Positions 1 to 64,000 of a DNA stretch of 64,000 nucleotides are shown one piece after another. The notes beneath the pieces are model-generated. The model did not search any database and had not been told where the DNA came from. It saw only the letters and a program-made list of their open reading frames with translations. Position numbers and translations under genes: made by a program. Each line of letters begins with the position of its first letter. Positions within the stretch are counted from its first letter, which is position 1. The DNA comes from Bifidobacterium sp. (GTDB lineage: Bacteria; Actinomycetota; Actinomycetes; Actinomycetales; Bifidobacteriaceae): assembly GCA_024104275.1 (NCBI GenBank), contig JAGGHK010000003.1, positions 1-64,000 of the forward strand. Direction: 5' to 3'.

Positions 1-232
1 ACTTTCCTGCTGGGAAACGGACTCTTGACTCACGCCATAATCCGTTTACCAGCACTGAGAGGCTGCACAACGCCCGTGCAATCCGAAAACATGAGGCGAT
101 TGGGCAAATACAGACGGCATAATATGAAGATTCTCACCAGCGGCGCGTTGACACTGCAGACAACATAATACGGCGATTGCCATCTACAGTGCGATAACGC
201 TGCAGATGGCAATCACTGAAATATCTGACGAA
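1..232. other. Intergenic region downstream of infB with a strong hairpin
   Basis: No convincing gene is visible before the infB stop. An inverted repeat at 175-214 pairs GATTGCCATCTaCAG with CTGcAGATGGCAATC around a 10-nt loop. It lies just past the infB stop on the minus strand. No long T run follows, so it could be a weak terminator or an mRNA 3' stabiliser. rbfA, the usual gene after infB, would have to begin beyond the window edge. Confidence 0.5.
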
Positions 233-3163
233 TCAGTTCTTCTTGGAATCAGCCTTGGGAGCCGGTGCCTTAAGGTCGCCCTTGGCATCGTCGGACTTGG
301 AATCCTTGTCGTCCTTCTTCGTCGGCTGGCCATCCTTGCGCTCAATCTCCCGCATCTCGAAAGTCTCGATGATGTCGCCAACCTCGATGTCGTTGAAGGA
401 ACCGAGGTTGATGCCAGCCTCATAGCCTTCCTTGACCGACTGCACATCATCCTTGAAACGACGCAGCGAGCTGATCTCGAGGTCATTGACCGTGGCGACG
501 CCGTTGCGCAGGATGCGGGCCTTCGTGCCGCGCTTGACCTCGCCGTCCTGCACCATGACACCCGCAATGTTGCCGAACTTGGAGGAACGGAAGATCTCGC
601 GGATCTCGGAGTGAGAGGTGGTGACCTCCTCGTATTCGGGCTTCAACATGCCGGTGAGCGACGCCTCGACGTCCTCAATGGCCTTGTAGATGATCGAGTA
701 GTACTTGATCTCCACGCCCTCGCGCTCGGCAAGGTCGGCCACCTGACGGTTCGGACGCACGTTGAAGCCGATGATGACGGCCTTATCCACGCTTGCCAAA
801 TTAACGTCGTTCTGCGTGATCGCGCCGACGCCGCGATGGATGACCTGAATGCCGACCTCGTCGGACACCTCGATCTTCATCAGGGAATCCTCCAGCGCCT
901 CGACGGAACCGGAGGAATCGCCCTTGATGACGATGTTGAGCATGTCGACCTCGGACTTGGCGAACTGCTCCTTGAGGCTTTCCAGAGAGACGACCTTGCG
1001 GCGCTTGGCCAGCTGGGCCGCGCGTTCGGAAGCCTGACGCTTCTCGGCAATCTGACGGGCCGTGCGGTCGTCGGGAGCCACGATGAACAGGTCTCCGGCG
1101 CTTGGCACGTTGGTCAGACCCAGGACCTGCACCGGAGTCGATGGCAGGGCCGCCTTCATCTGCTGGCCGTTCTCGTCGAGCATCGCACGAACACGCCCGT
1201 AGGAGGTGCCCGCAACAATGGCGTCGCCCACATGGAGCGTGCCCTGCTGCACCAGCACGGTCGCCACCGCGCCACGACCCTTGTCAAGGCGGGCCTCGAC
1301 GGTCGCCCCACGCGCGTCCATATTGGGGTTGGCCTTCAAGTCGAGTTCCGCGTCGGCGGTCAACAGCACGGCTTCAAGCAGCTTGTCGACGTTCGTGTCC
1401 TGCTTGGCGGAAATGTCGACGAACATGGTGTCGCCGCCGTACTCCTCCGGCACCAGACCGAACTCGGTAAGCTGGCCGCGCACCTTTTCAGGGTTCGCGC
1501 CCTCCACGTCGATCTTGTTGACCGCCACGACGATCGGCACATGAGCCGCCTGCGCGTGGTTGATGGCTTCGACGGTCTGCGGCATCACGCCGTCATCGGC
1601 CGCGACGACCAGCACCGCGATATCGGTGAGCTCGGCGCCACGGGCACGCATGGCGGTGAACGCCTCGTGGCCAGGGGTATCAAGGAAGGTGATCTTGCGC
1701 GGCTTGTCTTCGAGGTTGACGGTGACCTGATAGGCGCCGATACGCTGCGTGATGCCGCCGGCCTCGCGCGCGGAGACGTTGGTCTTGCGGATGGTATCGA
1801 GCAGTCGGGTCTTGCCGTGGTCGACGTGGCCCATGACGGTGACCACCGGGGGACGCGGCTTCAGGTTCTTATCATCCTGCAGCTCTTCCTCATCAAGGTT
1901 GATGTCGAACTGCTGGAGGATTTCCTTGTCTTCCTCCTCAGAAGAGACAATCTTGATGTTCCAGCCGATTTCCTCGCCCAGAATCTGGAAAGTCGTTTCG
2001 TCAAGGGACTGGGTGGCCGTAACCATCTCGCCCAAGTGGAACATGACCGTCACCAACGCGGCGGGATTGACATTGATCTTCTCGGCGAGGTCGGCCAAGG
2101 TCGCGCCTTGACGCAGCTTGATGGTCTTGCCATTGCCTGTAGGAATACGAACTCCGCCGATGGTAGGAGCTTTGATCTCCTCGTAATCACGACGTTTCGC
2201 GAGCCTGTTCTTACGGGCCCTCGAGGACTTGCCGCCCTGACGGCCGAATGCACCTGCGGCACCGCCACGACCACGACCGCCGCCACGGGACGGGCCGCCG
2301 CCCTGATAGCCGCCACCGCCACCAAAGCGGTTGCCACCACGGCCTTGAGATTCGCCTTGGCCCTGGCCGGGACGATTGTGGCCCCACTGCCCCGGCCTTG
2401 CACCCTGCTCCGAACGTCCGTTGCGGAAGCCTCCCCGGCCGCCGTTGCGTCCTCCATTGCGACCGCCACTACCGTTATTAACCGTCGGGCGAGCCATCGG
2501 ATGCGGGCGAGGAATGCCGCTGGGCATGGGCACATGCATGCCCTGCTTGCGGCTGAAGGGATTGTTGCCCGGACGAGGTCCTGAACCAGTGTGTCCGGCA
2601 TGCGGGGTGGGTTGCGCGCCGCCGTTGCCAGGACGCGGTGAACCGTTGCGCGAATTGTTGGCACCCGGCCTCATACCGCCGTTGTTGCCGCTGAAACGCT
2701 GATTGTTGCGAGGCCCAGGCATGCCACCTTGACGACGTCCGTGATCGCGGCCGCCGTGCTCGTTGTGGCCGCGGTTGCCTTCGTATTCGTGGTTGCCGCC
2801 CTCATGGCGTGAACCGTGAGACTGCTGCTCGCCACGCGAAGACTCATGATGGGAGCCTGCACCAGGCTTAGCAGAAAAGTGCGGACGAGCCTGCTCACCC
2901 GGCTTCGCTGAACTTGCGCCCTGACGCTGATGGCTGCTGCCCGGTTTGGCGCCGTGAGCGGAAGACTTGGATTTCCCGGAATCCCCGTTCGCTCCAGAAT
3001 TATTGTTTTGTGGGAAGGCGGCCCGCAATTTGCGGACGACCGGCGCTTCCACCGTGGAGGATGCGGATTTGACGAACTCCCCCATGTCCTTCAGCTTCTG
3101 AAGGACATCTTTGCTTTCTACGCCAAACTCTTTAGCGAGTTCATATACGCGCTGTTTTGCCAC
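233..3163 (-). CDS. infB: Translation initiation factor IF-2
   Basis: IF-2 is the GTPase that delivers initiator fMet-tRNA to the 30S subunit and promotes 50S joining. The 976-residue product starts with the IF-2 N-terminal helical domain ([14 protein letters not shown]). A very long Gly/Arg/Asn/His-rich disordered stretch runs from about residue 50 to 330. The G domain follows near residue 443 with GHVDHGKT, then DTPGHEAF and NKID, and then domains II-IV. The length and low-complexity linker are typical of high-GC Gram-positive IF-2. It lies about 180 bp downstream of nusA on the same strand. The usual ylxR-like gene between them is not seen. Confidence 0.97.
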
Positions 3164-3345
3164 TCAGTTTTCTCCTACTATTGTGACCGCGCGTAAGGCG
3201 CAGTCAATGTATTGTTACGGCGAGCTTACCCAGACTCATCGTGCGACCATGATTGTGTTACCTCGTCTCCGCCGACATGCGGGCACACTGCGTGCTCGCA
3301 TTCGGATTGCTTATTTCCAGCATACTCGTGATGCTGGATTGCAGA

Positions 3346-4413
3346 CTACTGTTCGTTTCCTGCCGTTTTGCCCTCTTGCACGGCATTCGCGGCGGCTTGC
3401 GCCTGTGCCGCAGCATGCGCCTCGCTGGACTCGATGCCGATCTTCCAACCGGTGAGTTTGGCGGCAAGACGGGCGTTCTGCCCTTCCTTGCCAATGGCGA
3501 GCGAAAGCTGGTCGTCGTGGATATAGGCGATGGCCGTCTTGTTCTTTTCGCTGACGATGTCGACACCGGTGGCGACGGCCGGCGAAAGCGCCGAACCGAC
3601 GAACTTGGCCGGATCCTTCGACCAGTCGACGATATCGATCTTTTCCGGTCCGAGATTTTCCATCACCGCACGAACGCGAGCGCCGCCGAGGCCGATCAGG
3701 GCACCCTTCGGGTTGACGCCTTCGGTGTTGGCGCGAACGGCGATCTTGGTGCGGGCACCGGCCTCGCGGGCGATAGCCATGATCGAGACAGCGCCGGAAA
3801 CCAGCTCCGGAACCTCACGTTCGAAAAGCTTGCGAACCAGCTCGGGATGCGAACGCGACACGACGATTTCGGGGCCCTTCAGACCACGGCCAACGGTGAC
3901 GACATAGACGCGCAGACGGTCGCCGTGACGATAATGCTCGCCTGGCACCTGCTCGCGCTTGGGAAGGATGGCCTCAACATCGCCGACAGCGACATGCACA
4001 TTGGCCGGGTCCTTCGTATCCTGCTGGATGACGCCGGTGATGAGCTTGCCCTTCTGACCGGCGAAGGCGCCGAGCACACGCTCGTCCTCCGCGTCGCGGA
4101 AGAGCTGGCGAATCACCTGACGGGCCGTCGAAGCGGCCAGACGCCCGAAATCATGCGGTGTGTCGTCGTATTCCTCGCCGAGTTCCGGACGCGGATGCGG
4201 GTCCTCCTCGGTGGGTTCCACCGGCTGCTCGTCGCGGGCCCAGATGGTGAAGGTACCGGCGCGATCGTCAAGTTCGACGCGGGCATGCTTTGCCGCGTGT
4301 GGTGTTTTGCTATAAGCCAATAGCAACGCTTCGGAAAGTGCGTTGTCAAGTGTTTCAGAATCGATTCCCTGCCCTGCCGCGAGCTGATGAATACCTGTTA
4401 GGTCCAGTTCCAT
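3346..4413 (-). CDS. nusA: Transcription termination/antitermination factor NusA
   Basis: NusA binds RNA polymerase and nascent RNA and modulates pausing, termination and antitermination. The 355-residue product has the N-terminal RNAP-binding domain, an S1 domain (AGQKGKLITGVIQQ, about residues 135-200) and two KH domains with the GGARVRAVMENLGPEKIDIVDW-type segment. It ends in an Ala/Gln-rich tail and has no extra C-terminal acidic repeats, which fits actinobacterial NusA. It is first in a nusA-infB arrangement. The start is preceded by AGGAGGTC. The lipoprotein gene at 4498 is divergent from it across only 84 bp. Confidence 0.95.
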   Translation of the reverse strand: MELDLTGIHQLAAGQGIDSETLDNALSEALLLAYSKTPHAAKHARVELDDRAGTFTIWARDEQPVEPTEEDPHPRPELGEEYDDTPHDFGRLAASTARQVIRQLFRDAEDERVLGAFAGQKGKLITGVIQQDTKDPANVHVAVGDVEAILPKREQVPGEHYRHGDRLRVYVVTVGRGLKGPEIVVSRSHPELVRKLFEREVPELVSGAVSIMAIAREAGARTKIAVRANTEGVNPKGALIGLGGARVRAVMENLGPEKIDIVDWSKDPAKFVGSALSPAVATGVDIVSEKNKTAIAYIHDDQLSLAIGKEGQNARLAAKLTGWKIGIESSEAHAAAQAQAAANAVQEGKTAGNEQ

Positions 4414-4497
4414 GGTCGCAAGACCTCCTATATGAAATTATCTACCGAGCTCTTCAAAGCCCTATTAAGTCATAATCATTCAGTATTCTAGTGTTTT

Positions 4498-5409
4498 ATG
4501 CAGACACGTCGTGTTTTTTCCTCTTTGCGCAACTTCCTAAGTCGGCGTGTCTTTCCGGGGGTCGCCATTGCGGCTTTTATCGTACCTTTGGCCGCCTGCA
4601 ACGCACCAAGACTCGAGTCCCCAATCGAGACGGCAGGACCCTGCAAAACCGCCTATACGAACGCGGCATCGGCGAACTCCCATACCACTGCCGGCAATCC
4701 GTTTATCGACCGGTATCTGTCCGCTGGCAACGCCGTAGCCGCTTGGCGTGACGCCGCCACGCTCTGCCCCTCACAATTCAGCGTGTACACGATGAAAAGC
4801 GCGCAGACACAATGGCTGCAGCAAAGTCTTTCTCCGCTTGTCGGCACCAACCCGACCCATACCGACGCGGCGCTGGCCAATCTCGACGATATCGTCGCCT
4901 TGAACGTGAGCAACGACACCCTGGGCTCGCTGGCGTTGGCAGAAGACCGAGCCGGGTTCGCCGTTGAGTTTCTGGCGGCGAAAGGCATCGACAACGCCAC
5001 CCTGCAATTAAGCGATGACCACAAGGCCGTTGCCTCTCGCCTTATCTCACTGGAAACCCGGGATACCGGCACCACCGATGCCCCCAACGACCCGCGCGAG
5101 AAGGTCTACGACGTGGCCAATCTCCTTGCCCATCCCGACGTGATTGACGACCCGAGCACCGGTTTGCAAGCCTCCACGCTCGCCGTCACGGAGATGGATT
5201 GCGCCCGCGAATCGTTGACCGCGCTTTCGCAGGCGTTGCCAGTATCGAATACCGATGATTCTTCTACCAGCGCTGGCAGCACTTCAAAAACCTCGAGGAG
5301 CGAAAGCAGCAGCAAAACGCTAGCCGTACTTGCCGACCTCATTTCTTCGCGCATCTATCTGGCACTGTCGCTCGGATATCCCGCTTTCGACGCCGCTCTG
5401 TACGAGTAG
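4498..5409 (+). CDS. Putative secreted lipoprotein of unknown function
   Basis: The 303-residue product has an Arg-rich n-region, a hydrophobic core and a lipobox ending LAAC near residue 34. It is therefore predicted to be a lipoprotein anchored outside the membrane. The mature part is Ala/Thr/Ser-rich and largely helical, with a Ser/Thr stretch near residues 250-270. I recognise no enzymatic motif. No Shine-Dalgarno precedes the ATG. A TATTCT -10-like box at 4484-4489 would place the transcript start almost at the ATG, so leaderless translation is possible. It is divergent from nusA. Confidence 0.75.
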   Translation: MQTRRVFSSLRNFLSRRVFPGVAIAAFIVPLAACNAPRLESPIETAGPCKTAYTNAASANSHTTAGNPFIDRYLSAGNAVAAWRDAATLCPSQFSVYTMKSAQTQWLQQSLSPLVGTNPTHTDAALANLDDIVALNVSNDTLGSLALAEDRAGFAVEFLAAKGIDNATLQLSDDHKAVASRLISLETRDTGTTDAPNDPREKVYDVANLLAHPDVIDDPSTGLQASTLAVTEMDCARESLTALSQALPVSNTDDSSTSAGSTSKTSRSESSSKTLAVLADLISSRIYLALSLGYPAFDAALYE

Positions 5410-5439
5410 ACGCCTTACTCATGACTGGACGCGGATATG

Positions 5440-5470
5440 AAAATGCCTCCGAAACCGAAGTTCCAGAGGC
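5440..5470 (-). terminator. Terminator of tRNA-Ser(CGA)
   Basis: On the minus strand the sequence directly after the tRNA folds as GCCTC..GAGGC with a UUCG-type loop and is followed by ATTTTC. It sits between the lipoprotein stop and the tRNA 3' end. Confidence 0.6.
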
Positions 5471-5476
5471 TTAACG

Positions 5477-5561
5477 CGGATAAGGCGAGATTCGAACTCG
5501 CGGAGGATTTCTCCTCACACGCTTTCGAGGCGTGCTCCTTAGACCGCTCGGACACTTATCC
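5477..5561 (-). tRNA. tRNA-Ser(CGA)
   Basis: The minus strand folds into a class II tRNA. The acceptor pairs GGATAAG with CTTATCC and has a G discriminator. The anticodon loop reads CTCGAAA (anticodon CGA), there is a long variable arm as in tRNA-Ser, and the T arm contains GTTCGAATC. CCA is not encoded. Confidence 0.95.
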
Positions 5562-5843
5562 ATCGCTGCGCAAAACGCAACTTTTCTAGTATAAGACAAC
5601 GTGCCAACCACCGCAACCGGGCGTGGCGCACTCAACCATTCGCTCAAATTCCGATATAAGCAAGCCACTCATCACCCTGCAGCGGCCCATTTATGTCGAA
5701 ACCCAACAATCCCGACATAAACAAGCCACTCAGTACACCTCAGCGGCCTAAAAATGTCAGAATCGCAAAAAGCCGCCATTTTTACGCCGCTTACATATCA
5801 AGGGCTAGGAGACGGATACAGCAAAAACAAACAATCTCGCAAA

Positions 5844-6827
5844 TCAGTCAAGGGTACGACGCGCACGGATTGCTTGGGCACGTTCCGCAAGCTCCTCATC
5901 CGGCGGATAGGCGACGTGTTCCAACGTCAAGCCGCAGGCGGCGATGGGGCCGGTCGAGCCTTCACGCACGGGGTTCGCCATCTTTTGCGCGAACCAATCC
6001 AGAGACTTGCGGTGCCGACCGACCTGCACGCACGCGTTGACCAGCGAACGCACCATGTTGTGTGCGAAGGCGTCGGCCACGATGGTGAAGCACACCAATC
6101 CGGATTCCAGCGACGGCACGGAATACCCCATATTCGCGCCACTGTTGGAAGCCGCTGGTGTTGCCGCCTTTCCCAGTTGATCCGAACAGGCAATCCTGAT
6201 GTCTGTTTCGGTTCCGGAATTTTTAAACATTCCCATCACGGGTACACGCCGCCACACCGCCTGCTTGACCTCGCGGATCGTAGTTCCACCAGGGTTCGGA
6301 GTGGCGAAGGAACCGAAATCGTGCAGACCGATGGTCATTGTTGCAGCCTCATTCATCGCAGGAATATCAAGTGTATCCTCAAGTTTCCATACGAAACCGC
6401 GCATTCTGGGGTCAGCGGGTCTCGCACCGTCGGCAATCCGGTAAACATACGTACGCTGCAAAGCCGAAAAACGGGCATCGAAACCTTCCGGGGCTACTTG
6501 CACATTGTGCAGTGAGATATCATCCGGTAAATCGTGAATCAGGCGACGGCGAAGCGCTTCGACCGGCGGGACTGCCATGTGTCCGACGCGACGATTCAGC
6601 GTCTGCTCCCCCACGTCCAAGTGGCAGACCTGATGGACGGCATGCACGCCGGTGTCGGTGCGGCCGGCGACCACCAGCCGCAACGGTTCGTGGGCATCAT
6701 CGGCCGGCACGCGCAGGACGGTATGCAGCGCATCCTCCACGACTCCCTGTACGGTACGGAGGTCGGGCTGCTTCGCCCAGCCGTGGAAGCCGCCGCCGTC
6801 GTATGCCAAGTCAATTCGTAATCTCAT
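5844..6827 (-). CDS. truA: tRNA pseudouridine(38-40) synthase TruA
   Basis: TruA isomerises uridines 38-40 in the tRNA anticodon stem. The 327-residue product begins MRLRIDLAYDGGGFHGWAKQ, the TruA N-terminal signature. The catalytic Asp is in AGRTDTGVHA (about residue 58). The C-terminal part carries FTIVADAFAHNMVRSLV. It is longer than the about 270-residue norm because of a Ser/Gly/Asn-rich insertion near residues 210-235. It follows rplQ on the same strand after about 490 bp with a terminator, so it is probably transcribed separately. Confidence 0.94.
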   Translation of the reverse strand: MRLRIDLAYDGGGFHGWAKQPDLRTVQGVVEDALHTVLRVPADDAHEPLRLVVAGRTDTGVHAVHQVCHLDVGEQTLNRRVGHMAVPPVEALRRRLIHDLPDDISLHNVQVAPEGFDARFSALQRTYVYRIADGARPADPRMRGFVWKLEDTLDIPAMNEAATMTIGLHDFGSFATPNPGGTTIREVKQAVWRRVPVMGMFKNSGTETDIRIACSDQLGKAATPAASNSGANMGYSVPSLESGLVCFTIVADAFAHNMVRSLVNACVQVGRHRKSLDWFAQKMANPVREGSTGPIAACGLTLEHVAYPPDEELAERAQAIRARRTLD

Positions 6828-7052
6828 CGTTGCCAGTATACGTTGCGGATGATAATGAGCGATTGGAGGTAAGCAACCGCCATCATATTCCTAGCTTTAC
6901 AACCAACGTAACTCGAGTTTGCTGTCGGGTTGAAGACCCTTCCCGGATTTCCACCCTAGGCCACGCGAACATAAATGTTCAAGGACTAGAGGACGGTTTG
7001 ATCAATTCATCGATCCGATAGGGGGGAAAAATGGCGAACAACGTTCGTACTG

Positions 7053-7197
7053 CTGCCTCTAACAGGTCATTACTGCCTCTCGAGCCACATTTTTTTTCAG
7101 CAAAAACCTACGTAGAGAGGCACGATTGACCGGTTAGGGGCACGAACCGACCGATTGGAGGCAGGAACGACCGGGGAGAAGCAGGAACGATACGAAA
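7053..7197. repeat. Degenerate palindromic/tandem repeat, AGAGGCAC-GACCGGTT family (copy 1)
   Basis: The 489-bp gap between truA and rplQ contains an inverted repeat with 28-nt arms at 7053-7080 and 7116-7143 (22 of 28 paired). Two or three further head-to-tail copies of the about 20-nt unit follow to about 7197, with core AGGCAsGAwyGACCG. A related inverted repeat lies at 30995-31082. The rest of the gap holds the rplQ terminator and nothing else I can name. Confidence 0.65.
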
Positions 7198-7258
7198 TTG
7201 TGACTGCATTTGGCTACATTGTGGCTAGCAATATACCTTCGCACACATACGCAAAGAA

Positions 7259-7282
7259 GGCCGGAGACTTGCATCTCCGACC
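7259..7282 (-). terminator. Terminator after rplQ
   Basis: Read on the minus strand, GGTCGGAGA and TCTCCGGCC form a short-loop hairpin followed by TTCTTT. It lies 35 bp past the rplQ stop, at the end of the ribosomal protein block. Confidence 0.65.
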
Positions 7283-7316
7283 CTCTTATGAAGAAAATTC
7301 AGCGAACCTTAGCGAC

Positions 7317-7973
7317 TCACTTCTCTTCCTTGTCAGCCTTCTTGGCAGCCGGCTTCTTGGCCTTTGCAGCCTTCTTGGCTTCCTTGTCGACGTCCTTGGC
7401 TTCCGTCTTCTCAACCTCGGCCTTGTCCGCGGCGACGTCGGCGTTGACCTCAGTCTCCTTGGCCTCGGCTTCGTCAACGGCCTTGTCCGTCTTGGTCTTG
7501 GCGGTCTCAGCAGTGTCCTTCTGGACCTTGGCTTCGGCCTCTTCGACCGCGGCCTTGTCCTCAGCAACCGCAGCGGAGGCTTCAGCTTCCTTCACGACGG
7601 ATTCCTTGGCGCTGACCGGCTCGGTGATGAGTTCGATGATGGCGCGCGGCGCGTTGTTGCCCTTCGAGGGGGCAATCTTGACGATGCGGGTGTAGCCACC
7701 CTCACGCTGCTGCATCTGCTCGGCGATCTCGGTGAAGAGTTTGTGCACGATGGACTTGTTGCGGATGACGCGCATCACGCGACGGCGGTGAGCGAGGTCG
7801 CCCTTCTTGGCGAAGGTGATCAGGCGCTCGGCCACGGGGCGCAGGCGCTTGGCCTTCGGCAGCGTGGTGACGATGCGGCCGTGCTCGAACAGGCTGGTGG
7901 CCATGTTCGCGAGCATCAGACGCTCATGAGCCGGGCTTGAAGCCAGGTGCGGCCCTTTTCTAGGTGTAGGCAT
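7317..7973 (-). CDS. rplQ: 50S ribosomal protein L17
   Basis: L17 is a large-subunit protein near the peptide exit tunnel. The first about 115 residues are standard L17 ([25 protein letters not shown]). The remaining about 100 residues are an Ala/Lys/Glu-rich tail ending in repeated Lys-Ala blocks. That makes the protein 218 residues against about 120 in E. coli. Such tails are common in actinobacteria. It is the last gene of the ribosomal block, downstream of rpoA. Confidence 0.96.
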
Positions 7974-8074
7974 TATTACTCCTTAACGCCTCGGTTTTAC
8001 ACCGCTCAGGTGGGCATACGCCCGAACATCCGAACGGATACCGAAGCTTAAAATGAAGTCGGCGCTATGTACTC

Positions 8075-9070
8075 TTACTCGTCTTCAGGCGAGAAGAAAG
8101 TGCCACCTTCAAGGTTGTTGGTATCGAAGCCCAGCGGCGAGGCCTTCAGTGAGAGACCCATGCTTTCGAGCTTCTCCTTGACCTCATCGATCGACTTCAT
8201 ACCGAAATTACGGATGTCGAGCAGATCCTGCTCGGTGTGGGACACCAATTCACCGACGGTGTGGATACCTTCGCGCTTCAGGCAGTTGTAGCTGCGCTGG
8301 GTGAGATTGAGTTCCTCAATCGGGATCGACATCTCCGGGTTGACTTCTTCCTCAACCGGAGCCGGGCCGACCTCGACGCCTTCCGCTTGCGTGTTGAGTT
8401 CGCGGCACAGGCCGAAAAGCTCAACCAAAGTGGAACCGGCGGATGCGACGGCATCGCGCGGCGAAATCGCCGGCTTGGTTTCCACATCGAGAATGAGCTT
8501 GTCGAAGTCCGTGCGCTGTTCGACACGGGTGGCCTCGACCTTGTAGCTCACCTTGAGCACCGGAGAGTAGATGGAATCAACCGGGATGCGGCCGATCTCA
8601 TCGTTGTCCTGCTTGTTCATCTGCGCGGGGACATAGCCACGGCCACGCTCAACAGTGAACTCGATCTCGAGCTCGCCGTCTTCCGCGAGGGTGGCGATAT
8701 GCATATCCGGATTGGCGATGGTGACGCCGGCCGGAGGGGTGATATCCCCCGCGGTGGCCTCGCCCTTGCCGCTTTTACGCAGATACATGACAACCGGTTC
8801 GTCATATTCGCTGGTGAGCACGATCCCCTTGATATTGAGCAGGATTTCGGTGACATCCTCCTCGACGCCGGGCAGAGTGGTGAACTCGTGCAGGGCACCG
8901 GAGATACGCACGGAAGTGACTGCTGCTCCGGGAATGGAGCTCAACAGAGTACGACGCAACGAATTACCGAGCGTGTAGCCGAATCCAGGCTCAAGCGGCT
9001 CGATGGTAAAACGAGAACGCTGCGAATTCAGTGATTCCTCAGTAAGTTGCGGACGCTGTGCAATAAGCAC
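8075..9070 (-). CDS. rpoA: DNA-directed RNA polymerase subunit alpha
   Basis: The alpha subunit dimerises to start RNA polymerase assembly and contacts upstream promoter DNA and activators. The 331-residue product has the N-terminal assembly domain ([37 protein letters not shown]). It also has a C-terminal helix-hairpin-helix domain from about residue 250 ([22 protein letters not shown]). It lies between rpsK and rplQ. rpsD, often placed before rpoA in other actinobacteria, is absent here. Confidence 0.98.
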
Positions 9071-9149
9071 TGTGTTATCCTTTCAGCTTCTGATCGGTGG
9101 TGCACTCACTGGTCATAAGCGGGTTGGACGGATGGTTAAATGAAGTGCT

Positions 9150-9548
9150 TCAGACGCGGCGGCGCTTCGGAGGGCGCACACCGTTATGGGCCTGCGGGGT
9201 GACGTCGGTGATGGAACCGACCTCAAGGCCTGCGGACTGCAGGGAGCGGATGGCGGTTTCGCGACCGCTGCCCGGGCCCTTGACGTAGACGTCGACCTTC
9301 TTGACGCCGTGCTCCTGCGCCTTGCGGGCGGCGGATTCAGCGGCCATGCCTGCGGCGTAGGGGGTGGACTTACGTGAGCCCTTGAAACCGACATCGCCAC
9401 CGGAAGCCCAGGCCACGACTGCGCCCGAGGGATCCGTGATGGAGATGATGGTGTTATTGAAAGTGGACTTGATGTGCGCCTGGCCGACCGGTACCGACTT
9501 GCGGTCACGGCGACGCGACTTGCGCACGGCTTGCTTTGCAGCTGCCAT
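9150..9548 (-). CDS. rpsK: 30S ribosomal protein S11
   Basis: S11 lines the mRNA exit and E site of the small subunit. The 132-residue product starts [20 protein letters not shown] and ends in [15 protein letters not shown], both typical. I chose the ATG at 9548 over the upstream in-frame ATG at 9581 because it gives the family N-terminus and follows a GAGGATCA site. It lies between rpsM and rpoA. Confidence 0.97.
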
Positions 9549-9652
9549 TGATCCTCGTTTCCTAAATACGAATGATTCCAAACGTCACGAAGAGCCTGGA
9601 ACGCTGCGATGTAACAAGCGACGCCCCGTCCCTCTTCATAACTGCTTAGGCC

Positions 9653-10030
9653 TTACTTGACGGCCTTTTTCTTTCCAGCGACGGTACGCTTCGGACCCTT
9701 GCGGGTACGGGCGTTGGTCTTGGTGCGCTGACCGCGCACAGGCAGACCATGACGATGGCGCTGGCCCTGATAGCAGTTGATCTGAATCTTGCGACGAATA
9801 TCCGCATCGACTTCACGACGCAAATCGCCTTCAATCTTGTAGTTGGCCTCAAGATAGTCACGCAGCGTAATAAGCTGCTCGTCGCTGAGATCCTTGACGC
9901 GGGTATCCGGATTCACACCGGTTGCGGCAAGCGTTTCCTTTGCGCGAGTACGGCCGACACCAAAGATATAGGTGAGGGCGATCTCGATGCGCTTCTCATT
10001 GGGGATGTCGACTCCGGCAAGACGTGCCAT
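9653..10030 (-). CDS. rpsM: 30S ribosomal protein S13
   Basis: S13 sits in the 30S head and contacts the P-site tRNA and the 50S subunit. The 125-residue product begins [20 protein letters not shown] and carries [11 protein letters not shown] and the basic C-terminal [19 protein letters not shown]. The start at 10030 gives the family N-terminus. An upstream ATG at 10066 adds 12 unrelated residues. Confidence 0.97.
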
Positions 10031-10156
10031 TGCGATTCCTTCTATGTTTCCGTAGGTTTGTACCAAGTCATCCGGTTTCCCGGCTCGGGCCTACGTACCC
10101 GGGGTTCAGCTTTTAAGCTGCGACTCAGTACCTTTTTCTGGTCGGAGGTTTTCCGC

Positions 10157-10270
10157 TCAGCCTTGACGCTGCTTGTGGCGCGGGTTGGAGCAGATCACCA
10201 TGACGCGACCGTGACGACGGATCACGCGGCAATTCTCGCAGATCCTCTTCACACTAGGGCTGACCTTCAT
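10157..10270 (-). CDS. rpmJ: 50S ribosomal protein L36
   Basis: L36 is the smallest large-subunit protein. The 37-residue product [20 protein letters not shown]... ends in [11 protein letters not shown]. It keeps the zinc-binding Cys/His set (C11, C14, C27, H32), so this is the C+ form. It is short and sits between infA and rpsM, its usual place. Confidence 0.95.
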
Positions 10271-10290
10271 GGTTTTCCTTTTCTGTACCT

Positions 10291-10509
10291 TTACTTATAA
10301 CGGTACGTAATACGGCCGCGGTTCAGGTCGTAAGGGCTCATCTCAAGGACCACACGGTCCTGCGGGAGGATGCGGATATAATTCTTGCGCATCTTGCCGG
10401 AGATAGTGGCCAGCACGATGTGCTTGTTTTCAAGTTCGACGCGAAACATCGCGTTCGGCAGTGCTTCCACTACCTGACCTTCAACTTCAATCACACCGTC
10501 TTTAGCCAT
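10291..10509 (-). CDS. infA: Translation initiation factor IF-1
   Basis: IF-1 blocks the A site of the 30S subunit during initiation. The 72-residue product [20 protein letters not shown]... has the OB-fold segments [19 protein letters not shown] and [13 protein letters not shown]. The start at 10509 gives the exact family length. It lies downstream of adk after a gap of about 257 bp, where a TATAGT -10-like hexamer suggests an internal promoter (inference). Confidence 0.97.
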
Positions 10510-10766
10510 GAGCCTCATTCCGTTCTTTGGCTGATATTACATGCATGGCGTATCCGAAAACACACCAACTTCTTACTATAACAAAAGGAGGGACCAAACG
10601 CGACACGGCGTGTTGCATTCAATCCCTTCTTGTGGTAAGACGACATTTCTGCTTCTGTTAACCAGTACTTCGTTCATCTACCGATTTAAAACAGGCCATC
10701 AGACCATCGAGCTTTTCACTTCTCGTCACTTACATACGGCGAGAAGCAATCTCAACAATGACGGCG

Positions 10767-11327
10767 TCAGTCCAAGGCGTCGAAAATAGTCTTGGAGATG
10801 TCTTCGATATCGCCTTCGCCGTCGATTGGCACGAGGCAGCCACGAGACTTGTAAGTGTCGAGCAGCGGAGCGGTCTCTTCGTCATAGGTTTTGAGACGTT
10901 GGGCGATGGCCTCGGCATTGTCGTCGGCACGACCTTCCTCAGCGGCACGCTTGGCAATGCGCTTCATCAGGATGTCGCGGTCGGCGTCGAGTGCCACTAC
11001 CTTGTCGAGCGGGGTGCCGAGCTCTTCAAGCATCTTGTCGAGCGCCTCGACCTGAGCCGCGTTGCGCGGATAGCCGTCGAGGATCCAGCCGTTCTTGGCG
11101 TCGTCCATGGCGAGGCGATCCTTGACGATCTTGTTGGTCAGTTCGTCGGGAACGAGCTGACCCTTGTCGGTATAGCTCTTGGCTTCCTGACCCAGCGGGG
11201 TGTTGTTCTTCATGTTGTAGCGGAAGATGTCTCCGGTGGAGATGTGCGGAATACCATAGTGCTCGGCGATCAGCTTGGCTTGGGTTCCCTTGCCCACTCC
11301 TTGCGGGCCCATAATCAAAAGACGCAT
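10767..11327 (-). CDS. adk: Adenylate kinase
   Basis: Adk converts AMP + ATP to 2 ADP in the cytosol. The 186-residue product starts MRLLIMGPQGVGKGTQAKLI with the P-loop GPQGVGKGT. It has the AMP-binding segment ISTGDIFRYN and the LID-region DGYPRNAAQVEALD. It is the short form without the zinc-binding LID insertion. The ATG at 11327 is chosen over 11372 because it begins at the conserved MRLLIMGP. It is downstream of secY. map, which often follows adk, is absent. Confidence 0.96.
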   Translation of the reverse strand: MRLLIMGPQGVGKGTQAKLIAEHYGIPHISTGDIFRYNMKNNTPLGQEAKSYTDKGQLVPDELTNKIVKDRLAMDDAKNGWILDGYPRNAAQVEALDKMLEELGTPLDKVVALDADRDILMKRIAKRAAEEGRADDNAEAIAQRLKTYDEETAPLLDTYKSRGCLVPIDGEGDIEDISKTIFDALD

Positions 11328-11445
11328 GTCACTTCTACTTTCTTGGTTGTGTATGTAGCAAATGATGCCCATCCGCTTCTTAAAAACAGATGAGCATCAT
11401 TCATTATTTTTCTAAACTTGTTGTCAGCGACTTAACCAAATGTTG

Positions 11446-13068
11446 TCACTCGGACTTGTCGTCGGTATCGTTATCCGCTTTGCCGTCGGAGGTCTTCTCG
11501 TCAGCAGCCGAATCATCTTCCTTTGATTCGTCACTTTCGGTGGCCGAATCAGCGGAATCGGTGTTCTCGACTTTCTTGGCCTCTGTATTTTCAGCGGCGG
11601 TTGTATCCGTGGCCTTTTCGGTCTTGTCGGATTCCTTCTCGCTGACTTCGGTTTCAGTGTCGTTGCTGACGGTTTCAGTGCTTTCGACAACCTTCGTTGC
11701 GGACTTCTTGGTCTTCTTGGACGTCTTGACATCCTCGCCCTCGACATGATCGGTGTCTTCAAGCAGGAAGCCGGTGTACTGGAACTGTTCGGTCTGGGCC
11801 TTCGCCTGACGCAAGGTGTCGAGGCCGACGCCAGCGATAATCAGGATGGTCGTGCCACCGAACGGAAGCTTGTTGTTGAGCTTCAGCATCATGATGAGCA
11901 TGGTAGGAATCAACGCAACGAAGAGCAGGTAAATTGCGCCAACCGTGTTGAGCCTGTTCATCACATAGCTCAGATAGCGGCTGGTGGCGCTGCCGGCGCG
12001 AATACCGGGAATGAAGCCGCCATACTGTTTCATGTTGTCTGCCGTCTCGTCCGGGTCGAAGGTAATCGACGTGTAGAAGAAGCAGAAGAACACGATCATC
12101 ACGGCGTATAGCGCGATGTACCAGATCGAGGTCGTGTTGGCCAGGTTGGTGTTGATCCACTTGACCCACTTCTGATCAGACTTGCCGAACTGCGCGATCA
12201 GTGTCGGAATCGCCAAAATCGAGGAGGCGAAAATCGGCGGGATGACGCCGGACATGTTGATCTTGAGCGGAAGGTAGGTGGAGGAGCCACCGTACATCTT
12301 ACGGCCGATCATACGACGGGTGTACTGCACCGGAATACGACGCTGTGCGAGTTCAACGAAATCAACGAAAATGAGGATGACGATGAGCACCGCGACGACG
12401 ATGCCGAAGTATTCCCAGTTGCCGTTCTTGCCGTTGGTGCCCCAGCCAATCTGCCAGAGCTGCGGAAGGAAGCCAGAGCAGATGGACATGAAGATCAAGA
12501 CGGACATACCTTGGCCGATGCCCTTGTCGGTGATCAATTCGGCCATCCACATAATGAGGCCGGTGCCGCCGGTCATGATGAGCACCATGACCACAAGGTT
12601 CCAAACGGAGCCATCGGGAACGACCTGGCCACACTGGTAGTTGAACAGCGCGCCGGAACGGGCAGTGACCAGAATGGTGGTGGACTGCAGAATAGCCAGA
12701 CCGATGGTGAGATAACGCGTATACTGCGTCAGCTTGGTCTCGCCGGACTGACCTTCCTTGTGCAGCGCTTCGAAACGAGGAATGACCACACGCAGCAGCT
12801 GGATGACGATGGATGCCGTGATGTACGGCATCACGCCCAGCGCAAAGATAGAAAGCTGCAGCATGGCGCCGCCGGAGAAGAGGTTGACCAACCCCACGAA
12901 GTTCTCCTGGGCCGTCTTCATGGTGCCGACACATTGCTGGACTACCGTGTAGTCCACTCCCGGGGTCGGTATGAACGAACCGATGCGGTAGATGACAATG
13001 ATGCCGAGCACGAAGAGGATCTTATGGCGAAGTTCCTTCGTCTTCAGGGCCTGGATTAACGTCCTCAC
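11446..13068 (-). CDS. secY: Preprotein translocase subunit SecY with long acidic C-terminal tail
   Basis: SecY forms the protein-conducting channel of the Sec translocon. Ten transmembrane segments are expected in the first about 440 residues. Visible signatures include LRHKILFVLGIIVIYRIGSF, the SecY motif LFSGGAMLQLSIFALGVMPYI, and GMSVLIFMSICSG. The GTG at 13068 is preferred: it follows AAGGAAATCCAG and gives the family N-terminus, while an in-frame ATG at 13140 adds 24 unrelated residues. The tail after about residue 440 is about 100 residues of Asp/Glu/Ser/Thr/Lys that normal SecY lacks. A 238-bp gap containing a hairpin separates it from rplO. Confidence 0.96.
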   Translation of the reverse strand: MRTLIQALKTKELRHKILFVLGIIVIYRIGSFIPTPGVDYTVVQQCVGTMKTAQENFVGLVNLFSGGAMLQLSIFALGVMPYITASIVIQLLRVVIPRFEALHKEGQSGETKLTQYTRYLTIGLAILQSTTILVTARSGALFNYQCGQVVPDGSVWNLVVMVLIMTGGTGLIMWMAELITDKGIGQGMSVLIFMSICSGFLPQLWQIGWGTNGKNGNWEYFGIVVAVLIVILIFVDFVELAQRRIPVQYTRRMIGRKMYGGSSTYLPLKINMSGVIPPIFASSILAIPTLIAQFGKSDQKWVKWINTNLANTTSIWYIALYAVMIVFFCFFYTSITFDPDETADNMKQYGGFIPGIRAGSATSRYLSYVMNRLNTVGAIYLLFVALIPTMLIMMLKLNNKLPFGGTTILIIAGVGLDTLRQAKAQTEQFQYTGFLLEDTDHVEGEDVKTSKKTKKSATKVVESTETVSNDTETEVSEKESDKTEKATDTTAAENTEAKKVENTDSADSATESDESKEDDSAADEKTSDGKADNDTDDKSE

Positions 13069-13228
13069 CTGGATTTCCTTCCCTATTCGGCACACCTGAT
13101 GCGCCGATGCAAACACGCTAAACGACAATATTAGCGTCAAGCGTCTACCAAATACCGCTTACGACGCGGCAAAACTCATCATTATTTATCGATTATAAAA
13201 TTTTCGCGCCGTCTTACAACGAACAAAG

Positions 13229-13259
13229 TGGTCCTCCCCGCTGATTGCAAGGAGGACCA
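13229..13259 (-). terminator. Hairpin between rplO and secY
   Basis: TGGTCCTCC and GGAGGACCA form a perfect 9-bp stem about 50 bp past the rplO stop, followed on the minus strand by CTTTGTT. It could partly terminate the spc operon so that secY is read at a different level, or mark the end of one transcript. A TTGACG -35-like hexamer near 13141 may belong to a secY promoter. Confidence 0.5.
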
Positions 13260-13306
13260 GAATAGCGCGTTTCGAGACTAGGCCCCGAAGCGCAAAGACA
13301 TCCGAA

Positions 13307-13768
13307 TTACTCTTCGGAAATGGAGCCGCCTGCAGCTTCGATCTTGGCCTTGGCGGACTTGGAAGCCTTCACGCCCTTAAGCGTGAACGCAACCTTGGTC
13401 TCACCGTCGCCCAGGACCTTGACCGGATATCCGGCGCGAACGGCACCGGCCTTGACGAGATCGGCAACCGTGACCTCTCCACCCCTCGGGAACAGCTCAG
13501 AGAGCGCAGAGACGTTGACGACCTGGAACTCCTTCTTGAAGGGGCTCTTGAAGCCGCGAAGCTTCGGCAGGCGCATGTACAGAGGCAACTGGCCACCTTC
13601 GAAGCCAGGACGAACCTGATAACGCTTCAACGTGCCCTTGGCGCCACGTCCCGAGGTCTTACCCTTGGAACCTTCACCACGACCCACGCGGATGCGGTTC
13701 TTCTTAGCACCGGGCGCAGGACGCAGATCATGCATCTGCAAAATAGTGTTTTCTTCTTGCTTTGCCAT
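13307..13768 (-). CDS. rplO: 50S ribosomal protein L15
   Basis: L15 is a late-assembly large-subunit protein. The 153-residue product has the Gly/Arg-rich start ([28 protein letters not shown]) and the conserved [19 protein letters not shown]. The start at 13768 ([11 protein letters not shown]) is one base after the rpmD stop. It lies before secY in the spc order. Confidence 0.97.
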
Positions 13769-13769
13769 A

Positions 13770-13949
13770 TCAGGCCTCCTCAACCGTGACCAAGTGGCGA
13801 ACCGCATTGATCAGACCGCGGGTTGCAGGAGTGTCTTCACGCACAACCGTCTGACCGATCTTGTGCAGGCCGAGCGTGCGAACGGTTTCGCGCTGGGCGG
13901 GCTTGCGGTTGACCAGACCTTTGGTAAGTGTGATCTTCAGATCTGCCAT
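13770..13949 (-). CDS. rpmD: 50S ribosomal protein L30
   Basis: L30 is a small large-subunit protein. The 59-residue product starts [20 protein letters not shown] and contains [15 protein letters not shown], which defines the family. Its ATG overlaps the last base of the rpsE stop (TAATG), which suggests translational coupling. rplO begins one base after its stop. Confidence 0.95.
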
Positions 13950-14716
13950 TACTCTTCACCATCCTTGGCTTGTTCGGCTTCGGCCTTGGCGTCCTCACGG
14001 GCCTTGCGGGCCTCGGCGATACCTTCGGCGCGAGCACGAAGCAGGGTGTCGGGAGCGACTTGTTCAACGGTCAAGCCACGGCGTGCCGCAATCTCTTCCG
14101 GCTCCTCAAGCTGCTTCAGAGCATCTACGGTGGCGCGAACCACGTTGACCGCGGTGGCGCTTCCCATGGACTTGGTGAGAATATCGGAGATACCAGCGCA
14201 CTCCATGACGGCTCGGACTGCGCCGCCGGCGATTACACCGGTGCCGGGAGCAGCGGGACGAAGCAGAACGGTGCCTGCTGCGTCATGGCCGATGACCGGA
14301 TGGGTCACGGTACCGCGAACGCGCGGAACAGTGAACATGTGCTTCTTGGCGTCAAGCTGACCCTTGGCGATGGCGGCAGGAACCTCACGGGACTTGCCAT
14401 AGCCAACACCGACGGTGCCATTGCCGTCTCCGACCACCACGAGAGCGGCGAAGCTCATGCTACGGCCACCCTTACGGGTCTTGGAAACACGGTTGATGGT
14501 CACGACGCGATCGAGCAGCTCGTCGCCACGATTTTCCTCGCGACGGCCACGGCGTTCACCGCGGCGGCCTTCTCCGCGTCCGCCGCGACGTCCACCACGA
14601 CGGTCGCCATTGCGATCGCCGCGACGGTCATTGCGCTGACCCTGCTTGTTGTCGTTGGACGCCTGCGTGTTCTGATTTTCTTCAGTCACTTGGGTTTCCT
14701 TTTCGTTGTCGCTCAC
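13949..14716 (-). CDS. rpsE: 30S ribosomal protein S5 with Arg/Gly-rich N-terminal extension
   Basis: S5 takes part in decoding fidelity and in the 30S helicase activity on mRNA. The core starts near residue 62 ([19 protein letters not shown]) and includes the S5 signature and [17 protein letters not shown]. The first about 60 residues are Asp/Arg/Gly-rich with repeated RRGGR-type blocks. An Ala/Glu-rich tail closes the 255-residue protein. It overlaps rplR by 4 nt and rpmD by 1 nt. Confidence 0.97.
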
Positions 14717-15084
14717 AGTGCAAGACCTCCCTGACGGGCGCCTTCAGCAACGGCTGCGACGCGACCATGATACTTGTTGCCGCCACGGTCGAAGACAACG
14801 GAATCGATACCCGCGTCCTTGGCCTTCTTGGCAATCAGTTCGCCGACCTTTTCTGCGGCTTCGGTCTTGGTGCCCTTGAACCCATCGAAATCATGGGTGA
14901 TGGTGGACTCGCTGACCAAAGTGATGCCCTTGGTGTCGTCGACGATCTGAGCGACCATGTGACGGTTCGAACGGGTGACGACCAGACGCGGACGCTCGGC
15001 GGTGCCGCGCAGATGCTTGCGCAGACGTGCGTGACGACGAAGCCTTGCGACTTTCTTGCCTTTACCGAAAATCTTGACTGTCAT
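14713..15084 (-). CDS. rplR: 50S ribosomal protein L18
   Basis: L18 binds 5S rRNA in the central protuberance. The 123-residue product begins [20 protein letters not shown] and has [20 protein letters not shown] and the C-terminal [20 protein letters not shown]. The ATG at 15084 is chosen from family length and lies one base after the rplF stop. It overlaps rpsE by 4 nt. Confidence 0.97.
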
Positions 15085-15085
15085 A

Positions 15086-15625
15086 TCACTTACCAGCCTT
15101 TCCAACCTTGCGCAGGATGTGTTCGTCGGAGTACTTGATGCCCTTGCCCTTGTAGGGTTCCGGCTTGCGAAGTGCGCGGATATTGGCCGCGGCCTGACCG
15201 ACCGCCTGCTTGTCAATACCCTTGACGACCACCTGGTTGGCGTTCGGCAGCTCGAAGGTGATGCCTTCGGGCGGGTTGACGGTGATGGTGTGCGAATAGC
15301 CGAGCGAGAACTCAATGCCCTTGCCCTTCATCTGCGCACGGTAACCGGTGCCGACGATGTCCAGCGTCTTGCTGAATCCGTCGTGCACACCCTGGACCAT
15401 CGAAGCGACGATGGAACGGGCCAGACCGTGGTCTGCACGGGTCTGCAGCTGGTCATCGGCCGGGTCGAAGTAAATGGTGTTGTCTTCGACGCGGGCGGTG
15501 ATGCCGTCGGGAATAGTGTAGGAATCAGAACCCTTGGCGCCTTTGACGCTGAAGTTCTGTCCGTCGATCTTGACTTCCACGCCTGCCGGGATGGTGACGG
15601 GGAGCTTACCAATATGTGATGCCAT
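15086..15625 (-). CDS. rplF: 50S ribosomal protein L6
   Basis: L6 lies near the factor-binding site of the 50S subunit. The 179-residue product begins [20 protein letters not shown] and ends with the L6 signature region [20 protein letters not shown]. The length is normal. It sits between rpsH (17-bp gap) and rplR (1-bp gap). Confidence 0.97.
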
Positions 15626-15642
15626 GTTTTAGCTCTCCTTTC

Positions 15643-16041
15643 TCACCAAACGAAGGCGACGATCTCGCCGCCGATGCCCCGGTCGAGGCAATCTTTCTGG
15701 GTCAACAATCCTGCGCTGGTCGAAATGATCGCGACACCCATGCCACCGAGTGGCATCGGCAGCGCGTCCGATTTCGCATAGCGACGCAGGCCGGGCTTCG
15801 AGATGCGCTTGATGCCCTGAATGGCACGCTCGCCATTGGGACCGTACTTCAGCGTGATCTCAAGGTTCTGGCCGACGCGAGCATCCGTAGCGGTGAAGTC
15901 CTTGATATAGCCTTCGCGCTTGAGGATCTCGGCGATCGCCGCCTTGAACTTGGAGTACGGCATGGAAACGGTCTCATGCTTCGCCGCACTCGCATTACGC
16001 AGACGCGTAAGCATGTCTGCGATTGGATCTGTCATTGTCAT
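15643..16041 (-). CDS. rpsH: 30S ribosomal protein S8
   Basis: S8 is a primary 16S rRNA binding protein. In E. coli it also represses its own operon; whether that happens here cannot be seen. The 132-residue product begins [20 protein letters not shown] and ends with [20 protein letters not shown] and [10 protein letters not shown] start at the third codon (16035) is also possible. It lies between rpsN and rplF. Confidence 0.97.
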
Positions 16042-16129
16042 GTGGGCTAACGCCCTTTCTCGCCGTGGTTTCCTCCGCCGGAGCAGGTATTGATAGCCTG
16101 CCCCGGCCGAGGACCTTCAGCGTCGATGT

Positions 16130-16315
16130 TTACCAACTGGACTTCGTAACTCCGGGCAACTCGCCACGATGAGCCTTCTCACGAAGGCAGATGCGGCACA
16201 GGCCGAACTTGCGATATACGGAGTGGGGACGGCCGCAAACCTGGCAGCGCGTATAGCCGCGCACCTTGAACTTTGGTTTGGCAGCAGCCTTGTTTCTAAG
16301 AGCGGTTTTTGCCAT
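16130..16315 (-). CDS. rpsN: 30S ribosomal protein S14, zinc-binding type Z
   Basis: S14 is a 30S head protein. The 61-residue product [20 protein letters not shown]... has the CQVC and CRIC pairs of the short zinc-ribbon form, C24/C27 and C40/C43. This is the type used under zinc-replete conditions in Gram-positive bacteria. An in-frame upstream ATG at 16375 would read inside rplE and is rejected. The start lies one base after the rplE stop. Confidence 0.96.
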
Positions 16316-16316
16316 T

Positions 16317-16889
16317 TCAGTTCTCCTTGAAGGGGAAGCCAAGGTGCTTAAGCAGTGCCCGAGCTTCCTTGTCATCCTTGGTGCTGGTCACCACGGTGAT
16401 GTCCATACCACGCTGGTGATCGATCGCGTCAGGATCGATTTCGTGGAACATGGATTGCTCGGTGAGACCGAAGTTGTAGTTGCCCTGGCCATCGAATTGC
16501 TTGTCGCTGATGCCGCGGAAATCGCGGATACGCGGCAGAGCCAAAACGAGCAGCCTGTCAAGGAACTCCCACATACGGTCTCCGCGAAGCGTCACGTACG
16601 CACCGATGGCCTGACCTTCACGCAGATGGAACTGTGCGACGGACTTCTTGGCCTTGGTGATCTTCGGCTTCTGGCCTGTGATCGCGGTGAGGTCGCTGAC
16701 AGCGCCCTCGATGAGCTTGGAGTCGCGGGCCGCAGCGCCGACGCCCATGGAGACGACGACTTTCTGGACCTTGGCGACCTGCATCGGGTTGGAATGCTTG
16801 AATTCCTTCTCGAGCTCAGGCACGATCTTGTCGATGTACTGCTGCTTCAGGCGTGGTGTTGCCGGCGCTTCGACTGTTGTATCGCTCAT
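16317..16889 (-). CDS. rplE: 50S ribosomal protein L5
   Basis: L5 binds 5S rRNA and contacts the P-site tRNA. The 190-residue product contains [20 protein letters not shown], the L5 signature [21 protein letters not shown] and the C-terminal [20 protein letters not shown]. The short N-terminal Thr/Glu/Ala extension is usual in this group. It overlaps rplX by 4 nt (ATGA). Confidence 0.97.
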
Positions 16890-17221
16890 GCCAGCTCCTT
16901 TCCTGATTTCTTGGCGATGCGGGTGCGCACGGTCTTGACCTTGCCGTCCTGGGCCTTGGTCGTGACCTTGACACCAACACGGGTCGGTTCCTTGGTCTCC
17001 GGGTCGATGACCATCACGTTTGAGCGATGGATCGGCGCCTCGACGGAGACGATGCCGGACTGCTGGCCCTGCTGGGTGGCGCGCACGTGCTTCTTGACGA
17101 TCTGCACGCCCTCGACGATCAGACGGTCGTTGGCAAGCACCTTGGTGACTTTGCCTTCCTTGCCGCGATCTTTGCCGCGGATGACCTTGACCTGGTCACC
17201 GGTCTTGATCTTGGCTACCAT
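16886..17221 (-). CDS. rplX: 50S ribosomal protein L24
   Basis: L24 is an assembly-initiator protein at the exit tunnel. The 111-residue product starts [20 protein letters not shown], the KOW motif, and continues [19 protein letters not shown]. It lies one base after rplN and overlaps rplE by 4 nt. Confidence 0.97.
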
Positions 17222-17222
17222 C

Positions 17223-17591
17223 TCAGATCACCTCCGGGGCGAGGGACACGATCTTCATGAAGCGCTTGTCGCGCAATTCACGTCCGACCGGTCCGAAGAT
17301 ACGAGTGCCCTTGGGTTCATGGCCGGAGCCAAGAATAACCGCAGCGTTCTCGTCGAACTTGATGTACGAGCCGTCTTTGCGACGATGCTCTTTTACCGTA
17401 CGGACGACAACGGCCTTGACCACGTCGCCCTTCTTGACCGACCCGCCAGGGATCGCGTCCTTGACGGAGGCGACGATCACGTCGCCGATGCCGGCATAGC
17501 GTCGCTTCGATCCGCCGAGCACTCGGATGGCCAAGATCTCCTTGGCACCCGTGTTGTCGGCGACATGAAGCCGCGTTTCCTGCTGAATCAT
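17223..17591 (-). CDS. rplN: 50S ribosomal protein L14
   Basis: L14 forms an intersubunit bridge. The 122-residue product [20 protein letters not shown]... contains the L14 signature region and ends [19 protein letters not shown]. The length is exact. A 71-bp gap separates it from rpsQ, the usual S10/spc junction. I see no clear promoter or terminator there. Confidence 0.98.
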
Positions 17592-17662
17592 TGATTCTCC
17601 TTAGCCGCGCTGGTTCTCCCCTGCCACCCGTGAAGGTGAGCAGCGGAGCCTTGCCGAACTTA

Positions 17663-17929
17663 TTACTTGGCGCGTTCGACGATGGAGTCGAGACGCCAAC
17701 GCTTGGTCTTGCTCAAAGGCCGGGTTTCCATGATACGCACGAAGTCGCCATTGTGGGCGTCGTTGTGCTCGTCATGAACCTTGACCTTACGAGTAGAACG
17801 GACGACCTTGCCGTAAAGCGGGTGGGTCGAACGTTGCTCGAGCTCGACGGTGATGGTCTTGTCCATTGCGTCAGACACGACGTAACCGCTACGAGTCTTG
17901 CGGAAGTTGCGCTCTTGCTTTTCAGCCAT
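17663..17929 (-). CDS. rpsQ: 30S ribosomal protein S17
   Basis: S17 is a primary 16S rRNA binding protein. The 88-residue product [20 protein letters not shown]... contains [20 protein letters not shown] and ends [20 protein letters not shown], the family pattern. It is the last gene of the S10-type group and starts 2 bp after the rpmC stop. Confidence 0.97.
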
Positions 17930-17931
17930 GC

Positions 17932-18189
17932 TTACTTCTCCTCAGTCTTCGTGTCGCCCGACTCAGGCTCCTGGCTGATGCCGAGTTCACGCTCACGCAG
18001 GACAGTGTACATCCTGGCGATGTCGTGCTTGACGGCCTTGAGTCTAGCGGAGTTGTCAAGCTGGCCGGTGGCGTTCTGGAAGCGCAGGTTGAAGAGCTCT
18101 TCCTTGGATTTCTTGAGGAAGCCCTCAATCTCGCCATTGGTCTTCTCGTTGAGATTCTTGATGGTGTAGTCTTCAGTTCCGACTGACAT
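17932..18189 (-). CDS. rpmC: 50S ribosomal protein L29
   Basis: L29 lies at the exit tunnel near L23. The 85-residue product has the two-helix L29 core ([38 protein letters not shown]) with a short acidic tail. Its ATG shares one base with the rplP stop. Confidence 0.95.
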
Positions 18190-18608
18190 CAGATGTCACC
18201 GCCTTCACGTGCGATAATGCGGCACTTCATCGGCAGCTTGTCGATGGCGCGGCGAAGGGCTTCCTTCGCGGTTGCCTCGTCGATACCGCCGATTTCGAAC
18301 ATCACGCGTCCGGGATGCACATTGGCGATCCAGGACTCCGGGGTGCCCTTGCCGGAACCCATTCGGCTTCCGAGCGCGTGCTTGGTCAAAGGACGATCCG
18401 GGAAGATCGTGATCCACACACGACCGCCACGCTTGATGTAGCGGGTCATGGCGATACGAGCAGCCTCGATCTGGCGGTTGGAGATGTAGGCAGGGGCCAA
18501 AGCCTGGATGCCATAATCGCCGAACGCGATCTCGTTGCCGCCCTTGGACATGCCGCGACGCTTCGGACGCTGCTGTTTACGGTACTTAGTCCTCTTTGGG
18601 ATAAGCAT
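18189..18608 (-). CDS. rplP: 50S ribosomal protein L16
   Basis: L16 organises the A-site tRNA acceptor region of the 50S subunit. The 139-residue product starts [20 protein letters not shown] and has [20 protein letters not shown] and [14 protein letters not shown]. Length and motifs are standard. It lies 6 bp after rpsC. Confidence 0.98.
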
Positions 18609-18614
18609 ATCTGC

Positions 18615-19457
18615 TCACTCCTTTGCTTCCGAGGCGGCAGGTGCTGCGGCTGCTGCGGGCTCGGTTGCCGGTGCTGCAGCCTCGGCCTGAGGGGCCTTGG
18701 CTTCTGCCGGCTTGGAACCACGAGCGCCTGTTGGACGTCCACCACGACGCGGGCGACGATCGCCGCCACGGCGTCCACGGTTGTTGTCCTGCTGGGCCTG
18801 CTGCTCATCGAACTGACGTTCGGTCATATCGCCCTTGTAGATCCAGACCTTCACACCGATGCGACCGTAGGTCGTACGGGCTTCGAAGAAGCCGTAATCG
18901 ATAAGAGCACGGAGGGTCTGCAGCGGAACGCGACCTTCACGATAGAACTCGGAACGGCTCATCTCGGCGCCTCCAAGGCGGCCGGAGAGCTTGATGCGGA
19001 TACCCCTGGCGCCAGCGCGCATCGCGTCCTGCTGAGCCTTGCGCATGGCACGACGGAACGTGACACGGTTGGTCAGCTGCTCGGCGATGGACTGAGCGAC
19101 AAGCTGGGCGTCCAGAGCGGCGTTCTTGACTTCGAAGATGTTGAGCTGAACCTGCTTGCCCGTGATCTTCTCGAGCTTGGCTCGAACACGTTCGGCCTCC
19201 GCTCCACGACGGCCGATGACAATGCCCGGACGGGCAGTGTGGATGTCCACACGCACGCGGTCACGGGTCCGCTCGATGATGATGCGGGACACGCCTGCAC
19301 GCTCGAGGTCCTTGTTCATGGCCTTGCGAATCTTGTCGTCCTCGAGGACGAAGTCGCTGTAACGCTCACCAGGCTTGTTGGAATCGGAGAACCACTTCGA
19401 ACGGTGGTCTTCAGTGATACCCAGGCGGTAGCCTAACGGATTGATCTTCTGACCCAT
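18615..19457 (-). CDS. rpsC: 30S ribosomal protein S3
   Basis: S3 forms the mRNA entry channel with S4 and S5. The 280-residue product begins [20 protein letters not shown]. It has the KH domain with [20 protein letters not shown] and the C-terminal S3 domain through [14 protein letters not shown] (about residue 215). The last about 60 residues are an Arg/Gly- then Ala/Glu/Pro-rich tail. It lies 2 bp after rplV. Confidence 0.97.
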
Positions 19458-19459
19458 CT

Positions 19460-19819
19460 TTAGCGGGCTCCTTCCTTGCTGGCGACAACGACGGTGATGT
19501 GGCTGGTGCGCTTGTTGATGCGTCCTGCGCGGCCCTGTGCACGAGCACGGAAACGCTTGAGCGTCACGCCTTCGTCCACATAGGTCTCTTTCACATACAG
19601 GTCGTTCTCACGGAACGCCTCGCCGGCCTTGTCGGCCTTGACGCGTGCGTTCGCGGTGGCGCTCTGCAGTACCTTGAGCACTGGCTCAGAGGCGTCCTGC
19701 GGGGCGAATTTCAGGATGGTGACGGCTTCGCTCACTTTTTTGCCTCGGATGAGGTCGACCATGCGGCGAGCCTTGCGCGGCGTCACACGGACGTGACGTG
19801 CGATTGCTTTAGCTTCCAT
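19460..19819 (-). CDS. rplV: 50S ribosomal protein L22
   Basis: L22 lines the exit tunnel and its beta-hairpin contacts nascent chains. The 119-residue product starts [20 protein letters not shown] and includes [20 protein letters not shown], the conserved hairpin region. The length is normal. It lies between rpsS and rpsC. Confidence 0.97.
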
Positions 19820-19834
19820 AATCTTTCTCTTCCT

Positions 19835-20113
19835 TTAGCGGCGAGCTTTTTTGTCGTCATGAACGTGACCACGGAAGGTCTTCGTCGGTGCGAATTCACC
19901 GAGCTTGTGGCCGACCATGGCTTCGGTCACGAAGACCGGGACATGCTTGCGACCATCGTGCACAGCGAAGGTGTGACCGATGAAGTCCGGGGTGATCATC
20001 GAACGGCGCGACCACGTCTTGATGACGTTCTTCGTGCCCTTCTCGTTCTGTTCGTCGACTTTCTTCTGTAAATGGGCGTCGACGAAGGGGCCCTTCTTGA
20101 TGCTACGTGACAT
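19835..20113 (-). CDS. rpsS: 30S ribosomal protein S19
   Basis: S19 is a 30S head protein that works with S13 at the subunit interface. The 92-residue product begins [20 protein letters not shown] and ends [20 protein letters not shown], both diagnostic. It lies between rplB and rplV. Confidence 0.98.
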
Positions 20114-20127
20114 CTATTCGACGCTCC

Positions 20128-20958
20128 TTACTTACGGTTCTTGCCATTGGGACGACGACGAACAATCATCTTGTTCGAAGCCTTCTTCGGACGGCGAGTA
20201 CGAACTTCGCCCTTGCCCCACGGCGACACTGGCGGCTTGCCACCGCGAGTGGTACCACCATGCGGGTGGTCGACCGGGTTCATGGACTCACCACGGGTGA
20301 TCGGGCGACGACCCATCCAACGGGCACGACCGGCCTTGCCGAGCTGCACGTTGGCGTGATCGGAGTTGCCGACCTCACCGACAGTGGCGCGGCAGCGTGC
20401 GTCAACGTTGCGGATTTCTCCGGACGGCATACGCAGCTGGGCGTAAGCACCGTCCTTGGCGACAAGCTGAACGCCTGCACCAGCGGAGCGCGCGATCTTG
20501 GCACCGCCCAGAGGACGGAGCTCAATGGCGTGGACGATTGTACCGGTGGGGATATTGCGCAGCGGCAGATTGTTGCCGGGCTTGATATCGGCCTTTTCGC
20601 CGGTCTCGATGACGTCACCCTGCTTGATGCCCTTCGGCGCTATGATGTAGCGCTTCTCGCCGTCTGCATAATGCAGGAGGGCGATACGGGCGGAGCGGTT
20701 CGGATCATATTCGATCTCAGCAACACGCGCAGGCACGCCGTCCTTGTCCCAACGCTTGAAATCGATGAGACGGTACTGGCGCTTGTGACCACCACCGCGA
20801 TGGCGGGAGGTCACGCGGCCGTAAGAGTTACGACCGCCGGTGCTGTTGAGTTTGCGTACCAACGACTTTTCAGGCGTGGAGCGCGTGAGGTCGGAGAAAT
20901 CCGACACAGACGCACCGCGGCGGCCCGGAGTCGTCGGCTTATAAACGCGGATAGCCAT
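20128..20958 (-). CDS. rplB: 50S ribosomal protein L2
   Basis: L2 supports the peptidyl transferase centre. The 276-residue product begins [20 protein letters not shown] and contains [20 protein letters not shown]. It also has the L2 signature [19 protein letters not shown] with the conserved HPHGG. The length is standard. It lies between rplW and rpsS. Confidence 0.98.
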
Positions 20959-20993
20959 AATTAGTTCTTCCTTTGACTTTTTCGGCTATTGCT

Positions 20994-21290
20994 TCAGTTG
21001 CCGAAGATGTCGATCGACTGGCCCTCGGCGACCGTGACGATCGCGCGCTTCTGATTGACGCGCTGACCGAATCCGGTACGAGTGCGCTGGCGTTTGCCGG
21101 CGCGGTTGAGGGTATTGACGTTCGTCACCTTGACATTGAAGATTTTTTCGACGGCCTGCTTGATCTGAACCTTGTTGGCATCAGGAGCGACCACGAAAGT
21201 GTACTGACCACGGTCACCGGCGGCATAGCTCTTTTCGGAGACTACCGGCTTGATGATGACATCGTGGGCGGGATTGTGAATAGCTACCAT
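20994..21290 (-). CDS. rplW: 50S ribosomal protein L23
   Basis: L23 docks trigger factor and SRP at the tunnel exit. The 98-residue product contains [20 protein letters not shown] and [20 protein letters not shown], as expected for bacterial L23. It follows rplD after 5 bp. Confidence 0.96.
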
Positions 21291-21295
21291 ATCGT

Positions 21296-21955
21296 TCAGG
21301 CCTCCTTGGGCTCAGTCTTGGCGGCGACGAAGGCATCGAAGCCTTCCTTGCTGAAGACGACATACTGAGCGGTAACCACATCGTAGGTGTTGAGCTGATC
21401 TGCGAAGAGCACATGCACCGTCGGGATGTTGCGAACGGAAAGCCACTCGTTGACGTTGTCGCGCGAAAGCACGACAGTGGTGAACTCGTTCTGGCTTACC
21501 GGGGTGAGCGCTGCAACGGCGGCCTTGGTGGACGGAGTGTCCTTGATGCCAAAGTCGACGACGGCGACGCGACCGGCGTTCGCACGGTTGGAAAGCACAT
21601 AGCGCAGTGCGCCGGCCTTCATCTTCTTGGGAGTGCGCTGCGAGTAATCGCGCGGCACCGGGCCGTGAGCGATACCACCGTGAACCCACTGAGGAGCGCG
21701 GATCGAGCCCTGACGAGCGCGACCGGTACCCTTCTGCTTCCACGGCTTCTTGCCGCCACCGGAGACATCGCCACGGCTCTTGACCGCGTGCGTGCCCTGA
21801 CGGGCTGCGGCGAGCTGAGCGACGACCACCTGGTGAATCAGCGGAACGTGAGCCTCGACCTCTTCATTGGAGATGCCGAAAATCTCGACCGGCGCCTCAA
21901 CGGTGCCAGCGGACTTGCCCTTGGCGTCGGTGACATTGAGTGTTACGTTTGCCAT
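21296..21955 (-). CDS. rplD: 50S ribosomal protein L4
   Basis: L4 is a tunnel-lining large-subunit protein. In E. coli it also autoregulates the S10 operon, which cannot be assessed here. The 219-residue product has [40 protein letters not shown] and [20 protein letters not shown], the conserved loop and core. It follows rplC after 6 bp. Confidence 0.97.
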
Positions 21956-21961
21956 GGTTTA

Positions 21962-22615
21962 TCAGGCTCCCTTCACAGCCGAACGAAGCAGAACGATGCC
22001 ACCCTTGGGTCCTGGAAGAGCACCCTTGATGGCGATGATGCCGTTCTCCGTATCGGAGGAAACGACCTGAAGGTTCTGCACGGTGGAAGTGACATGGCCC
22101 ATACGACCGGCCATACGCTTGCCCTTCAAAATACGGCTCGGCGTAGCGCATGCACCGACAGAGCCGGGGCGACGCTCGTTCTTGTGAGAGCCGTGAGTAC
22201 GACGATAGGACTTGAAGCCCCAACGCTTGATGGTTCCGGCAAAGCCCTTGCCCTTGGTCGTACCGGTGACGTCCACCTCGGCACCGTCAGCGAACAAGTC
22301 GGCGGTCAGTTCCTGACCGGGCTTGAACTCGTCGACGTTGTCCGTGCGGACTTCGACCAGATGACGACGCGGGGTGACGCCCGCCTTCGCGAAATGACCA
22401 GCCATGGGCTTGGTCACTTTGGTGGGATCAATCTGACCATAGCCAAGCTGAACGGCCTTGTAGCCGTCGCTCTCTTCGGTCTTGACGCAGGTGACCACGT
22501 TGGTGGACACATCTACGAGCGTCACGGGAACGAAGAAACCCTGTTCGTCCCAAACCTGCGACATACCAAGCTTGCGGCCCAGCAGTGCAGAACGATTTGC
22601 TTTCTGCAACGACAT
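21962..22615 (-). CDS. rplC: 50S ribosomal protein L3
   Basis: L3 reaches towards the peptidyl transferase centre and initiates 50S assembly. The 217-residue product contains LLGRKLGMSQVWDEQGFFVP, VTGTTKGKGFAGTIKRWGF and GSVGACATPSRILKGKRMAG, all family signatures. It lies between rpsJ and rplD. Confidence 0.97.
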   Translation of the reverse strand: MSLQKANRSALLGRKLGMSQVWDEQGFFVPVTLVDVSTNVVTCVKTEESDGYKAVQLGYGQIDPTKVTKPMAGHFAKAGVTPRRHLVEVRTDNVDEFKPGQELTADLFADGAEVDVTGTTKGKGFAGTIKRWGFKSYRRTHGSHKNERRPGSVGACATPSRILKGKRMAGRMGHVTSTVQNLQVVSSDTENGIIAIKGALPGPKGGIVLLRSAVKGA

Positions 22616-22629
22616 GCTTCTCCCCTCCT

Positions 22630-22938
22630 TTAAAGCTTGATCTCGATATTGACATCCGCAGGCAAATCGATATGCATCAATGAATCCACGGCCTTAGGGG
22701 TCGGGTCCACGATGTCGATGAGGCGCTTATGAGTGCGCATCTCGAATTGCTCGCGAGAATCCTTGTATTTATGAGGAGAACGAATTACCACAAAGACGTT
22801 CTTCTCAGTAGGCAGAGGAACCGGGCCCACCACAGTGGCGCCCGCGTTCGTGACCGTCTCGACGATTTTCTTCGCCGATTGGTCGATGACCTCATGGTCA
22901 TAGGACTTAAGCCTGATGCGGATTTTCTGTCCCGCCAT
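22630..22938 (-). CDS. rpsJ: 30S ribosomal protein S10
   Basis: S10 is a 30S head protein that also acts as NusE in antitermination. The 102-residue product [20 protein letters not shown]... contains [20 protein letters not shown] and ends in [12 protein letters not shown]. It is the first gene of the ribosomal block and is preceded by a 462-bp gap, so the main promoter should lie upstream. Confidence 0.98.
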
Positions 22939-23094
22939 TGCCGTCCGCCCTTTCTAGCGATTGTTGACATTACCAACCCGTTTTAAGGACACCGGCGCGT
23001 ACGACCCCCGGGAAATCCCGTGGCCTTAACCACATCAGTGTGCAGCACTACAGCGCCTTCGAGAGGACGGCACCGGGCTGCACTCGCTCTTTTT

Positions 23095-23123
23095 CTTACA
23101 ATTTGCGAGCCCAAAACAGGCAA
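23095..23123 (-). promoter_or_regulatory. Candidate promoter of the S10 operon
   Basis: In the 462-bp gap between rpsJ and adhE, the minus strand has TTGCCT (23118-23123) and TGTAAG (23095-23100) with a 17-bp spacer. Each matches 4 of 6 consensus bases. It lies about 160 bp before the rpsJ start, which leaves a long leader. The assignment is by eye only. Confidence 0.35.
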
Positions 23124-23316
23124 CTGTTCTATTAAAGCATTCGGGGGCTACTAGAAAAATTCGGGCGTGTCGTTGGCATTACTTGGATTTGCGCTACTTT
23201 GCATATTACTTTCATGTAATTTCCATTGTATCGGGACAATCTGAATTTCCCGTAAACAGCCCTTTCGAAATGTCTGCTTTTTGAATTATAAACCGTACAA
23301 ATACAACCTCATATAC

Positions 23317-23355
23317 CAATTATCCCTGCCATTACGTAAACGACAGGGATAATTG
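23317..23355 (-). terminator. Hairpin terminator after adhE
   Basis: CAATTATCCCTG at 23317-23328 pairs perfectly with CAGGGATAATTG at 23344-23355 around a 15-nt loop, 46 bp past the adhE stop. T tracts occur on the plus-strand side, and weaker T-rich sequence follows on the minus side. The phrase GCTATCAGCTTT is also duplicated at about 23371 and 23398, the second copy covering the adhE stop. Confidence 0.55.
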
Positions 23356-23400
23356 ATTTTTCTATTTTAAGCTATCAGCTTTTATCACAATTTACGGCTA

Positions 23401-26166
23401 TCAGCTTTCGAGCACATCCGCTTCGGAACCGGCAGCCGCGGCCTCGCGCTCGAGACGACGGGCGTGGCCCTCGGCCTGGGAGACGCCGTAGTAGGCCGCG
23501 ATGGCAATGTCCTTCATATCCTCGATCTGCGGGATGCGCGGGTTCGCAGGGGTGCACTGGTCCTCGTAGGCGCGCATGCCGATCTGGTCCAAGATGCTCC
23601 AGAAATACTCCTCGTCGACGCCGCACTGCTGGAAGCTGGAATCCATACCGAGCTTGTTGTCGCGGTAATCCTCCACCGCGAGCGCAAGGTTCTCTACGCC
23701 TTCCTCGGGGCTTTTGCCCGGATCAACGCCAAGCACGCGGGCGAATTCCTGGTAACGTTCCGGAGCGACGTACTTGCTGTACTTCGGCCAGCTCGTAGGC
23801 TCCTGCGGAATCGAGCCGTTGTAGCGGATAACGTAAGGCAGGAGGATCGCGTTGGTGTGGCCATGGGCCACGTCGCACAGCGCGCCGATGGTGTGGGCCA
23901 TGCCGTGGCACATCCCAAGGAAGGCGGAACCGAAGGCCATGCCCGCCATCGTGCCGGCGTTGTGCATCTTCTCCTGCGCTTGCTTTTTGGCTTCGCCGGG
24001 CTCCGCGCAAACCGAGGTCTCGAGATTGTCCCAGATGAGCTTGGCGGCGTGCAGGGCCATGCCATCGGTGAAATCGTTGGCGTAGACGGAGACGTAGGAC
24101 TCCATGCAGTGCGTCAGCGCGTCGAAACCGGTGTTGCTGGCCAGCGTCTTCGGCTGGGTGCGGGCGAGGACCGGATCGACGATGGCGACCGACGGGGTCA
24201 GCGCGTAATCGGTGATCGGGTACTTGTAGCCGGTCTTGTGGTCGGTGATCACCGCGAACGGCGTGACCTCTGAGCCGGTGCCGGAAGACGTCGGGATACA
24301 CACCAGCTTGGCCTTGCTGCCGAGCGGCGGGATGCGGAAGGCACGTTTGCGGATGTCGAAGAACTTTTCACGCACGTCATCGAAAGAGATTTCGGGGTGC
24401 TCGTAGAGCAGCCACATGATCTTGGCCGCATCCATCGGCGAACCGCCGCCCACCGCGATGATGGTGTCGGGGCGAAACTCGTCGCGCATCATGGCCGCGC
24501 CGCGCTCTACGGTTTCGACGGAGGGTTCCGGCTCGATGTAATCGATGATGCGGAACGTGGCCGGCTCCGTACGGCTGCGCAGCTGGTCGATGACCTTGTC
24601 GATCACACCGAGCTGCTCCATGACCTTGTCGCAGACGATGACCACACGGCGGATATTGTACATATCGCGCAGGTAACGGATGGCGTTCGGCTCGAAATAG
24701 GTCTTCGGCGGGACTTTGAACCATTGCATGTTGTTGTTCCTCCGTGCGATGCGCTTGATGTTCAGCAGATTGACGGCCTGAACGTTGCCGGAGACGGAAT
24801 TGCCGCCGTAGGAGCCGCATCCGAGCGTCAGGGACGGGGCGACGGCGTTGTAGATGTCGCCGATGCCGCCGAGCGCCGACGGTTGGTTCCAAATGACGCG
24901 GCAGGCATGCATGCGCAAGCCGTAGCGGCGGACGAGGTCATGGTCGTCGGAATGGATGACGGCGGTGTGGCCGGCCCCGAACCTGAGCATGCCCTCACAC
25001 ATTCTGAAACCCTGTTCCTCGGTGTCGAAGCGGAGCATGGCGTGGACAGGGCAGAGCTTTTCGAGGGTGAGCGGCTCCTGCTCCCCCACTTCCTTACATT
25101 CGGCCACAAGGATCGTCGCGTCGTCGGGGATGGTGAAGCCGGCTTCGCGGGCGATGTATTGCGGGGATTTGCCGGGAACGACGGAATTGAGCTTCGGGGT
25201 CTTGCCGGAGTACGCGGTGCAGCCGAACATGTACTGCTCGAGCTTCGCCTTTTCATCGGCGTTGACGAAGTACGCCTTGCGGCGTTTCAGTTCGCCGGCA
25301 AGAGCGTCATAGACGTCGGTGTGGGCGATGATGCCCTGCTCGGTGGCGCAAATCATGCCGTAATCGAAGTGCTTGGAAAGCACCAAGTCGTTGGCCACGC
25401 GCTTGACATCGACATTCACGTCGACGTAGGCGGGAGCGTTGCCGGCACCCACGCCGAGCGCGGGCTTGCCGGAGGAATACGCGGCCTTGACCATGCCGGG
25501 ACCACCGGTTGCAAGAATCGTAGCGATATCGGGGTGGGTCATCAACGCGCCCGTGGCTTCGGTCGAGGGATGTTCGATCCACTGGATGCAGTCTTTCGGA
25601 GCACCGGCGGCCACGGCGGCATCACGCACAATGCGTGCGGCCTCGGCGGAGCACTTCTGGGCAAACGGGTGGAAGCCGAAGACGATCGGGCAACGGGTCT
25701 TGAGCGCAATCAGCGACTTGAAGATCGTGGTGGAGGTCGGGTTGGTGACCGGGGTGACGCCCGCGACCACGCCGACCGGCTCCGCCACCTCGTCGATGCC
25801 CATCACTTCGTCCTCTCGGATGATGCCGACGGTCTTCTGACCAGCCAGGTAATGCGTGACGTGCTCGCAGGCGAAGATGTTCTTGATGGCCTTGTCTTCC
25901 ACCAGGCCACGGCCCGTCTCACGCACGGCCATATCGGCCAGCACCAAGTGCTTGTTGAGCGCGGCGACCGAGGCCTTGGCGACGATGCGGTCTACCTGCT
26001 CCTGGTTCAGTTTCTCGAATTGGTTCAATGCCTCGACGCCGCGGGCGACCAGCTGGTCCACCTCGCGCCTGAAGTCCGGCTTCTCGTTCGTTGTGGTTTT
26101 GGTTTCGGTTTTCATTGAAGTTTTCGTAGCGGGTGAAGTCCCGGCGTTCTTAGGTTGTACAGTCAT
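23401..26166 (-). CDS. adhE: Bifunctional acetaldehyde-CoA/alcohol dehydrogenase AdhE
   Basis: AdhE reduces acetyl-CoA to acetaldehyde and then ethanol, oxidising two NADH; in bifidobacteria it balances redox at the end of the bifid shunt. The 921-residue fusion has an N-terminal aldehyde dehydrogenase domain (about 35-480) with the catalytic Cys in GMICATEQG. The C-terminal iron-dependent alcohol dehydrogenase domain (about 490-890) has the NAD loop GGGSPMDAAKIMW and the metal-ligand stretch CHGMAHTIGA..AHGHTNA. A Thr/Lys-rich N-terminal extension of about 30 residues precedes the core. The gene is monocistronic. A perfect TGTGA-N6-TCACA palindrome lies 52-67 bp before the start. Confidence 0.97.
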   Translation of the reverse strand: MTVQPKNAGTSPATKTSMKTETKTTTNEKPDFRREVDQLVARGVEALNQFEKLNQEQVDRIVAKASVAALNKHLVLADMAVRETGRGLVEDKAIKNIFACEHVTHYLAGQKTVGIIREDEVMGIDEVAEPVGVVAGVTPVTNPTSTTIFKSLIALKTRCPIVFGFHPFAQKCSAEAARIVRDAAVAAGAPKDCIQWIEHPSTEATGALMTHPDIATILATGGPGMVKAAYSSGKPALGVGAGNAPAYVDVNVDVKRVANDLVLSKHFDYGMICATEQGIIAHTDVYDALAGELKRRKAYFVNADEKAKLEQYMFGCTAYSGKTPKLNSVVPGKSPQYIAREAGFTIPDDATILVAECKEVGEQEPLTLEKLCPVHAMLRFDTEEQGFRMCEGMLRFGAGHTAVIHSDDHDLVRRYGLRMHACRVIWNQPSALGGIGDIYNAVAPSLTLGCGSYGGNSVSGNVQAVNLLNIKRIARRNNNMQWFKVPPKTYFEPNAIRYLRDMYNIRRVVIVCDKVMEQLGVIDKVIDQLRSRTEPATFRIIDYIEPEPSVETVERGAAMMRDEFRPDTIIAVGGGSPMDAAKIMWLLYEHPEISFDDVREKFFDIRKRAFRIPPLGSKAKLVCIPTSSGTGSEVTPFAVITDHKTGYKYPITDYALTPSVAIVDPVLARTQPKTLASNTGFDALTHCMESYVSVYANDFTDGMALHAAKLIWDNLETSVCAEPGEAKKQAQEKMHNAGTMAGMAFGSAFLGMCHGMAHTIGALCDVAHGHTNAILLPYVIRYNGSIPQEPTSWPKYSKYVAPERYQEFARVLGVDPGKSPEEGVENLALAVEDYRDNKLGMDSSFQQCGVDEEYFWSILDQIGMRAYEDQCTPANPRIPQIEDMKDIAIAAYYGVSQAEGHARRLEREAAAAGSEADVLES

Positions 26167-26217
26167 GACTCCCCTTTCTGTTCGCAGTCATGTTCGCGTC
26201 ACACACCGCTTGCGCTA

Positions 26218-26233
26218 TGTGAGGCAAGTCACA
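26218..26233. promoter_or_regulatory. TGTGA-N6-TCACA operator upstream of adhE (Rex-like)
   Basis: The 16-bp perfect palindrome TGTGAGGCAAGTCACA lies about 52 bp before the adhE start, immediately downstream of a TATACT -10-like hexamer on the minus strand. The outer bases match both the Rex core (TGTGA..TCACA) and the CRP/FNR core. Rex is the NADH-sensing repressor of adhE in many Gram-positives, and an operator just past the -10 would repress, so I favour Rex. The remaining gap to 26656 holds a terminator and AT-rich DNA with no gene. Confidence 0.5.
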
Positions 26234-26473
26234 GTATAACGGGACAACGCTACGTTTTTTGTTTTGTTTTGGCTTGAGGTTTTACAAGCCATATTCTGTT
26301 CGTTTTACGTGTCGTAAGCGCACAAATTTGCTAGCTTTTTGTGACTAACAGGCCGTTGGAGTGTTCATCCGCACAAAAACGAACATCGCGCTTGATCTCG
26401 GCTGAATCTCGTTAACGTTCACAGCCTAGAGAATCAGCCAAACATATCATTCTCTATTCTGTGAGCAGATACG

Positions 26474-26522
26474 AAAAAACGGCGGCAACCACGAATGGAC
26501 GAACCAATCGTGACTGCCGCCG
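26474..26522 (-). terminator. Rho-independent terminator of the VOC gene
   Basis: On the minus strand CGGCGGCAGTCACGATT pairs with AATCGTGACTGCCGCCG-like sequence (CGGCGGCA / TGCCGCCG stem) and is followed by six T residues. It lies about 135 bp past the stop at 26656. Confidence 0.8.
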
Positions 26523-26655
26523 CAACGTTTAGCGAAGCACATACGCCTGTGAACGTATCGGCATCGCCTTCTCGGTAAGCTAAGTATTACAAACTCTGAC
26601 AATGCCTCTCGTTACCTGGACTGCAAACCTAACATCCTACTTATCTCAACTTATC

Positions 26656-27051
26656 TCAGAGAATCTGGCAGAACTCGATGGTCTCGCGGTTCGGGCCGTA
26701 GACGTTGAAGTAACGGATGCCGTTATCCCAGAAGGTGGGGATGCACTGGATTTCCTTGTCCTTCAAGTCCAGCCCGATCGCCTTGGCGTTTTCGAACGCG
26801 GCCTCGATATCCGAAGTATCGAACGCCCAGTGGTTGATGGCACCGTCCTTCATCGCCACTGGGTCGCCCTCCCAGGTTTCGATGGTCAGGTGGCCGTAAC
26901 GCAGAAACGCGCAACGGTTCTTGCCGTTGGGATACACACCCACAAGTTCAAAACCAAGCTTCTTGGTATAGAACTCGATGGTCTCGTCCAGATCCTTGGC
27001 GGGCATGCCGGAATGTTGCAGATCCGTGGTGAAATCGGACATTGGCTTCAT
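26656..27051 (-). CDS. VOC (glyoxalase/bleomycin resistance) family protein
   Basis: The 131-residue product has the two beta-alpha-beta-beta-beta modules of the vicinal oxygen chelate fold: LQHSGMPAKDLDETIEFYTK and NHWAFDTSDIEAAFENAKA. It ends GIRYFNVYGPNRETIEFCQI, with metal-ligand-like H13, H77 and the terminal Glu. Such proteins act as lactoylglutathione lyase-like or dioxygenase-like enzymes or as binding proteins, and the substrate cannot be told. The ATG at 27051 follows AAAGGAG by 6 nt and is chosen over an upstream in-frame start at 27225. It is a single gene between two terminators. Confidence 0.85.
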   Translation of the reverse strand: MKPMSDFTTDLQHSGMPAKDLDETIEFYTKKLGFELVGVYPNGKNRCAFLRYGHLTIETWEGDPVAMKDGAINHWAFDTSDIEAAFENAKAIGLDLKDKEIQCIPTFWDNGIRYFNVYGPNRETIEFCQIL

Positions 27052-27162
27052 AATGAACTCCTTTGTAGATGACCCTTGCAGCTTTTCTGTACTCCATGCC
27101 GAATTTAATTGGTCACCTTGACGAGAGACTATTAATGACCCAGCAGGCGGACTATCAATATG

Positions 27163-27199
27163 AAAAATCCCTCCGCAACCATTTGGTTGAGAGGGATTT
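27163..27199 (-). terminator. Rho-independent terminator of rplM-rpsI
   Basis: On the minus strand AAATCCCTC pairs with GAGGGATTT, with an inner CAACC/GGTTG stem, followed by TTTTTC. It begins 23 bp past the rpsI stop. Confidence 0.85.
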
Positions 27200-27221
27200 G
27201 TAACAGCCTTGAAAGCGAAAA

Positions 27222-27713
27222 TCAACGCTTCGAGAACTGAGGCGCACGACGTGCCTTGTGCAGACCCGCCTTCTTGCGCTCCACGACGCGGGCGTCGCGG
27301 GTGAGGAAGCCGGCCTTCTTCAAAGCCGGACGGTTGGCCTCACGGTCGATGGCGTTCAGCGCACGGGCCACGCCGAGGCGGATGGCACCGGCCTGACCGG
27401 TGGTACCGCCACCCTCGACGATGACGTTGATGTCGAACTTGTTCTCAAGCTTCAGCAGAACAATCGGGGAGTTGACCTCGCGCTGCTGCAGACGGGAGGG
27501 GAAGAACTCCTCCAGGGTGCGTCCGTTGATGGTCCACTTGCCGGATCCGGGAACCAAGCGCACGCGGGCGATGGCTTCCTTGCGGCGCCCCGTGCCATAG
27601 CCCGGGGCAATCGTGGAAGCACCAGTGCCAGCACCGGCGTTGGTTTCAGTAGTAAATGAAGTAAGTTCCTCTTCGGTCTCTTGAACCGCGGAGTTATTGG
27701 TTTCTTCTGCCAT
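27222..27713 (-). CDS. rpsI: 30S ribosomal protein S9
   Basis: S9's C-terminal tail touches the P-site tRNA. The 163-residue product has an acidic, Thr-rich 45-residue N-terminal extension. The S9 core follows from [20 protein letters not shown] through [20 protein letters not shown], ending in the invariant SKR. It follows rplM with a 21-bp gap and is closed by a strong terminator. Confidence 0.97.
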
Positions 27714-27734
27714 GATTCGTTATCTCCTCTCGGT

Positions 27735-28184
27735 TCACTTGACCTGCTGCGAAACCGCAGCGATCTCAACCGGCTGGGGCTTCTGCGGGGTGTGCGGGTG
27801 ATCGGGACCAGCGAAGACGTGGAGACGATCGAGTTCGACCTTGGACAGGCGGTTCTTCGGCATCATGCCCTTGACCGCTTCGCGGACGATGCGCTCAGGG
27901 TTCTTCTTGAGCAGATCGGCGTAGCTGTCGGCGCGAAGGCCGCCAGGACGACCGGAGTGCGCATAGAGCACCTTGTCCATCTTTTTGCCAGTCAACGCGA
28001 TCTTTTCGGCGTTGATGATGATCACGTGATCGCCCAAATCGGCGTTCGGAGCGAAGGTCGGCTTGTTCTTGCCGCGCAGCAAAAGCGCTGCCCTGGTTGC
28101 AAGCTTGCCCAGCACCACGTCGGTGGCGTCAATGATGTACCAGTCGTGAGTCAGATCAGCTGGCTTCGGTGTGAAAGTTTTCAC
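27735..28184 (-). CDS. rplM: 50S ribosomal protein L13
   Basis: L13 is an early-assembly 50S protein. The 149-residue product starts [20 protein letters not shown] and contains [20 protein letters not shown] and the L13 signature region [20 protein letters not shown]. It is first of the rplM-rpsI pair. The 194-bp leader upstream contains an imperfect stem at about 28271-28320 of unknown role. Confidence 0.97.
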
Positions 28185-28378
28185 GAGTGTACCTTTTCTT
28201 TATATTGTGTTCCCGGCCAAATCGGCAAAACCTTGACGATGATGCCTTTCCGACCGCTTTATCCGTGGGCTCCCTGAAAGTCCTAGTGCGAGTGGGAAAG
28301 CGCTTTGAAGGACCCCTCTAGGGAAACACAACAACTCACTATTGTACCTAATCCCCTGACTAATCGCAACACGACACT

Positions 28379-30648
28379 TCAGCGCTTCATGGCGAGGCGA
28401 CGACGGCGGGCGCCGACCACGATTGCGGTCATCCCGGCGACAAGGGCAGGAAGCAGGATACGGTGCCACCATTCGCTCGAGGCGTTGCCTCCGGTCATGG
28501 GCAGAGCGGTGACCACGGGCAATGTGGTGTCGAAGGTCGCTGCCGTTGAAACGTTGGGCTCACCGGTGCCTACCAGCGTCGGCTCATCGGCGGCCGGGGA
28601 ATCCTTTGCCTGCATCTGCGAGTCGCCTTTCAGCAGAACCCCACTGGGCACCGGTAACGTGAACGTGCCGTCGCCGGAACCTGAAACGGGACAGGTCGCG
28701 CCGGGAATATCGGCAGTACCGGAATTGCAGGTCAGCGTCGTAAAGGCGGTCGATGAACCGGTCGGCCAGGTCACCGTCACGCTGAACTTCGTTTCCTTGA
28801 CACGCTGATCCTGTTTGGTCGTATCCCCGGAACTCATGACAGTGCCAAACACCGTGCGCGCCCCCTTGTTGAACGCAGCTCCTTCAATCGCGGGAGCGAC
28901 CACATCAGCCGACTTGCCCGTAGAGAACACATAATCCGAATTGCCATTGGATCCTGTCACCAGTCTTGCTCGGAACACATACGGCATCCCCTGACCAATA
29001 TGGTCAGCATCAGATAACGCCAACATCGGGAACGTAGCGGACCAACTACATGATGTTGAGGAACACGACGTCGTGTCCAGTGTCACGTCATCCGCAGCCG
29101 CAGGAGTGCCATCACCTGGAACCGTCGAACCCGGACTATCCTTCGGCATCAGCGCGACCTCTATCTTGTCGCCAGCCTGCAAAGCATAGATTCCACCACC
29201 TTGTGGAACCGTACCGGAGACCTTTACCTTACCGGCTTCTCCACCGCCCATCCACGAGAACAACACGTCATTCGACACCGTAGGAGCTGGAACCCACACG
29301 CCATAAAGCGTCACATCATCAGTCGGCGTATAAGAACTGCTTAAAGAATATGTCGGAGAAGTGGCATTAGCATCCTCACTCCATCCAAGCAGCCGATAAC
29401 CGGTACGTGAAAAACCAGAACCAGAAGCCAACGTAACACCGGGATTATCGGGCCATCCGCCCTTGACTGTGTCAGCTGTCCCCGTTCCTCCATTGGCATT
29501 AAACGTAACAGAATAAGGACGACCGTACAACCTAGTCTCTGTGACACTAGGTATACCGTCAGTGTATGGCTTAATGGAGCAAGGACTGTCTTTACAAGAA
29601 AGCGTCACATCACGCCATGTTGTATCAGCTTCCCAATTAGGGTCGGTCGAACTGTTATCAGGAGTTCCGGCCCCATCATACACAAATGAATAGTATGGTA
29701 CATGGATATTCTTCGGCCATTTAATGAACCTGAGAGTCTGACCATCACCGGCAAAAATACCGTCAAACCCGTTATGTGTTTGCACTGACGAAAGATTCCA
29801 TCTAGACAAATCCAAAGATACTAATGATGGGCAATCTCTAAATATTTGATTGATGCTAGTTGCCCGAGACATATTCCAATACTCTATCCCAGTAATCGAT
29901 GAAAGTTTTTCATCACACTGAAACATTCCTTGGAAAAGGCCATGCTGTAGATTGCTTAAATCTAGCTTAGTAACATCTGCACTCTTTAGTTCCAACATAC
30001 CAATAAACAAGGCAGATACACATAATGCATACACATGAGTGGACACAATAATCTTCGTCACATTATTAGTGTAATACCACCCGCCATTAGGAGTATGTCC
30101 AATCCATGGAATCATTCGAACATTACCACCATAATTCGGAATTGTTCCGCTTTCGAGTTCAAGCACACAGTCATTGCCGTCACCGCTAAGTTGGATGTTA
30201 TAAAGTAGGGTTCCACCGGTACCCGTCCATGGCGTATGCAGCGGAACCGTATTGCACGTAACACCTTGCGGCGAAACAACCGGCGTGGTTTGTGGCGGAT
30301 CGGATTGAGGGGCTAGTTGTGCCGAATTATTCGTAACAGCGGAATCGGGCTGTATGGCAAGCCCCCCCCCCCGCTTGAATTTTCATCGGCAGGAGATACC
30401 GGACTTGAGTCAGATGAAGCGGAAGCGGCAGATGCAGAAGCCGAAGAAGGTTGTCCTTGAGCCGAAGAATCCTGATGAGACGCAGATTGCGAAGTCGCAG
30501 ATTCCTTGGAAGTTTCAGCAGAAGACTGCGACGGAGCGGATGCATCAGGGCTTCCGGCCGCGAACGCAGCGGGCTGGGCGATGCCGAACGATACGGCCAA
30601 TGCGACGAACCCCATCAGCAACCTGCCAACCGTCCTGCGCATACCCAT
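28379..30648 (-). CDS. LPXTG surface protein, BspA-like, split by a poly-G tract (phase-OFF)
   Basis: The N-terminal reading frame (30648 down to 30313) has a signal peptide ending AAFA and a Ser/Ala-rich linker, then runs through 11 G residues and stops 17 codons later. The downstream part is open in another frame from about 30382 to 28379. It carries a DUF285/BspA-like leucine-rich region (DVTKLDLSNLQHGLFQGMF), an InlB-type repeat (TFNANGGTGTADTV..TLYGVW), Ig-like stretches, the sortase motif LPMTG, a hydrophobic anchor and a basic RRRR tail. Adding one G (12) or losing two (9) joins the frames into about 756 residues. AGGGGAG precedes the ATG at 30648. The middle section (29.3-30.2 kb) is AT-richer than its surroundings. 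The likely role is adhesion. Confidence 0.8.
30362..30372 (-). repeat. Poly-G tract (11 G on the coding strand), phase-variation switch
   Basis: Eleven consecutive C on the plus strand lie inside the coding region of the LPXTG protein, just after the signal peptide/linker. Slipped-strand changes of tract length would switch the frame. 9 or 12 G give the full protein, and 11 G as here gives a truncated secreted peptide. Confidence 0.8.
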
Positions 30649-30994
30649 AACGACTCCCCTTCGCATACATCACAACCACAACATCAAACAACCCTGTAAG
30701 CAGTAACCAACCGATGCGATACTGCACACTCACTCTTCAACTATACACAACGGTGGTCACATTTTGCGCTGCATCTTCAAGTCATAACCCAAACAGCCGC
30801 CCATCAACACCGAACACCGCCGAAACAGGAGTTCCACAAAGCGAACCCGCCCATTCAACATGTAACCGCGATGCACATCGAGACGACAAGCGTATGCCCG
30901 AAAGACATAACAGCACGAACACAGCGTGACGGAAGTGAAATAACCCTTCCGACGCAACAGCCACTTTCCCAGCATTGTCTTCACGGGCACTTAG

Positions 30995-31082
30995 TGCCAC
31001 TAACCGGTCATTAATGCCCCTCGACGTTGATTATTTGCTCTCAAAACATACATCAAGAGGCACTAATGACCGATTTGTGGCA
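30995..31082. repeat. Inverted repeat of the AGAGGCACTAATGACCG family (copy 2)
   Basis: The 27-nt arms 30995-31021 and 31056-31082 match at 23 of 27 positions around a 34-nt AT-rich spacer. The motif GGTCATTArTGCCyCT is shared with the array at 7053-7197. It ends 36 bp past the stop of the minus-strand gene at 31118. The rest of the 469-bp gap (30649-31117) upstream of the surface protein shows no gene. Confidence 0.7.
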
Positions 31083-31117
31083 CAAGTTGAAGACGTTTGG
31101 AACAAGGGCAACGTCCC

Positions 31118-31810
31118 TCAGCCAAGGCGGCTGACGGCGGCGTGCTGGACGTCGGTGGCGGGATCGGAGGCCAGGCGGGCGAGCGTGGGTTGCGCTGTGT
31201 TGGGATTGAGGGCGACGGCGCGGCGGACCATCGCGGTGAGGACGGTTGGGGCCTTTTCGTCACTTTCTACACCCATCTTGCCTAGGAAATCAAGGGTTTC
31301 GGGGCTGGTACGCGGGTCCTCGGCGCCTTCGAGTCGCATCTTCCATGAGGTCTGCGGGTTGCGCAACGCGGCTTCGCGCACCCCGCGCACCTTATCTTTG
31401 GTGAGCCTGCCGACCAGCCAGTTCTTATCGGCGGTATTGGCGGCGACGGCCTTGCGGACCTCATCGTTGCCGTCCTCGGAAAGCTTGACCAGAATGTTCG
31501 GGAACGGCATGGTCTGGGCCAGGAAAATGCGGTCTTGAAGCGGGGTGTGCTGGTTGCCGGCCACCGCTTCGAGCAATGCCGTGGCACGCGAGAAAGCCGC
31601 CTGGTCGGACTTCGGGGGCAAGGGCTCGCGGGCGGCTGCGCTCAACTCGGCCGAATCGTCGGTATGCCGCAACTCTTCGTAGGTGTCGGTCAGCGGCTCG
31701 AAGGCGGAGCCGGCGTTCTGCGCGTTTGCCTCATTCGATTCCGCAGCTCCGGCGTTCTCGGGCGCATTGCCCTGCTCTTGGTTCGTTTCGTCCTGTTCCG
31801 TTTCGCTCAT
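31118..31810 (-). CDS. Variant leucine-rich repeat (LRV/HEAT-like) protein
   Basis: The 230-residue product has an acidic Asn/Glu/Ala-rich N-terminus (about 1-45). Helical repeats of about 25 residues follow, such as LVKLSEDGNDEVRKAVAANT, VRGVREAALRNPQTS and AVALNPNTAQPTLARLASDP. These resemble the variant leucine-rich repeat seen in actinobacterial proteins. No catalytic motif is visible, so a protein-interaction role is the safest inference. The C-terminus of the FHA protein at 61916-63730 has a related segment (MAKHPELLPFLAMNPSLYG). It stands downstream of the YigZ gene on the same strand with a 21-bp gap, so the two may be co-transcribed. Confidence 0.7.
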   Translation of the reverse strand: MSETEQDETNQEQGNAPENAGAAESNEANAQNAGSAFEPLTDTYEELRHTDDSAELSAAAREPLPPKSDQAAFSRATALLEAVAGNQHTPLQDRIFLAQTMPFPNILVKLSEDGNDEVRKAVAANTADKNWLVGRLTKDKVRGVREAALRNPQTSWKMRLEGAEDPRTSPETLDFLGKMGVESDEKAPTVLTAMVRRAVALNPNTAQPTLARLASDPATDVQHAAVSRLG

Positions 31811-31831
31811 GGTTCCAGCTTAACGCGAACC

Positions 31832-32476
31832 TCAGAATCTCATGAGACGCGCGCGGGCGTTGAATGCCTCGACAACGCGCGCCTCGAAATCCACAGCGTT
31901 TGCCGACGGAACGCGCAAACGCATGGTGATGCGGTCGGTAAATTCCTTATCTTCTTCCTTGCCGCCGGCCTGCGCAAGAAGCTGTTCGAAACGGCCCAGC
32001 CACGGGTATTCCAGCACAACTCGATAATGCTGCGTAGGCACAATTCGCTCGATATCCGCCGCCTTCACGGCCATTGACGCGGACGTGGAATAGGCACGAA
32101 TCAGGCCGCCGGAACCCAGTAAGATACCGCCGAAATAACGCGTGACGGTGATGACGCAATCGGTGAGCTTGCCCATACGAATCACGTCAAGAATCGGTTT
32201 GCCCGCAGTGCCGCTCGGTTCCCCGTCGTCGCTCATCCGCTCCTTGGTCGCACCTTGCGCGGCACCGAGGATGGCCGCGAAAGCGACGTGACGGGCCTTC
32301 GGATGCCGGTCTCGCACGGATTGCACGAATGCGAGCGCCTCGTCCAAGGTCTCGACATGGCAGGCGTCACCGATGAACTCAGACTTCTTTTCGACGAACG
32401 AATCATGCGCGGGCGCGTCGGCAGCGTTGGCGATCGTGGAGAATCCATCGATGATGTCGTTATGCTCGCTGCCCAA
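31832..32476 (-). CDS. YigZ/IMPACT family protein
   Basis: The YigZ family is related to eukaryotic IMPACT, a regulator of Gcn2; bacterial members may bind RNA or ribosomes. The product has the UPF0029 N-terminal domain (KKSEFIGDACHVETLDEALA; HVAFAAILG..SDDGEPSGTAGKPIL) with the conserved SDDGEP..GTAG. GVL-like segments (VTRYFGGILLGSGGLIRAYS) and a C-terminal DUF1949-like ferredoxin fold follow. I chose the TTG at 32476 because GGAGGGG precedes it by 5 nt and the upstream GTG/ATG at 32548 adds unrelated residues. This gives 214 residues, close to the family norm. Confidence 0.88.
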   Translation of the reverse strand: MGSEHNDIIDGFSTIANAADAPAHDSFVEKKSEFIGDACHVETLDEALAFVQSVRDRHPKARHVAFAAILGAAQGATKERMSDDGEPSGTAGKPILDVIRMGKLTDCVITVTRYFGGILLGSGGLIRAYSTSASMAVKAADIERIVPTQHYRVVLEYPWLGRFEQLLAQAGGKEEDKEFTDRITMRLRVPSANAVDFEARVVEAFNARARLMRF

Positions 32477-32560
32477 TGATGCCCCTCCGATTTCGAAATC
32501 CCTAATAAAAAATCTTGATACCTCCACTGTACTTTTGATTACCAGCACAATGCCAAAATT

Positions 32561-32575
32561 GTACGATTATCGTAC
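32561..32575. promoter_or_regulatory. Perfect palindrome in the divergent yigZ/GNAT promoter region
   Basis: GTACGAT-T-ATCGTAC is a perfect odd palindrome about 85 bp before the YigZ start, inside the 415-bp gap separating it from the plus-strand acetyltransferase. It may be an operator for a dimeric regulator. An extended -10-like TGCTAGACT near 32708 may serve the acetyltransferase. Confidence 0.35.
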
Positions 32576-32891
32576 CAGCAATCGTCAAACCGTGAATTTC
32601 CAACCTTTTACGTCACATTTACGCGACGTTACTTACAAACCAATTGTGAAAATTCTTATCCAGAAGTACCAAAAGACGGAATCTGACCAGACCTAAGCAT
32701 TTTCTCTGCTAGACTGGCCGGTTAAGGAGCAGAGGACAAGGGTGTACCTCAGCTCCCCATACACAGTTCTCGAAATCCTGCGTTTCATGGTTTTCATGCC
32801 TCTTATTCATCTGTCACAATCCCATTGTTTCCAACGCTTTCCAGCTACGACCAAACCTGTAGCCGTCTTGTTTGGCGCCTACAGTGACGTT

Positions 32892-33590
32892 ATGCAAATC
32901 ACCACCGAGCGACTTATTCTCCGCCCATGGAAACACGGCGACAGCGCCGAGGCCGAATCGCTGTTCCGCTATGCCTCCGACCCCGAAATCGGGATTCGCT
33001 GCGGATGGATGCCCCACCGCAACGTCGCGGAAAGCATGAACACCCTCAATAACGTCTTCACCGGCGACGAGAACTATGCCATCACTTTGCGGGACGGAGA
33101 AGACAACCCGATCGGGGCCATCGAGCTCAAGAAAGCCGAGCCGGGCGACCACGCCGGCGAATTCGTGCAAGAGGCCATTGATTCCCATAGTTTGTTCGAC
33201 GGCGTCGATGAAAACAAGCTGGAACGGGCCCTCGCCCACTACAACGGCGACCGCGTGCTCGGCTACTGGATCGGGCGGCCGTTCTGGGGGCAGGGCATGA
33301 TGACCGAGGCACTGCGGTCGATGCTCCGGCACGCGTTCGTGGACCTTGGGTGCAACGCCGTATGGGGCGGGCACTACGCCGAAAACCCAGCTTCCGGCAA
33401 GGTGATGGGGCGCTGCGGCATGCGGGCGGTGTGCCGCAAGGACGGCGACTACTTCCCGCTTATCGACCGGAGTTACGACGCCATTCTGCGGGTGATCATG
33501 AAAGAGGAATGGGAACGCAGTGCGGATAAAGCCAGTAATCAGGAAAAACCCATCGACTGTTCCGCCATGCAAGCTGGCAAACAGAGATAG
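32892..33590 (+). CDS. GNAT family N-acetyltransferase (RimJ/RimL-like)
   Basis: The product starts ITTERLILRPWKHGDSAEAE, the usual RimJ/RimL-like N-terminus. It has the acetyl-CoA loop region YWIGRPFWGQGMMTEALRSM and the late beta-strand segment AVWGGHYAENPASGKVMGRC. It probably acetylates a protein N-terminus or a small molecule, with the substrate unknown. An about 30-residue insertion (EFVQEAIDSHSLFDGVDENK) lies before the CoA-binding part. The frame is open back to a GTG at 32742 with an AGAGG site, but the extra 50 residues are not family-like. Length here is 232 residues. Confidence 0.85.
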   Translation: MQITTERLILRPWKHGDSAEAESLFRYASDPEIGIRCGWMPHRNVAESMNTLNNVFTGDENYAITLRDGEDNPIGAIELKKAEPGDHAGEFVQEAIDSHSLFDGVDENKLERALAHYNGDRVLGYWIGRPFWGQGMMTEALRSMLRHAFVDLGCNAVWGGHYAENPASGKVMGRCGMRAVCRKDGDYFPLIDRSYDAILRVIMKEEWERSADKASNQEKPIDCSAMQAGKQR

Positions 33591-33631
33591 TCTCACTAAC
33601 ATTATTTATAGTTCTCGCTCAAGTATGTACA

Positions 33632-34405
33632 TCACACAGGAATGAGCTGCCGGGCATCGCTAGCTATCTGTGAAAAACCAAGTACCTTGATTCCGTACTT
33701 GGCAAAGCCGGTAACCGCTGTCTGATTTATTGCCTTCTCGCGATCATCGGTAAAGACAATCAGAACCGCTCCTCTGCGCTCATTCGTTTCGCTGACATCA
33801 ATCCACGCAAAAGTGGTGGTAGCCACCGTTCCCTTATCAAGCTGGATTGGAGCTTGTGCGAAAGTCGTGGGAAGCGTCTTGCTTTTTTGAAACAGGAAAT
33901 TGAAGTTATGCGAGTAGAGCGATTTCCCTTGAATATTGATATTTTGGGTATAGAAAATATCTTGCTGCGTCAACGCTTCAGCGACATCGTCAACAAAATA
34001 CGAAGTGGTTTTACGGGAAACCACTTCAATCAACGAATCAACGTGAATCAACGCCTGAACATACCAATTCATCGCGTCGCCGGACTTTTCCGGACGGGCC
34101 GTCATAACGATGGAGCCGTTTTCGCACGTTGCTCCGAACTGTCTCGCCGTTTGTGTTAAACGTTCCGCTCGTTTGCCTTTGAAGTTGAAACCGGAAGTCT
34201 GAAGACCATTCAGCGTATAGCCATCGTCATCAAACCGCAATACCCCATCTTTGGCGCGGACATAAAAATGGAAATGGTCACCAGCGTGGTCAAGGAAAGG
34301 AACCGTGACCTCCTGCCACGAATCCACTTTTCGCAACGAGGAATGCCCATGTAGCCAATCCGCATAACTCTTTACAAGCGCATCTATTTGAAAGTCGGTT
34401 TTCAT
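33632..34405 (-). CDS. DUF1828/DUF1829-like protein
   Basis: The 257-residue product has an N-terminal segment (VTVPFLDHAGDHFHFYVRAK; LRFDDDGYTLNGLQTSGF) that I recognise as the DUF1828 pattern. The C-terminal half (from about 165, with AQAPIQLDKG and GAVLIVFTDDREKAINQT) fits DUF1829. Both are families of unknown function, often found in accessory regions. It is the second gene of a two-gene unit: its ATG overlaps the stop of the upstream gene by 4 nt (ATGA). It converges with the acetyltransferase gene. No membrane segment or signal peptide is present. Confidence 0.7.
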   Translation of the reverse strand: MKTDFQIDALVKSYADWLHGHSSLRKVDSWQEVTVPFLDHAGDHFHFYVRAKDGVLRFDDDGYTLNGLQTSGFNFKGKRAERLTQTARQFGATCENGSIVMTARPEKSGDAMNWYVQALIHVDSLIEVVSRKTTSYFVDDVAEALTQQDIFYTQNINIQGKSLYSHNFNFLFQKSKTLPTTFAQAPIQLDKGTVATTTFAWIDVSETNERRGAVLIVFTDDREKAINQTAVTGFAKYGIKVLGFSQIASDARQLIPV

Positions 34406-34839
34406 GGCATCATCGCGTCTTGCAAAAGCGGCTTTTTCACAACGTTGAATCGTTGGAGCAAAAGCAAAGTATCGTTGACAAAATTCGGCGACTCGATGTC
34501 AACCGGTTCGGCAAAATTCTCCCCATAACCACTTCGATAAACGTGAAGGTGATCGCCGAGGATGACAGTGCCGTCAGGATTGCTGTGCGGCTGACTGGGG
34601 TTAACACAAAGTCGCATGAGAACGACACCTCCTCCCTGTATTCTTGCACTTATCGAATGCATATCAAAGTCTATCTTGCCACGATACAAATCAACGCGAA
34701 ACTTATCTGCACCGTCTTGCGATTCGACATCAAACCCCTTGTGTTGTTCACCACCGGCGGGCATGGTGAACTCATCGACCAAAGCATCCTTCAGCTCTCC
34801 AAGCAACCGACGTGCCGTGACCTCATCCAATTCAACCAT
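34402..34839 (-). CDS. Uncharacterised partner of the DUF1828 protein
   Basis: The 145-residue cytosolic product begins MVELDEVTARRLLGELKDAL and contains FRVDLYRGKIDFDMHSISAR and HLHVYRSGYGENFAEPVDIE. I do not recognise a named family with certainty. The repeated short beta-strand pattern with HLHVYRSGYGE suggests a small alpha/beta fold. AAGGAT precedes the ATG by 5 nt. The 4-nt overlap with the DUF1828-like gene implies translational coupling and a joint function, as in toxin-antitoxin or defence pairs; this is inference only. Confidence 0.6.
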   Translation of the reverse strand: MVELDEVTARRLLGELKDALVDEFTMPAGGEQHKGFDVESQDGADKFRVDLYRGKIDFDMHSISARIQGGGVVLMRLCVNPSQPHSNPDGTVILGDHLHVYRSGYGENFAEPVDIESPNFVNDTLLLLQRFNVVKKPLLQDAMMP

Positions 34840-34984
34840 CGTGCATCCTTGCCTGGTGATTTATACTCTTGCTGTCGTAATTTTAGCAACACATGTGATT
34901 AAAAACTGACAAAATAGTATATATTCACGATATTTTTATTTAAACGTAATTCAAAAATAATGACTTGCTAAATTGGGAGAAACG

Positions 34985-35020
34985 CCATTCGGGAGTAAGC
35001 CTGAGCCTACTCCCAAATGG
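34985..35020. terminator. Hairpin, possible former terminator of a tRNA-Ser
   Basis: CCATTcGGGAGTA pairs with TACTCCCaAATGG around a 10-nt loop. On the plus strand TCTTCTTTTA follows. On the minus strand it lies 21 nt after a fragment matching the tRNA-Ser(GCT) 3' end, which is the spacing a tRNA terminator would have. Confidence 0.5.
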
Positions 35021-35041
35021 TCTTCTTTTATACCTGTGAAA

Positions 35042-35054
35042 GCGGAGCCGGAGA
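35042..35054 (-). repeat. Partial copy of the tRNA-Ser(GCT) 3' end (candidate att remnant)
   Basis: GCGGAGCCGGAGA is identical to the 13 bases at 37061-37073 that include the tRNA-Ser(GCT) 3' end. The match continues imperfectly (TTTCAA against GATTCGAA). Both copies are in the same orientation and bound about 2 kb of AT-richer DNA, as expected for the two attachment sites of an integrated element. Confidence 0.45.
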
Positions 35055-35084
35055 TTTCAATTACCAAAGGGATTTCTCTCTTCC

Positions 35085-35124
35085 TATAATTTCTTTAATG
35101 TGCTTATAATTTCTTTAATGTGCT
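35085..35124. repeat. Perfect 20-bp tandem duplication
   Basis: TATAATTTCTTTAATGTGCT occurs twice head to tail at 35085-35104 and 35105-35124, in AT-rich non-coding DNA. It is a recent duplication or a two-site operator. Apart from this, the hairpin and the att-like fragment, the 358-bp gap from 34840 holds nothing recognisable. Confidence 0.75.
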
Positions 35125-35197
35125 TAAACCCTCAAAAGTAATATGACATAACCAAAGTGCACCGACAATGTTCATTAATTATGTCCAAGAAAGATTT

Positions 35198-35401
35198 TTA
35201 TTCCAAACGCTCGGTTGGAATATTACGGTACCTTTCCATTCTTGGTCTATTCGAACGTTTATATATAACTCGGTTAGTCCATAAATAAGCACTGTATGCA
35301 CGCGCATCATCCTGAGACATGCCCTTGGCCTCGCGCACCCTCGCGATGTTCAGGCCAAGCTCACGGGCATAGTCATCCCAACTGCTTCCATCGATCCTCA
35401 T
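35198..35401 (-). pseudogene. Degenerate XRE-type helix-turn-helix fragment
   Basis: The 67-codon frame begins MRIDGSSWDDYARELGLNIA and continues RVREAKGMSQDD, the first two helices of an XRE/HTH_3 domain. It then diverges into a Tyr/Arg-rich sequence instead of the recognition helix, and ends at 67 residues. I read it as a truncated or frameshifted phage-type regulator, although a short functional protein cannot be excluded. It lies inside the candidate element at tRNA-Ser(GCT). Confidence 0.45.
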
Positions 35402-35523
35402 ACAGCCAATGCAAGCCCATTGCCATGCACACATGGTCATGCGCACACGATAAAATGAAACATGGCAGGAATGAACACACCTCAAGGCATAATGAAGGTA
35501 TTACCAAAACGCGGGAGTCAATG

Positions 35524-36423
35524 ATGTCGGAAGAAGCGGAAGAGACAGAAGAGCCGAAGAAGGGCCGGAGCCATAAGGCCCTTATCGGCGGGATAGCGGC
35601 CGCGGTCGTACTGGTGGCGGCGTGCGGGGGCGGCTACTATGCGTGGAACAGCCACCAGCAGACTTTGCACACGCAGGCCATCGGCAACTGCCGGACCGAG
35701 GCGAAGAAGCTCAAGACCGTCAACGTTGCCTATATGGAATCAGTGAAGGCCGCAGCCGTGAAACCGGCCAAGGACATGACCGCCAAGCAGGCCCCGTGCG
35801 GCACGGGGACGGCCACCGACCAACTGAACAGGAACGCCGCCGACATGAAGGCACAGGCGGCGAAGGTCACGGAGCGGAACGGGAGACTCGAATCCCAGAC
35901 CAAGAAGACCCTGAATGACGGCCTTGCCAACGCCCAGAACGTGCTGGGTTCCACGGACGGCAAGGTGGCGGACAACGGTACGAGGGACGCCCTGACTAAG
36001 GCCATTGACGCCTCCAAGAAGGCAGCTTCTGACAAGAAGGCCACGGTCAAGGCTCTGGCTGACTCCAAGGCTTCTCTCGACAACGCCGTCAATGCCGTGA
36101 ACGCCAGTGTTCAGGCCAAGGCTCAGGCCGATGCCGCAGCCGCTCAGCAGGCTCAGCAGGCTCAGCAGGCTCAGCAGGCACAGGCTCAAGCTCAGACAGC
36201 TCAGAACTATTCAGGGAATTCATATCGTGGTAATTACAATGGAGGTTCCAGCTATACTGCCCCGAGTCCCCCTAGTAGTCCTTCTACACCAAGTGCGCCT
36301 CATTCAAATGATTTAGATTGGGATGGTATAGAAATCATGGACACTCATGGGCACTCTTGGTATTCTGACGGAACCCCTATGAATAATTGCATAATGGTAA
36401 ATGGCGAAGAGGCCTGTCGCTAA
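35524..36423 (+). CDS. Membrane-anchored, Ala/Gln-rich extracellular protein
   Basis: The 299-residue product has an acidic cytoplasmic N-terminus, a basic KKGRSHK and one transmembrane segment (ALIGGIAAAVVLVAACGG, about residues 18-40). The long extracellular part is Lys/Ala/Asp-rich and probably coiled-coil (about 45-200). A Gln-Ala repeat block encoded by repeated GCTCAGCAG units (36144-36200), a Ser/Pro/Tyr linker and a short C-terminal domain with two Cys follow. GGGAG lies 6 nt before the second ATG (35524), preferred over 35521. The last 200 bp are AT-richer than the rest. Function unknown. Confidence 0.75.
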   Translation: MSEEAEETEEPKKGRSHKALIGGIAAAVVLVAACGGGYYAWNSHQQTLHTQAIGNCRTEAKKLKTVNVAYMESVKAAAVKPAKDMTAKQAPCGTGTATDQLNRNAADMKAQAAKVTERNGRLESQTKKTLNDGLANAQNVLGSTDGKVADNGTRDALTKAIDASKKAASDKKATVKALADSKASLDNAVNAVNASVQAKAQADAAAAQQAQQAQQAQQAQAQAQTAQNYSGNSYRGNYNGGSSYTAPSPPSSPSTPSAPHSNDLDWDGIEIMDTHGHSWYSDGTPMNNCIMVNGEEACR

Positions 36424-37022
36424 CAAAACTGTTCCGATTCCGAATTACTCAAAACGTTAATTAGAATTTTGCGAAATTTCTTGACTTGATTTGCTATATC
36501 TCTTTCGAAAGTCTGCACTTCCCCACTGACTCATCGTGATGCTCGACACGCAGTACGCCGTATCTCAAATGAGTATTGGAAAGGGATTTTCATGGTTCGA
36601 ATTGAAGACCATCACAACCCACGCGATTTCACCCGCATTTTCGCAGAAATTTTGGTTTCCATTGCAGCAATAGCTTGTCCATTTTCTTCATTCACACTAA
36701 TCCATTGATATCCACATTGGACTAAAGAATCAAGCTGGAAACAAGACTCTGAATCTCCGTAAAAAATCCCGCGCAATCATGAGACAGCCCGACGAGATTC
36801 GCTAAAAAGCAAAGCCAACGGACATGTAATTTGGCCGGTAATCCCGGTATTCCGCTTTTCTCCTCGGCATACCGGCACCGCACCGACCCTTCCGGTCAGG
36901 GTGCGTACCATAGAACGTACCATAACTATCTGTATTCCTGACCATTTATGGGCCATGCTGACAACAACGCCGTATGCCACGGAAAGCCGGAAAACCCTTG
37001 CAATTGCAAGGAAAACCGCATG
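36424..37022. other. Gene-poor 600-bp stretch beside tRNA-Ser(GCT)
   Basis: No family-like protein is visible. A 38-codon frame at 36592-36708 (+) has AAAGGG 7 nt before its ATG and a hydrophobic C-terminus (FAEILVSIAAIACPFSS); it could be a small membrane peptide. CGTACCATA is repeated at about 36903 and 36915. The position just downstream of a tRNA 3' end and the lower GC suggest remnants of an integrated element. Confidence 0.4.
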
Positions 37023-37055
37023 AAAAAGGGCCTCCGAGGAAAACCTCGAAAGCCC
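37023..37055 (-). terminator. Terminator of tRNA-Ser(GCT)
   Basis: On the minus strand GGGCTTTCGAGG pairs with CCTCGGAGGCCC around TTTT and is followed by five T. It begins 7 nt after the tRNA 3' end. Confidence 0.85.
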
Positions 37056-37061
37056 TATTTG

Positions 37062-37148
37062 CGGAGCCGGAGAGATTCGAACTCTCGAACCGCTTGCGCA
37101 GTTAACACCTTAGCAGGGTGCCCCTATCGGCCACTCAGGCACAGCTCC
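37062..37148 (-). tRNA. tRNA-Ser(GCT)
   Basis: This is a class II tRNA on the minus strand. The acceptor is GGAGCTG/CGGCTCC with a G discriminator, the anticodon loop is CTGCTAA (anticodon GCT), there is a long variable arm, and the T arm contains GTTCGAATC. CCA is not encoded. Its 3' end is the presumed integration site of the element at 35042-37062. Confidence 0.95.
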
Positions 37149-37419
37149 GAGCTGCGAACGCATTCGCGAGCGCAACATTTCTATACTATAACAGCATCAG
37201 GAGACGCACGCCACTCCGAGCTTCGTTCGTGTCCCTTGCTCTTCCTATACAAACTTTCCGACCTGGCAGTTCGATAGGTAAAACCGACTTCCTGCAACGT
37301 TTCCAAGTGCTGCCGTAGCGATAGACGCAATAAATAAAGCATATGGATCACCCACTTAGGCATCGCTTCTAAGTCAGGCGGCTTTGATCAATGCAACCGG
37401 CGAAGCACCGATACCCTCT

Positions 37420-38523
37420 CTACATCGTTTCCGGGTCAGGCTGACGATGGCCGGAGAACGTCACCACCACGGCGACGATGACCAGCGCGACGCCTGCCAA
37501 ATCGCCCAGCGTCGGGATTTCGCCGATAATCAAGCCGACCAGCAAGGCCATCACCGGGTTGATCGCCTGGATGACCGAGTAGCGCGCCGAAGAGATGCGG
37601 CGCATGATGACCTGGTCGATTATATAGGGCAGGAACGAGGCGAAAACCGAAACGACCAGCATCACGCCGAGCAATTTCAGCGAGCCGAACTCGCCGCATG
37701 CCCACGTCGCGCTCGGCTTGGGGCTGATGACCCCTTTGATCGCCGGAACGGCAAGGAAAACGGACTGGACCAACCAACCGATCAGCATGCTCAGTGCCAG
37801 CGAATCGAGAGGGTTGGAGCGCTTGGCGACCATGCGGCCGAAGACGATGTAGCAGCCCCACATCACACCGTCGATGAGGATGGCAATAAGACCAATCATA
37901 AAATGCGGGTATTTGGCAGGGTTCGCGAACGATACACCGGCCAGAAGCACCACGCCTCCTGCCGCGAGAAGGATGCCGACGCGCTCACGCCAACTGTGGC
38001 CGGTCAGGACGGCGACGCCGAGCGGGCCGATGAATTCTATCGAAACCGCGATGCCGATGTCCATATTGCTCATGCCCACGTAAAACAGCGTGTTCATCAG
38101 CATCACGGAGATACCCGCGAGCGCGACGATCCACCATTCTCGGGACGTGTGCGGCAGACCGGCACGTTTCGCTTTGGAGAACGGACGACGCCAAACCATC
38201 ATGAGAACGGCTCCGAAACCGATGCGATACCAGGCCGCCAGAAGCGGGTCAAGCTGGGTGAACGCGAGTTTGGCGACAGTGGTGGCCAGGTAAATCATCA
38301 ATCCTTCGCCCATGATAATAAGAACCACTGGGATGCGATTGAATATGACATCCAAGCGCGAACCTGGTGGCTCTATTCGCGAGGAACGCGGCTTTTCGGA
38401 CGCGGTCTGGATCTCGGGTTGAGTCTGGGGCAGGCTTTCGGGAGGGGTCTGGATCTCGGGTTGAATCTGGGGCAGGCTTTCAGGAGGGGTCTGGGGCGAA
38501 GATGAAGAGGATGGCATAATCAT
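37420..38523 (-). CDS. EamA/DMT family transporter (RhtA-like)
   Basis: The 367-residue product has ten predicted membrane helices in two EamA repeats (LATTVAKLAFTQLDPLLAAW near residue 80; VIQAINPVMALLVGLIIGEI near 320). The pattern fits the threonine/homoserine exporter RhtA group: inner-membrane export of amino acids or related metabolites. The first about 50 residues are unusual: Ser/Pro/Gln-rich, with the block PPESLPQ(I/T)QPEIQT occurring twice, also visible as a DNA repeat at 38415-38490. The ATG of the third codon (38517) is an alternative start. Confidence 0.88.
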   Translation of the reverse strand: MIMPSSSSSPQTPPESLPQIQPEIQTPPESLPQTQPEIQTASEKPRSSRIEPPGSRLDVIFNRIPVVLIIMGEGLMIYLATTVAKLAFTQLDPLLAAWYRIGFGAVLMMVWRRPFSKAKRAGLPHTSREWWIVALAGISVMLMNTLFYVGMSNMDIGIAVSIEFIGPLGVAVLTGHSWRERVGILLAAGGVVLLAGVSFANPAKYPHFMIGLIAILIDGVMWGCYIVFGRMVAKRSNPLDSLALSMLIGWLVQSVFLAVPAIKGVISPKPSATWACGEFGSLKLLGVMLVVSVFASFLPYIIDQVIMRRISSARYSVIQAINPVMALLVGLIIGEIPTLGDLAGVALVIVAVVVTFSGHRQPDPETM

Positions 38524-38562
38524 CTAAACTACACCACAATGACCAGTAATTGAAAGGTGTTT

Positions 38563-38733
38563 TTGCAACATGATATAGCGGGATTTGCTGCTGGCGTCGC
38601 TGCTTGCTGCGCTATTGGCGTTGCACTTGAGCCGCGTTTGGGCCGGGTTCGAAACCGCATGGGATTCTTGTTTGAAGCCGCGTTCGAAGTACCATTCGGG
38701 AAGCTGCTTGAATCCCGTTTAAATCACGCTTGA
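38563..38733 (+). CDS. Possible small protein, 56 residues
   Basis: A TTG start 5 nt after AAAGG opens a 56-codon frame: QHDIAGFAAGVAACCAIGVA then LEPRLGRVRNRMGFLFEAAF, ending LLESRLNHA. GC content and codon use look coding. A short hydrophobic N-terminal helix is followed by an amphipathic part, so a small membrane-associated protein is possible. It lies between the EamA gene (divergent) and dinB (same strand, 74 bp on). I recognise no family. Confidence 0.35.
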   Translation: MQHDIAGFAAGVAACCAIGVALEPRLGRVRNRMGFLFEAAFEVPFGKLLESRLNHA

Positions 38734-38807
38734 TCGCTTACGTCAATAACCCTCACGTGATTTCACAACCGGCAACAACGATGCAAGCTGGTAATTAGAA
38801 TGGAGGT

Positions 38808-40517
38808 ATGAGCACAGCACCAAGGAACGCCGCCGCGAAACGCGACTGGGGTCACGACGAGACCGGTTGCACGGTGCTGCATATCGACATGGATGCCTTC
38901 TACGCTTCGCTGGAAATCGCACGGCACCCAGAGCTTCGGGGGAAGCCGGTCATTATCGGCTGGCCGGGGCCGCGCAGCGTGGTATCGGCGGCCAATTACG
39001 AGGCGCGCAAATACGGGGTGAACTCGGCGATGCCGATGGTGCGGGCGCGGCAGCTTTGCCCCGGCGGGGCATATGTACGGGTCGACATGCCTTATTATCG
39101 CGAAATGTCAAAACGCATCTTCAATGAGGTATTCAGGCAGGTCACCGATCAAATCGAGCAGGTTTCGGTCGACGAAGGCTATATGGACGTCTCGAGCGCG
39201 CTGCTGCGCTGGAAGTCGCCGAGTATCATCGGCGCCTGGATACGGGCACAGGTCGCGGCACGGTTCCACATCACGTGTTCGGTGGGTATCGCGGCCAATA
39301 AGCTGGTGGCGAAAATGGCCTCGACCAATGCCAAACCAGACGGGATGCTGCTGATTCCCAAGGCACGGCACGCCGAATTCGTGCAGATGATGCCGTTGCG
39401 CGGGATTCCCGGTATCGGGCCGTCACTGGAGAAACGACTTAACGAGTGGGGCGTCAAAACCGTCGCCGAACTGGCGGAAATGGACGAAACGGCTTTGTTG
39501 CAGGCGACGCGCTCGAAAATCACCGCACACAACCTGTATCTTGCCGCCCGCGGGCAGGACGAACGGCCCATCGTCACCCACGCACCGGAAAAGTCCATCG
39601 GCGCGGAAATCACATTTGAGCAGGATACGCGCAATTTCGAGAAAGTGCGGGAACTGCTGCACCATTGCAGCAACGAAGTGACGCACACCTTACGGCAGAA
39701 GGGTTTGGTGGCACGGACGGTGAACGTAAAGTTACGGTTTGCTGATATGAGCTATTCCACCAAGGCACATACGCTCGAACGGCCCATCGACACGGCCGCC
39801 GCAATGTATCCCGAATCCGCGGCGCTCTTGAAAGCCATGCTCGGGATGCCGACCGATGCGAGCGACGACACTCCCCTGCCGCGCGAGATCCGACTTGCCG
39901 GCGTCAGCGCCAGCTCGCTAAGCGCCAAAGGTTCTACCCCCGTGCAGCTAACGATTGACGATTTGCTTGCTGGTGACAGTGCGGCTGGCAGCGGCGGTGA
40001 GAATCACGACGGCGATAACGGCAATAATAATGCTGCCTACCAGGGTGCGACGAAAAGACGCAGCCATAACGCACGCAAGGGTGGCGGCGACACTGTCGAC
40101 GATCGCGCCAACGGCAGCACTCGTGATGGCAATGTTTCCGGTCACCCTACTGCCGACGGCCATATGAACAACACCATTGCCCGGTTGGAATATGGCACGA
40201 CCGCAGAAGCCGCCATTGGTAGCTCCCAATGGCACGGCTCCCGCAGCGACGAGCCCGCCAAAGTCGCGGATACCGCCGCTGCCCCTGCCGCAACGTCAGC
40301 CGAAAACGGCCCACACATCAGCGCTCATTGCAATGCCGGTGTGAAAAAGAACGCTTCAACAAGCCCGGGCGAGAACCGCGAGGAACGCATCCGCACCGCC
40401 GAAACCGTGCTTGATGCCGTCCGCGAGCGCTACGGAACCGGCGCCGCCACCCTTGGCCTAGAACACGGCGACTGGAAGGCCAAACAAATCGCCAACAACA
40501 GCAAGCCCGAAGACTGA
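38808..40517 (+). CDS. dinB: DNA polymerase IV with a large low-complexity insertion
   Basis: DinB is a Y-family translesion polymerase. The palm has HIDMDAFYASLE (catalytic D27/D29) and VSVDEGYMD (near 121-126). The thumb HhH is LRGIPGIGPSLEKRLNEWG. The little finger runs to about 385 and ends with the clamp-binding-like QLTIDDLL. Residues about 390-525 are Gly/Asn/Ser/Ala-rich and disordered. The family C-terminus AETVLDAVRERYGTGAATLG then resumes near 532. Total length is 569 against about 350-420 for the family. GGAGG ends one base before the ATG, an unusually short spacing. Confidence 0.92.
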   Translation: MSTAPRNAAAKRDWGHDETGCTVLHIDMDAFYASLEIARHPELRGKPVIIGWPGPRSVVSAANYEARKYGVNSAMPMVRARQLCPGGAYVRVDMPYYREMSKRIFNEVFRQVTDQIEQVSVDEGYMDVSSALLRWKSPSIIGAWIRAQVAARFHITCSVGIAANKLVAKMASTNAKPDGMLLIPKARHAEFVQMMPLRGIPGIGPSLEKRLNEWGVKTVAELAEMDETALLQATRSKITAHNLYLAARGQDERPIVTHAPEKSIGAEITFEQDTRNFEKVRELLHHCSNEVTHTLRQKGLVARTVNVKLRFADMSYSTKAHTLERPIDTAAAMYPESAALLKAMLGMPTDASDDTPLPREIRLAGVSASSLSAKGSTPVQLTIDDLLAGDSAAGSGGENHDGDNGNNNAAYQGATKRRSHNARKGGGDTVDDRANGSTRDGNVSGHPTADGHMNNTIARLEYGTTAEAAIGSSQWHGSRSDEPAKVADTAAAPAATSAENGPHISAHCNAGVKKNASTSPGENREERIRTAETVLDAVRERYGTGAATLGLEHGDWKAKQIANNSKPED

Positions 40518-40585
40518 ACAAACTACCGCGAACGTCGGCACATCCGAAAGCCCGGGACAGAGCACACCACGACGCCTGTATCGAG

Positions 40586-40698
40586 CATGCGAGGAAAATC
40601 AGCAAATTCGCCCGAGAATTCTGAGTTTGCTCGCATGTTCAATTGGACATGCGAGCAAAATCAGGATTCTGCGGATAAAACACTGATTTTCCTCGCAT
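40586..40698. repeat. ATGCGAGGAAAATCAG palindromic repeat, copy A (double hairpin)
   Basis: Two consecutive stem-loops are seen. ATGCGAGGAAAATCAG pairs with CTGAGTTTGCTCGCAT (40587-40636), and ATGCGAGCAAAATCAG pairs with CTGATTTTCCTCGCAT (40649-40698). Loops are 18 nt. The element ends 2 bp before the stop codon of the CPBP protease gene. Copy B at 41781-41892 is about 80% identical by eye, and copy C at 43086-43135 is a single hairpin. Confidence 0.8.
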
Positions 40699-40700
40699 CT

Positions 40701-41681
40701 TCAGCAATTCGCCATACGCCACCTACGTACCCATGCCGGCCGAACCAGCAGACCTTTGCGCTGGGCATAAACCATCAATACCAAGCCCGCGACACCCAAG
40801 AGAACCACCGGAACGATGTTGGCTTCCAAACCGAAACTGCCGCCGGTCATGATATCGGGCCCAGACCACTTCGCGACCAACAACGAATCCTGCTTGCCGT
40901 TGCCGGAGACGATGGAGCCGAAAATCGGGCCTTCGGCGATATTCCACATGGCATGTTCACCGATGCACACCCACAATGAACGTGTGACAAAATACAGAGT
41001 CGCCGCCAATATCCCATCTTCGACGGAGATGGCAACGCCACCCCACAGCGTGCCGTCTTGATTGCTCGTGTGCATGAGGCCGAATACCAAGGCCGAAACC
41101 ACGAGCGCACCCCATGAGCCAAGCCACTCCTCGACCAGACGGAGCAGCATTCCGCGCATCATGATCTCCTCGGCGATACCGGCACAGACGCCTATGGAGA
41201 CGATATCCATCCACGGGTTGTAATGGAAATTCAACCCCAAAACCCGATAATTGCCAATGATTGTGAGTACCCCGACGCACACGGCAATCGCCGCAAGACC
41301 GATGGCACCACCGACGACGAGCCCTGGCCACCGGGAGAAACGGAGCTCAAAGGGATGATGCCGGCGTTCCATACCGTAGACAACGACCAGATATCCGGCA
41401 ACCGCCGCCGCGACTTCGGCCAGCATCTCAAAAAGTGTCATAGAAGAGTGAACATTATCTTTTTCCAACACTTTGAAATCACCGGTCGTCAAGACGTATG
41501 CCGCGACGATAATCAATGAGGCAACGATTCCGACCAGGATGAACACACCCAGAAAAGCAATCCCACGCAGCAGAGGATTCAGCCTATGCGGTTCACGCAT
41601 CCCCGTCTTCGCGTTTTCCACGCGTTCAGGATGGTCTTCCGTAAGCAGATCGCAGGTTCGTATTCGCTGACTAATATCCAT
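40701..41681 (-). CDS. CPBP family intramembrane glutamic endopeptidase
   Basis: The 326-residue product has about eight membrane helices and the CPBP/Abi motifs: EEIMMRG (EExxxR), GLMHTSN (FxxxH type) and EHAMWNIAEG (HxxxN). CPBP proteins are membrane proteases, some of which process bacteriocins or give self-immunity; the substrate here is unknown. The C-terminal tail is basic and cytosolic. The gene stands alone, bracketed by two copies of the 112-bp palindromic repeat. Confidence 0.88.
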   Translation of the reverse strand: MDISQRIRTCDLLTEDHPERVENAKTGMREPHRLNPLLRGIAFLGVFILVGIVASLIIVAAYVLTTGDFKVLEKDNVHSSMTLFEMLAEVAAAVAGYLVVVYGMERRHHPFELRFSRWPGLVVGGAIGLAAIAVCVGVLTIIGNYRVLGLNFHYNPWMDIVSIGVCAGIAEEIMMRGMLLRLVEEWLGSWGALVVSALVFGLMHTSNQDGTLWGGVAISVEDGILAATLYFVTRSLWVCIGEHAMWNIAEGPIFGSIVSGNGKQDSLLVAKWSGPDIMTGGSFGLEANIVPVVLLGVAGLVLMVYAQRKGLLVRPAWVRRWRMANC

Positions 41682-41780
41682 AGCCCTGTATGATAAGCCA
41701 TCGAACCAACCACAACATTCAGGATGATGCGGGTATCATTCGTCTGCCACGACTCTGCCTCCATCGAGAAGATAACGAAG

Positions 41781-41892
41781 ATGCGAGGAAAATCAGCGTT
41801 TCCGAGGCATTTCCCTGATTTCCATCGCATGTTCGATTGGACATGTGAGCAAAATCAGGATTAGCGGGATAAAACACTGATTTTCCTCGCAT
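41781..41892. repeat. ATGCGAGGAAAATCAG palindromic repeat, copy B (double hairpin)
   Basis: It has the same double-hairpin layout and orientation as copy A. The stretch from TGTTC(G/A)ATTGGACATG to the final CTCGCAT is nearly identical, while the first hairpin has drifted more. It lies 100 bp upstream of the CPBP start in the 415-bp gap before the AbiEi-like pseudogene. The remainder of that gap shows no gene. Confidence 0.8.
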
Positions 41893-42096
41893 GCTCACAG
41901 CCTCGCCTCCCCTGCTCGCTGGTCCTGCCGGACGACGGAGCCAAGCGCCATCCATCCACCGAGTTGGGCACATCAATCGGTCATGCATCGAGACTTATCC
42001 ACAAAACGCCCGGACGAGTCTGAAAACGGGTATCATTCGACCACATAACCCCGATTGAGTTGACACGGCCCCCATAGTGCACCGTAACGTGGTGCT

Positions 42097-43080
42097 ATGA
42101 AAATCAATCCACGCCTACTGGCACAGCTCATCGAAGCGGAAACGCGACAGCGCTGCTTCCACACGAGCAATCATAACGAGCAGCAGACGCTCAGTATGCT
42201 GACCAAATCAGGCGAGGTCACCCGCGTCCGGTAGGGGCTTTACGCGAGAACGGCAATTTGGAAAGACCTTGATCCAAACGAACGTTACCGGTGGACGCTC
42301 AGGGGCCTGCACCAGTGGCGTCCGGAATGGATTTTCGCCGGTATCAGCGTCATCAGCGCGTATAAGGTGGAACATCCTTACTGGCTGCATAACGACGGCA
42401 AAGTGTTTCTCGCCACCGACAAACTTTCCGGCGCATTCTCATCAAGCGGGGTCCAATATATCCATATACAGAATTTCCCTAAGTACCAGGAATCGAATAT
42501 TTCCATGACATCAGTGCCACAGGCGCTTTGCGATTGCGCCGCACGATACAGGTTCCATGAAGTGTTGCCGATGTTTGATTCAGCGCTGAGAAAGCTACTG
42601 ACCAATGAACAGGACATCCGAGCCATAAGCGAGCAATCGCATCGCTTCGGCAGCAAAGTCGCGCATCTGCTTGAGTGCACGGACCCCAAAAGCGAAAACG
42701 GCGGAGAATCGATATGCCGAGCCATTATGATCGAGGAGGGATTCGGCAGGCCCGAGTTACAACGAGAGTTCCGGATTCCCGTTTCAAGCGGCTCAGTTCG
42801 AACCTATCGGATAGATATGCTGTACCATCCGCCAGACAACGGGCTTGTTGCGGTCGAATTCGACGGGATGGACAAGTACGTAGACCCGACCATGACGAAT
42901 CAGCGCAGTATCCGTCAGGTCGTACATGACGAAAAGGAACGCGAAAACCTTCTGCTCGCCAAAACGCCAATCCAACAGATCGTAAGAATCGATTTCACCG
43001 AAGCATTGCAACGTAACCCGCTGGTGAAAAAGCTGACGGCTGCAGGACTGCCACGCATACACCCCTTCACCAGCCAATAA
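42097..43080 (+). pseudogene. AbiEi-like/DUF559-like protein, interrupted by an amber codon
   Basis: One frame of 328 codons from the ATG at 42097 to TAA at 43080 is broken only by TAG at 42232-42234. The codon falls in VTRVR-stop-GLYAR, where related proteins have RRGLYAR. The N-terminus resembles the winged-helix AbiEi antitoxin-type domain. The C-terminus carries a PD-(D/E)XK-like pattern RIDMLY..VAVEFDGMDKY and DEKERENLLLA..IVRIDF, as in DUF559 proteins. The second part could still be made from the in-frame ATG at 42367. The intact remainder suggests recent inactivation, a sequencing error or readthrough. Confidence 0.75.
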
Positions 43081-43085
43081 TGAAG

Positions 43086-43135
43086 ATGCGAGGAAAATCA
43101 GGGTCTTGGCGCTCTTTTCCTGATTTTGCTCGCAT
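43086..43135. repeat. ATGCGAGGAAAATCAG palindromic repeat, copy C (single hairpin)
   Basis: ATGCGAGGAAAATCAG pairs with CTGATTTTGCTCGCAT around an 18-nt loop, starting 6 bp after the pseudogene stop. It has one hairpin where copies A and B have two. Confidence 0.8.
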
Positions 43136-43173
43136 GTTGGTCCGCGCCCAACCCGTCAGAAGCGAAGGGTACT

Positions 43174-44310
43174 TCAGCCACGGAGGCGAGCGTCGACCTC
43201 GGCAATCGAAGCGTCGGGAGCGGTGGCGGAGAAACGCAGGTGGGTGGGGGCGCCGTAGAATTCGCCGGGGCTGGCGATGATGCCGAGGCGCGCGAGGTCG
43301 GCCATGTCTTGCCAGCAGTCGCCGCTTTTCGCACGAACCCAGACGTAGAGAGCGCCTTGCGGCATGTGCGCGTCGTAGCCGTAGGCGCACAGCCCCTCGA
43401 CCAGCTGGTGAAGACGCTTGGCATAGCGGGCGTGCTGAATACGAACCGAGTCGGAATCATGCAACGCCGCAGCCATCGCAGCCTGAACCGGTCCGGGGAT
43501 GATTTCGCCGATCTGCTTACGATAAACGGTCATCGGGCGCACGAGCTCGGGGTCACCGGCGATGAGCGCGGTGCGGTAACCGGCCATGTTGGACTGTTTG
43601 CTCAGCGAGTAGAGCACGAGGACGTCCTTGGCACTACCGTCGCAGACATCGGGCTGCAGCATGCAAGGAGCTGGGGATGGCTCGGCATCAGTACCATCAG
43701 CCCAAGTGAACAGGCCGTAGCACTCGTCGGAAAGGACGACGGCACCGATTTCGCGGGCTGCAACGACGATGCCGTGCAGTTGCGAAGCGGAGAGCACTTC
43801 GCCGGTCGGGTTGCACGGGAAATTGACCCAGATGGCCTTGACGCCGGGCACCGAACGCCATGAATCGACGTCAGCGATATCGACGGCCTTGTAGGTCTCG
43901 GCACCGGCCAGCTGGGTGCCGATATCGTAAGTGGGGTATGACACTTCGGGCTGCACGATGACATCACCGGGACCGAAATGCAACAGTGACGCCATCAACG
44001 CCACGGCCTCTTTGGAACCGACCGTGGGCACGAAATCAGCGCCGATGGCCTCGAAATCGACACCGCGGTTGCCGCGGAACCACTCTCGCACGGCCTTGCG
44101 CAGGCTCTCGGTTCCGGCAACGGTGGGATAGCCGTGGGCATTCGGAGCATCAGAAGAGTCGGCGAGCGCCCGCTGCACACTGGCTGGCACCGGGTCGACC
44201 GGCGATCCGACGGAAAGGTCGATCATGCCGCCGGGTGCGTTCTTGGCGGTCTCCTTGTACGGCGCGACACGATTCCAATCGTAGGGAGAATCAAACCTGT
44301 AAAAACCCAT
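43174..44310 (-). CDS. dapC: Succinyldiaminopimelate transaminase
   Basis: DapC makes N-succinyl-LL-2,6-diaminopimelate from the keto precursor in the lysine/peptidoglycan pathway. The 378-residue product is a fold-type I PLP aminotransferase with the Schiff-base Lys in YSLSKQSNMAGYR, substrate-binding NFPCNPTG and the early IDLSVGSPVDPVP. The ATG at 44310 gives MGFYRFDSPYDW, the family start, with AAAGGCGA upstream. The longer frame to 44514 is not supported. An fdxA gene lies upstream on the same strand, the usual actinobacterial neighbour, but here 720 bp away because of an inserted repeat. Confidence 0.88.
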   Translation of the reverse strand: MGFYRFDSPYDWNRVAPYKETAKNAPGGMIDLSVGSPVDPVPASVQRALADSSDAPNAHGYPTVAGTESLRKAVREWFRGNRGVDFEAIGADFVPTVGSKEAVALMASLLHFGPGDVIVQPEVSYPTYDIGTQLAGAETYKAVDIADVDSWRSVPGVKAIWVNFPCNPTGEVLSASQLHGIVVAAREIGAVVLSDECYGLFTWADGTDAEPSPAPCMLQPDVCDGSAKDVLVLYSLSKQSNMAGYRTALIAGDPELVRPMTVYRKQIGEIIPGPVQAAMAAALHDSDSVRIQHARYAKRLHQLVEGLCAYGYDAHMPQGALYVWVRAKSGDCWQDMADLARLGIIASPGEFYGAPTHLRFSATAPDASIAEVDARLRG

Positions 44311-44760
44311 TGCCGTCGCCTTTCGCGTCGTCCTGCTCGATAAAATATCTACTTGCGATGATACTGGCAGCGATGCCAAAACGACATGCAATGCTGGCAG
44401 ATCTCCAGTAAGCCGACTTTCAGATAGCTCTCGGCACAGCACGAATCTGAAAACATCGGCTTCGGACCATGTCTGGATGGCTAGAGGAATAAGCCAATAA
44501 AAATGGACGTTCACTACACGAGACGTTGTGTTGCTTGGCTTGGAGCTTTCGGGCGCGTTCCCTCTACCTGGAAACCGGTCGAAAAGCGAGACGGTTATCG
44601 AATCGAAATCATTATGGCATAAGTGCTTGTTGCATCAGGGAGATGACACGTTCATTTGAAATATAATACATAACTGCTGTGGGCATGCTCTTCGAAAACG
44701 ATAAGACAAGCGCAGAATACCGACATGGGCATGATGTAAATAGCAGGGATAACGGCCAAA

Positions 44761-44890
44761 ATGTGTGTCCGAAATCAGCCCTAAGGCATTGAGAGAGTAG
44801 CGGAAGAAAGGGCTCGAATCCCTCTGGACTAATCTTAAACAGCTTTTATGCTATTGACAGAGCACCTTGAAGCCTATTTCGGACACACAT
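44761..44890. mobile_element. MITE-like element with 15-bp perfect terminal inverted repeats
   Basis: ATGTGTGTCCGAAAT (44761-44775) and ATTTCGGACACACAT (44876-44890) are exact inverted repeats bounding 130 bp. The complementarity continues imperfectly inward for about 25 nt, so the whole unit can fold into a long hairpin. It has no coding capacity. No clear target-site duplication is seen. It lies in the 720-bp gap between dapC and fdxA. The rest of the gap has no recognisable gene apart from the fdxA terminator. Confidence 0.65.
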
Positions 44891-44961
44891 CCTGGCCTAT
44901 AACCCAAATAGCAGGACGCAAATGACGCCGTAAATCACGGACCGTAAATACTGCGATACAA

Positions 44962-45008
44962 CAGAACCCGCGTGTATCAGCCGACAAGCGGAAGACACGC
45001 GGGTTCTG
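44962..45008 (-). terminator. Terminator of fdxA
   Basis: On the minus strand CAGAACCCGCGTGT pairs with ACACGCGGGTTCTG and is followed by TTGT. It starts 22 bp past the fdxA stop. Confidence 0.75.
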
Positions 45009-45030
45009 CAGAAAAACTCAATCGAAGAAA

Positions 45031-45354
45031 TCAGTCCTGATTCTGCGGGGGCAGCGCGGCGATACGGGCCTCGTCTTTGCCGGACGGGCCGGCAGCCTGG
45101 GCACCGCCCAAATCGCCGATATCGTTGAAATAAGTGACCGCAGCGTCTTTGTACCAGGCCCATTCCTCGGGAACATCGTCCTCGTAGAAAATCGCCTCGG
45201 TGGGGCACACGGGCTCGCAGGCGCCGCAATCCACGCACTCGTTGGGGTTGATGTAGAGCGTACGGTCGCCTTCGTAGATGCAGTCGACGGGGCATTCGTC
45301 GACGCACGCCTTGTCTTTGACGTCGATGCAGGGCTGAGCAATCACATAAGCCAT
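45031..45354 (-). CDS. fdxA: Seven-iron ferredoxin FdxA
   Basis: FdxA carries one 3Fe-4S and one 4Fe-4S cluster and shuttles electrons. The 107-residue product MAYVIAQPCIDVKDKACVDE... has the ligands C9, C17, C21 and then CVDCGACEPVC followed by PTEAI, with the spacing of actinobacterial 7Fe ferredoxins. The ATG at 45354 is preferred over one at 45405 because it gives the family N-terminus. The likely partner reductase is not in the window. Confidence 0.93.
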   Translation of the reverse strand: MAYVIAQPCIDVKDKACVDECPVDCIYEGDRTLYINPNECVDCGACEPVCPTEAIFYEDDVPEEWAWYKDAAVTYFNDIGDLGGAQAAGPSGKDEARIAALPPQNQD

Positions 45355-45434
45355 TGAGATGGCCTCCTTACAAGCTTCAAGTAGTATCAGCCTACGTTTA
45401 AGCAACGACGGGTAAACGCCGCGCCAACACGAAC

Positions 45435-47033
45435 TTACGCTCTCCGGCTTTCGGTGTTTTCTTCCGTCAAACCGGCCAAATCGAGGTTTTCCTCGGCATT
45501 CTGCGCATCCGCCTTTTCGGCCTTTTTCTCCATAACCTCTTTCACATCCTTGTCAAGCTCGCCGGTACCGAGCAGAGAGTGACGGTAGGAATAGCCGAAG
45601 TAAATGCAGAAGCCGATCAGTAGCCAGACCACAAAACGAATCCATGTGAGAACCGTCAGGTTCAGCATCAGCCAGAGGTTCGCGACGGCAATCAGAATCG
45701 GCACCCACGGGCTGCCGGGAATCTTGAAGGAACGCGGCAGATCCGGACGCTTCTTGCGCATGATCGGGATGGAAATGGCGACCAGGGTGAAGGCCGAAAG
45801 CGTACCGATATTGACCATATCGGCAAGAATCGAAACATTGAAACAGGACGAGACAATCGCAACGAGCACGCCGACGGCGATCTGCAGCTTGGCAGGCGTC
45901 CCGTGCTTGCCGACCTTGGAAAGGCCACGCGGCAACAGGCCGTCACGGCTCATGGCAAAGATCACGCGCGTGAGGCCAAGCAGCAATACCATAACCACCG
46001 TGGTCAAGCCGATGACGATGGCGAAGGAGATGATCTTGGCCGCCCAGGTCGCGCCCGCAAGCTCGAAACCGGTGGCCAGCGACGGATCCTTGGCCTTCGC
46101 CAGATCCTTGTAGGAGACCATACCAGTGGTGACGATGGCGACGAGCATGTACATGACGATGACCAACACCATGCCGAGGCCGATGCCCAGCGGAACGTTG
46201 CGTTTCGGGTTCTTGGCCTCCTCACTTGCCGTGGCCACCACGTCGAAGCCAAGGAACGAGAAGAAGACCAAAGCCGCGCCGGAAATAATGCCGGAAACGC
46301 CGTAAACGGTGGGCTGCTGGCCGGTGACCCATTGCATCAGCGGTTGGGTCATGAAGCCGCCGGAATCCGGACCCAGCACTTTGCTGGCAGGCTCGGACGA
46401 CGGAATGAACGGAGTGTAGTTCGACGTTTTGATATAGAAGGAGCCGACAATGACGACGAAAAAGACGATGCCGATTTTCAAAATCGTGAAAGCGCCATCA
46501 ACGCGAGCGCCGATTTTCGTGCCGAGCACCAAAAGAACCGTGAAGAACGCGACGACGATGAGCGGTGCCCAATCGAACGTGAACCAGCCAAAATGAATCT
46601 CCGTGCTGGAATTGAAGCCCATCAGTCGTAGGAAATCGTTGAGGTAGACGCTCCAATACTTGGAGACGACGGAACCGGCCATCAACATCTCGAGAATCAG
46701 ATCCCAGCCGATAATCCAGGCCACCAGCTCCCCGACCGTCGTATAGGTGAACGTGTAAGCGGAACCGGCGGCGGGAATCATCGAGGCGAACTCCGCATAG
46801 CACATCACCGCGGCCCCGCAGATGATGCCGGCGATCAAGAAGCTCAGGATGGCGGCAGGGCCGGCGTGGAAGGCGGCGGCCTGGGCGCCGATGGAGAAGA
46901 TGCCCGCGCCGACCGCAACGGCCACACCCATGACGGCCAAATCCCAAGCGCCGAGATTTCGCACCAACTTACGGTCGCCGGTAGCCGTTTCAGCCAGCGC
47001 CTGCTCAACCGACTTGGTTCTGAACAGTTCCAT
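45435..47033 (-). CDS. APC family amino acid permease (copy 1)
   Basis: The 532-residue product is a 12-13 helix membrane protein of the amino acid-polyamine-cation superfamily, close to the cationic amino acid (CAT/YfnA) group. Visible segments are GAGIFSIGAQAAAFHAGPAA, the family-typical start of helix 1, and GSAYTFTYTTVGELVAWIIG. It ends in an acidic/Lys cytosolic tail. It is highly similar along its length to the next gene upstream (47355-48959), with the last 20 residues identical, so they arose by tandem duplication. An array of short palindromes lies 160-320 bp before its start. Confidence 0.92.
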   Translation of the reverse strand: MELFRTKSVEQALAETATGDRKLVRNLGAWDLAVMGVAVAVGAGIFSIGAQAAAFHAGPAAILSFLIAGIICGAAVMCYAEFASMIPAAGSAYTFTYTTVGELVAWIIGWDLILEMLMAGSVVSKYWSVYLNDFLRLMGFNSSTEIHFGWFTFDWAPLIVVAFFTVLLVLGTKIGARVDGAFTILKIGIVFFVVIVGSFYIKTSNYTPFIPSSEPASKVLGPDSGGFMTQPLMQWVTGQQPTVYGVSGIISGAALVFFSFLGFDVVATASEEAKNPKRNVPLGIGLGMVLVIVMYMLVAIVTTGMVSYKDLAKAKDPSLATGFELAGATWAAKIISFAIVIGLTTVVMVLLLGLTRVIFAMSRDGLLPRGLSKVGKHGTPAKLQIAVGVLVAIVSSCFNVSILADMVNIGTLSAFTLVAISIPIMRKKRPDLPRSFKIPGSPWVPILIAVANLWLMLNLTVLTWIRFVVWLLIGFCIYFGYSYRHSLLGTGELDKDVKEVMEKKAEKADAQNAEENLDLAGLTEENTESRRA

Positions 47034-47190
47034 TTTCTTCTCGTCCTTCCAGCAAACTAGGCGCGGGATTCGCCCGTTTCTCGTCTCTCTTTGGCTTGTC
47101 TTGCGTCATTTGCCTTCGCCCGTTTCGAAGCCAAACAAACAGGCATGCACCATAGGCCGGCAATCTGACGGATAAAGACCGACAGATAAG

Positions 47191-47357
47191 AGTTGCGTAA
47201 GACTTACCTAAGAGTGTTGCCTAAAGCTCACGTAAGGCTTACGCAAAAGTATTACGTAAGGCTTATGGAAAAAGCAATACGCAAAAATCTATCTAAAACC
47301 TACGTAAGGCTTGCGTAAGACCTACATGAGCCTTACTTAAGACTTACTTAAGACCTA
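47191..47357. repeat. Array of CGTAAGNCTTACG palindromes between the permease genes
   Basis: About 165 bp hold at least six variants of CGTAAG-N-CTTACG. The perfect form is at 47231-47243, with others near 47195, 47253, 47301, 47312, 47336 and 47344. Spacing varies and several copies share bases. It fills the 321-bp gap upstream of permease copy 1 and begins at the stop codon of copy 2. It may be a multi-site operator or a slippage-generated repeat. Confidence 0.65.
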
Positions 47358-48959
47358 TGCTCTTCGGCTTTCGGTATTCTCTTCCGTCAAACCGGCCAAA
47401 TCAAGGTTTTCTTCGGCGTTCTGCGCGTCCGCCTTTTCCACCTTTTCCTTTTCCTCCATGGCCTCTTCGACGTCGGCATCAAGCTCACCGGCGCCGAGGC
47501 GGGAATGACGGTAGGAATAGCCGAAGTAGATGCAGAAGCCAATCAGGAGCCAGACCACGAAACGAATCCAGGTCAACACCGAAAGATTCAACATCAACCA
47601 GAAATTGGCGACGGCAATCAGAATCGGAATCCAAGGGTTGCCGGGAATCTTGAACGAACGATGCAGGTCGGGACGCTTCTTGCGCATGATCGGCACCGAA
47701 ATCGCAACCAGCGTGAACGCCGAAAGCGTGCCGATATTGATCATATCGGAGAGGACGTTGACGTTGAAGCAGGAGGCGACGAAGGCGACCACGACGCTGG
47801 CGGCGATCTGCAACTTGCCGGGCGTGCCGCGCTTGCCGACCTTGGAGAGACCGCGCGGCAGCAGGCCATCACGGCTCATGGCGAAGACCACACGGGTCAG
47901 GGAAAGCAACATCACCATGACCACGGTCGTCAGGCCCAGCACAATGGCGAAGGAGATGATCTTGGCGGCCCAAGTCGCGCCGACCAGCTCAAAGCCGGTG
48001 GCCAGCGACGGGTTCTTAGCTTTGGCGAGGTCTTTGTAGGAGACCATGCCGGTGGTGACGACGGTGACGAGGACGTACATGATGATGACGAGCACCATAC
48101 CGAGGCCGAGACCGAGCGGCACGTTGCGGGCGGGGTTCTTGGTCTCCTCGCTCACCGTGGCGACCGCATCGAAACCGATGAACGCGAAGAAGACCAGCGC
48201 CGCACCGGAAATGATGCCGGAAATGCCGTAAATCGTAGGCTGTTGGCCGATGATCCATTGGAAAAGCGGCTGGGTCATGATGCCGTCGGACGCGGCCCCC
48301 GGCACGGAACTGGCCGGCTGGGACGGCGGGATGAACGGGACATAGTTGGACGGCTTGATATAGAAGAAGCCGACGATGACGACGAAGACGACGATGCCGA
48401 TCTTCAGAATCGTGAACGCGCCGTCGACGCGAGCGCCGATCTTGGTGCCCAACACCAAAAGAACCGTGAAGAACGCTACGACAATCAGCGGTGCCCAATC
48501 GAAGGTAAACCAGTCGAAGTTGATCTCGGTGCTGGAATTGAAGCCCATGAGGTGCAGGAAGTCGTTCAAGTAGACGCTCCAGTATTTGGCGATTACCGAA
48601 CTGGCCATGAGCATCTCAAGAATCAGGTCCCAGCCGATGACCCACGCCATCAACTCGCCGACCGTGGTGTAGGTAAAGGTGTAGGCGGAACCGGCGGCGG
48701 GAATCATCGAGGCGAACTCCGCGTAACACATCACCGCCGCAGCGCAAATGATGCCGGCAATCAGGAAACTGATGATGGCGGCGGGGCCCGCATGGAAGGC
48801 GATGGCCTGCGCGCCGACGGAGAAGATGCCCGCGCCGACCGCAACGGCCACACCCATGACGGCGAGATCCCAGGCCCCAAGATTTCGTACCAGCTTGCGG
48901 TCGCCGGTGGTGGTTTCGGCAAGTGTTTGCTCTACCGATTTCGTTCTGAACAGATTCAT
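47355..48959 (-). CDS. APC family amino acid permease (copy 2)
   Basis: The 534-residue paralogue of the neighbouring permease has the same helices and landmarks (GAGIFSVGAQAIAFHAGPAA; IIGQQPTIYGISGIISGAAL). Differences cluster in the periplasmic loop near residues 210-240 (SQPASSVPGAASDGIMTQ against SEPASKVLGPDSGGFMTQ) and the tail linker, which would be the places for a changed specificity. The substrate is probably a cationic or other amino acid; this cannot be settled from sequence. It has its own 305-bp upstream gap. Confidence 0.92.
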   Translation of the reverse strand: MNLFRTKSVEQTLAETTTGDRKLVRNLGAWDLAVMGVAVAVGAGIFSVGAQAIAFHAGPAAIISFLIAGIICAAAVMCYAEFASMIPAAGSAYTFTYTTVGELMAWVIGWDLILEMLMASSVIAKYWSVYLNDFLHLMGFNSSTEINFDWFTFDWAPLIVVAFFTVLLVLGTKIGARVDGAFTILKIGIVVFVVIVGFFYIKPSNYVPFIPPSQPASSVPGAASDGIMTQPLFQWIIGQQPTIYGISGIISGAALVFFAFIGFDAVATVSEETKNPARNVPLGLGLGMVLVIIMYVLVTVVTTGMVSYKDLAKAKNPSLATGFELVGATWAAKIISFAIVLGLTTVVMVMLLSLTRVVFAMSRDGLLPRGLSKVGKRGTPGKLQIAASVVVAFVASCFNVNVLSDMINIGTLSAFTLVAISVPIMRKKRPDLHRSFKIPGNPWIPILIAVANFWLMLNLSVLTWIRFVVWLLIGFCIYFGYSYRHSRLGAGELDADVEEAMEEKEKVEKADAQNAEENLDLAGLTEENTESRRA

Positions 48960-49198
48960 TGGACTTTCGACCCCTCATGCTTCCCGGCCTTATGGAAAAA
49001 GACCTACCTCACCATAGGAATATGACATGACGAAAGTGTTACCGAAACCACATTTTGGACAGTTTAGCTGCCGGAAATAAGATTCTTATTGAATACTCTT
49101 ATAAAATAAATACGATACGATAGCTTTTATTATTTATCTATATTTTGTTCCATTGCAAAAAAGCTAGTGGTACGTAGAATTCCAGCGATTCCATTTGA

Positions 49199-49250
49199 GC
49201 GCAGATCCATACCGATGATCACCGGCTCGACAATCAGACGGATGCCGAAC
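49199..49250 (-). pseudogene. Remnant of a second murB 3' end
   Basis: GCGCAGATCCATACCGATGA.. at 49199-49250 aligns with the murB 3' end at 49268-49318 (about 70% by eye). Read on the minus strand it encodes FGIRLIVEPVIIGMDLR, against FGIRLVPEPVVVGLDLR in the intact gene. It continues without the stop codon. It looks like the tail of an older murB left behind after partial duplication or replacement. It occupies the 305-bp gap between murB and permease copy 2; the rest of that gap is AT-rich with no gene. Confidence 0.6.
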
Positions 49251-49264
49251 TCCCCAAATTCACT

Positions 49265-50560
49265 TCAGCGCAGATCCAGGCCCACGACCACCGGTTCGGG
49301 CACCAAACGGATACCGAACCTGTCTTCAACGCCATTTTGGATGGCACGCGCGAGCTCCGCGACATCGTTGGCCTGTGCGCCGCCACGATTGGTCAGCGCG
49401 AGCGTATGCAGGGTCGAAAGACCGGCCTTGGCTTCTCTGCTCACCTTGTAGCCTTTGTGGAAACCGGCGTGGTCGATAAGCCATGCGGCCGAGGTTTTGA
49501 CGCCGAGTTCGCCGCTCGGCAGCGTCGCGTCAAAACGAGGGGCATCAGCAGGCAGTTGTTTTGCCTGATCTACCGTCAGTATCGGATTCATAAAGAAACT
49601 GCCACAACTATGGCGATTGAAGTCGGGTTTGACGCCTTCAACATCATTATTCTCAGCGATGTTGCGCTCATCTTTGCAGCCGCGCATCCACGGCGAAGCA
49701 TATCTCGAGGAATCCTCAAGCATGCCTTTTAAGGCGCGGACTTTCAGCACCGCGTTGCGAATGGCCGAAATCGGCATCCGCTCCCCCACTTCCACGCCGA
49801 GCGCCTTGGCCAACTGTCCGAATGCCACCTCGCCGGTTTCGTTGCGTTGCAGGCTAAAGGTTACGGAAAGCACCACGTAACGCGGTGTCGGGAAATACTT
49901 GTCGCCAGGGGTCGCCGGAGCGCTATACATACTGGTTTTGAGGGCCGAGCTGCGGTATCCGAAATGCATATCGCCGCGTTCAAGCTGGCGAACGCTGCCA
50001 CTTTCACGGTCGAAAACGCGAACCGAAGACACGGACGAGGCGACTTCCTGACCGTAGGCGCCGATATTCTGCACCACCGACGCGCCCACGGTCCCGGGCA
50101 CTCCCGATAGGCCTTCCACACCGGAAAAGCTAGAGGAAACACAATACGCCACGAAATCGTCCCAGTTCGCACCGGCCTCAGCGACGATTTCGACTGTATC
50201 AGAATGTTCGCCGGCACCGGCCTTGGCCACATTGCCGTTGACATCAGCACTTTTGCCAGCGCCCGTATTGCTATCCTCGCCAATTTTGGTTTCATGATTG
50301 CTATTACCGTTCAGTACCGAAATGCCGTGCCGCTTATCGCGTACAACAACACCGTGAAAAGGCTTATCGGAAACCAGCAGATTCGACCCACCGCCAATGA
50401 CCAAAAGAGGAAGACCCACGGCATCGGCATCTCGCACGGCCGCGACGAATTCCTTTTCGCTCTGCGGCTCGACAAAACGATCGACGACTCCGCCTACACC
50501 GATGGTGGTGAGTTCCGCCAATGTTGGTGCCATATTTGGCGAATCTGGCTGTGCTGTCAT
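49265..50560 (-). CDS. murB: UDP-N-acetylenolpyruvoylglucosamine reductase MurB
   Basis: MurB reduces UDP-GlcNAc-enolpyruvate to UDP-MurNAc with NADPH and FAD in peptidoglycan synthesis. The 431-residue product has the FAD motif VIGGGSNLLVSD (about 54-65), GLSGVPGTVGASVVQNIGAY, GYRSSALK, and the catalytic Ser region HSCGSFFMNPI. The Glu of the C-terminal EPVVVGLDLR region closes the protein. It is about 60-80 residues longer than usual owing to an Asn/Gly/Ser-rich insertion (about 82-122) in the FAD domain and a second one near 280-300. It lies downstream of rpmG on the same strand. Confidence 0.95.
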   Translation of the reverse strand: MTAQPDSPNMAPTLAELTTIGVGGVVDRFVEPQSEKEFVAAVRDADAVGLPLLVIGGGSNLLVSDKPFHGVVVRDKRHGISVLNGNSNHETKIGEDSNTGAGKSADVNGNVAKAGAGEHSDTVEIVAEAGANWDDFVAYCVSSSFSGVEGLSGVPGTVGASVVQNIGAYGQEVASSVSSVRVFDRESGSVRQLERGDMHFGYRSSALKTSMYSAPATPGDKYFPTPRYVVLSVTFSLQRNETGEVAFGQLAKALGVEVGERMPISAIRNAVLKVRALKGMLEDSSRYASPWMRGCKDERNIAENNDVEGVKPDFNRHSCGSFFMNPILTVDQAKQLPADAPRFDATLPSGELGVKTSAAWLIDHAGFHKGYKVSREAKAGLSTLHTLALTNRGGAQANDVAELARAIQNGVEDRFGIRLVPEPVVVGLDLR

Positions 50561-50643
50561 GACGTCATCACCTGTTCTTTTTCTTGTGGTTACCGCCGAT
50601 ACGTTTGCTATACGCTTGCTAAGGAATTTCCCCGCCCGAATAT

Positions 50644-50670
50644 GAAAAAAGCCCGACCGCAGTCAGGCTT
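50644..50670 (-). terminator. Terminator of rpmG
   Basis: On the minus strand AGCCTGAC pairs with GTCGGGCT and is followed by TTTTTTC. It lies 16 bp past the rpmG stop and 84 bp before the murB start, so murB probably has its own promoter. Confidence 0.85.
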
Positions 50671-50685
50671 CCTCAACGCTATGAC

Positions 50686-50856
50686 TCAACGAGTCTCGCG
50701 ATGCACGGTTTCCTTGCCGCAACGAGGGCAGAACTTCTTGAGTTCGAGACGATCCGGGGTATTGCGACGGTTCTTGGTCGTAATGTAGTTACGCTCCTTG
50801 CACACCGTGCATGCCAGCGTGATGCCCGGACGGACTGCGGCGCTTTTGCTTGCCAT
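50686..50856 (-). CDS. rpmG: 50S ribosomal protein L33
   Basis: L33 is a small 50S protein. The 56-residue product starts [20 protein letters not shown]. It has two CxxC pairs, C16/C19 and C43/C46 (CPRC), so this is the zinc-containing C+ form. The length is typical. It follows tRNA-Met by 49 bp and precedes murB, a conserved actinobacterial order. Confidence 0.95.
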
Positions 50857-50905
50857 TGGTTCACCTTCTGCGTGTTGTTTCTTGCCGACTTCTGCCGGTA
50901 GTTTG

Positions 50906-50979
50906 TAGCGGGAAAGAGACTCGAACTCTTGACCTTACGATTATGAGTCGTACGCTCTAGCCAGCTGAGCTATCCCGCC
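50906..50979 (-). tRNA. tRNA-Met(CAT)
   Basis: The minus strand gives acceptor GGCGGGA/TCCCGCT with an A discriminator, a D arm with AGCTCAGCTGG, an anticodon loop CTCATAA (CAT) and T arm GTTCGAGTC. The first acceptor pair is G-T. Without the C1-A72 mismatch and the GGG/CCC anticodon stem of an initiator it reads as an elongator. Confidence 0.93.
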
Positions 50980-50983
50980 AGAG

Positions 50984-51055
<72 letters not shown>

Positions 51056-51056
51056 G

Positions 51057-51138
51057 TGGCGGATAGTGGATTCGAACCACTGAAGCTATCAGCGGCTGAT
51101 TTACAGTCAGCTCCCTTTGACCGCTTGGGAAATCCGCC
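51057..51138 (-). tRNA. tRNA-Tyr(GTA)
   Basis: A class II tRNA with acceptor GGCGGAT/ATCCGCC, A discriminator, anticodon loop CTGTAAA (GTA), a long variable arm and T arm GTTCGAATC. One base separates it from tRNA-Thr, so the three tRNAs and rpmG are probably one transcript. Confidence 0.95.
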
Positions 51139-51245
51139 AATTACTCACTCCGCGACTTTGAAAGCCTCGAAGCAGGCAACTTGACTATAATGGCACGGAC
51201 CGCAGACGGATGCAAGCCCGCGACACGCCTAGTGTGTCGGAAAAC

Positions 51246-51285
51246 AATGCCGCCGCACCAACAAAACGTTGGAACGACGGCATTT
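51246..51285 (-). terminator. Terminator of hisC
   Basis: AATGCCGyCG/CG-CGGCATT and an inner CCAAC/GTTGG form a long stem between hisC and the tRNA cluster. On the minus strand TTTT follows after one G. Confidence 0.65.
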
Positions 51286-51363
51286 TGACACCGATTTTGC
51301 ATCGGGATGATTCTTAGGCTTTTGCTGCTTTGTTTTCAGAAGTTTTGCCTTCAGGCATTACGG

Positions 51364-52446
51364 TCAGGCGATGCCATCATCTTTCAGGCCTTGGCAGACT
51401 TCGATGACCTTGTCGTTGGCTTCCGTCTCACCGACGGAGATGCGGATGCCCTCGCCGTCGAAGACGCGTGTGGAAAGGCCGGCTGCGGTGAAGCGCGCGG
51501 CGGCCTCACCGGTCTTGCTGCCAAGCGGCAGCCAGTAGAAGTTCGCGTATGGCTCGGGGAAGTCCCAGCCCTGGGCACGCAGCGCCTTGACGATACGGCC
51601 GCGTTCAACGACGAGCGCCTGCACACGCTCCATCAGCTCGTCCTTGGCATCGAGCGAGGCAAGGGCGGCGATCTGCGCAGATTGGGTGACGCCGAACGGC
51701 AGCGACATCTTGCGCATGCCGGTGATGACGTCGGGCCGGGCGATGCTGTAGCCGATACGCAGACCAGCCAGGCCGTAAGCCTTGGAGAAGGTGTGCGCCA
51801 CGACGATGTTCGGGTACTCGCGGTAAAGCTTCATGCCCACGCTGGTGTCGAGAGCAGTGTTGAAATGGATGTAGGCCTCGTCGAAGAGCACGATGACATC
51901 GCTCGGGACGGCCTTCATCAGGCGGCGGGCATCCTTGTCGCTCACCGACGAAGAAGTCGGGTTGTTCGGATTGTTGACGATGATCATGCGGGTCTTGCCA
52001 TTGATCGCGGCGATGATCGCGCCGATGTCGTGGCCGCCGTCAGGCCGGTTGGGAATCTGGACGCTGGTGGCGCCGGCACCTGAGACGATGATTGGATAGG
52101 CCTCGAAGCTGCGCCACGGATAAATCACCTCGTCGCCAGGGCCTGCGAGCAGGTTGGTGAGCTGGGTGATGACCTCGGTGGAGCCGCAGCCGAGCACGAT
52201 CTCGTCCTGGCCGACCTCATAGTCCTTGGCGAGGCGTTCGATGACCTGCCAGCCGCCCATATCCGGGTAGCGGTTGATGCGGTCGAGCGCGTGGTCTTCG
52301 ATGGCCTTGCGCACGCTGGGCAGCGGTGGGTACGGATTCTCATTGCTGGAGATCTTGAAGGATTTCTGGCCCGCGACTGTGGGAGCCGGCTTGCCTTGTT
52401 TGTAGGCAGGGATGCTATCAACTATGGCACGATGTTTGAAAGTCAT
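51364..52446 (-). CDS. hisC: Histidinol-phosphate aminotransferase
   Basis: HisC converts imidazole acetol phosphate and glutamate to histidinol phosphate in histidine synthesis. The 360-residue product is a fold-type I PLP enzyme with the Schiff-base Lys in HTFSKAYGLAGLRIGY, NNPNNPT in the substrate loop and early SSNENPYPPLP. It stands alone, away from the other his genes. Some members of this group also transaminate aromatic amino acids. A separate terminator and the groES terminator bound it. Confidence 0.9.
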   Translation of the reverse strand: MTFKHRAIVDSIPAYKQGKPAPTVAGQKSFKISSNENPYPPLPSVRKAIEDHALDRINRYPDMGGWQVIERLAKDYEVGQDEIVLGCGSTEVITQLTNLLAGPGDEVIYPWRSFEAYPIIVSGAGATSVQIPNRPDGGHDIGAIIAAINGKTRMIIVNNPNNPTSSSVSDKDARRLMKAVPSDVIVLFDEAYIHFNTALDTSVGMKLYREYPNIVVAHTFSKAYGLAGLRIGYSIARPDVITGMRKMSLPFGVTQSAQIAALASLDAKDELMERVQALVVERGRIVKALRAQGWDFPEPYANFYWLPLGSKTGEAAARFTAAGLSTRVFDGEGIRISVGETEANDKVIEVCQGLKDDGIA

Positions 52447-52516
52447 AATCGCATTGTAAGTCCGGGCGTGAGATATTGCACATTTTGAGGTTCGTTTTTA
52501 AGACAGAATAAACAAA

Positions 52517-52552
52517 AATGCGTCCCAGCCGTTTGGATGGCTGGGACGCATT
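52517..52552 (-). terminator. Terminator of groES
   Basis: AATGCGTCCCAGCC pairs perfectly with GGCTGGGACGCATT around an 8-nt loop and on the minus strand is followed by TTTGTTTATT. It lies 27 bp past the groES stop. Confidence 0.85.
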
Positions 52553-52578
52553 GTGATAAAACTTGGCGATTACGGCAA

Positions 52579-52872
52579 TCAGTTCATGATCGCGAGCACG
52601 TCGCGCGCACCGACGATGAGGTAATCCTCACCGTTGTAGTGAACCTCGGTGCCGCCGTACTTGGAATAGAGCACCTTGTCCCCGACCTTGACGTCCATCG
52701 GGATGCGGTTGCCGTTATCGTCGCGACGACCCGGGCCGACGGCCAGGACTTCGCCCTGCTGCGGCTTCTCCTTGGCGTTGTCCGGAATGTAAAGGCCGGA
52801 TGACGTCTGCGTCTCCGCTTCGGCCTGCTTCACAATAATCTTGTCTTCCAACGGTGTAAGTGAGATCGACAC
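52579..52872 (-). CDS. groES: Co-chaperonin GroES
   Basis: GroES caps the GroEL folding chamber. The 97-residue product contains [20 protein letters not shown], the mobile loop, and [20 protein letters not shown] chose the GTG at 52872, which follows GAGGAGG with normal spacing and gives the family N-terminus; an upstream ATG at 52926 adds 18 unrelated residues. No groEL follows, so groEL must be elsewhere, as in other bifidobacteria. A perfect CIRCE lies 125 bp upstream, indicating HrcA control. Confidence 0.97.
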
Positions 52873-52996
52873 TGTGGACCTCCTCTTTCTTATAAGTGAG
52901 AGTTGCATTTCCTCGCGCGAGGACACCGCTTTCAGAGGCTGACGATCACTTTCGGCACCGTCCCTTTGCGCTTACCTGTCTATCGTAGCGCGAAAA

Positions 52997-53023
52997 TTAG
53001 CACTCTGCCAACTCGAGTGCTAA
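52997..53023. promoter_or_regulatory. CIRCE operator (HrcA-binding) upstream of groES
   Basis: TTAGCACTC-N9-GAGTGCTAA is a perfect 9+9 match to the CIRCE inverted repeat. It lies 125 bp before the groES GTG in the 297-bp gap, which otherwise shows no gene. HrcA binds CIRCE and represses chaperonin genes until heat shock. Confidence 0.93.
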
Positions 53024-53169
53024 CGCTCTGAGTGAAACCTTCACAATTGAGGCGAACAATGCCGAATTTTCAACGAATCTTCGTTCAAACAAAAACACAA
53101 CTCAACACAAATGGATAACAAATCAGATATCCGCTCGGAATCGACTCAAACTAATCTAGCTTACCCGCT

Positions 53170-54816
53170 TCAGACGTTCCTGCGTTGAAGAATCTTTTCC
53201 AGCCCGGTTCCCAGGGAATCCGACGATACCGCAGGCGCTTCCGTATCAGCAGAGACTTCCGAAGCATGGAACTTCTCGGGATCGCTGGTATAAGTCGATT
53301 TCTTGTCTGTTGCCTTGCCGTTGCGCTCGACTGCCGCACGCGCACGCTTGGCAGCGGCACGGGCACGTCTGCGGTTCTTCTTCGAGATCAGAGCACTCGC
53401 CGAGCCTTCTGTACGAGCGGATTTGCCTTCGGTTTCAGTGGCATTGGAAACGGACGAACTTGAATCTTCTCGGCTGTTCTCGGTAGTTTGCTTAGCCGCT
53501 TTTTCGTTCTGCTTTGCGGATTCTGACGAAGTAGCTTCGACATTCTTCGCGTCGGCCTTCGCCTTGGCGACCTGACGGGTGGACTTGATCTCAAGGCTCT
53601 TCGGCTCTTCGCTTTTGACCTCCACACCATTGCGCGGGGCACCCAACGAGAAGGAAATGAGGTCCTGATTCGGAGCCAGATCGACCACGTCCAGAGCCTG
53701 CGCCGGATGAACCTGCCTTAGCTCATTGGTGGCGTCATTCGGCTCAATCCGCTGCTTCTTTACAGACGAATCCACCTTGCCGGAAGTATCGGCCGCAACT
53801 GGGCGACGATTGTTTGAAGCCTTGGCGGCATTCTTCTTCGCCATTGCGGTAGGAGCGTTTGCCTGCGGATTCGACTTACGCGCGGAAGCCGATTGCGATT
53901 CAGTTTGGGATTGAGCCTGAGACTTGGCTCGCTGAGCCGCAGAACGCTTTGCTGCATTCCCGGAATTGGCACCGGTGTTTGCGGCGATAACGGCTTGCTT
54001 GGAAACGACAGCGGCGTCCCTGCTCTTGCTGGATTGAGACGTGGATTTCTGCCGATCAGCCTGGACTTGAGCCTGGGCACGACGATTTTCAATACGTTCC
54101 TTTTCGGCGCGGGACTGCTTCATGGCCTTTCGGATTTCCTGCTCGGCCATCAGACCGGTGGGCTGCTCGTCGCTGGAAACAGATGTTGCGGAATACTTCG
54201 CGGCGACTTGAGCATCGGATTTGGAAACCTGACCATTGGCAACGGTGGAACCATTGCTCTGAGCCTTATAGGCCCTGGCTTGTGCGGCGCGCTTCACCTT
54301 GAGATCATGTTCCCATGCCCTGGCATGGTTGGCCGTGCGCACGCCCAAGGCGACCACAACGGCAAGCAAGGCCGCGGGGATCAAGGCGAACAACGGGCTG
54401 AATCTCAGTGGGAACGCAATGGCGAACACGACAATGGTGATAGCCAACAAAACGGCGGAAATAATGGCACGCCTACGTGCCGCCTCACGACGAAGCCTGC
54501 GGATATGCGCGACTTTGGCACGCTCTTTCGTGGCTTTCGTGGCTTTCGTGGGTCGTGCAACCGATGGCCCCGATGAAATCGCGACAATGTTCTTTCGCTC
54601 TGGTTGCATGACATTCCCTTTCGCCGAAGGCTGCCGCTCATCGCTGAAACGGGTACCGCTATCGGCATCCACCAGATGCAACGACGGCGAGTACTTGTCC
54701 TCGCGATGCTCGACCACCCTTTTCATGCTATCCGCAGTACGCCGCGGCAGCCAGCCAAGTATCAGAATAGCGAGAATGACCAGTACGACAACGCCGCTCA
54801 CCCACGCATAATCCAT
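53170..54816 (-). CDS. Uncharacterised membrane protein with long charged tail
   Basis: The 548-residue product has one N-terminal membrane helix (VSGVVVLVILAILILGWL), an about 80-residue loop and two further helices near 115-165 (AIISAVLLAITIVVFAIAFP; FALIPAALLAVVVALGV). About 380 residues rich in Ala, Lys, Ser, Gln and Glu follow, probably disordered or coiled-coil and cytosolic. A conserved-looking segment QALDVVDLAPNQDLISFSLG (about 425) stands out. The ATG at 54816 is chosen because the frame upstream of it is Cys-rich and unlikely. Function unknown. Confidence 0.75.
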   Translation of the reverse strand: MDYAWVSGVVVLVILAILILGWLPRRTADSMKRVVEHREDKYSPSLHLVDADSGTRFSDERQPSAKGNVMQPERKNIVAISSGPSVARPTKATKATKERAKVAHIRRLRREAARRRAIISAVLLAITIVVFAIAFPLRFSPLFALIPAALLAVVVALGVRTANHARAWEHDLKVKRAAQARAYKAQSNGSTVANGQVSKSDAQVAAKYSATSVSSDEQPTGLMAEQEIRKAMKQSRAEKERIENRRAQAQVQADRQKSTSQSSKSRDAAVVSKQAVIAANTGANSGNAAKRSAAQRAKSQAQSQTESQSASARKSNPQANAPTAMAKKNAAKASNNRRPVAADTSGKVDSSVKKQRIEPNDATNELRQVHPAQALDVVDLAPNQDLISFSLGAPRNGVEVKSEEPKSLEIKSTRQVAKAKADAKNVEATSSESAKQNEKAAKQTTENSREDSSSSVSNATETEGKSARTEGSASALISKKNRRRARAAAKRARAAVERNGKATDKKSTYTSDPEKFHASEVSADTEAPAVSSDSLGTGLEKILQRRNV

Positions 54817-54871
54817 ACATCCAAGAATAGATAGAGTTGGTGACTTTTTACACAGGTGTAATTTGCGCGTG

Positions 54872-55546
54872 TCATACGAGCAGACGCCGCGTAAAACCTT
54901 GTGGGGCGTCTTCGGCCAACAGACTATACACATCATGGTCACACCACTGATTATGGATGTACATGCTTTTGAGCCTCAAACCTTCGTGATGCGCCTGCAG
55001 CTTCTCCGCCACCCTGCGGGAAGGCTGGTTTTCGGGCAGCATCGAGATTTCCAAACGATGAAGCCGAGGACCGGTTGGGCTGAACATCGCCCAATCCGCC
55101 AGCATCGCCACCGCCAGCGGAGCGATGCCATGACCGGCATGATCTTGATCGACCCAGTAACCGATATTGCCGCTTCGCATCGATCCGTAACAGATCGCGC
55201 CCACGGAAATCTGGCCGATAATCGCCATCTGGTATTCGATGACGAAAAGCGCACCACTCCCCGACGCCTCATCAGAGCGCTGCCGTTGCAGCCATGTGTT
55301 GAACGTCAGACCCGGACCATGCATCGGATCGTTGGAATCCCAAGGCGCAAGCCATGCGGCATTGCGTTGTCTGGTTTCATTCCATCCAGCCTCGTCTTCG
55401 GCGCCCATCGGACGCAGGCGAATCTGTATGGCGCCTTGAGGCGGCAAGAGCTCACGCGGCATGGTGATGGCATTGGGGTTGGGCGCAAGCGCGTTGCGCA
55501 GCGAGCGAAAGACAGACACAGACTTATAGTACGCATTCCCTCTCAC
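54872..55546 (-). CDS. GNAT family N-acetyltransferase (RimJ-like)
   Basis: The 224-residue product has IRLRPMGAEDEAGWNETRQR, VIEYQMAIIGQISVGAI and GNIGYWVDQDHAGHGIAPLA, the RimJ/RimL N-acetyltransferase pattern with the acetyl-CoA loop. LEISMLPENQPSRRVAEKLQ follows. It probably acetylates a ribosomal or other protein N-terminus. The first about 30 residues could be outside the true start; MPRELLPPQG (55462) is an alternative. It is divergent from the cyclo-ligase gene and separated from the membrane protein gene by 55 bp. Confidence 0.87.
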   Translation of the reverse strand: MRGNAYYKSVSVFRSLRNALAPNPNAITMPRELLPPQGAIQIRLRPMGAEDEAGWNETRQRNAAWLAPWDSNDPMHGPGLTFNTWLQRQRSDEASGSGALFVIEYQMAIIGQISVGAICYGSMRSGNIGYWVDQDHAGHGIAPLAVAMLADWAMFSPTGPRLHRLEISMLPENQPSRRVAEKLQAHHEGLRLKSMYIHNQWCDHDVYSLLAEDAPQGFTRRLLV

Positions 55547-55581
55547 CTAGGGAACCTCACCAATCGTTGACAGATGAATGC

Positions 55582-56376
55582 ATGGGTAGTATGAGCATTA
55601 TGAACAACACGGCGGGAAACATCGATGCGTTGAAACAGGGCATACGGCACGAGGCCATCGCCAAACGCAAGGGAATGCGTGAAAGCGAACGGGCGGAAGC
55701 GGGCGCGCGATTGGGCAAACTCGTGATATCACTGCTCGACAACCTGCAGAATGAGTCGAATGGTGGGAGTTCCTGCGCAGATAGCGGCGCCGAGACCAGT
55801 GACGCCAATCATTCCAGGACTGTCAGCACCAACGGTTCGTGCGACATTGATACCGATCACACTCTCAACATCGAAACCAGCACTCCAATCATCAACCCGT
55901 ATTCTGGAGACACTGCGGCGGCCTACGTTTCGATGGGGACGGAAGTACCGACGCTGGGACTGCTGGACGAACTGGGCAAGCGCGGGTTGCGGGTGCTGGT
56001 GCCACGGCTTGGCAGCGGGCGCGACATCAGGTGGAGCGAATATGGCGGAAAATCAGGATTACGAGAGATGCCGCGCACTGCTACCGGCGGGTTGAGGCCA
56101 GCGGAACCGGACGGCAGGACGCTGGGGCCCGAAGCCATCGCCGATGCTGGAATCGTCTTTATCCCGGCGTTCGCCATCGACCTCGACGGCACGCGGCTGG
56201 GTCGCGGCGGCGGCTGGTACGACCAGGTTCTCGGGCTTTGCAGACCTGACGCGCTAAAAATCGGGGTCTGCTGGGACTGGGAATTCACGGATCGCCACCA
56301 TGCCGTACCCAGCGAAAGCCACGATATCGCGGTCGATGCGGCACTGACACCGGAACGTTTTATAAGACTCAGGTAG
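55582..56376 (+). CDS. 5-formyltetrahydrofolate cyclo-ligase with insertion
   Basis: The enzyme converts 5-formyl-THF to 5,10-methenyl-THF with ATP, recycling the storage folate. The 264-residue product has KQGIRHEAIAKRKGM at the N-terminus, AAYVSMGTEVPTLGLLDELG, RVLVPRLG, and the C-terminal phosphate loop TRLGRGGGWYDQVL. A Ser/Asn/Thr-rich insertion (about 57-108) splits the N-terminal helical part from the first strand and explains the extra length over about 190-200. The ATG at 55582 is chosen; a TTG at 55567 and ATGs at 55591 and 55600 are alternatives. Confidence 0.88.
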   Translation: MGSMSIMNNTAGNIDALKQGIRHEAIAKRKGMRESERAEAGARLGKLVISLLDNLQNESNGGSSCADSGAETSDANHSRTVSTNGSCDIDTDHTLNIETSTPIINPYSGDTAAAYVSMGTEVPTLGLLDELGKRGLRVLVPRLGSGRDIRWSEYGGKSGLREMPRTATGGLRPAEPDGRTLGPEAIADAGIVFIPAFAIDLDGTRLGRGGGWYDQVLGLCRPDALKIGVCWDWEFTDRHHAVPSESHDIAVDAALTPERFIRLR

Positions 56377-56549
56377 GCAACGGCGAAAGGCGGCTTCGCG
56401 CACGATTCAAGATCAGTATTTTTCATCGGCCTTATTTCCACCGGCCAAACGCCGAGCCCTCGAACTTCACTGGAAACGAACGAGCGTCAGGGCTGGGACT
56501 AGGATATGAACAGTTGACTTGTTGAGTGTTTATTTTCCTGGAGGGACCG

Positions 56550-56753
56550 TTGCCTACTTATCATTACCGTTGCAAGAATTGTGGATACGATTTCACCGAA
56601 CAGCAGTCATTCTCCGACGCCCCCATCACTGTCTGCCCGAAATGCGGCAAGGAGCAGGTGCGCAAGGTCTATTCCGCGGTTCCCATCGAGTTCAAGGGGC
56701 ATGGTTTCTACCGCACCGACAAAGGCGGCTCGTCGTCTTCGTCGAAGAAATAA
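56550..56753 (+). CDS. FmdB family zinc-ribbon protein
   Basis: The 67-residue product (TTG start, then PTYHYRCKNCGYDFTEQQSF) has two CxxC knuckles, C8/C11 and CPKCGK near 29-32, and a Ser/Lys tail. It matches the FmdB/CxxC regulatory-type family, whose role is unclear. GGAGGGA lies just before the TTG. The in-frame ATG at 56526 would put the Shine-Dalgarno inside the gene. It lies about 170 bp after the cyclo-ligase, a common actinobacterial neighbour. Confidence 0.88.
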   Translation: MPTYHYRCKNCGYDFTEQQSFSDAPITVCPKCGKEQVRKVYSAVPIEFKGHGFYRTDKGGSSSSSKK

Positions 56754-56779
56754 TTGCGGATTGATTGAATTTTGAGAAA

Positions 56780-56815
56780 CCGGTAACTTGTTTTTGACGC
56801 AGGTGCCGGCTTTTG
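56780..56815 (+). terminator. Terminator of the FmdB gene
   Basis: CCGGTAACTTG pairs with CAGGTGCCGG and is followed by CTTTTGCGTTT. It lies 27 bp past the FmdB stop. The rest of the 390-bp gap to 57144 has a GGTGCAAT tandem pair near 56867 and no gene. Confidence 0.6.
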
Positions 56816-57143
56816 CGTTTCTAGCGTCTGCACGATTTATAAATTTATAGATTTCCGTACTTTAAAATGGTGCAATGGTGCAATGCCGCATCGTTACGTT
56901 GATATTCTTGCATTTCGAAGTCGATACGGAGACAAAACGGTATTTCTGGATTTCGGCCACACCAATACAGACACGTCGCCGGATATCAGAACGTTGCAGA
57001 AATCAGCAAAACAGGATTTTGGATGTGGATAAGTGATTTTGTCTCTCCACTGCGACACGCCTCGAATGTTGATAAGCCCTATCATCCGACCACAGTACCC
57101 GTTTTTGCCTCGGTAATTTTGCGTTTTGGGCCATCATGGAACC

Positions 57144-57980
57144 ATGAACCTTTTTCATCACACGGACAAGCAAAGCCTGAGCCTGAAGAAACCGACGCTC
57201 AGGCAACGGCGCACCATGCGGCAGACGCGCACCATACTCGCGGCGGTATGCGCGGGACTCGCCGTTTTCTTTGCGTTGCAGTCGATTTCGAGCAGCATCG
57301 CCACCAAATCCGCGGTGGTGACGATCCATGCCATCAAACGCGGCCAGATCATCCGCGCCGATGATCTCAAAACTGTACAAGTCGCGGACAGCCCCGCACT
57401 GGCGAATGTGTTCGGTGCCAATGATGAGGTAAAAGGACTGGTCGCGCAGGTGGATATCGAGACAGGCAGCGTCATCGCTCGGCCCATGGCTCGGGCCTCG
57501 CCGGTCATCGGACGCGGATTGACGACCATCGATGTCAAGCTCAGCGGATCGTCAAGCGGGCTGATTCCCGGCGACAAGGTTTCGCTTGTCGGTAGCGCGG
57601 GATGCAGCGCCGTGCCGAATTTGCCAGCTCAAAACCCATCCGCAGACCAGCAGTCGGGAGACGATTCGGCGACGGAAAGTCCAGCCGGCGCAAGCGATTC
57701 GGAAGAGGGAGACGCGCCAGGAGAACGGCTTGAAGCTGATCGGAGCGGAAGCGGCATGAATGGTCAACCGAATGACGCTTCCGGGGTCACGCCAAATGAA
57801 GCGATGCCAGCACAATCCGATGGACAGACCTGTACGTTGGCAAGACTTGCGACGGTCACCGCCAAACCGCACCGCGATGACGGCGGCAATGTCACCACCC
57901 AACTTGCCATGCCCCCGCAAGATGCGGCCCGCATCATGGCAGTGCAGGAACGCGTGCCCATCATGGCTGCCAAGCTCTAG
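57144..57980 (+). CDS. SAF domain protein, CpaB-like
   Basis: The 278-residue product has one N-terminal membrane helix (TILAAVCAGLAVFFALQSI). An SAF domain follows (VTIHAIKRGQIIRADDLKTV..GLVAQVDIETGSVIARPMAR), then a CpaB/RcpC-like beta domain (TTIDVKLSGSSSGLIPGDKV). The second domain is split by an about 70-residue Ser/Asp/Pro/Gly-rich insertion (about 160-230). In pilus systems CpaB helps Flp/Tad pilus assembly, but no other tad gene is in the window. The ATG at 57144 fits the basic N-terminus. Confidence 0.8.
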   Translation: MNLFHHTDKQSLSLKKPTLRQRRTMRQTRTILAAVCAGLAVFFALQSISSSIATKSAVVTIHAIKRGQIIRADDLKTVQVADSPALANVFGANDEVKGLVAQVDIETGSVIARPMARASPVIGRGLTTIDVKLSGSSSGLIPGDKVSLVGSAGCSAVPNLPAQNPSADQQSGDDSATESPAGASDSEEGDAPGERLEADRSGSGMNGQPNDASGVTPNEAMPAQSDGQTCTLARLATVTAKPHRDDGGNVTTQLAMPPQDAARIMAVQERVPIMAAKL

Positions 57981-58040
57981 GAAGCATACGCGATTCCAGG
58001 ATTAGACGATTTTGTGACGATACAATTCTGAGACCATAAG

Positions 58041-58075
58041 AAAAGGGCGATAGCTTGCTATCACCACCACCCTTT
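58041..58075 (-). terminator. Terminator of the FHA/helicase-like operon
   Basis: On the minus strand AAAGGG..GATAGC pairs with GCTATC..CCCTTT and is followed by TCTT. It lies 21 bp past the stop of the small gene at 58096 and could also serve the convergent SAF gene. Confidence 0.75.
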
Positions 58076-58095
58076 ACCGATTAGCCTCACGAATT

Positions 58096-58302
58096 CTACT
58101 TGTCTCGCTCGCTGAAAATACCCCAATGCGGAGGCAACTCACGCAGGATGCGACTGTCGTCGTCGTGCAGCTTGCTGCCCTTCGGACGGCGGTCTTCCGG
58201 GTCAAGTTCGACACCATCGACATCAAAACGCTCGTTGCCTTGACGCACCACACGCTTGTGGGCACGCGAAGACCGACGATTCGGATCGTAGGCCTGCGCC
58301 AT
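58096..58302 (-). CDS. Conserved-looking small hydrophilic protein of the FHA/helicase-like operon
   Basis: The 68-residue product is strongly charged: MAQAYDPNRRSSRAHKRVVR then GNERFDVDGVELDPEDRRPK, ending HWGIFSERDK. No known domain is recognised. The ATG shares one base with the stop of the upstream 1205-residue gene (TGATG), which implies translational coupling and a related role. A terminator follows at 58041-58075. Confidence 0.75.
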   Translation of the reverse strand: MAQAYDPNRRSSRAHKRVVRQGNERFDVDGVELDPEDRRPKGSKLHDDDSRILRELPPHWGIFSERDK

Positions 58303-61300
58303 CAGCGAACCTTTTGGTAAAGATCGCTGATACGGCTGACAATCCGGTCGACTTCCTTATCAGGATTGACGAATGCAGCCACGCTCCAGACCGTCATGAC
58401 CGACCAGCCCAGCGTTGCCAGCTCCTGCATCAGCACACGATGGCGCTTGCGAGTGGACTGAATGCCCATGAACTGGGCGTCATCGGTCATCACCGCCAAC
58501 GAGAACGGCTTGTCTTTCAAGCCGACGACCAAAGGAATGGAGGCACCACCATCGAAACCGTAATTGGCGGCCACTTTGAGCCCGCGCGCACGAATACGGT
58601 CGGCAAGGTCGTTAAAGAGAACATTGTCGCTTTTAAGCGACACCGCAGGACGCACCACTTCCTTGCCGAGGCCTTCTGCCCATTTGAGCATGACTTTCAA
58701 CAGCTTCGGACCAGGCTGGTGGAGACGGTCATCCTCCATGTCCGCAGAGCCGAAGGCCGAAATGATGTCGACGTTGCGGTCGGCCAGGGCAAGGGCGTCA
58801 AGCAGCTTGCCATCGCCGCCTTCGCCTTCCACGGCACCGAACTGCTGAAGCAGACGGCCATGCGAGGTCTTGGCGAAGCACAAAGAGAGGATGACATCGG
58901 TGGCACGCACCCCGGCGACCTCATCGAGATCGACCAGACGCACATGACGAAGGAAACGGCCCATGGCCTCATCCTTCAACGAAAGCGACTTCAATTCGGC
59001 ACCGAGCCTCGTGCGAAAGACCGGAGTCAAGGTGACCACCGCAAGCAGATAGCCGGTCGGTACTACGGTGAAAGCGGAAGCGCGCTGCTTGATAACGGCG
59101 ATGACTTCGTCAATCTCCTGCTGACTGCTTTCCACCAATCCTGTGGCAAGTACCGGCACGCCGTTGGCTTCGACCCGGTGGAAACGCACCCTGCCCTGCA
59201 CCGATTCGGTGGCCACGTCCCTGCGCGCGCTATCATAACCCTGTGCGGAAAGGAAAAGCGAGAGACGCGGGTCACGGCATACCGGACGCGAATCGATGGT
59301 AACCTTTGGCAGCAAACCGGTCAAAGCCTTCAACGACTCGGACGTGATGGTGGATCGATGAGCGATGACCACAACGCGCCTGGCGCGACTCAAAACGCTC
59401 AGCAATTCAAGCGACGGAATGTGGGAAGCGGCATCGATGATCGCCACGTCGGCCAAGGGCTCGGGGTTGCTCAATACCGCAAGCGTGAACGGAGTGGCCA
59501 TGATGACGGGCTTCGCAGCCGCAAGAATCTGAGGATACTCACGGATGACATGGCTCAACGGCACATGCGCGTTGCTGGCGAGCAATGTGTGCAGTTGGTT
59601 GGCCTCCTGCGTGTGCGAGAAGAGCATATCGCAGAGGTGACGCATGGCTTCCTGCTCAAGCATCGGCCCCACGGAATTGACATGGTCGATATCGACCTGT
59701 ACGAAGCGGTCGGCCGCGGATTGCAGAGCGGAACCGTCCTGATTGGAAATGATGGCCGAAGAACGGACGATGTCTTCAAAGACCGTCGTCCACCAGGAAA
59801 GCTGAAGTTCGCCTTCCACCGCGTCCACGCCCACTCGGCGAGTCCGCATGTCTTCAATCAACGGGTCAAGCCCGATGGAATGGAATTCACGTTCGAGGCC
59901 GGCACGTCCGGGCAAAGTATCGAGCGCCTTCCGGTCGGAATAGAGCGCCTTGAGCCTGGCTTCAAGTCTGGCCAAATCAACGCTTTGCAGGTCGCCGCCT
60001 TCGATCGTGGTGGCGAGTACGGCATCAAGTGCCGTGATGTCACGCATCAGGGCTTCCTGCGTTTCCACTATCGTGTCGAGCTTCGGCGGAAGCACCGGCC
60101 ATCCGCCGTGAGGCACGATCTCATGCCATTGCTGGGATTGTTTGTCCACAACCTGCAACGCATCGTGCAGATCCTCCACTTGGGAGCCGGCTCGAAGCAG
60201 GCTCTTGGCCTCCTTGACATGGCGACGACGCTCCCAGAAGCCCATGCTCGTCCCTTCGGCCTTGCGCTGATCCTTGGGTTTGCTGGCTTCGATCATCGCG
60301 TCGATGTCACGCTCAAAAATCTCGGGCTGAAAGACGTCGAGCACACGACGCAGGTTTTTCAATACCGTGACCTGACGGCCCCATTCCTGTACCGTCGACG
60401 GCACCGGGAAGCCACAGGTCTCTGCGACAGACGCCACCTGGTCGCGGGTTGCCGGCAGAAGGCGCTGGAGCAGATTCTCCACCTTCCGATAGGCGTTGAC
60501 CGCCTCGTCTTGCGTGAACAGCGAAGCCCCATACCACGGCGTGGTCTGCGGGCCGATAGTGAATTCGCCGTATTCGCCGGCCTTGCGAAGCTTCTTGATC
60601 CAATCTTCCATATGAGGGGCGATCGCCCTGGCGGATTCGTTGGAAAGCCGGACATGCGTGGCCGGATGGGTCGGCATTGCCGAAATGCTGGCAAGATTCT
60701 GGATGGTCTGATAGGCGGAGACACCCCATTCCTTGCTCACACCGTGCAGATCACCGAGGTAGCGGGTCAGGCGCGAGCGCACCCCGACGAGCTCATCGGA
60801 GACTTGGTCGAAACGGGCGACGGCAGCGCCGGGCTGGAAGCCGACGGCCGCAATCAGTTCCTGATCGATCTGCTGAGCGGCCTTGGAATCGGCCATATCG
60901 ACCACACGGCTGGCCATATGGCAGGCATCCATTTTCTGCGTGAAACGCTTCTTCTGCCCTGCCACTCCTGGCACGTAGAGCACGGTTCTCCCGGCGGAGA
61001 CGCAACGGGAAGCGATAGCCGCGGCAATCTGTGCGGTATCGTTGCCGGAAGCGTCATCCAGAAACAGCGAATGGCCCTGTGCCGCCATATTCGCGGCGTA
61101 ACGCACGACGTTATCAACGTCCCCGGCCTCGTGTTCGCTGTGAGGGTCGGCATCGAAGGGGCTGAAACTCGGAAGCTTTGCATCCTTCAAAGCGCTGACG
61201 GCGTCGTTGTTGCCCGCCAACGCATCGAGAGCCATATTGCCGCTTGGCTTTTTTGCCAGGGAATCGATGATACGACGGCTTTCGGCAAGCATCTTGGTGG

Positions 61301-61919
61301 CAGGATCCATGAAGCAACCCAGGATGATGTTGCGTTCGATGTCGAAATCGGCAATCGTCGGCTTGACCTGATCGGCGATGGCGGTGAACACGGAAGACGT
61401 GTCGGGAGTACCGCTGGCATAGTTCCGACCGTCAAAAAGAGCGGTCTCGTCGATGTCGACGTGCTGGTCGTGCATGGCAGTGGTGAATGCGGGATTGAGG
61501 CTTACGTGACCAGTGAAACGAATCACGGCATCGGTCTCGCGGCCATCGGGTTTGCGATGTACTTCGACCGGGTAAAGCAGAACCGGAACCGAATTGCCAA
61601 TCCAGGTGGCCACACCGACGACCAAAGAAAGCTCGGCGACCCCGGCGGATCTGGTTTTGACGGCCTTGTCGTCGAGGACACGCTCGAGCCTGCGGCCGGC
61701 TGCACGCAACATGCCGGCATCGCGGAACATGGAGTCGAGGGTGGTATGGCCACTGGCGAAAAGCTGCGCGATTCCGGAAGGATGGGCATGGGTCAGATCG
61801 AGTTGCGCGGTGAGCTGTCCGACATCCTCCAAAGGCGAAGGAACAAGTCCGCTGCGATAGCTGTCATACCAGTTTCGCATCCGTTGGATGCCGTTCATTG
61901 TCTGGTTCGTCTCGCTCAT
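58302..61919 (-). CDS. Helicase/nuclease-like protein with degenerate catalytic motifs
   Basis: The 1205-residue product follows the layout of large actinobacterial SF1 (UPF1-like) helicases with a terminal Vsr/MTES_1575-type nuclease domain. In place of a Walker A it reads LFLDDASGNDTAQ (about 284-296), with no GK(S/T). At motif II it has VAIIDAASHIP (about 825) instead of DEAS/DEAQ. The C-terminal block (about 1110-1165) PFSLAVMTDDAQFMGIQSTR and ELATLGWSVMTVWSVAAFVN keeps the Vsr-like fold but not the usual E-x-DG residues. It is thus probably a scaffold or nucleic-acid binder rather than an active enzyme. It overlaps the FHA gene by 4 nt and the small gene by 1 nt. The homology is read by eye. 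Confidence 0.7.
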   Translation of the reverse strand: MSETNQTMNGIQRMRNWYDSYRSGLVPSPLEDVGQLTAQLDLTHAHPSGIAQLFASGHTTLDSMFRDAGMLRAAGRRLERVLDDKAVKTRSAGVAELSLVVGVATWIGNSVPVLLYPVEVHRKPDGRETDAVIRFTGHVSLNPAFTTAMHDQHVDIDETALFDGRNYASGTPDTSSVFTAIADQVKPTIADFDIERNIILGCFMDPATKMLAESRRIIDSLAKKPSGNMALDALAGNNDAVSALKDAKLPSFSPFDADPHSEHEAGDVDNVVRYAANMAAQGHSLFLDDASGNDTAQIAAAIASRCVSAGRTVLYVPGVAGQKKRFTQKMDACHMASRVVDMADSKAAQQIDQELIAAVGFQPGAAVARFDQVSDELVGVRSRLTRYLGDLHGVSKEWGVSAYQTIQNLASISAMPTHPATHVRLSNESARAIAPHMEDWIKKLRKAGEYGEFTIGPQTTPWYGASLFTQDEAVNAYRKVENLLQRLLPATRDQVASVAETCGFPVPSTVQEWGRQVTVLKNLRRVLDVFQPEIFERDIDAMIEASKPKDQRKAEGTSMGFWERRRHVKEAKSLLRAGSQVEDLHDALQVVDKQSQQWHEIVPHGGWPVLPPKLDTIVETQEALMRDITALDAVLATTIEGGDLQSVDLARLEARLKALYSDRKALDTLPGRAGLEREFHSIGLDPLIEDMRTRRVGVDAVEGELQLSWWTTVFEDIVRSSAIISNQDGSALQSAADRFVQVDIDHVNSVGPMLEQEAMRHLCDMLFSHTQEANQLHTLLASNAHVPLSHVIREYPQILAAAKPVIMATPFTLAVLSNPEPLADVAIIDAASHIPSLELLSVLSRARRVVVIAHRSTITSESLKALTGLLPKVTIDSRPVCRDPRLSLFLSAQGYDSARRDVATESVQGRVRFHRVEANGVPVLATGLVESSQQEIDEVIAVIKQRASAFTVVPTGYLLAVVTLTPVFRTRLGAELKSLSLKDEAMGRFLRHVRLVDLDEVAGVRATDVILSLCFAKTSHGRLLQQFGAVEGEGGDGKLLDALALADRNVDIISAFGSADMEDDRLHQPGPKLLKVMLKWAEGLGKEVVRPAVSLKSDNVLFNDLADRIRARGLKVAANYGFDGGASIPLVVGLKDKPFSLAVMTDDAQFMGIQSTRKRHRVLMQELATLGWSVMTVWSVAAFVNPDKEVDRIVSRISDLYQKVR

Positions 61920-63730
61920 TGTTTACGTCCCTCCCCGACCTCTTTACGATATTCGATATACCCTGAATTTTGTGAAAGCGCAGCGTCGATGTCATTGTTG
62001 CCGACCGCCGAAAGCCACGCGTACAAATCGCCGTACAACGAGGGATTCATCGCCAAGAACGGCAGAAGTTCAGGATGCTTTGCCATTTCGAACTGGAGCG
62101 AGAAATCGGCGGTCGTCTTGGCCTCCTGCGAGCTCATACCCTCCACTTCGACTTGCGGCTGCGGCTGGTCGAATTCGCCGTTCGACACCTTTTCAAAAAC
62201 CGAACCGGGTTCGAAGCTCGGCTTGAAGGTCTGTGACGTATCAAACGCACCGGCATTGTTGATCGAGGCCTGCGAGGGCGAACTCGCCTCGTCTCGAATC
62301 GGAGGCATGAACTTGCTGCGTTCCTTAAAGGCTTCGGCTTCGCCTTCCTGACTTTGGGAATCGGTGAAATTCAAGCCGGAACGCGCGCCACCCACGCCGT
62401 TTGCCTGCCGAGATTTTTCATCCATCGGCACGAATACGGCGGCATCCTGATCGACAGAAGTTTGCGCGGAATCAGAAAGCCCGTTCGAAGCATTGCTTGT
62501 TCGGGGTTTGGCTTGATCTGCGGAAACGTGGCCGTTGACACCAGCGCCTTCGTTTTCGTTGGGATTGATGTTGAAGCCGGCCTGCGGCGGCGCTTGTCCG
62601 GCTTGCTGTGGCTGATTCATCGCCCCAGTCATATCGCCACCGTTGAAGTTTGTCTGCGGTTGCGTTGCTGCCGATGAATCGACAGATTGTTGCTCGCGAG
62701 CAGTTCCCTCAGGATTCTGTCCTGGATTGCGACGTGAAGGCAATGATACCTGCTGAGCCTTCGAATCAGCTTGCGACGGACTATTTCTGGCGAAGCCCGA
62801 GGCGGCGCCGGTCATCGCAAGGCCTGCGGTAGCAGCACTCGACGGTTTCGCGACCCCGTTGCTGGAAGCGGCGGAGTGAGCGGTCTTGGCGGACTTATTC
62901 TCGGCCACGGCCTCAGTCTTTTCTTCGGCCTCGGTCTCCATGGCATCCTTGAACAGGTCACGTGCCTTGGCGTCCTCGGTCTGTGCAGCCGGCGCCATCA
63001 CGTTCAATGAAATCTGGTCGATGGCGTGATCGACTTGCCTGTCTTCTGGCTTTTGGCTGGGATGCTCCTCGATTGACGACGGGGCTTCATCGGCACCATT
63101 GCCTTGGTCGGCACTTGCATCGTTCGCCGACGGCTCGTCTAAGCCCTGAGGATTGCCATTGCCGTCGATTCCAACGGAAGCGGTGACTCCGATACGGCTA
63201 GCCACATCCGCGGCACTAAAAGCCGTGGTCGGCTCCCCTGCCCTGAGATTCAGGATGTCATCGACGGACATATCGTTGAGGTCCGGCTCGATATCGGCAC
63301 TTTCCCCACCGCTCGCCGCATAGTCGAACAAATCGGTAATCTGATGCCCGTCATCCAGACTTTCATCGACATCCACCCGTACGAAATCAACCGGCACATC
63401 ACCGAACTGCAATCTCATCGGCGAATCCGGAAAAATGAAATCCTGATTCGGCGTCAGCGGGCGCAAGCCTTTTTCTTCAACAACGTACGAACCGTTGGTG
63501 GAATTCAAATCGGTGACCGAAGCCCCGCCATTGGCCGCCACCGTGAATACCGCATGACGTTTCGACATCGAACGCGTGTCGTCGTCGATTTCCAAACGGC
63601 GATGGCCATCGTCGGCAAGCGGACGCAAAGGCCTGCGGCCGATCTCAACGTTTTCGCCGGGGCCGACGTCGACTTTTGTGGAGCCATTGACCTTGATGAC
63701 CCAATGTTTCGTCGTTCGCGGATCAGACAC
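61916..63730 (-). CDS. FHA domain protein with long disordered middle and variant leucine-rich end
   Basis: The FHA domain (about residues 10-120) binds phosphothreonine. GRRP, SMSKRHAVF and LNSTNGSYVV supply the expected Gly-Arg, Ser-x-x-His and Asn-Gly. Residues about 150-515 are low-complexity, rich in Asp, Ala, Ser, Gln and Asn. The last about 75 residues (FSLQFEMAKHPELLPFLAMN; YGDLYAWLSAVGNNDIDAAL) resemble a variant leucine-rich repeat. The protein probably links Ser/Thr kinase signalling to the coupled helicase-like protein (inference from the 4-nt overlap). It is 604 residues and first in its operon. Confidence 0.85.
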   Translation of the reverse strand: MSDPRTTKHWVIKVNGSTKVDVGPGENVEIGRRPLRPLADDGHRRLEIDDDTRSMSKRHAVFTVAANGGASVTDLNSTNGSYVVEEKGLRPLTPNQDFIFPDSPMRLQFGDVPVDFVRVDVDESLDDGHQITDLFDYAASGGESADIEPDLNDMSVDDILNLRAGEPTTAFSAADVASRIGVTASVGIDGNGNPQGLDEPSANDASADQGNGADEAPSSIEEHPSQKPEDRQVDHAIDQISLNVMAPAAQTEDAKARDLFKDAMETEAEEKTEAVAENKSAKTAHSAASSNGVAKPSSAATAGLAMTGAASGFARNSPSQADSKAQQVSLPSRRNPGQNPEGTAREQQSVDSSAATQPQTNFNGGDMTGAMNQPQQAGQAPPQAGFNINPNENEGAGVNGHVSADQAKPRTSNASNGLSDSAQTSVDQDAAVFVPMDEKSRQANGVGGARSGLNFTDSQSQEGEAEAFKERSKFMPPIRDEASSPSQASINNAGAFDTSQTFKPSFEPGSVFEKVSNGEFDQPQPQVEVEGMSSQEAKTTADFSLQFEMAKHPELLPFLAMNPSLYGDLYAWLSAVGNNDIDAALSQNSGYIEYRKEVGEGRKQ

Positions 63731-63897
63731 CTTGCGGCCTCCCCATATACATCATGTTCATGCTTCATGCCATTCTGCCATGTTCCTTTTGAATCCAACA
63801 GAAAAACGACAGACATTGACAACACTCACGCATGAGCCTGCCCTCACCTTTTGGCTAACGGACACGCTCTGGATACTACGATAGCCGATAAAATGAA

Positions 63898-63938
63898 CAA
63901 ACCCTGCGAGCGGAGATTCCGCACACAGGGTTTGCAAC
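63898..63938 (-). terminator. Terminator between the upstream partial gene and the FHA operon
   Basis: AAACCCTG pairs with CAGGGTTT with an inner GCGGA/TCCGC stem, on the minus strand followed by TTCATTTTAT. It separates the partial frame at the window edge from the FHA gene 168 bp downstream. Confidence 0.65.
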
Positions 63939-63967
63939 AATTTTCGGGATTCAAGCGGCTAACGGCT

Positions 63968-64000
63968 TTAACCAGCCATCACCGTCAAATCCGCGAAGAA
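63968..64000 (-). CDS. C-terminal end of a gene running off the window
   Basis: The minus strand reads FFADLTVMAG then TAA, followed 30 bp later by a hairpin terminator. Only ten codons are in the window, so the product cannot be named; the frame is supported by the terminator position alone. Confidence 0.3.
   Translation of the reverse strand, partial: FFADLTVMAG

Follow-up and report, generated by a model that had tools for sequence, protein, structure and literature searches.

A surface adhesin gene of Bifidobacterium sp. was found to be split into two reading frames at a run of 11 G residues, and this gene is best explained as a slipped-strand phase-variable (contingency) locus that was assembled in its OFF state. 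We assign this reading a rough probability of 0.74. Beyond what had first been observed at the locus itself, the switch is apparently shared by a family of paralogues. If this is true, bifidobacterial phase variation extends past pilus operons to a multi-gene adhesin repertoire, and commensals would have a combinatorial surface code such as pathogens are known for. Many of the adhesin genes that are split would in that case be functional but switched off, not pseudogenes.

The adhesin gene is split at a G run

The gene occupies positions 28379–30648 on the reverse strand of the window, by which we mean the whole stretch of 64,000 nucleotides that was analysed. Its upstream piece (30376–30648, reverse strand) encodes a Sec-type signal peptide, recognised by eye, followed by a Ser-rich linker. 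The downstream body (28382–30358, reverse strand) encodes DUF285/PARCEL and Flg_new sequences, two predicted beta-sandwich domains and an LPMTG sorting signal. Translation of the signal-peptide frame from the ATG at 30648, which is preceded by a Shine-Dalgarno-like AGGGGAG on the same strand (30654–30660, by eye), proceeds through the linker to a stop codon at 30315–30313, 15 codons past the run; a second in-frame ATG is located at 30666. No stop interrupts the 667 codons of the body frame between 30382 and 28382, and the frame terminates at a stop codon at 28381–28379. The proposed slippage site is the 11-G run itself (30362–30372, reverse strand; 11 C on the forward strand), which puts a long simple repeat into the 5' part of the coding sequence, roughly 276 nt downstream of the ATG at 30648. 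The frame is broken at this run only and the body is intact through LPMTG.

The first-pass annotation of this DNA had reported a tract of 11 G, a signal peptide and linker in one frame and the body in another with the tract as the sole break, and restoration of the frame by 9 or 12 G. The count proved exact, the arrangement of the frames and the span of the gene were confirmed, and the arithmetic is right, as the site has a length divisible by three in both intact orthologues described below. G or C runs of at least 5 in the window comprised 25 of length 5, one of length 6, none of length 7 to 10 and one of length 11. Chance is therefore a poor account of the adhesin run.

Domain content and surface anchoring

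Profile searches of the body returned DUF285 (PF03382; E-value 3.3e-6, 27.3 bits at a cut-off of 25) and Flg_new/List_Bact_rpt (7.5e-10, 39.2 bits at a cut-off of 27) from Pfam, as well as the PARCEL repeat TIGR02167 from NCBIfam at 30 bits, which is exactly the cut-off of 30. The List_Bact_rpt model of NCBIfam itself scored below its cut-off on the body, and no Pfam or NCBIfam family reached cut-off in the upstream piece. PF03382 was detected at E ≤ 0.01 in all 11 aligned members of the family, whose DUF285/PARCEL body we take to be BspA-like. A structural model of the body had a mean pLDDT of 83.2 and is consistent with a repeat region plus one small beta domain and a pair of beta-sandwich domains; the PDB matches of the model were middling. 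The C terminus consists of LPMTG, a hydrophobic stretch and RRRR (by eye), with a helix predicted at residues 630–657. All features of an LPXTG sortase substrate are accordingly present, namely signal peptide, LPXTG motif, hydrophobic stretch, basic tail and a sortase in the genome, with the signal peptide and the body placed in different frames in the assembly.

Genomic context

The genome comprises 2,164,548 bases on 19 contigs, with the adhesin gene on the contig designated C13. The gene for ribosomal protein L13 (27738–28184, reverse strand; PF00572) lies directly downstream with that for S9 on the same side, and a gene for a HEAT/LRV-repeat protein (31121–31810, reverse strand) lies upstream. 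A similar HEAT/LRV gene was found upstream of the homologues in four relatives, here called G087, G090, G092 and G093. Sortase (PF04203) matched at six places in the genome, five of them above cut-off, on contigs C15, C1 and C11. No sortase match was obtained on C13, and neither a sortase nor a pilin adjoins the adhesin gene. A bifidobacterial sortase-dependent pilus cluster was considered for the locus and rejected, since the sortase matches lie on other contigs and the neighbours are L13/S9 and the HEAT/LRV gene, with no dedicated sortase or pilins among them.

Scanning named genomes with the body yielded one named relative, Bifidobacterium bohemicum DSM 22767, at 58% in the best segment, and it is with B. 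bohemicum that the own genome groups. B. bohemicum is a bumblebee species, and judged solely from this relative the host bacteria are probably insect-associated.

Tract length and frame in orthologues

A search of 112 genomes of the genus, the own genome included, was performed with the adhesin, and at most 10 candidates per genome were scored, which makes all family sizes lower bounds. Matches at E ≤ 0.001 were obtained in 41 of the 112, again including the own genome. Tract lengths at the site differed among relatives and both intact and split states were observed. In place of the 11 G found here, the homologues of G092 and G087 carry 9 G, split in the former and in frame in the latter. The G090 orthologue reads GAGGGAGGG, an interrupted run of 9, and the G093 orthologue has 6 G. 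These two orthologues lie behind the similar HEAT/LRV gene and each forms a single intact frame, and that of G093 also precedes L13. A paralogue on contig C14 of the own genome, left out of the site alignment, has 7 G and is split at the run. Copies in B. bohemicum contain 9-G and 10-G runs together with further breaks.

Long runs recur at the signal-peptide junction of the family

Frame state was tabulated for 24 copies in which both the signal peptide and the body could be anchored, drawn from the own genome, G087, G090, G092 and G093. A G or C run of at least 7 was present between signal peptide and body in 19 of these, 17 of which are split there and 2 of which are in frame (one of 10 outside G087). 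The five copies that have no such run are all in frame. The 19 include the G087 copy at 948k, where a separate look gave 9 C, as its anchored row starts inside the run. Copies standing outside the table are C13:110k, C15:93k, C17:15k, C16, C13:191k, C11:941k and C19 of the own genome, three places in B. bohemicum, G087 1718k, G090 446k, G090 1864k and G092 C2 240k. Loci L092–L095 lie outside the frame analysis, and loci L016–L039 were scanned for runs only.

Seven of the copies outside the table were classed by hand. Three of the own genome were scored as broken, C17:15k and C15:93k for having no in-frame signal peptide and C13:110k for an inner stop. C11:941k, in which signal peptide and body are in frame and the far C terminus is apparently out of frame, was scored as in frame, as were G087 1718k, G090 1864k and G092 C2 240k. 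Over the resulting 31 copies the frame was broken in 17 of 19 with a run versus 3 of 12 without one (Fisher p 0.0005), and with G087 removed in 9 of 10 versus 3 of 11 (p 0.008); both p-values are too kind because the copies are related and the classing was partly done by hand.

The presence of a long run is not distinctive by itself, since the genus abounds in long G runs, with a 10-G match in 108 of the 112 genomes. Runs of at least 9 were located at the family junction in 2 of 8 cases in the own genome, 3 of 6 in G092, 2 of at least 7 in G093, 8 of 25 in G087 and none of 2 in G090. A rough binomial estimate for junction runs gave 4e-5 for the own genome, 3e-8 for G092, 2e-5 for G093 and 4e-17 for G087, where the gene numbers and the 300-nt windows used are rough and the C extension rate is inflated by the adhesin run itself. 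In G087, 24 of 25 G/C runs of at least 9 were called as exactly 9, which resembles a base-caller cap. The lengths in that genome are apparently capped and its frame states are therefore doubtful, its run positions not. The same doubt over length applies to a near-identical pair of G087 paralogues with 9 C versus 8 C.

Proposed switch and repair background

In the mechanism that we propose, translation would begin at the ATG at 30648 and every cell would make the signal peptide. The length of the G run would change by slippage during replication. One third of lengths would bring the body in frame and give a cell-wall-anchored BspA-like/InlB-repeat adhesin, and the other lengths would give only a short secreted Ser-rich peptide that ends about 15 codons past the run. 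The assembled genome would represent the OFF state. With the same device behind the signal peptide of many paralogues, cells of one population would show different subsets of the family. The first-pass annotation had described the locus as a poly-G switch caught in the OFF frame. This holds as the best reading, given the junction run in 19 of 24 copies with 17 of them split, but the reversible change in length, and with it expression, anchoring and adhesion at this locus, is what we infer from assembled sequence.

The repair background was examined in six genomes. NucS was found in all of them and mutS1 in none, the control for the mutS1 search being positive in 11 of 14 known genomes. NucS repair cannot correct indels according to the passages drawn on from PMC8228993, in which short indels are said to be possibly suppressed by DnaE proofreading. 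The switch reading fits a background of this type, lacking mutS1 and with NucS leaving short indels uncorrected. G/C runs of at least 8 in the own genome comprise five of length 8, none of 9, five of 10, one of 11 and two of 12.

Constraint on split copies and alternative explanations

One alternative is a permanent loss, in which a single slip created a young pseudogene with a body no longer under selection. Decay is present in parts of the family. The split copy on contig C3 of the own genome has an extra in-frame stop and its body ends after 149 aa, several breaks occur in the B. bohemicum copies, and C17:15k, C15:93k and C13:110k, none of which has a run of at least 7, are broken all the same, so that some family members are decaying. 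Against loss as the general explanation, the body is open to an (L/M)PXTG motif in 11 of the 17 split copies and as far as the fetched sequence reaches in 4 more (one of them over only 26 aa), and G093 295k has 871 aa of open body but no such motif. Pairs that include a split copy had body dN/dS values of 0.20–0.33, not different from those of intact pairs (0.21–0.30), at saturated dS (0.96–1.76). The split bodies hence show no sign of relaxed selection at the sequence level, though a recent loss would look alike, having left dN/dS unchanged so far. We consider permanent loss of the adhesin gene unlikely.

An assembly miscount, with a true length that is in frame and a gene that is ON, is less probable still. 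G runs are difficult to sequence, the run lengths of Penno et al. deviate from the database genome in the passages drawn on (PMC9187656), and the G087 lengths look capped at 9. The own assembly nevertheless has runs of 10, 11 and 12, so no length cap is visible there, and the calls range from 9 to 11 in G092 and from 9 to 12 in G093. A miscount would furthermore leave the occurrence of runs at one junction across the whole family unaccounted for.

Leaky decoding is the least probable. Here −1 frameshifting by the ribosome, or slippage of RNA polymerase, would yield some full-length protein from OFF templates, and the run would tune its amount with no switch. For 13 of the 17 split copies the body does lie in the −1 frame, which a −1 slip would reach, but 7 of these 13 are in G087 with its doubtful lengths and the share outside G087 is about even (6 of 9). 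No RNA structure that might stimulate frameshifting was conspicuous (z −1.39, with 17 of 200 shuffles folding equally well), and transcription in B. breve drops behind the first ORF in the passages drawn on from PMC9187656.

Relation to known systems

The kind of switch is already known from bifidobacterial pilins, from tract-associated InlB/LPXTG genes of Gardnerella, a member of the Bifidobacteriaceae, and from poly-G in PARCEL lipoproteins of Mycoplasma. Poly-G slippage in bifidobacterial sortase pili, which the first-pass annotation had named as known, has experimental precedent in the pilin genes bbr_0113 and bbr_1889 of B. breve UCC2003, which contain G runs of 11 and 10 (8–13 across the strains of Table 1 in PMC9187656). 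In the parts of that paper relied on here, run length varies within a population and shifts in mice (PMC9187656). The adhesin resembles these pilins in having the G run between a signal-peptide ORF and an LPXTG ORF and in belonging to the same genus. It differs in being a single-gene locus with no adjoining sortase or pilin, in its DUF285/InlB-repeat body and in having several paralogues per genome.

In Gardnerella, proteins with which tracts of at least 8 are associated include InlB B-repeat, LPXTG and GA-module proteins, and in this respect the tracts are like the adhesin run; length variation was seen by Sanger sequencing in one GA-module gene, and ORFs have about 70% of the G/C tracts upstream of them and about a quarter of tracts inside (PMC11287997, in part). 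A single paralogous family whose members have a run at a fixed signal-peptide junction, the case described here, does not appear in the passages drawn on from that paper (PMC11287997).

PARCEL/DUF285 lipoproteins of Mycoplasma agalactiae carry poly-G tracts (passages of PMC2996958 and PMC2824730), and phase variation of the DUF285 (drp) family as a whole is called unlikely in a passage of the latter (PMC2824730). In contrast to the adhesin, these are lipoproteins of wall-less bacteria and not sortase substrates. The Opa proteins of Neisseria gonorrhoeae, which are outer-membrane proteins, are unrelated to the adhesin and use a five-base repeat. Up to 11 opa genes are each switched by the number of repeats that their coding sequence contains, so that the surface can take on many combinations (PMC11287997, in part).

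LPxTG proteins with Flg_new plus RCC1 are reported in honeybee bifidobacteria, in a paper whose text makes no mention of phase, frameshift, homopolymer or BspA (PMC4449606). None of the matches listed from the open-access literature presented this adhesin family as phase-variable, and the scale of the multi-gene switched repertoire is possibly new. Extending the reading to the whole family, paralogous BspA-like LPXTG adhesins in B. bohemicum-related bifidobacteria may each have an independent G/C slippage switch behind the signal peptide, allowing many adhesin combinations per clone, and enzymes of the GH32 and arginase families may share the device such that surface and sugar use vary together. 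We would put even odds on this extended proposal.

Other long runs

Eight runs of at least 10 are found in the own genome, of which two belong to the adhesin family (C13 and C3). A 12-G run (C11:531326–531337; L042:3827–3838) splits a gene of the GH32 (fructosidase-type) family, with profile positions 40–175 of PF00251 before the run and 180–307 after it, followed by PF08244; this run is a possible sugar-enzyme switch. A second gene is split at a 10-G run (C11:187008–187017; L041:3009–3018), where the later piece matches the arginase family (PF00491) and the earlier piece has no Pfam match. Another 10-G run lies inside the signal peptide, assigned by eye, of a large surface protein with no Pfam match (C18:15239–15248; L051:3740–3749), which is in frame locally and changes frame some hundreds of bases further on. 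The run at C11:823k lies close to where a small ORF begins that looks phage-like by eye. The runs on C15 and C17, of 12 and 10 (L046:3960–3971 and L050:3638–3647), are apparently intergenic, the latter upstream of an ORF that by eye resembles an ABC-transporter ATPase, and both are possible promoter-spacing runs.

Long runs were also noted in the relatives. In G092 (C1:10137; L085) a Ser-rich open frame of 790 aa, to which no Pfam family matched, starts at a 9-G run. In B. bohemicum DSM 22767 there are 122 nine-G positions, compared to 5 to 26 in four other relatives, and four runs of 9–10 on both strands surround the start of the adhesin. An internalin-like LRR surface protein of G093 (C2:710965; L087) has 9 G close after its signal peptide and is in frame, and may represent another family of surface proteins that uses this device.
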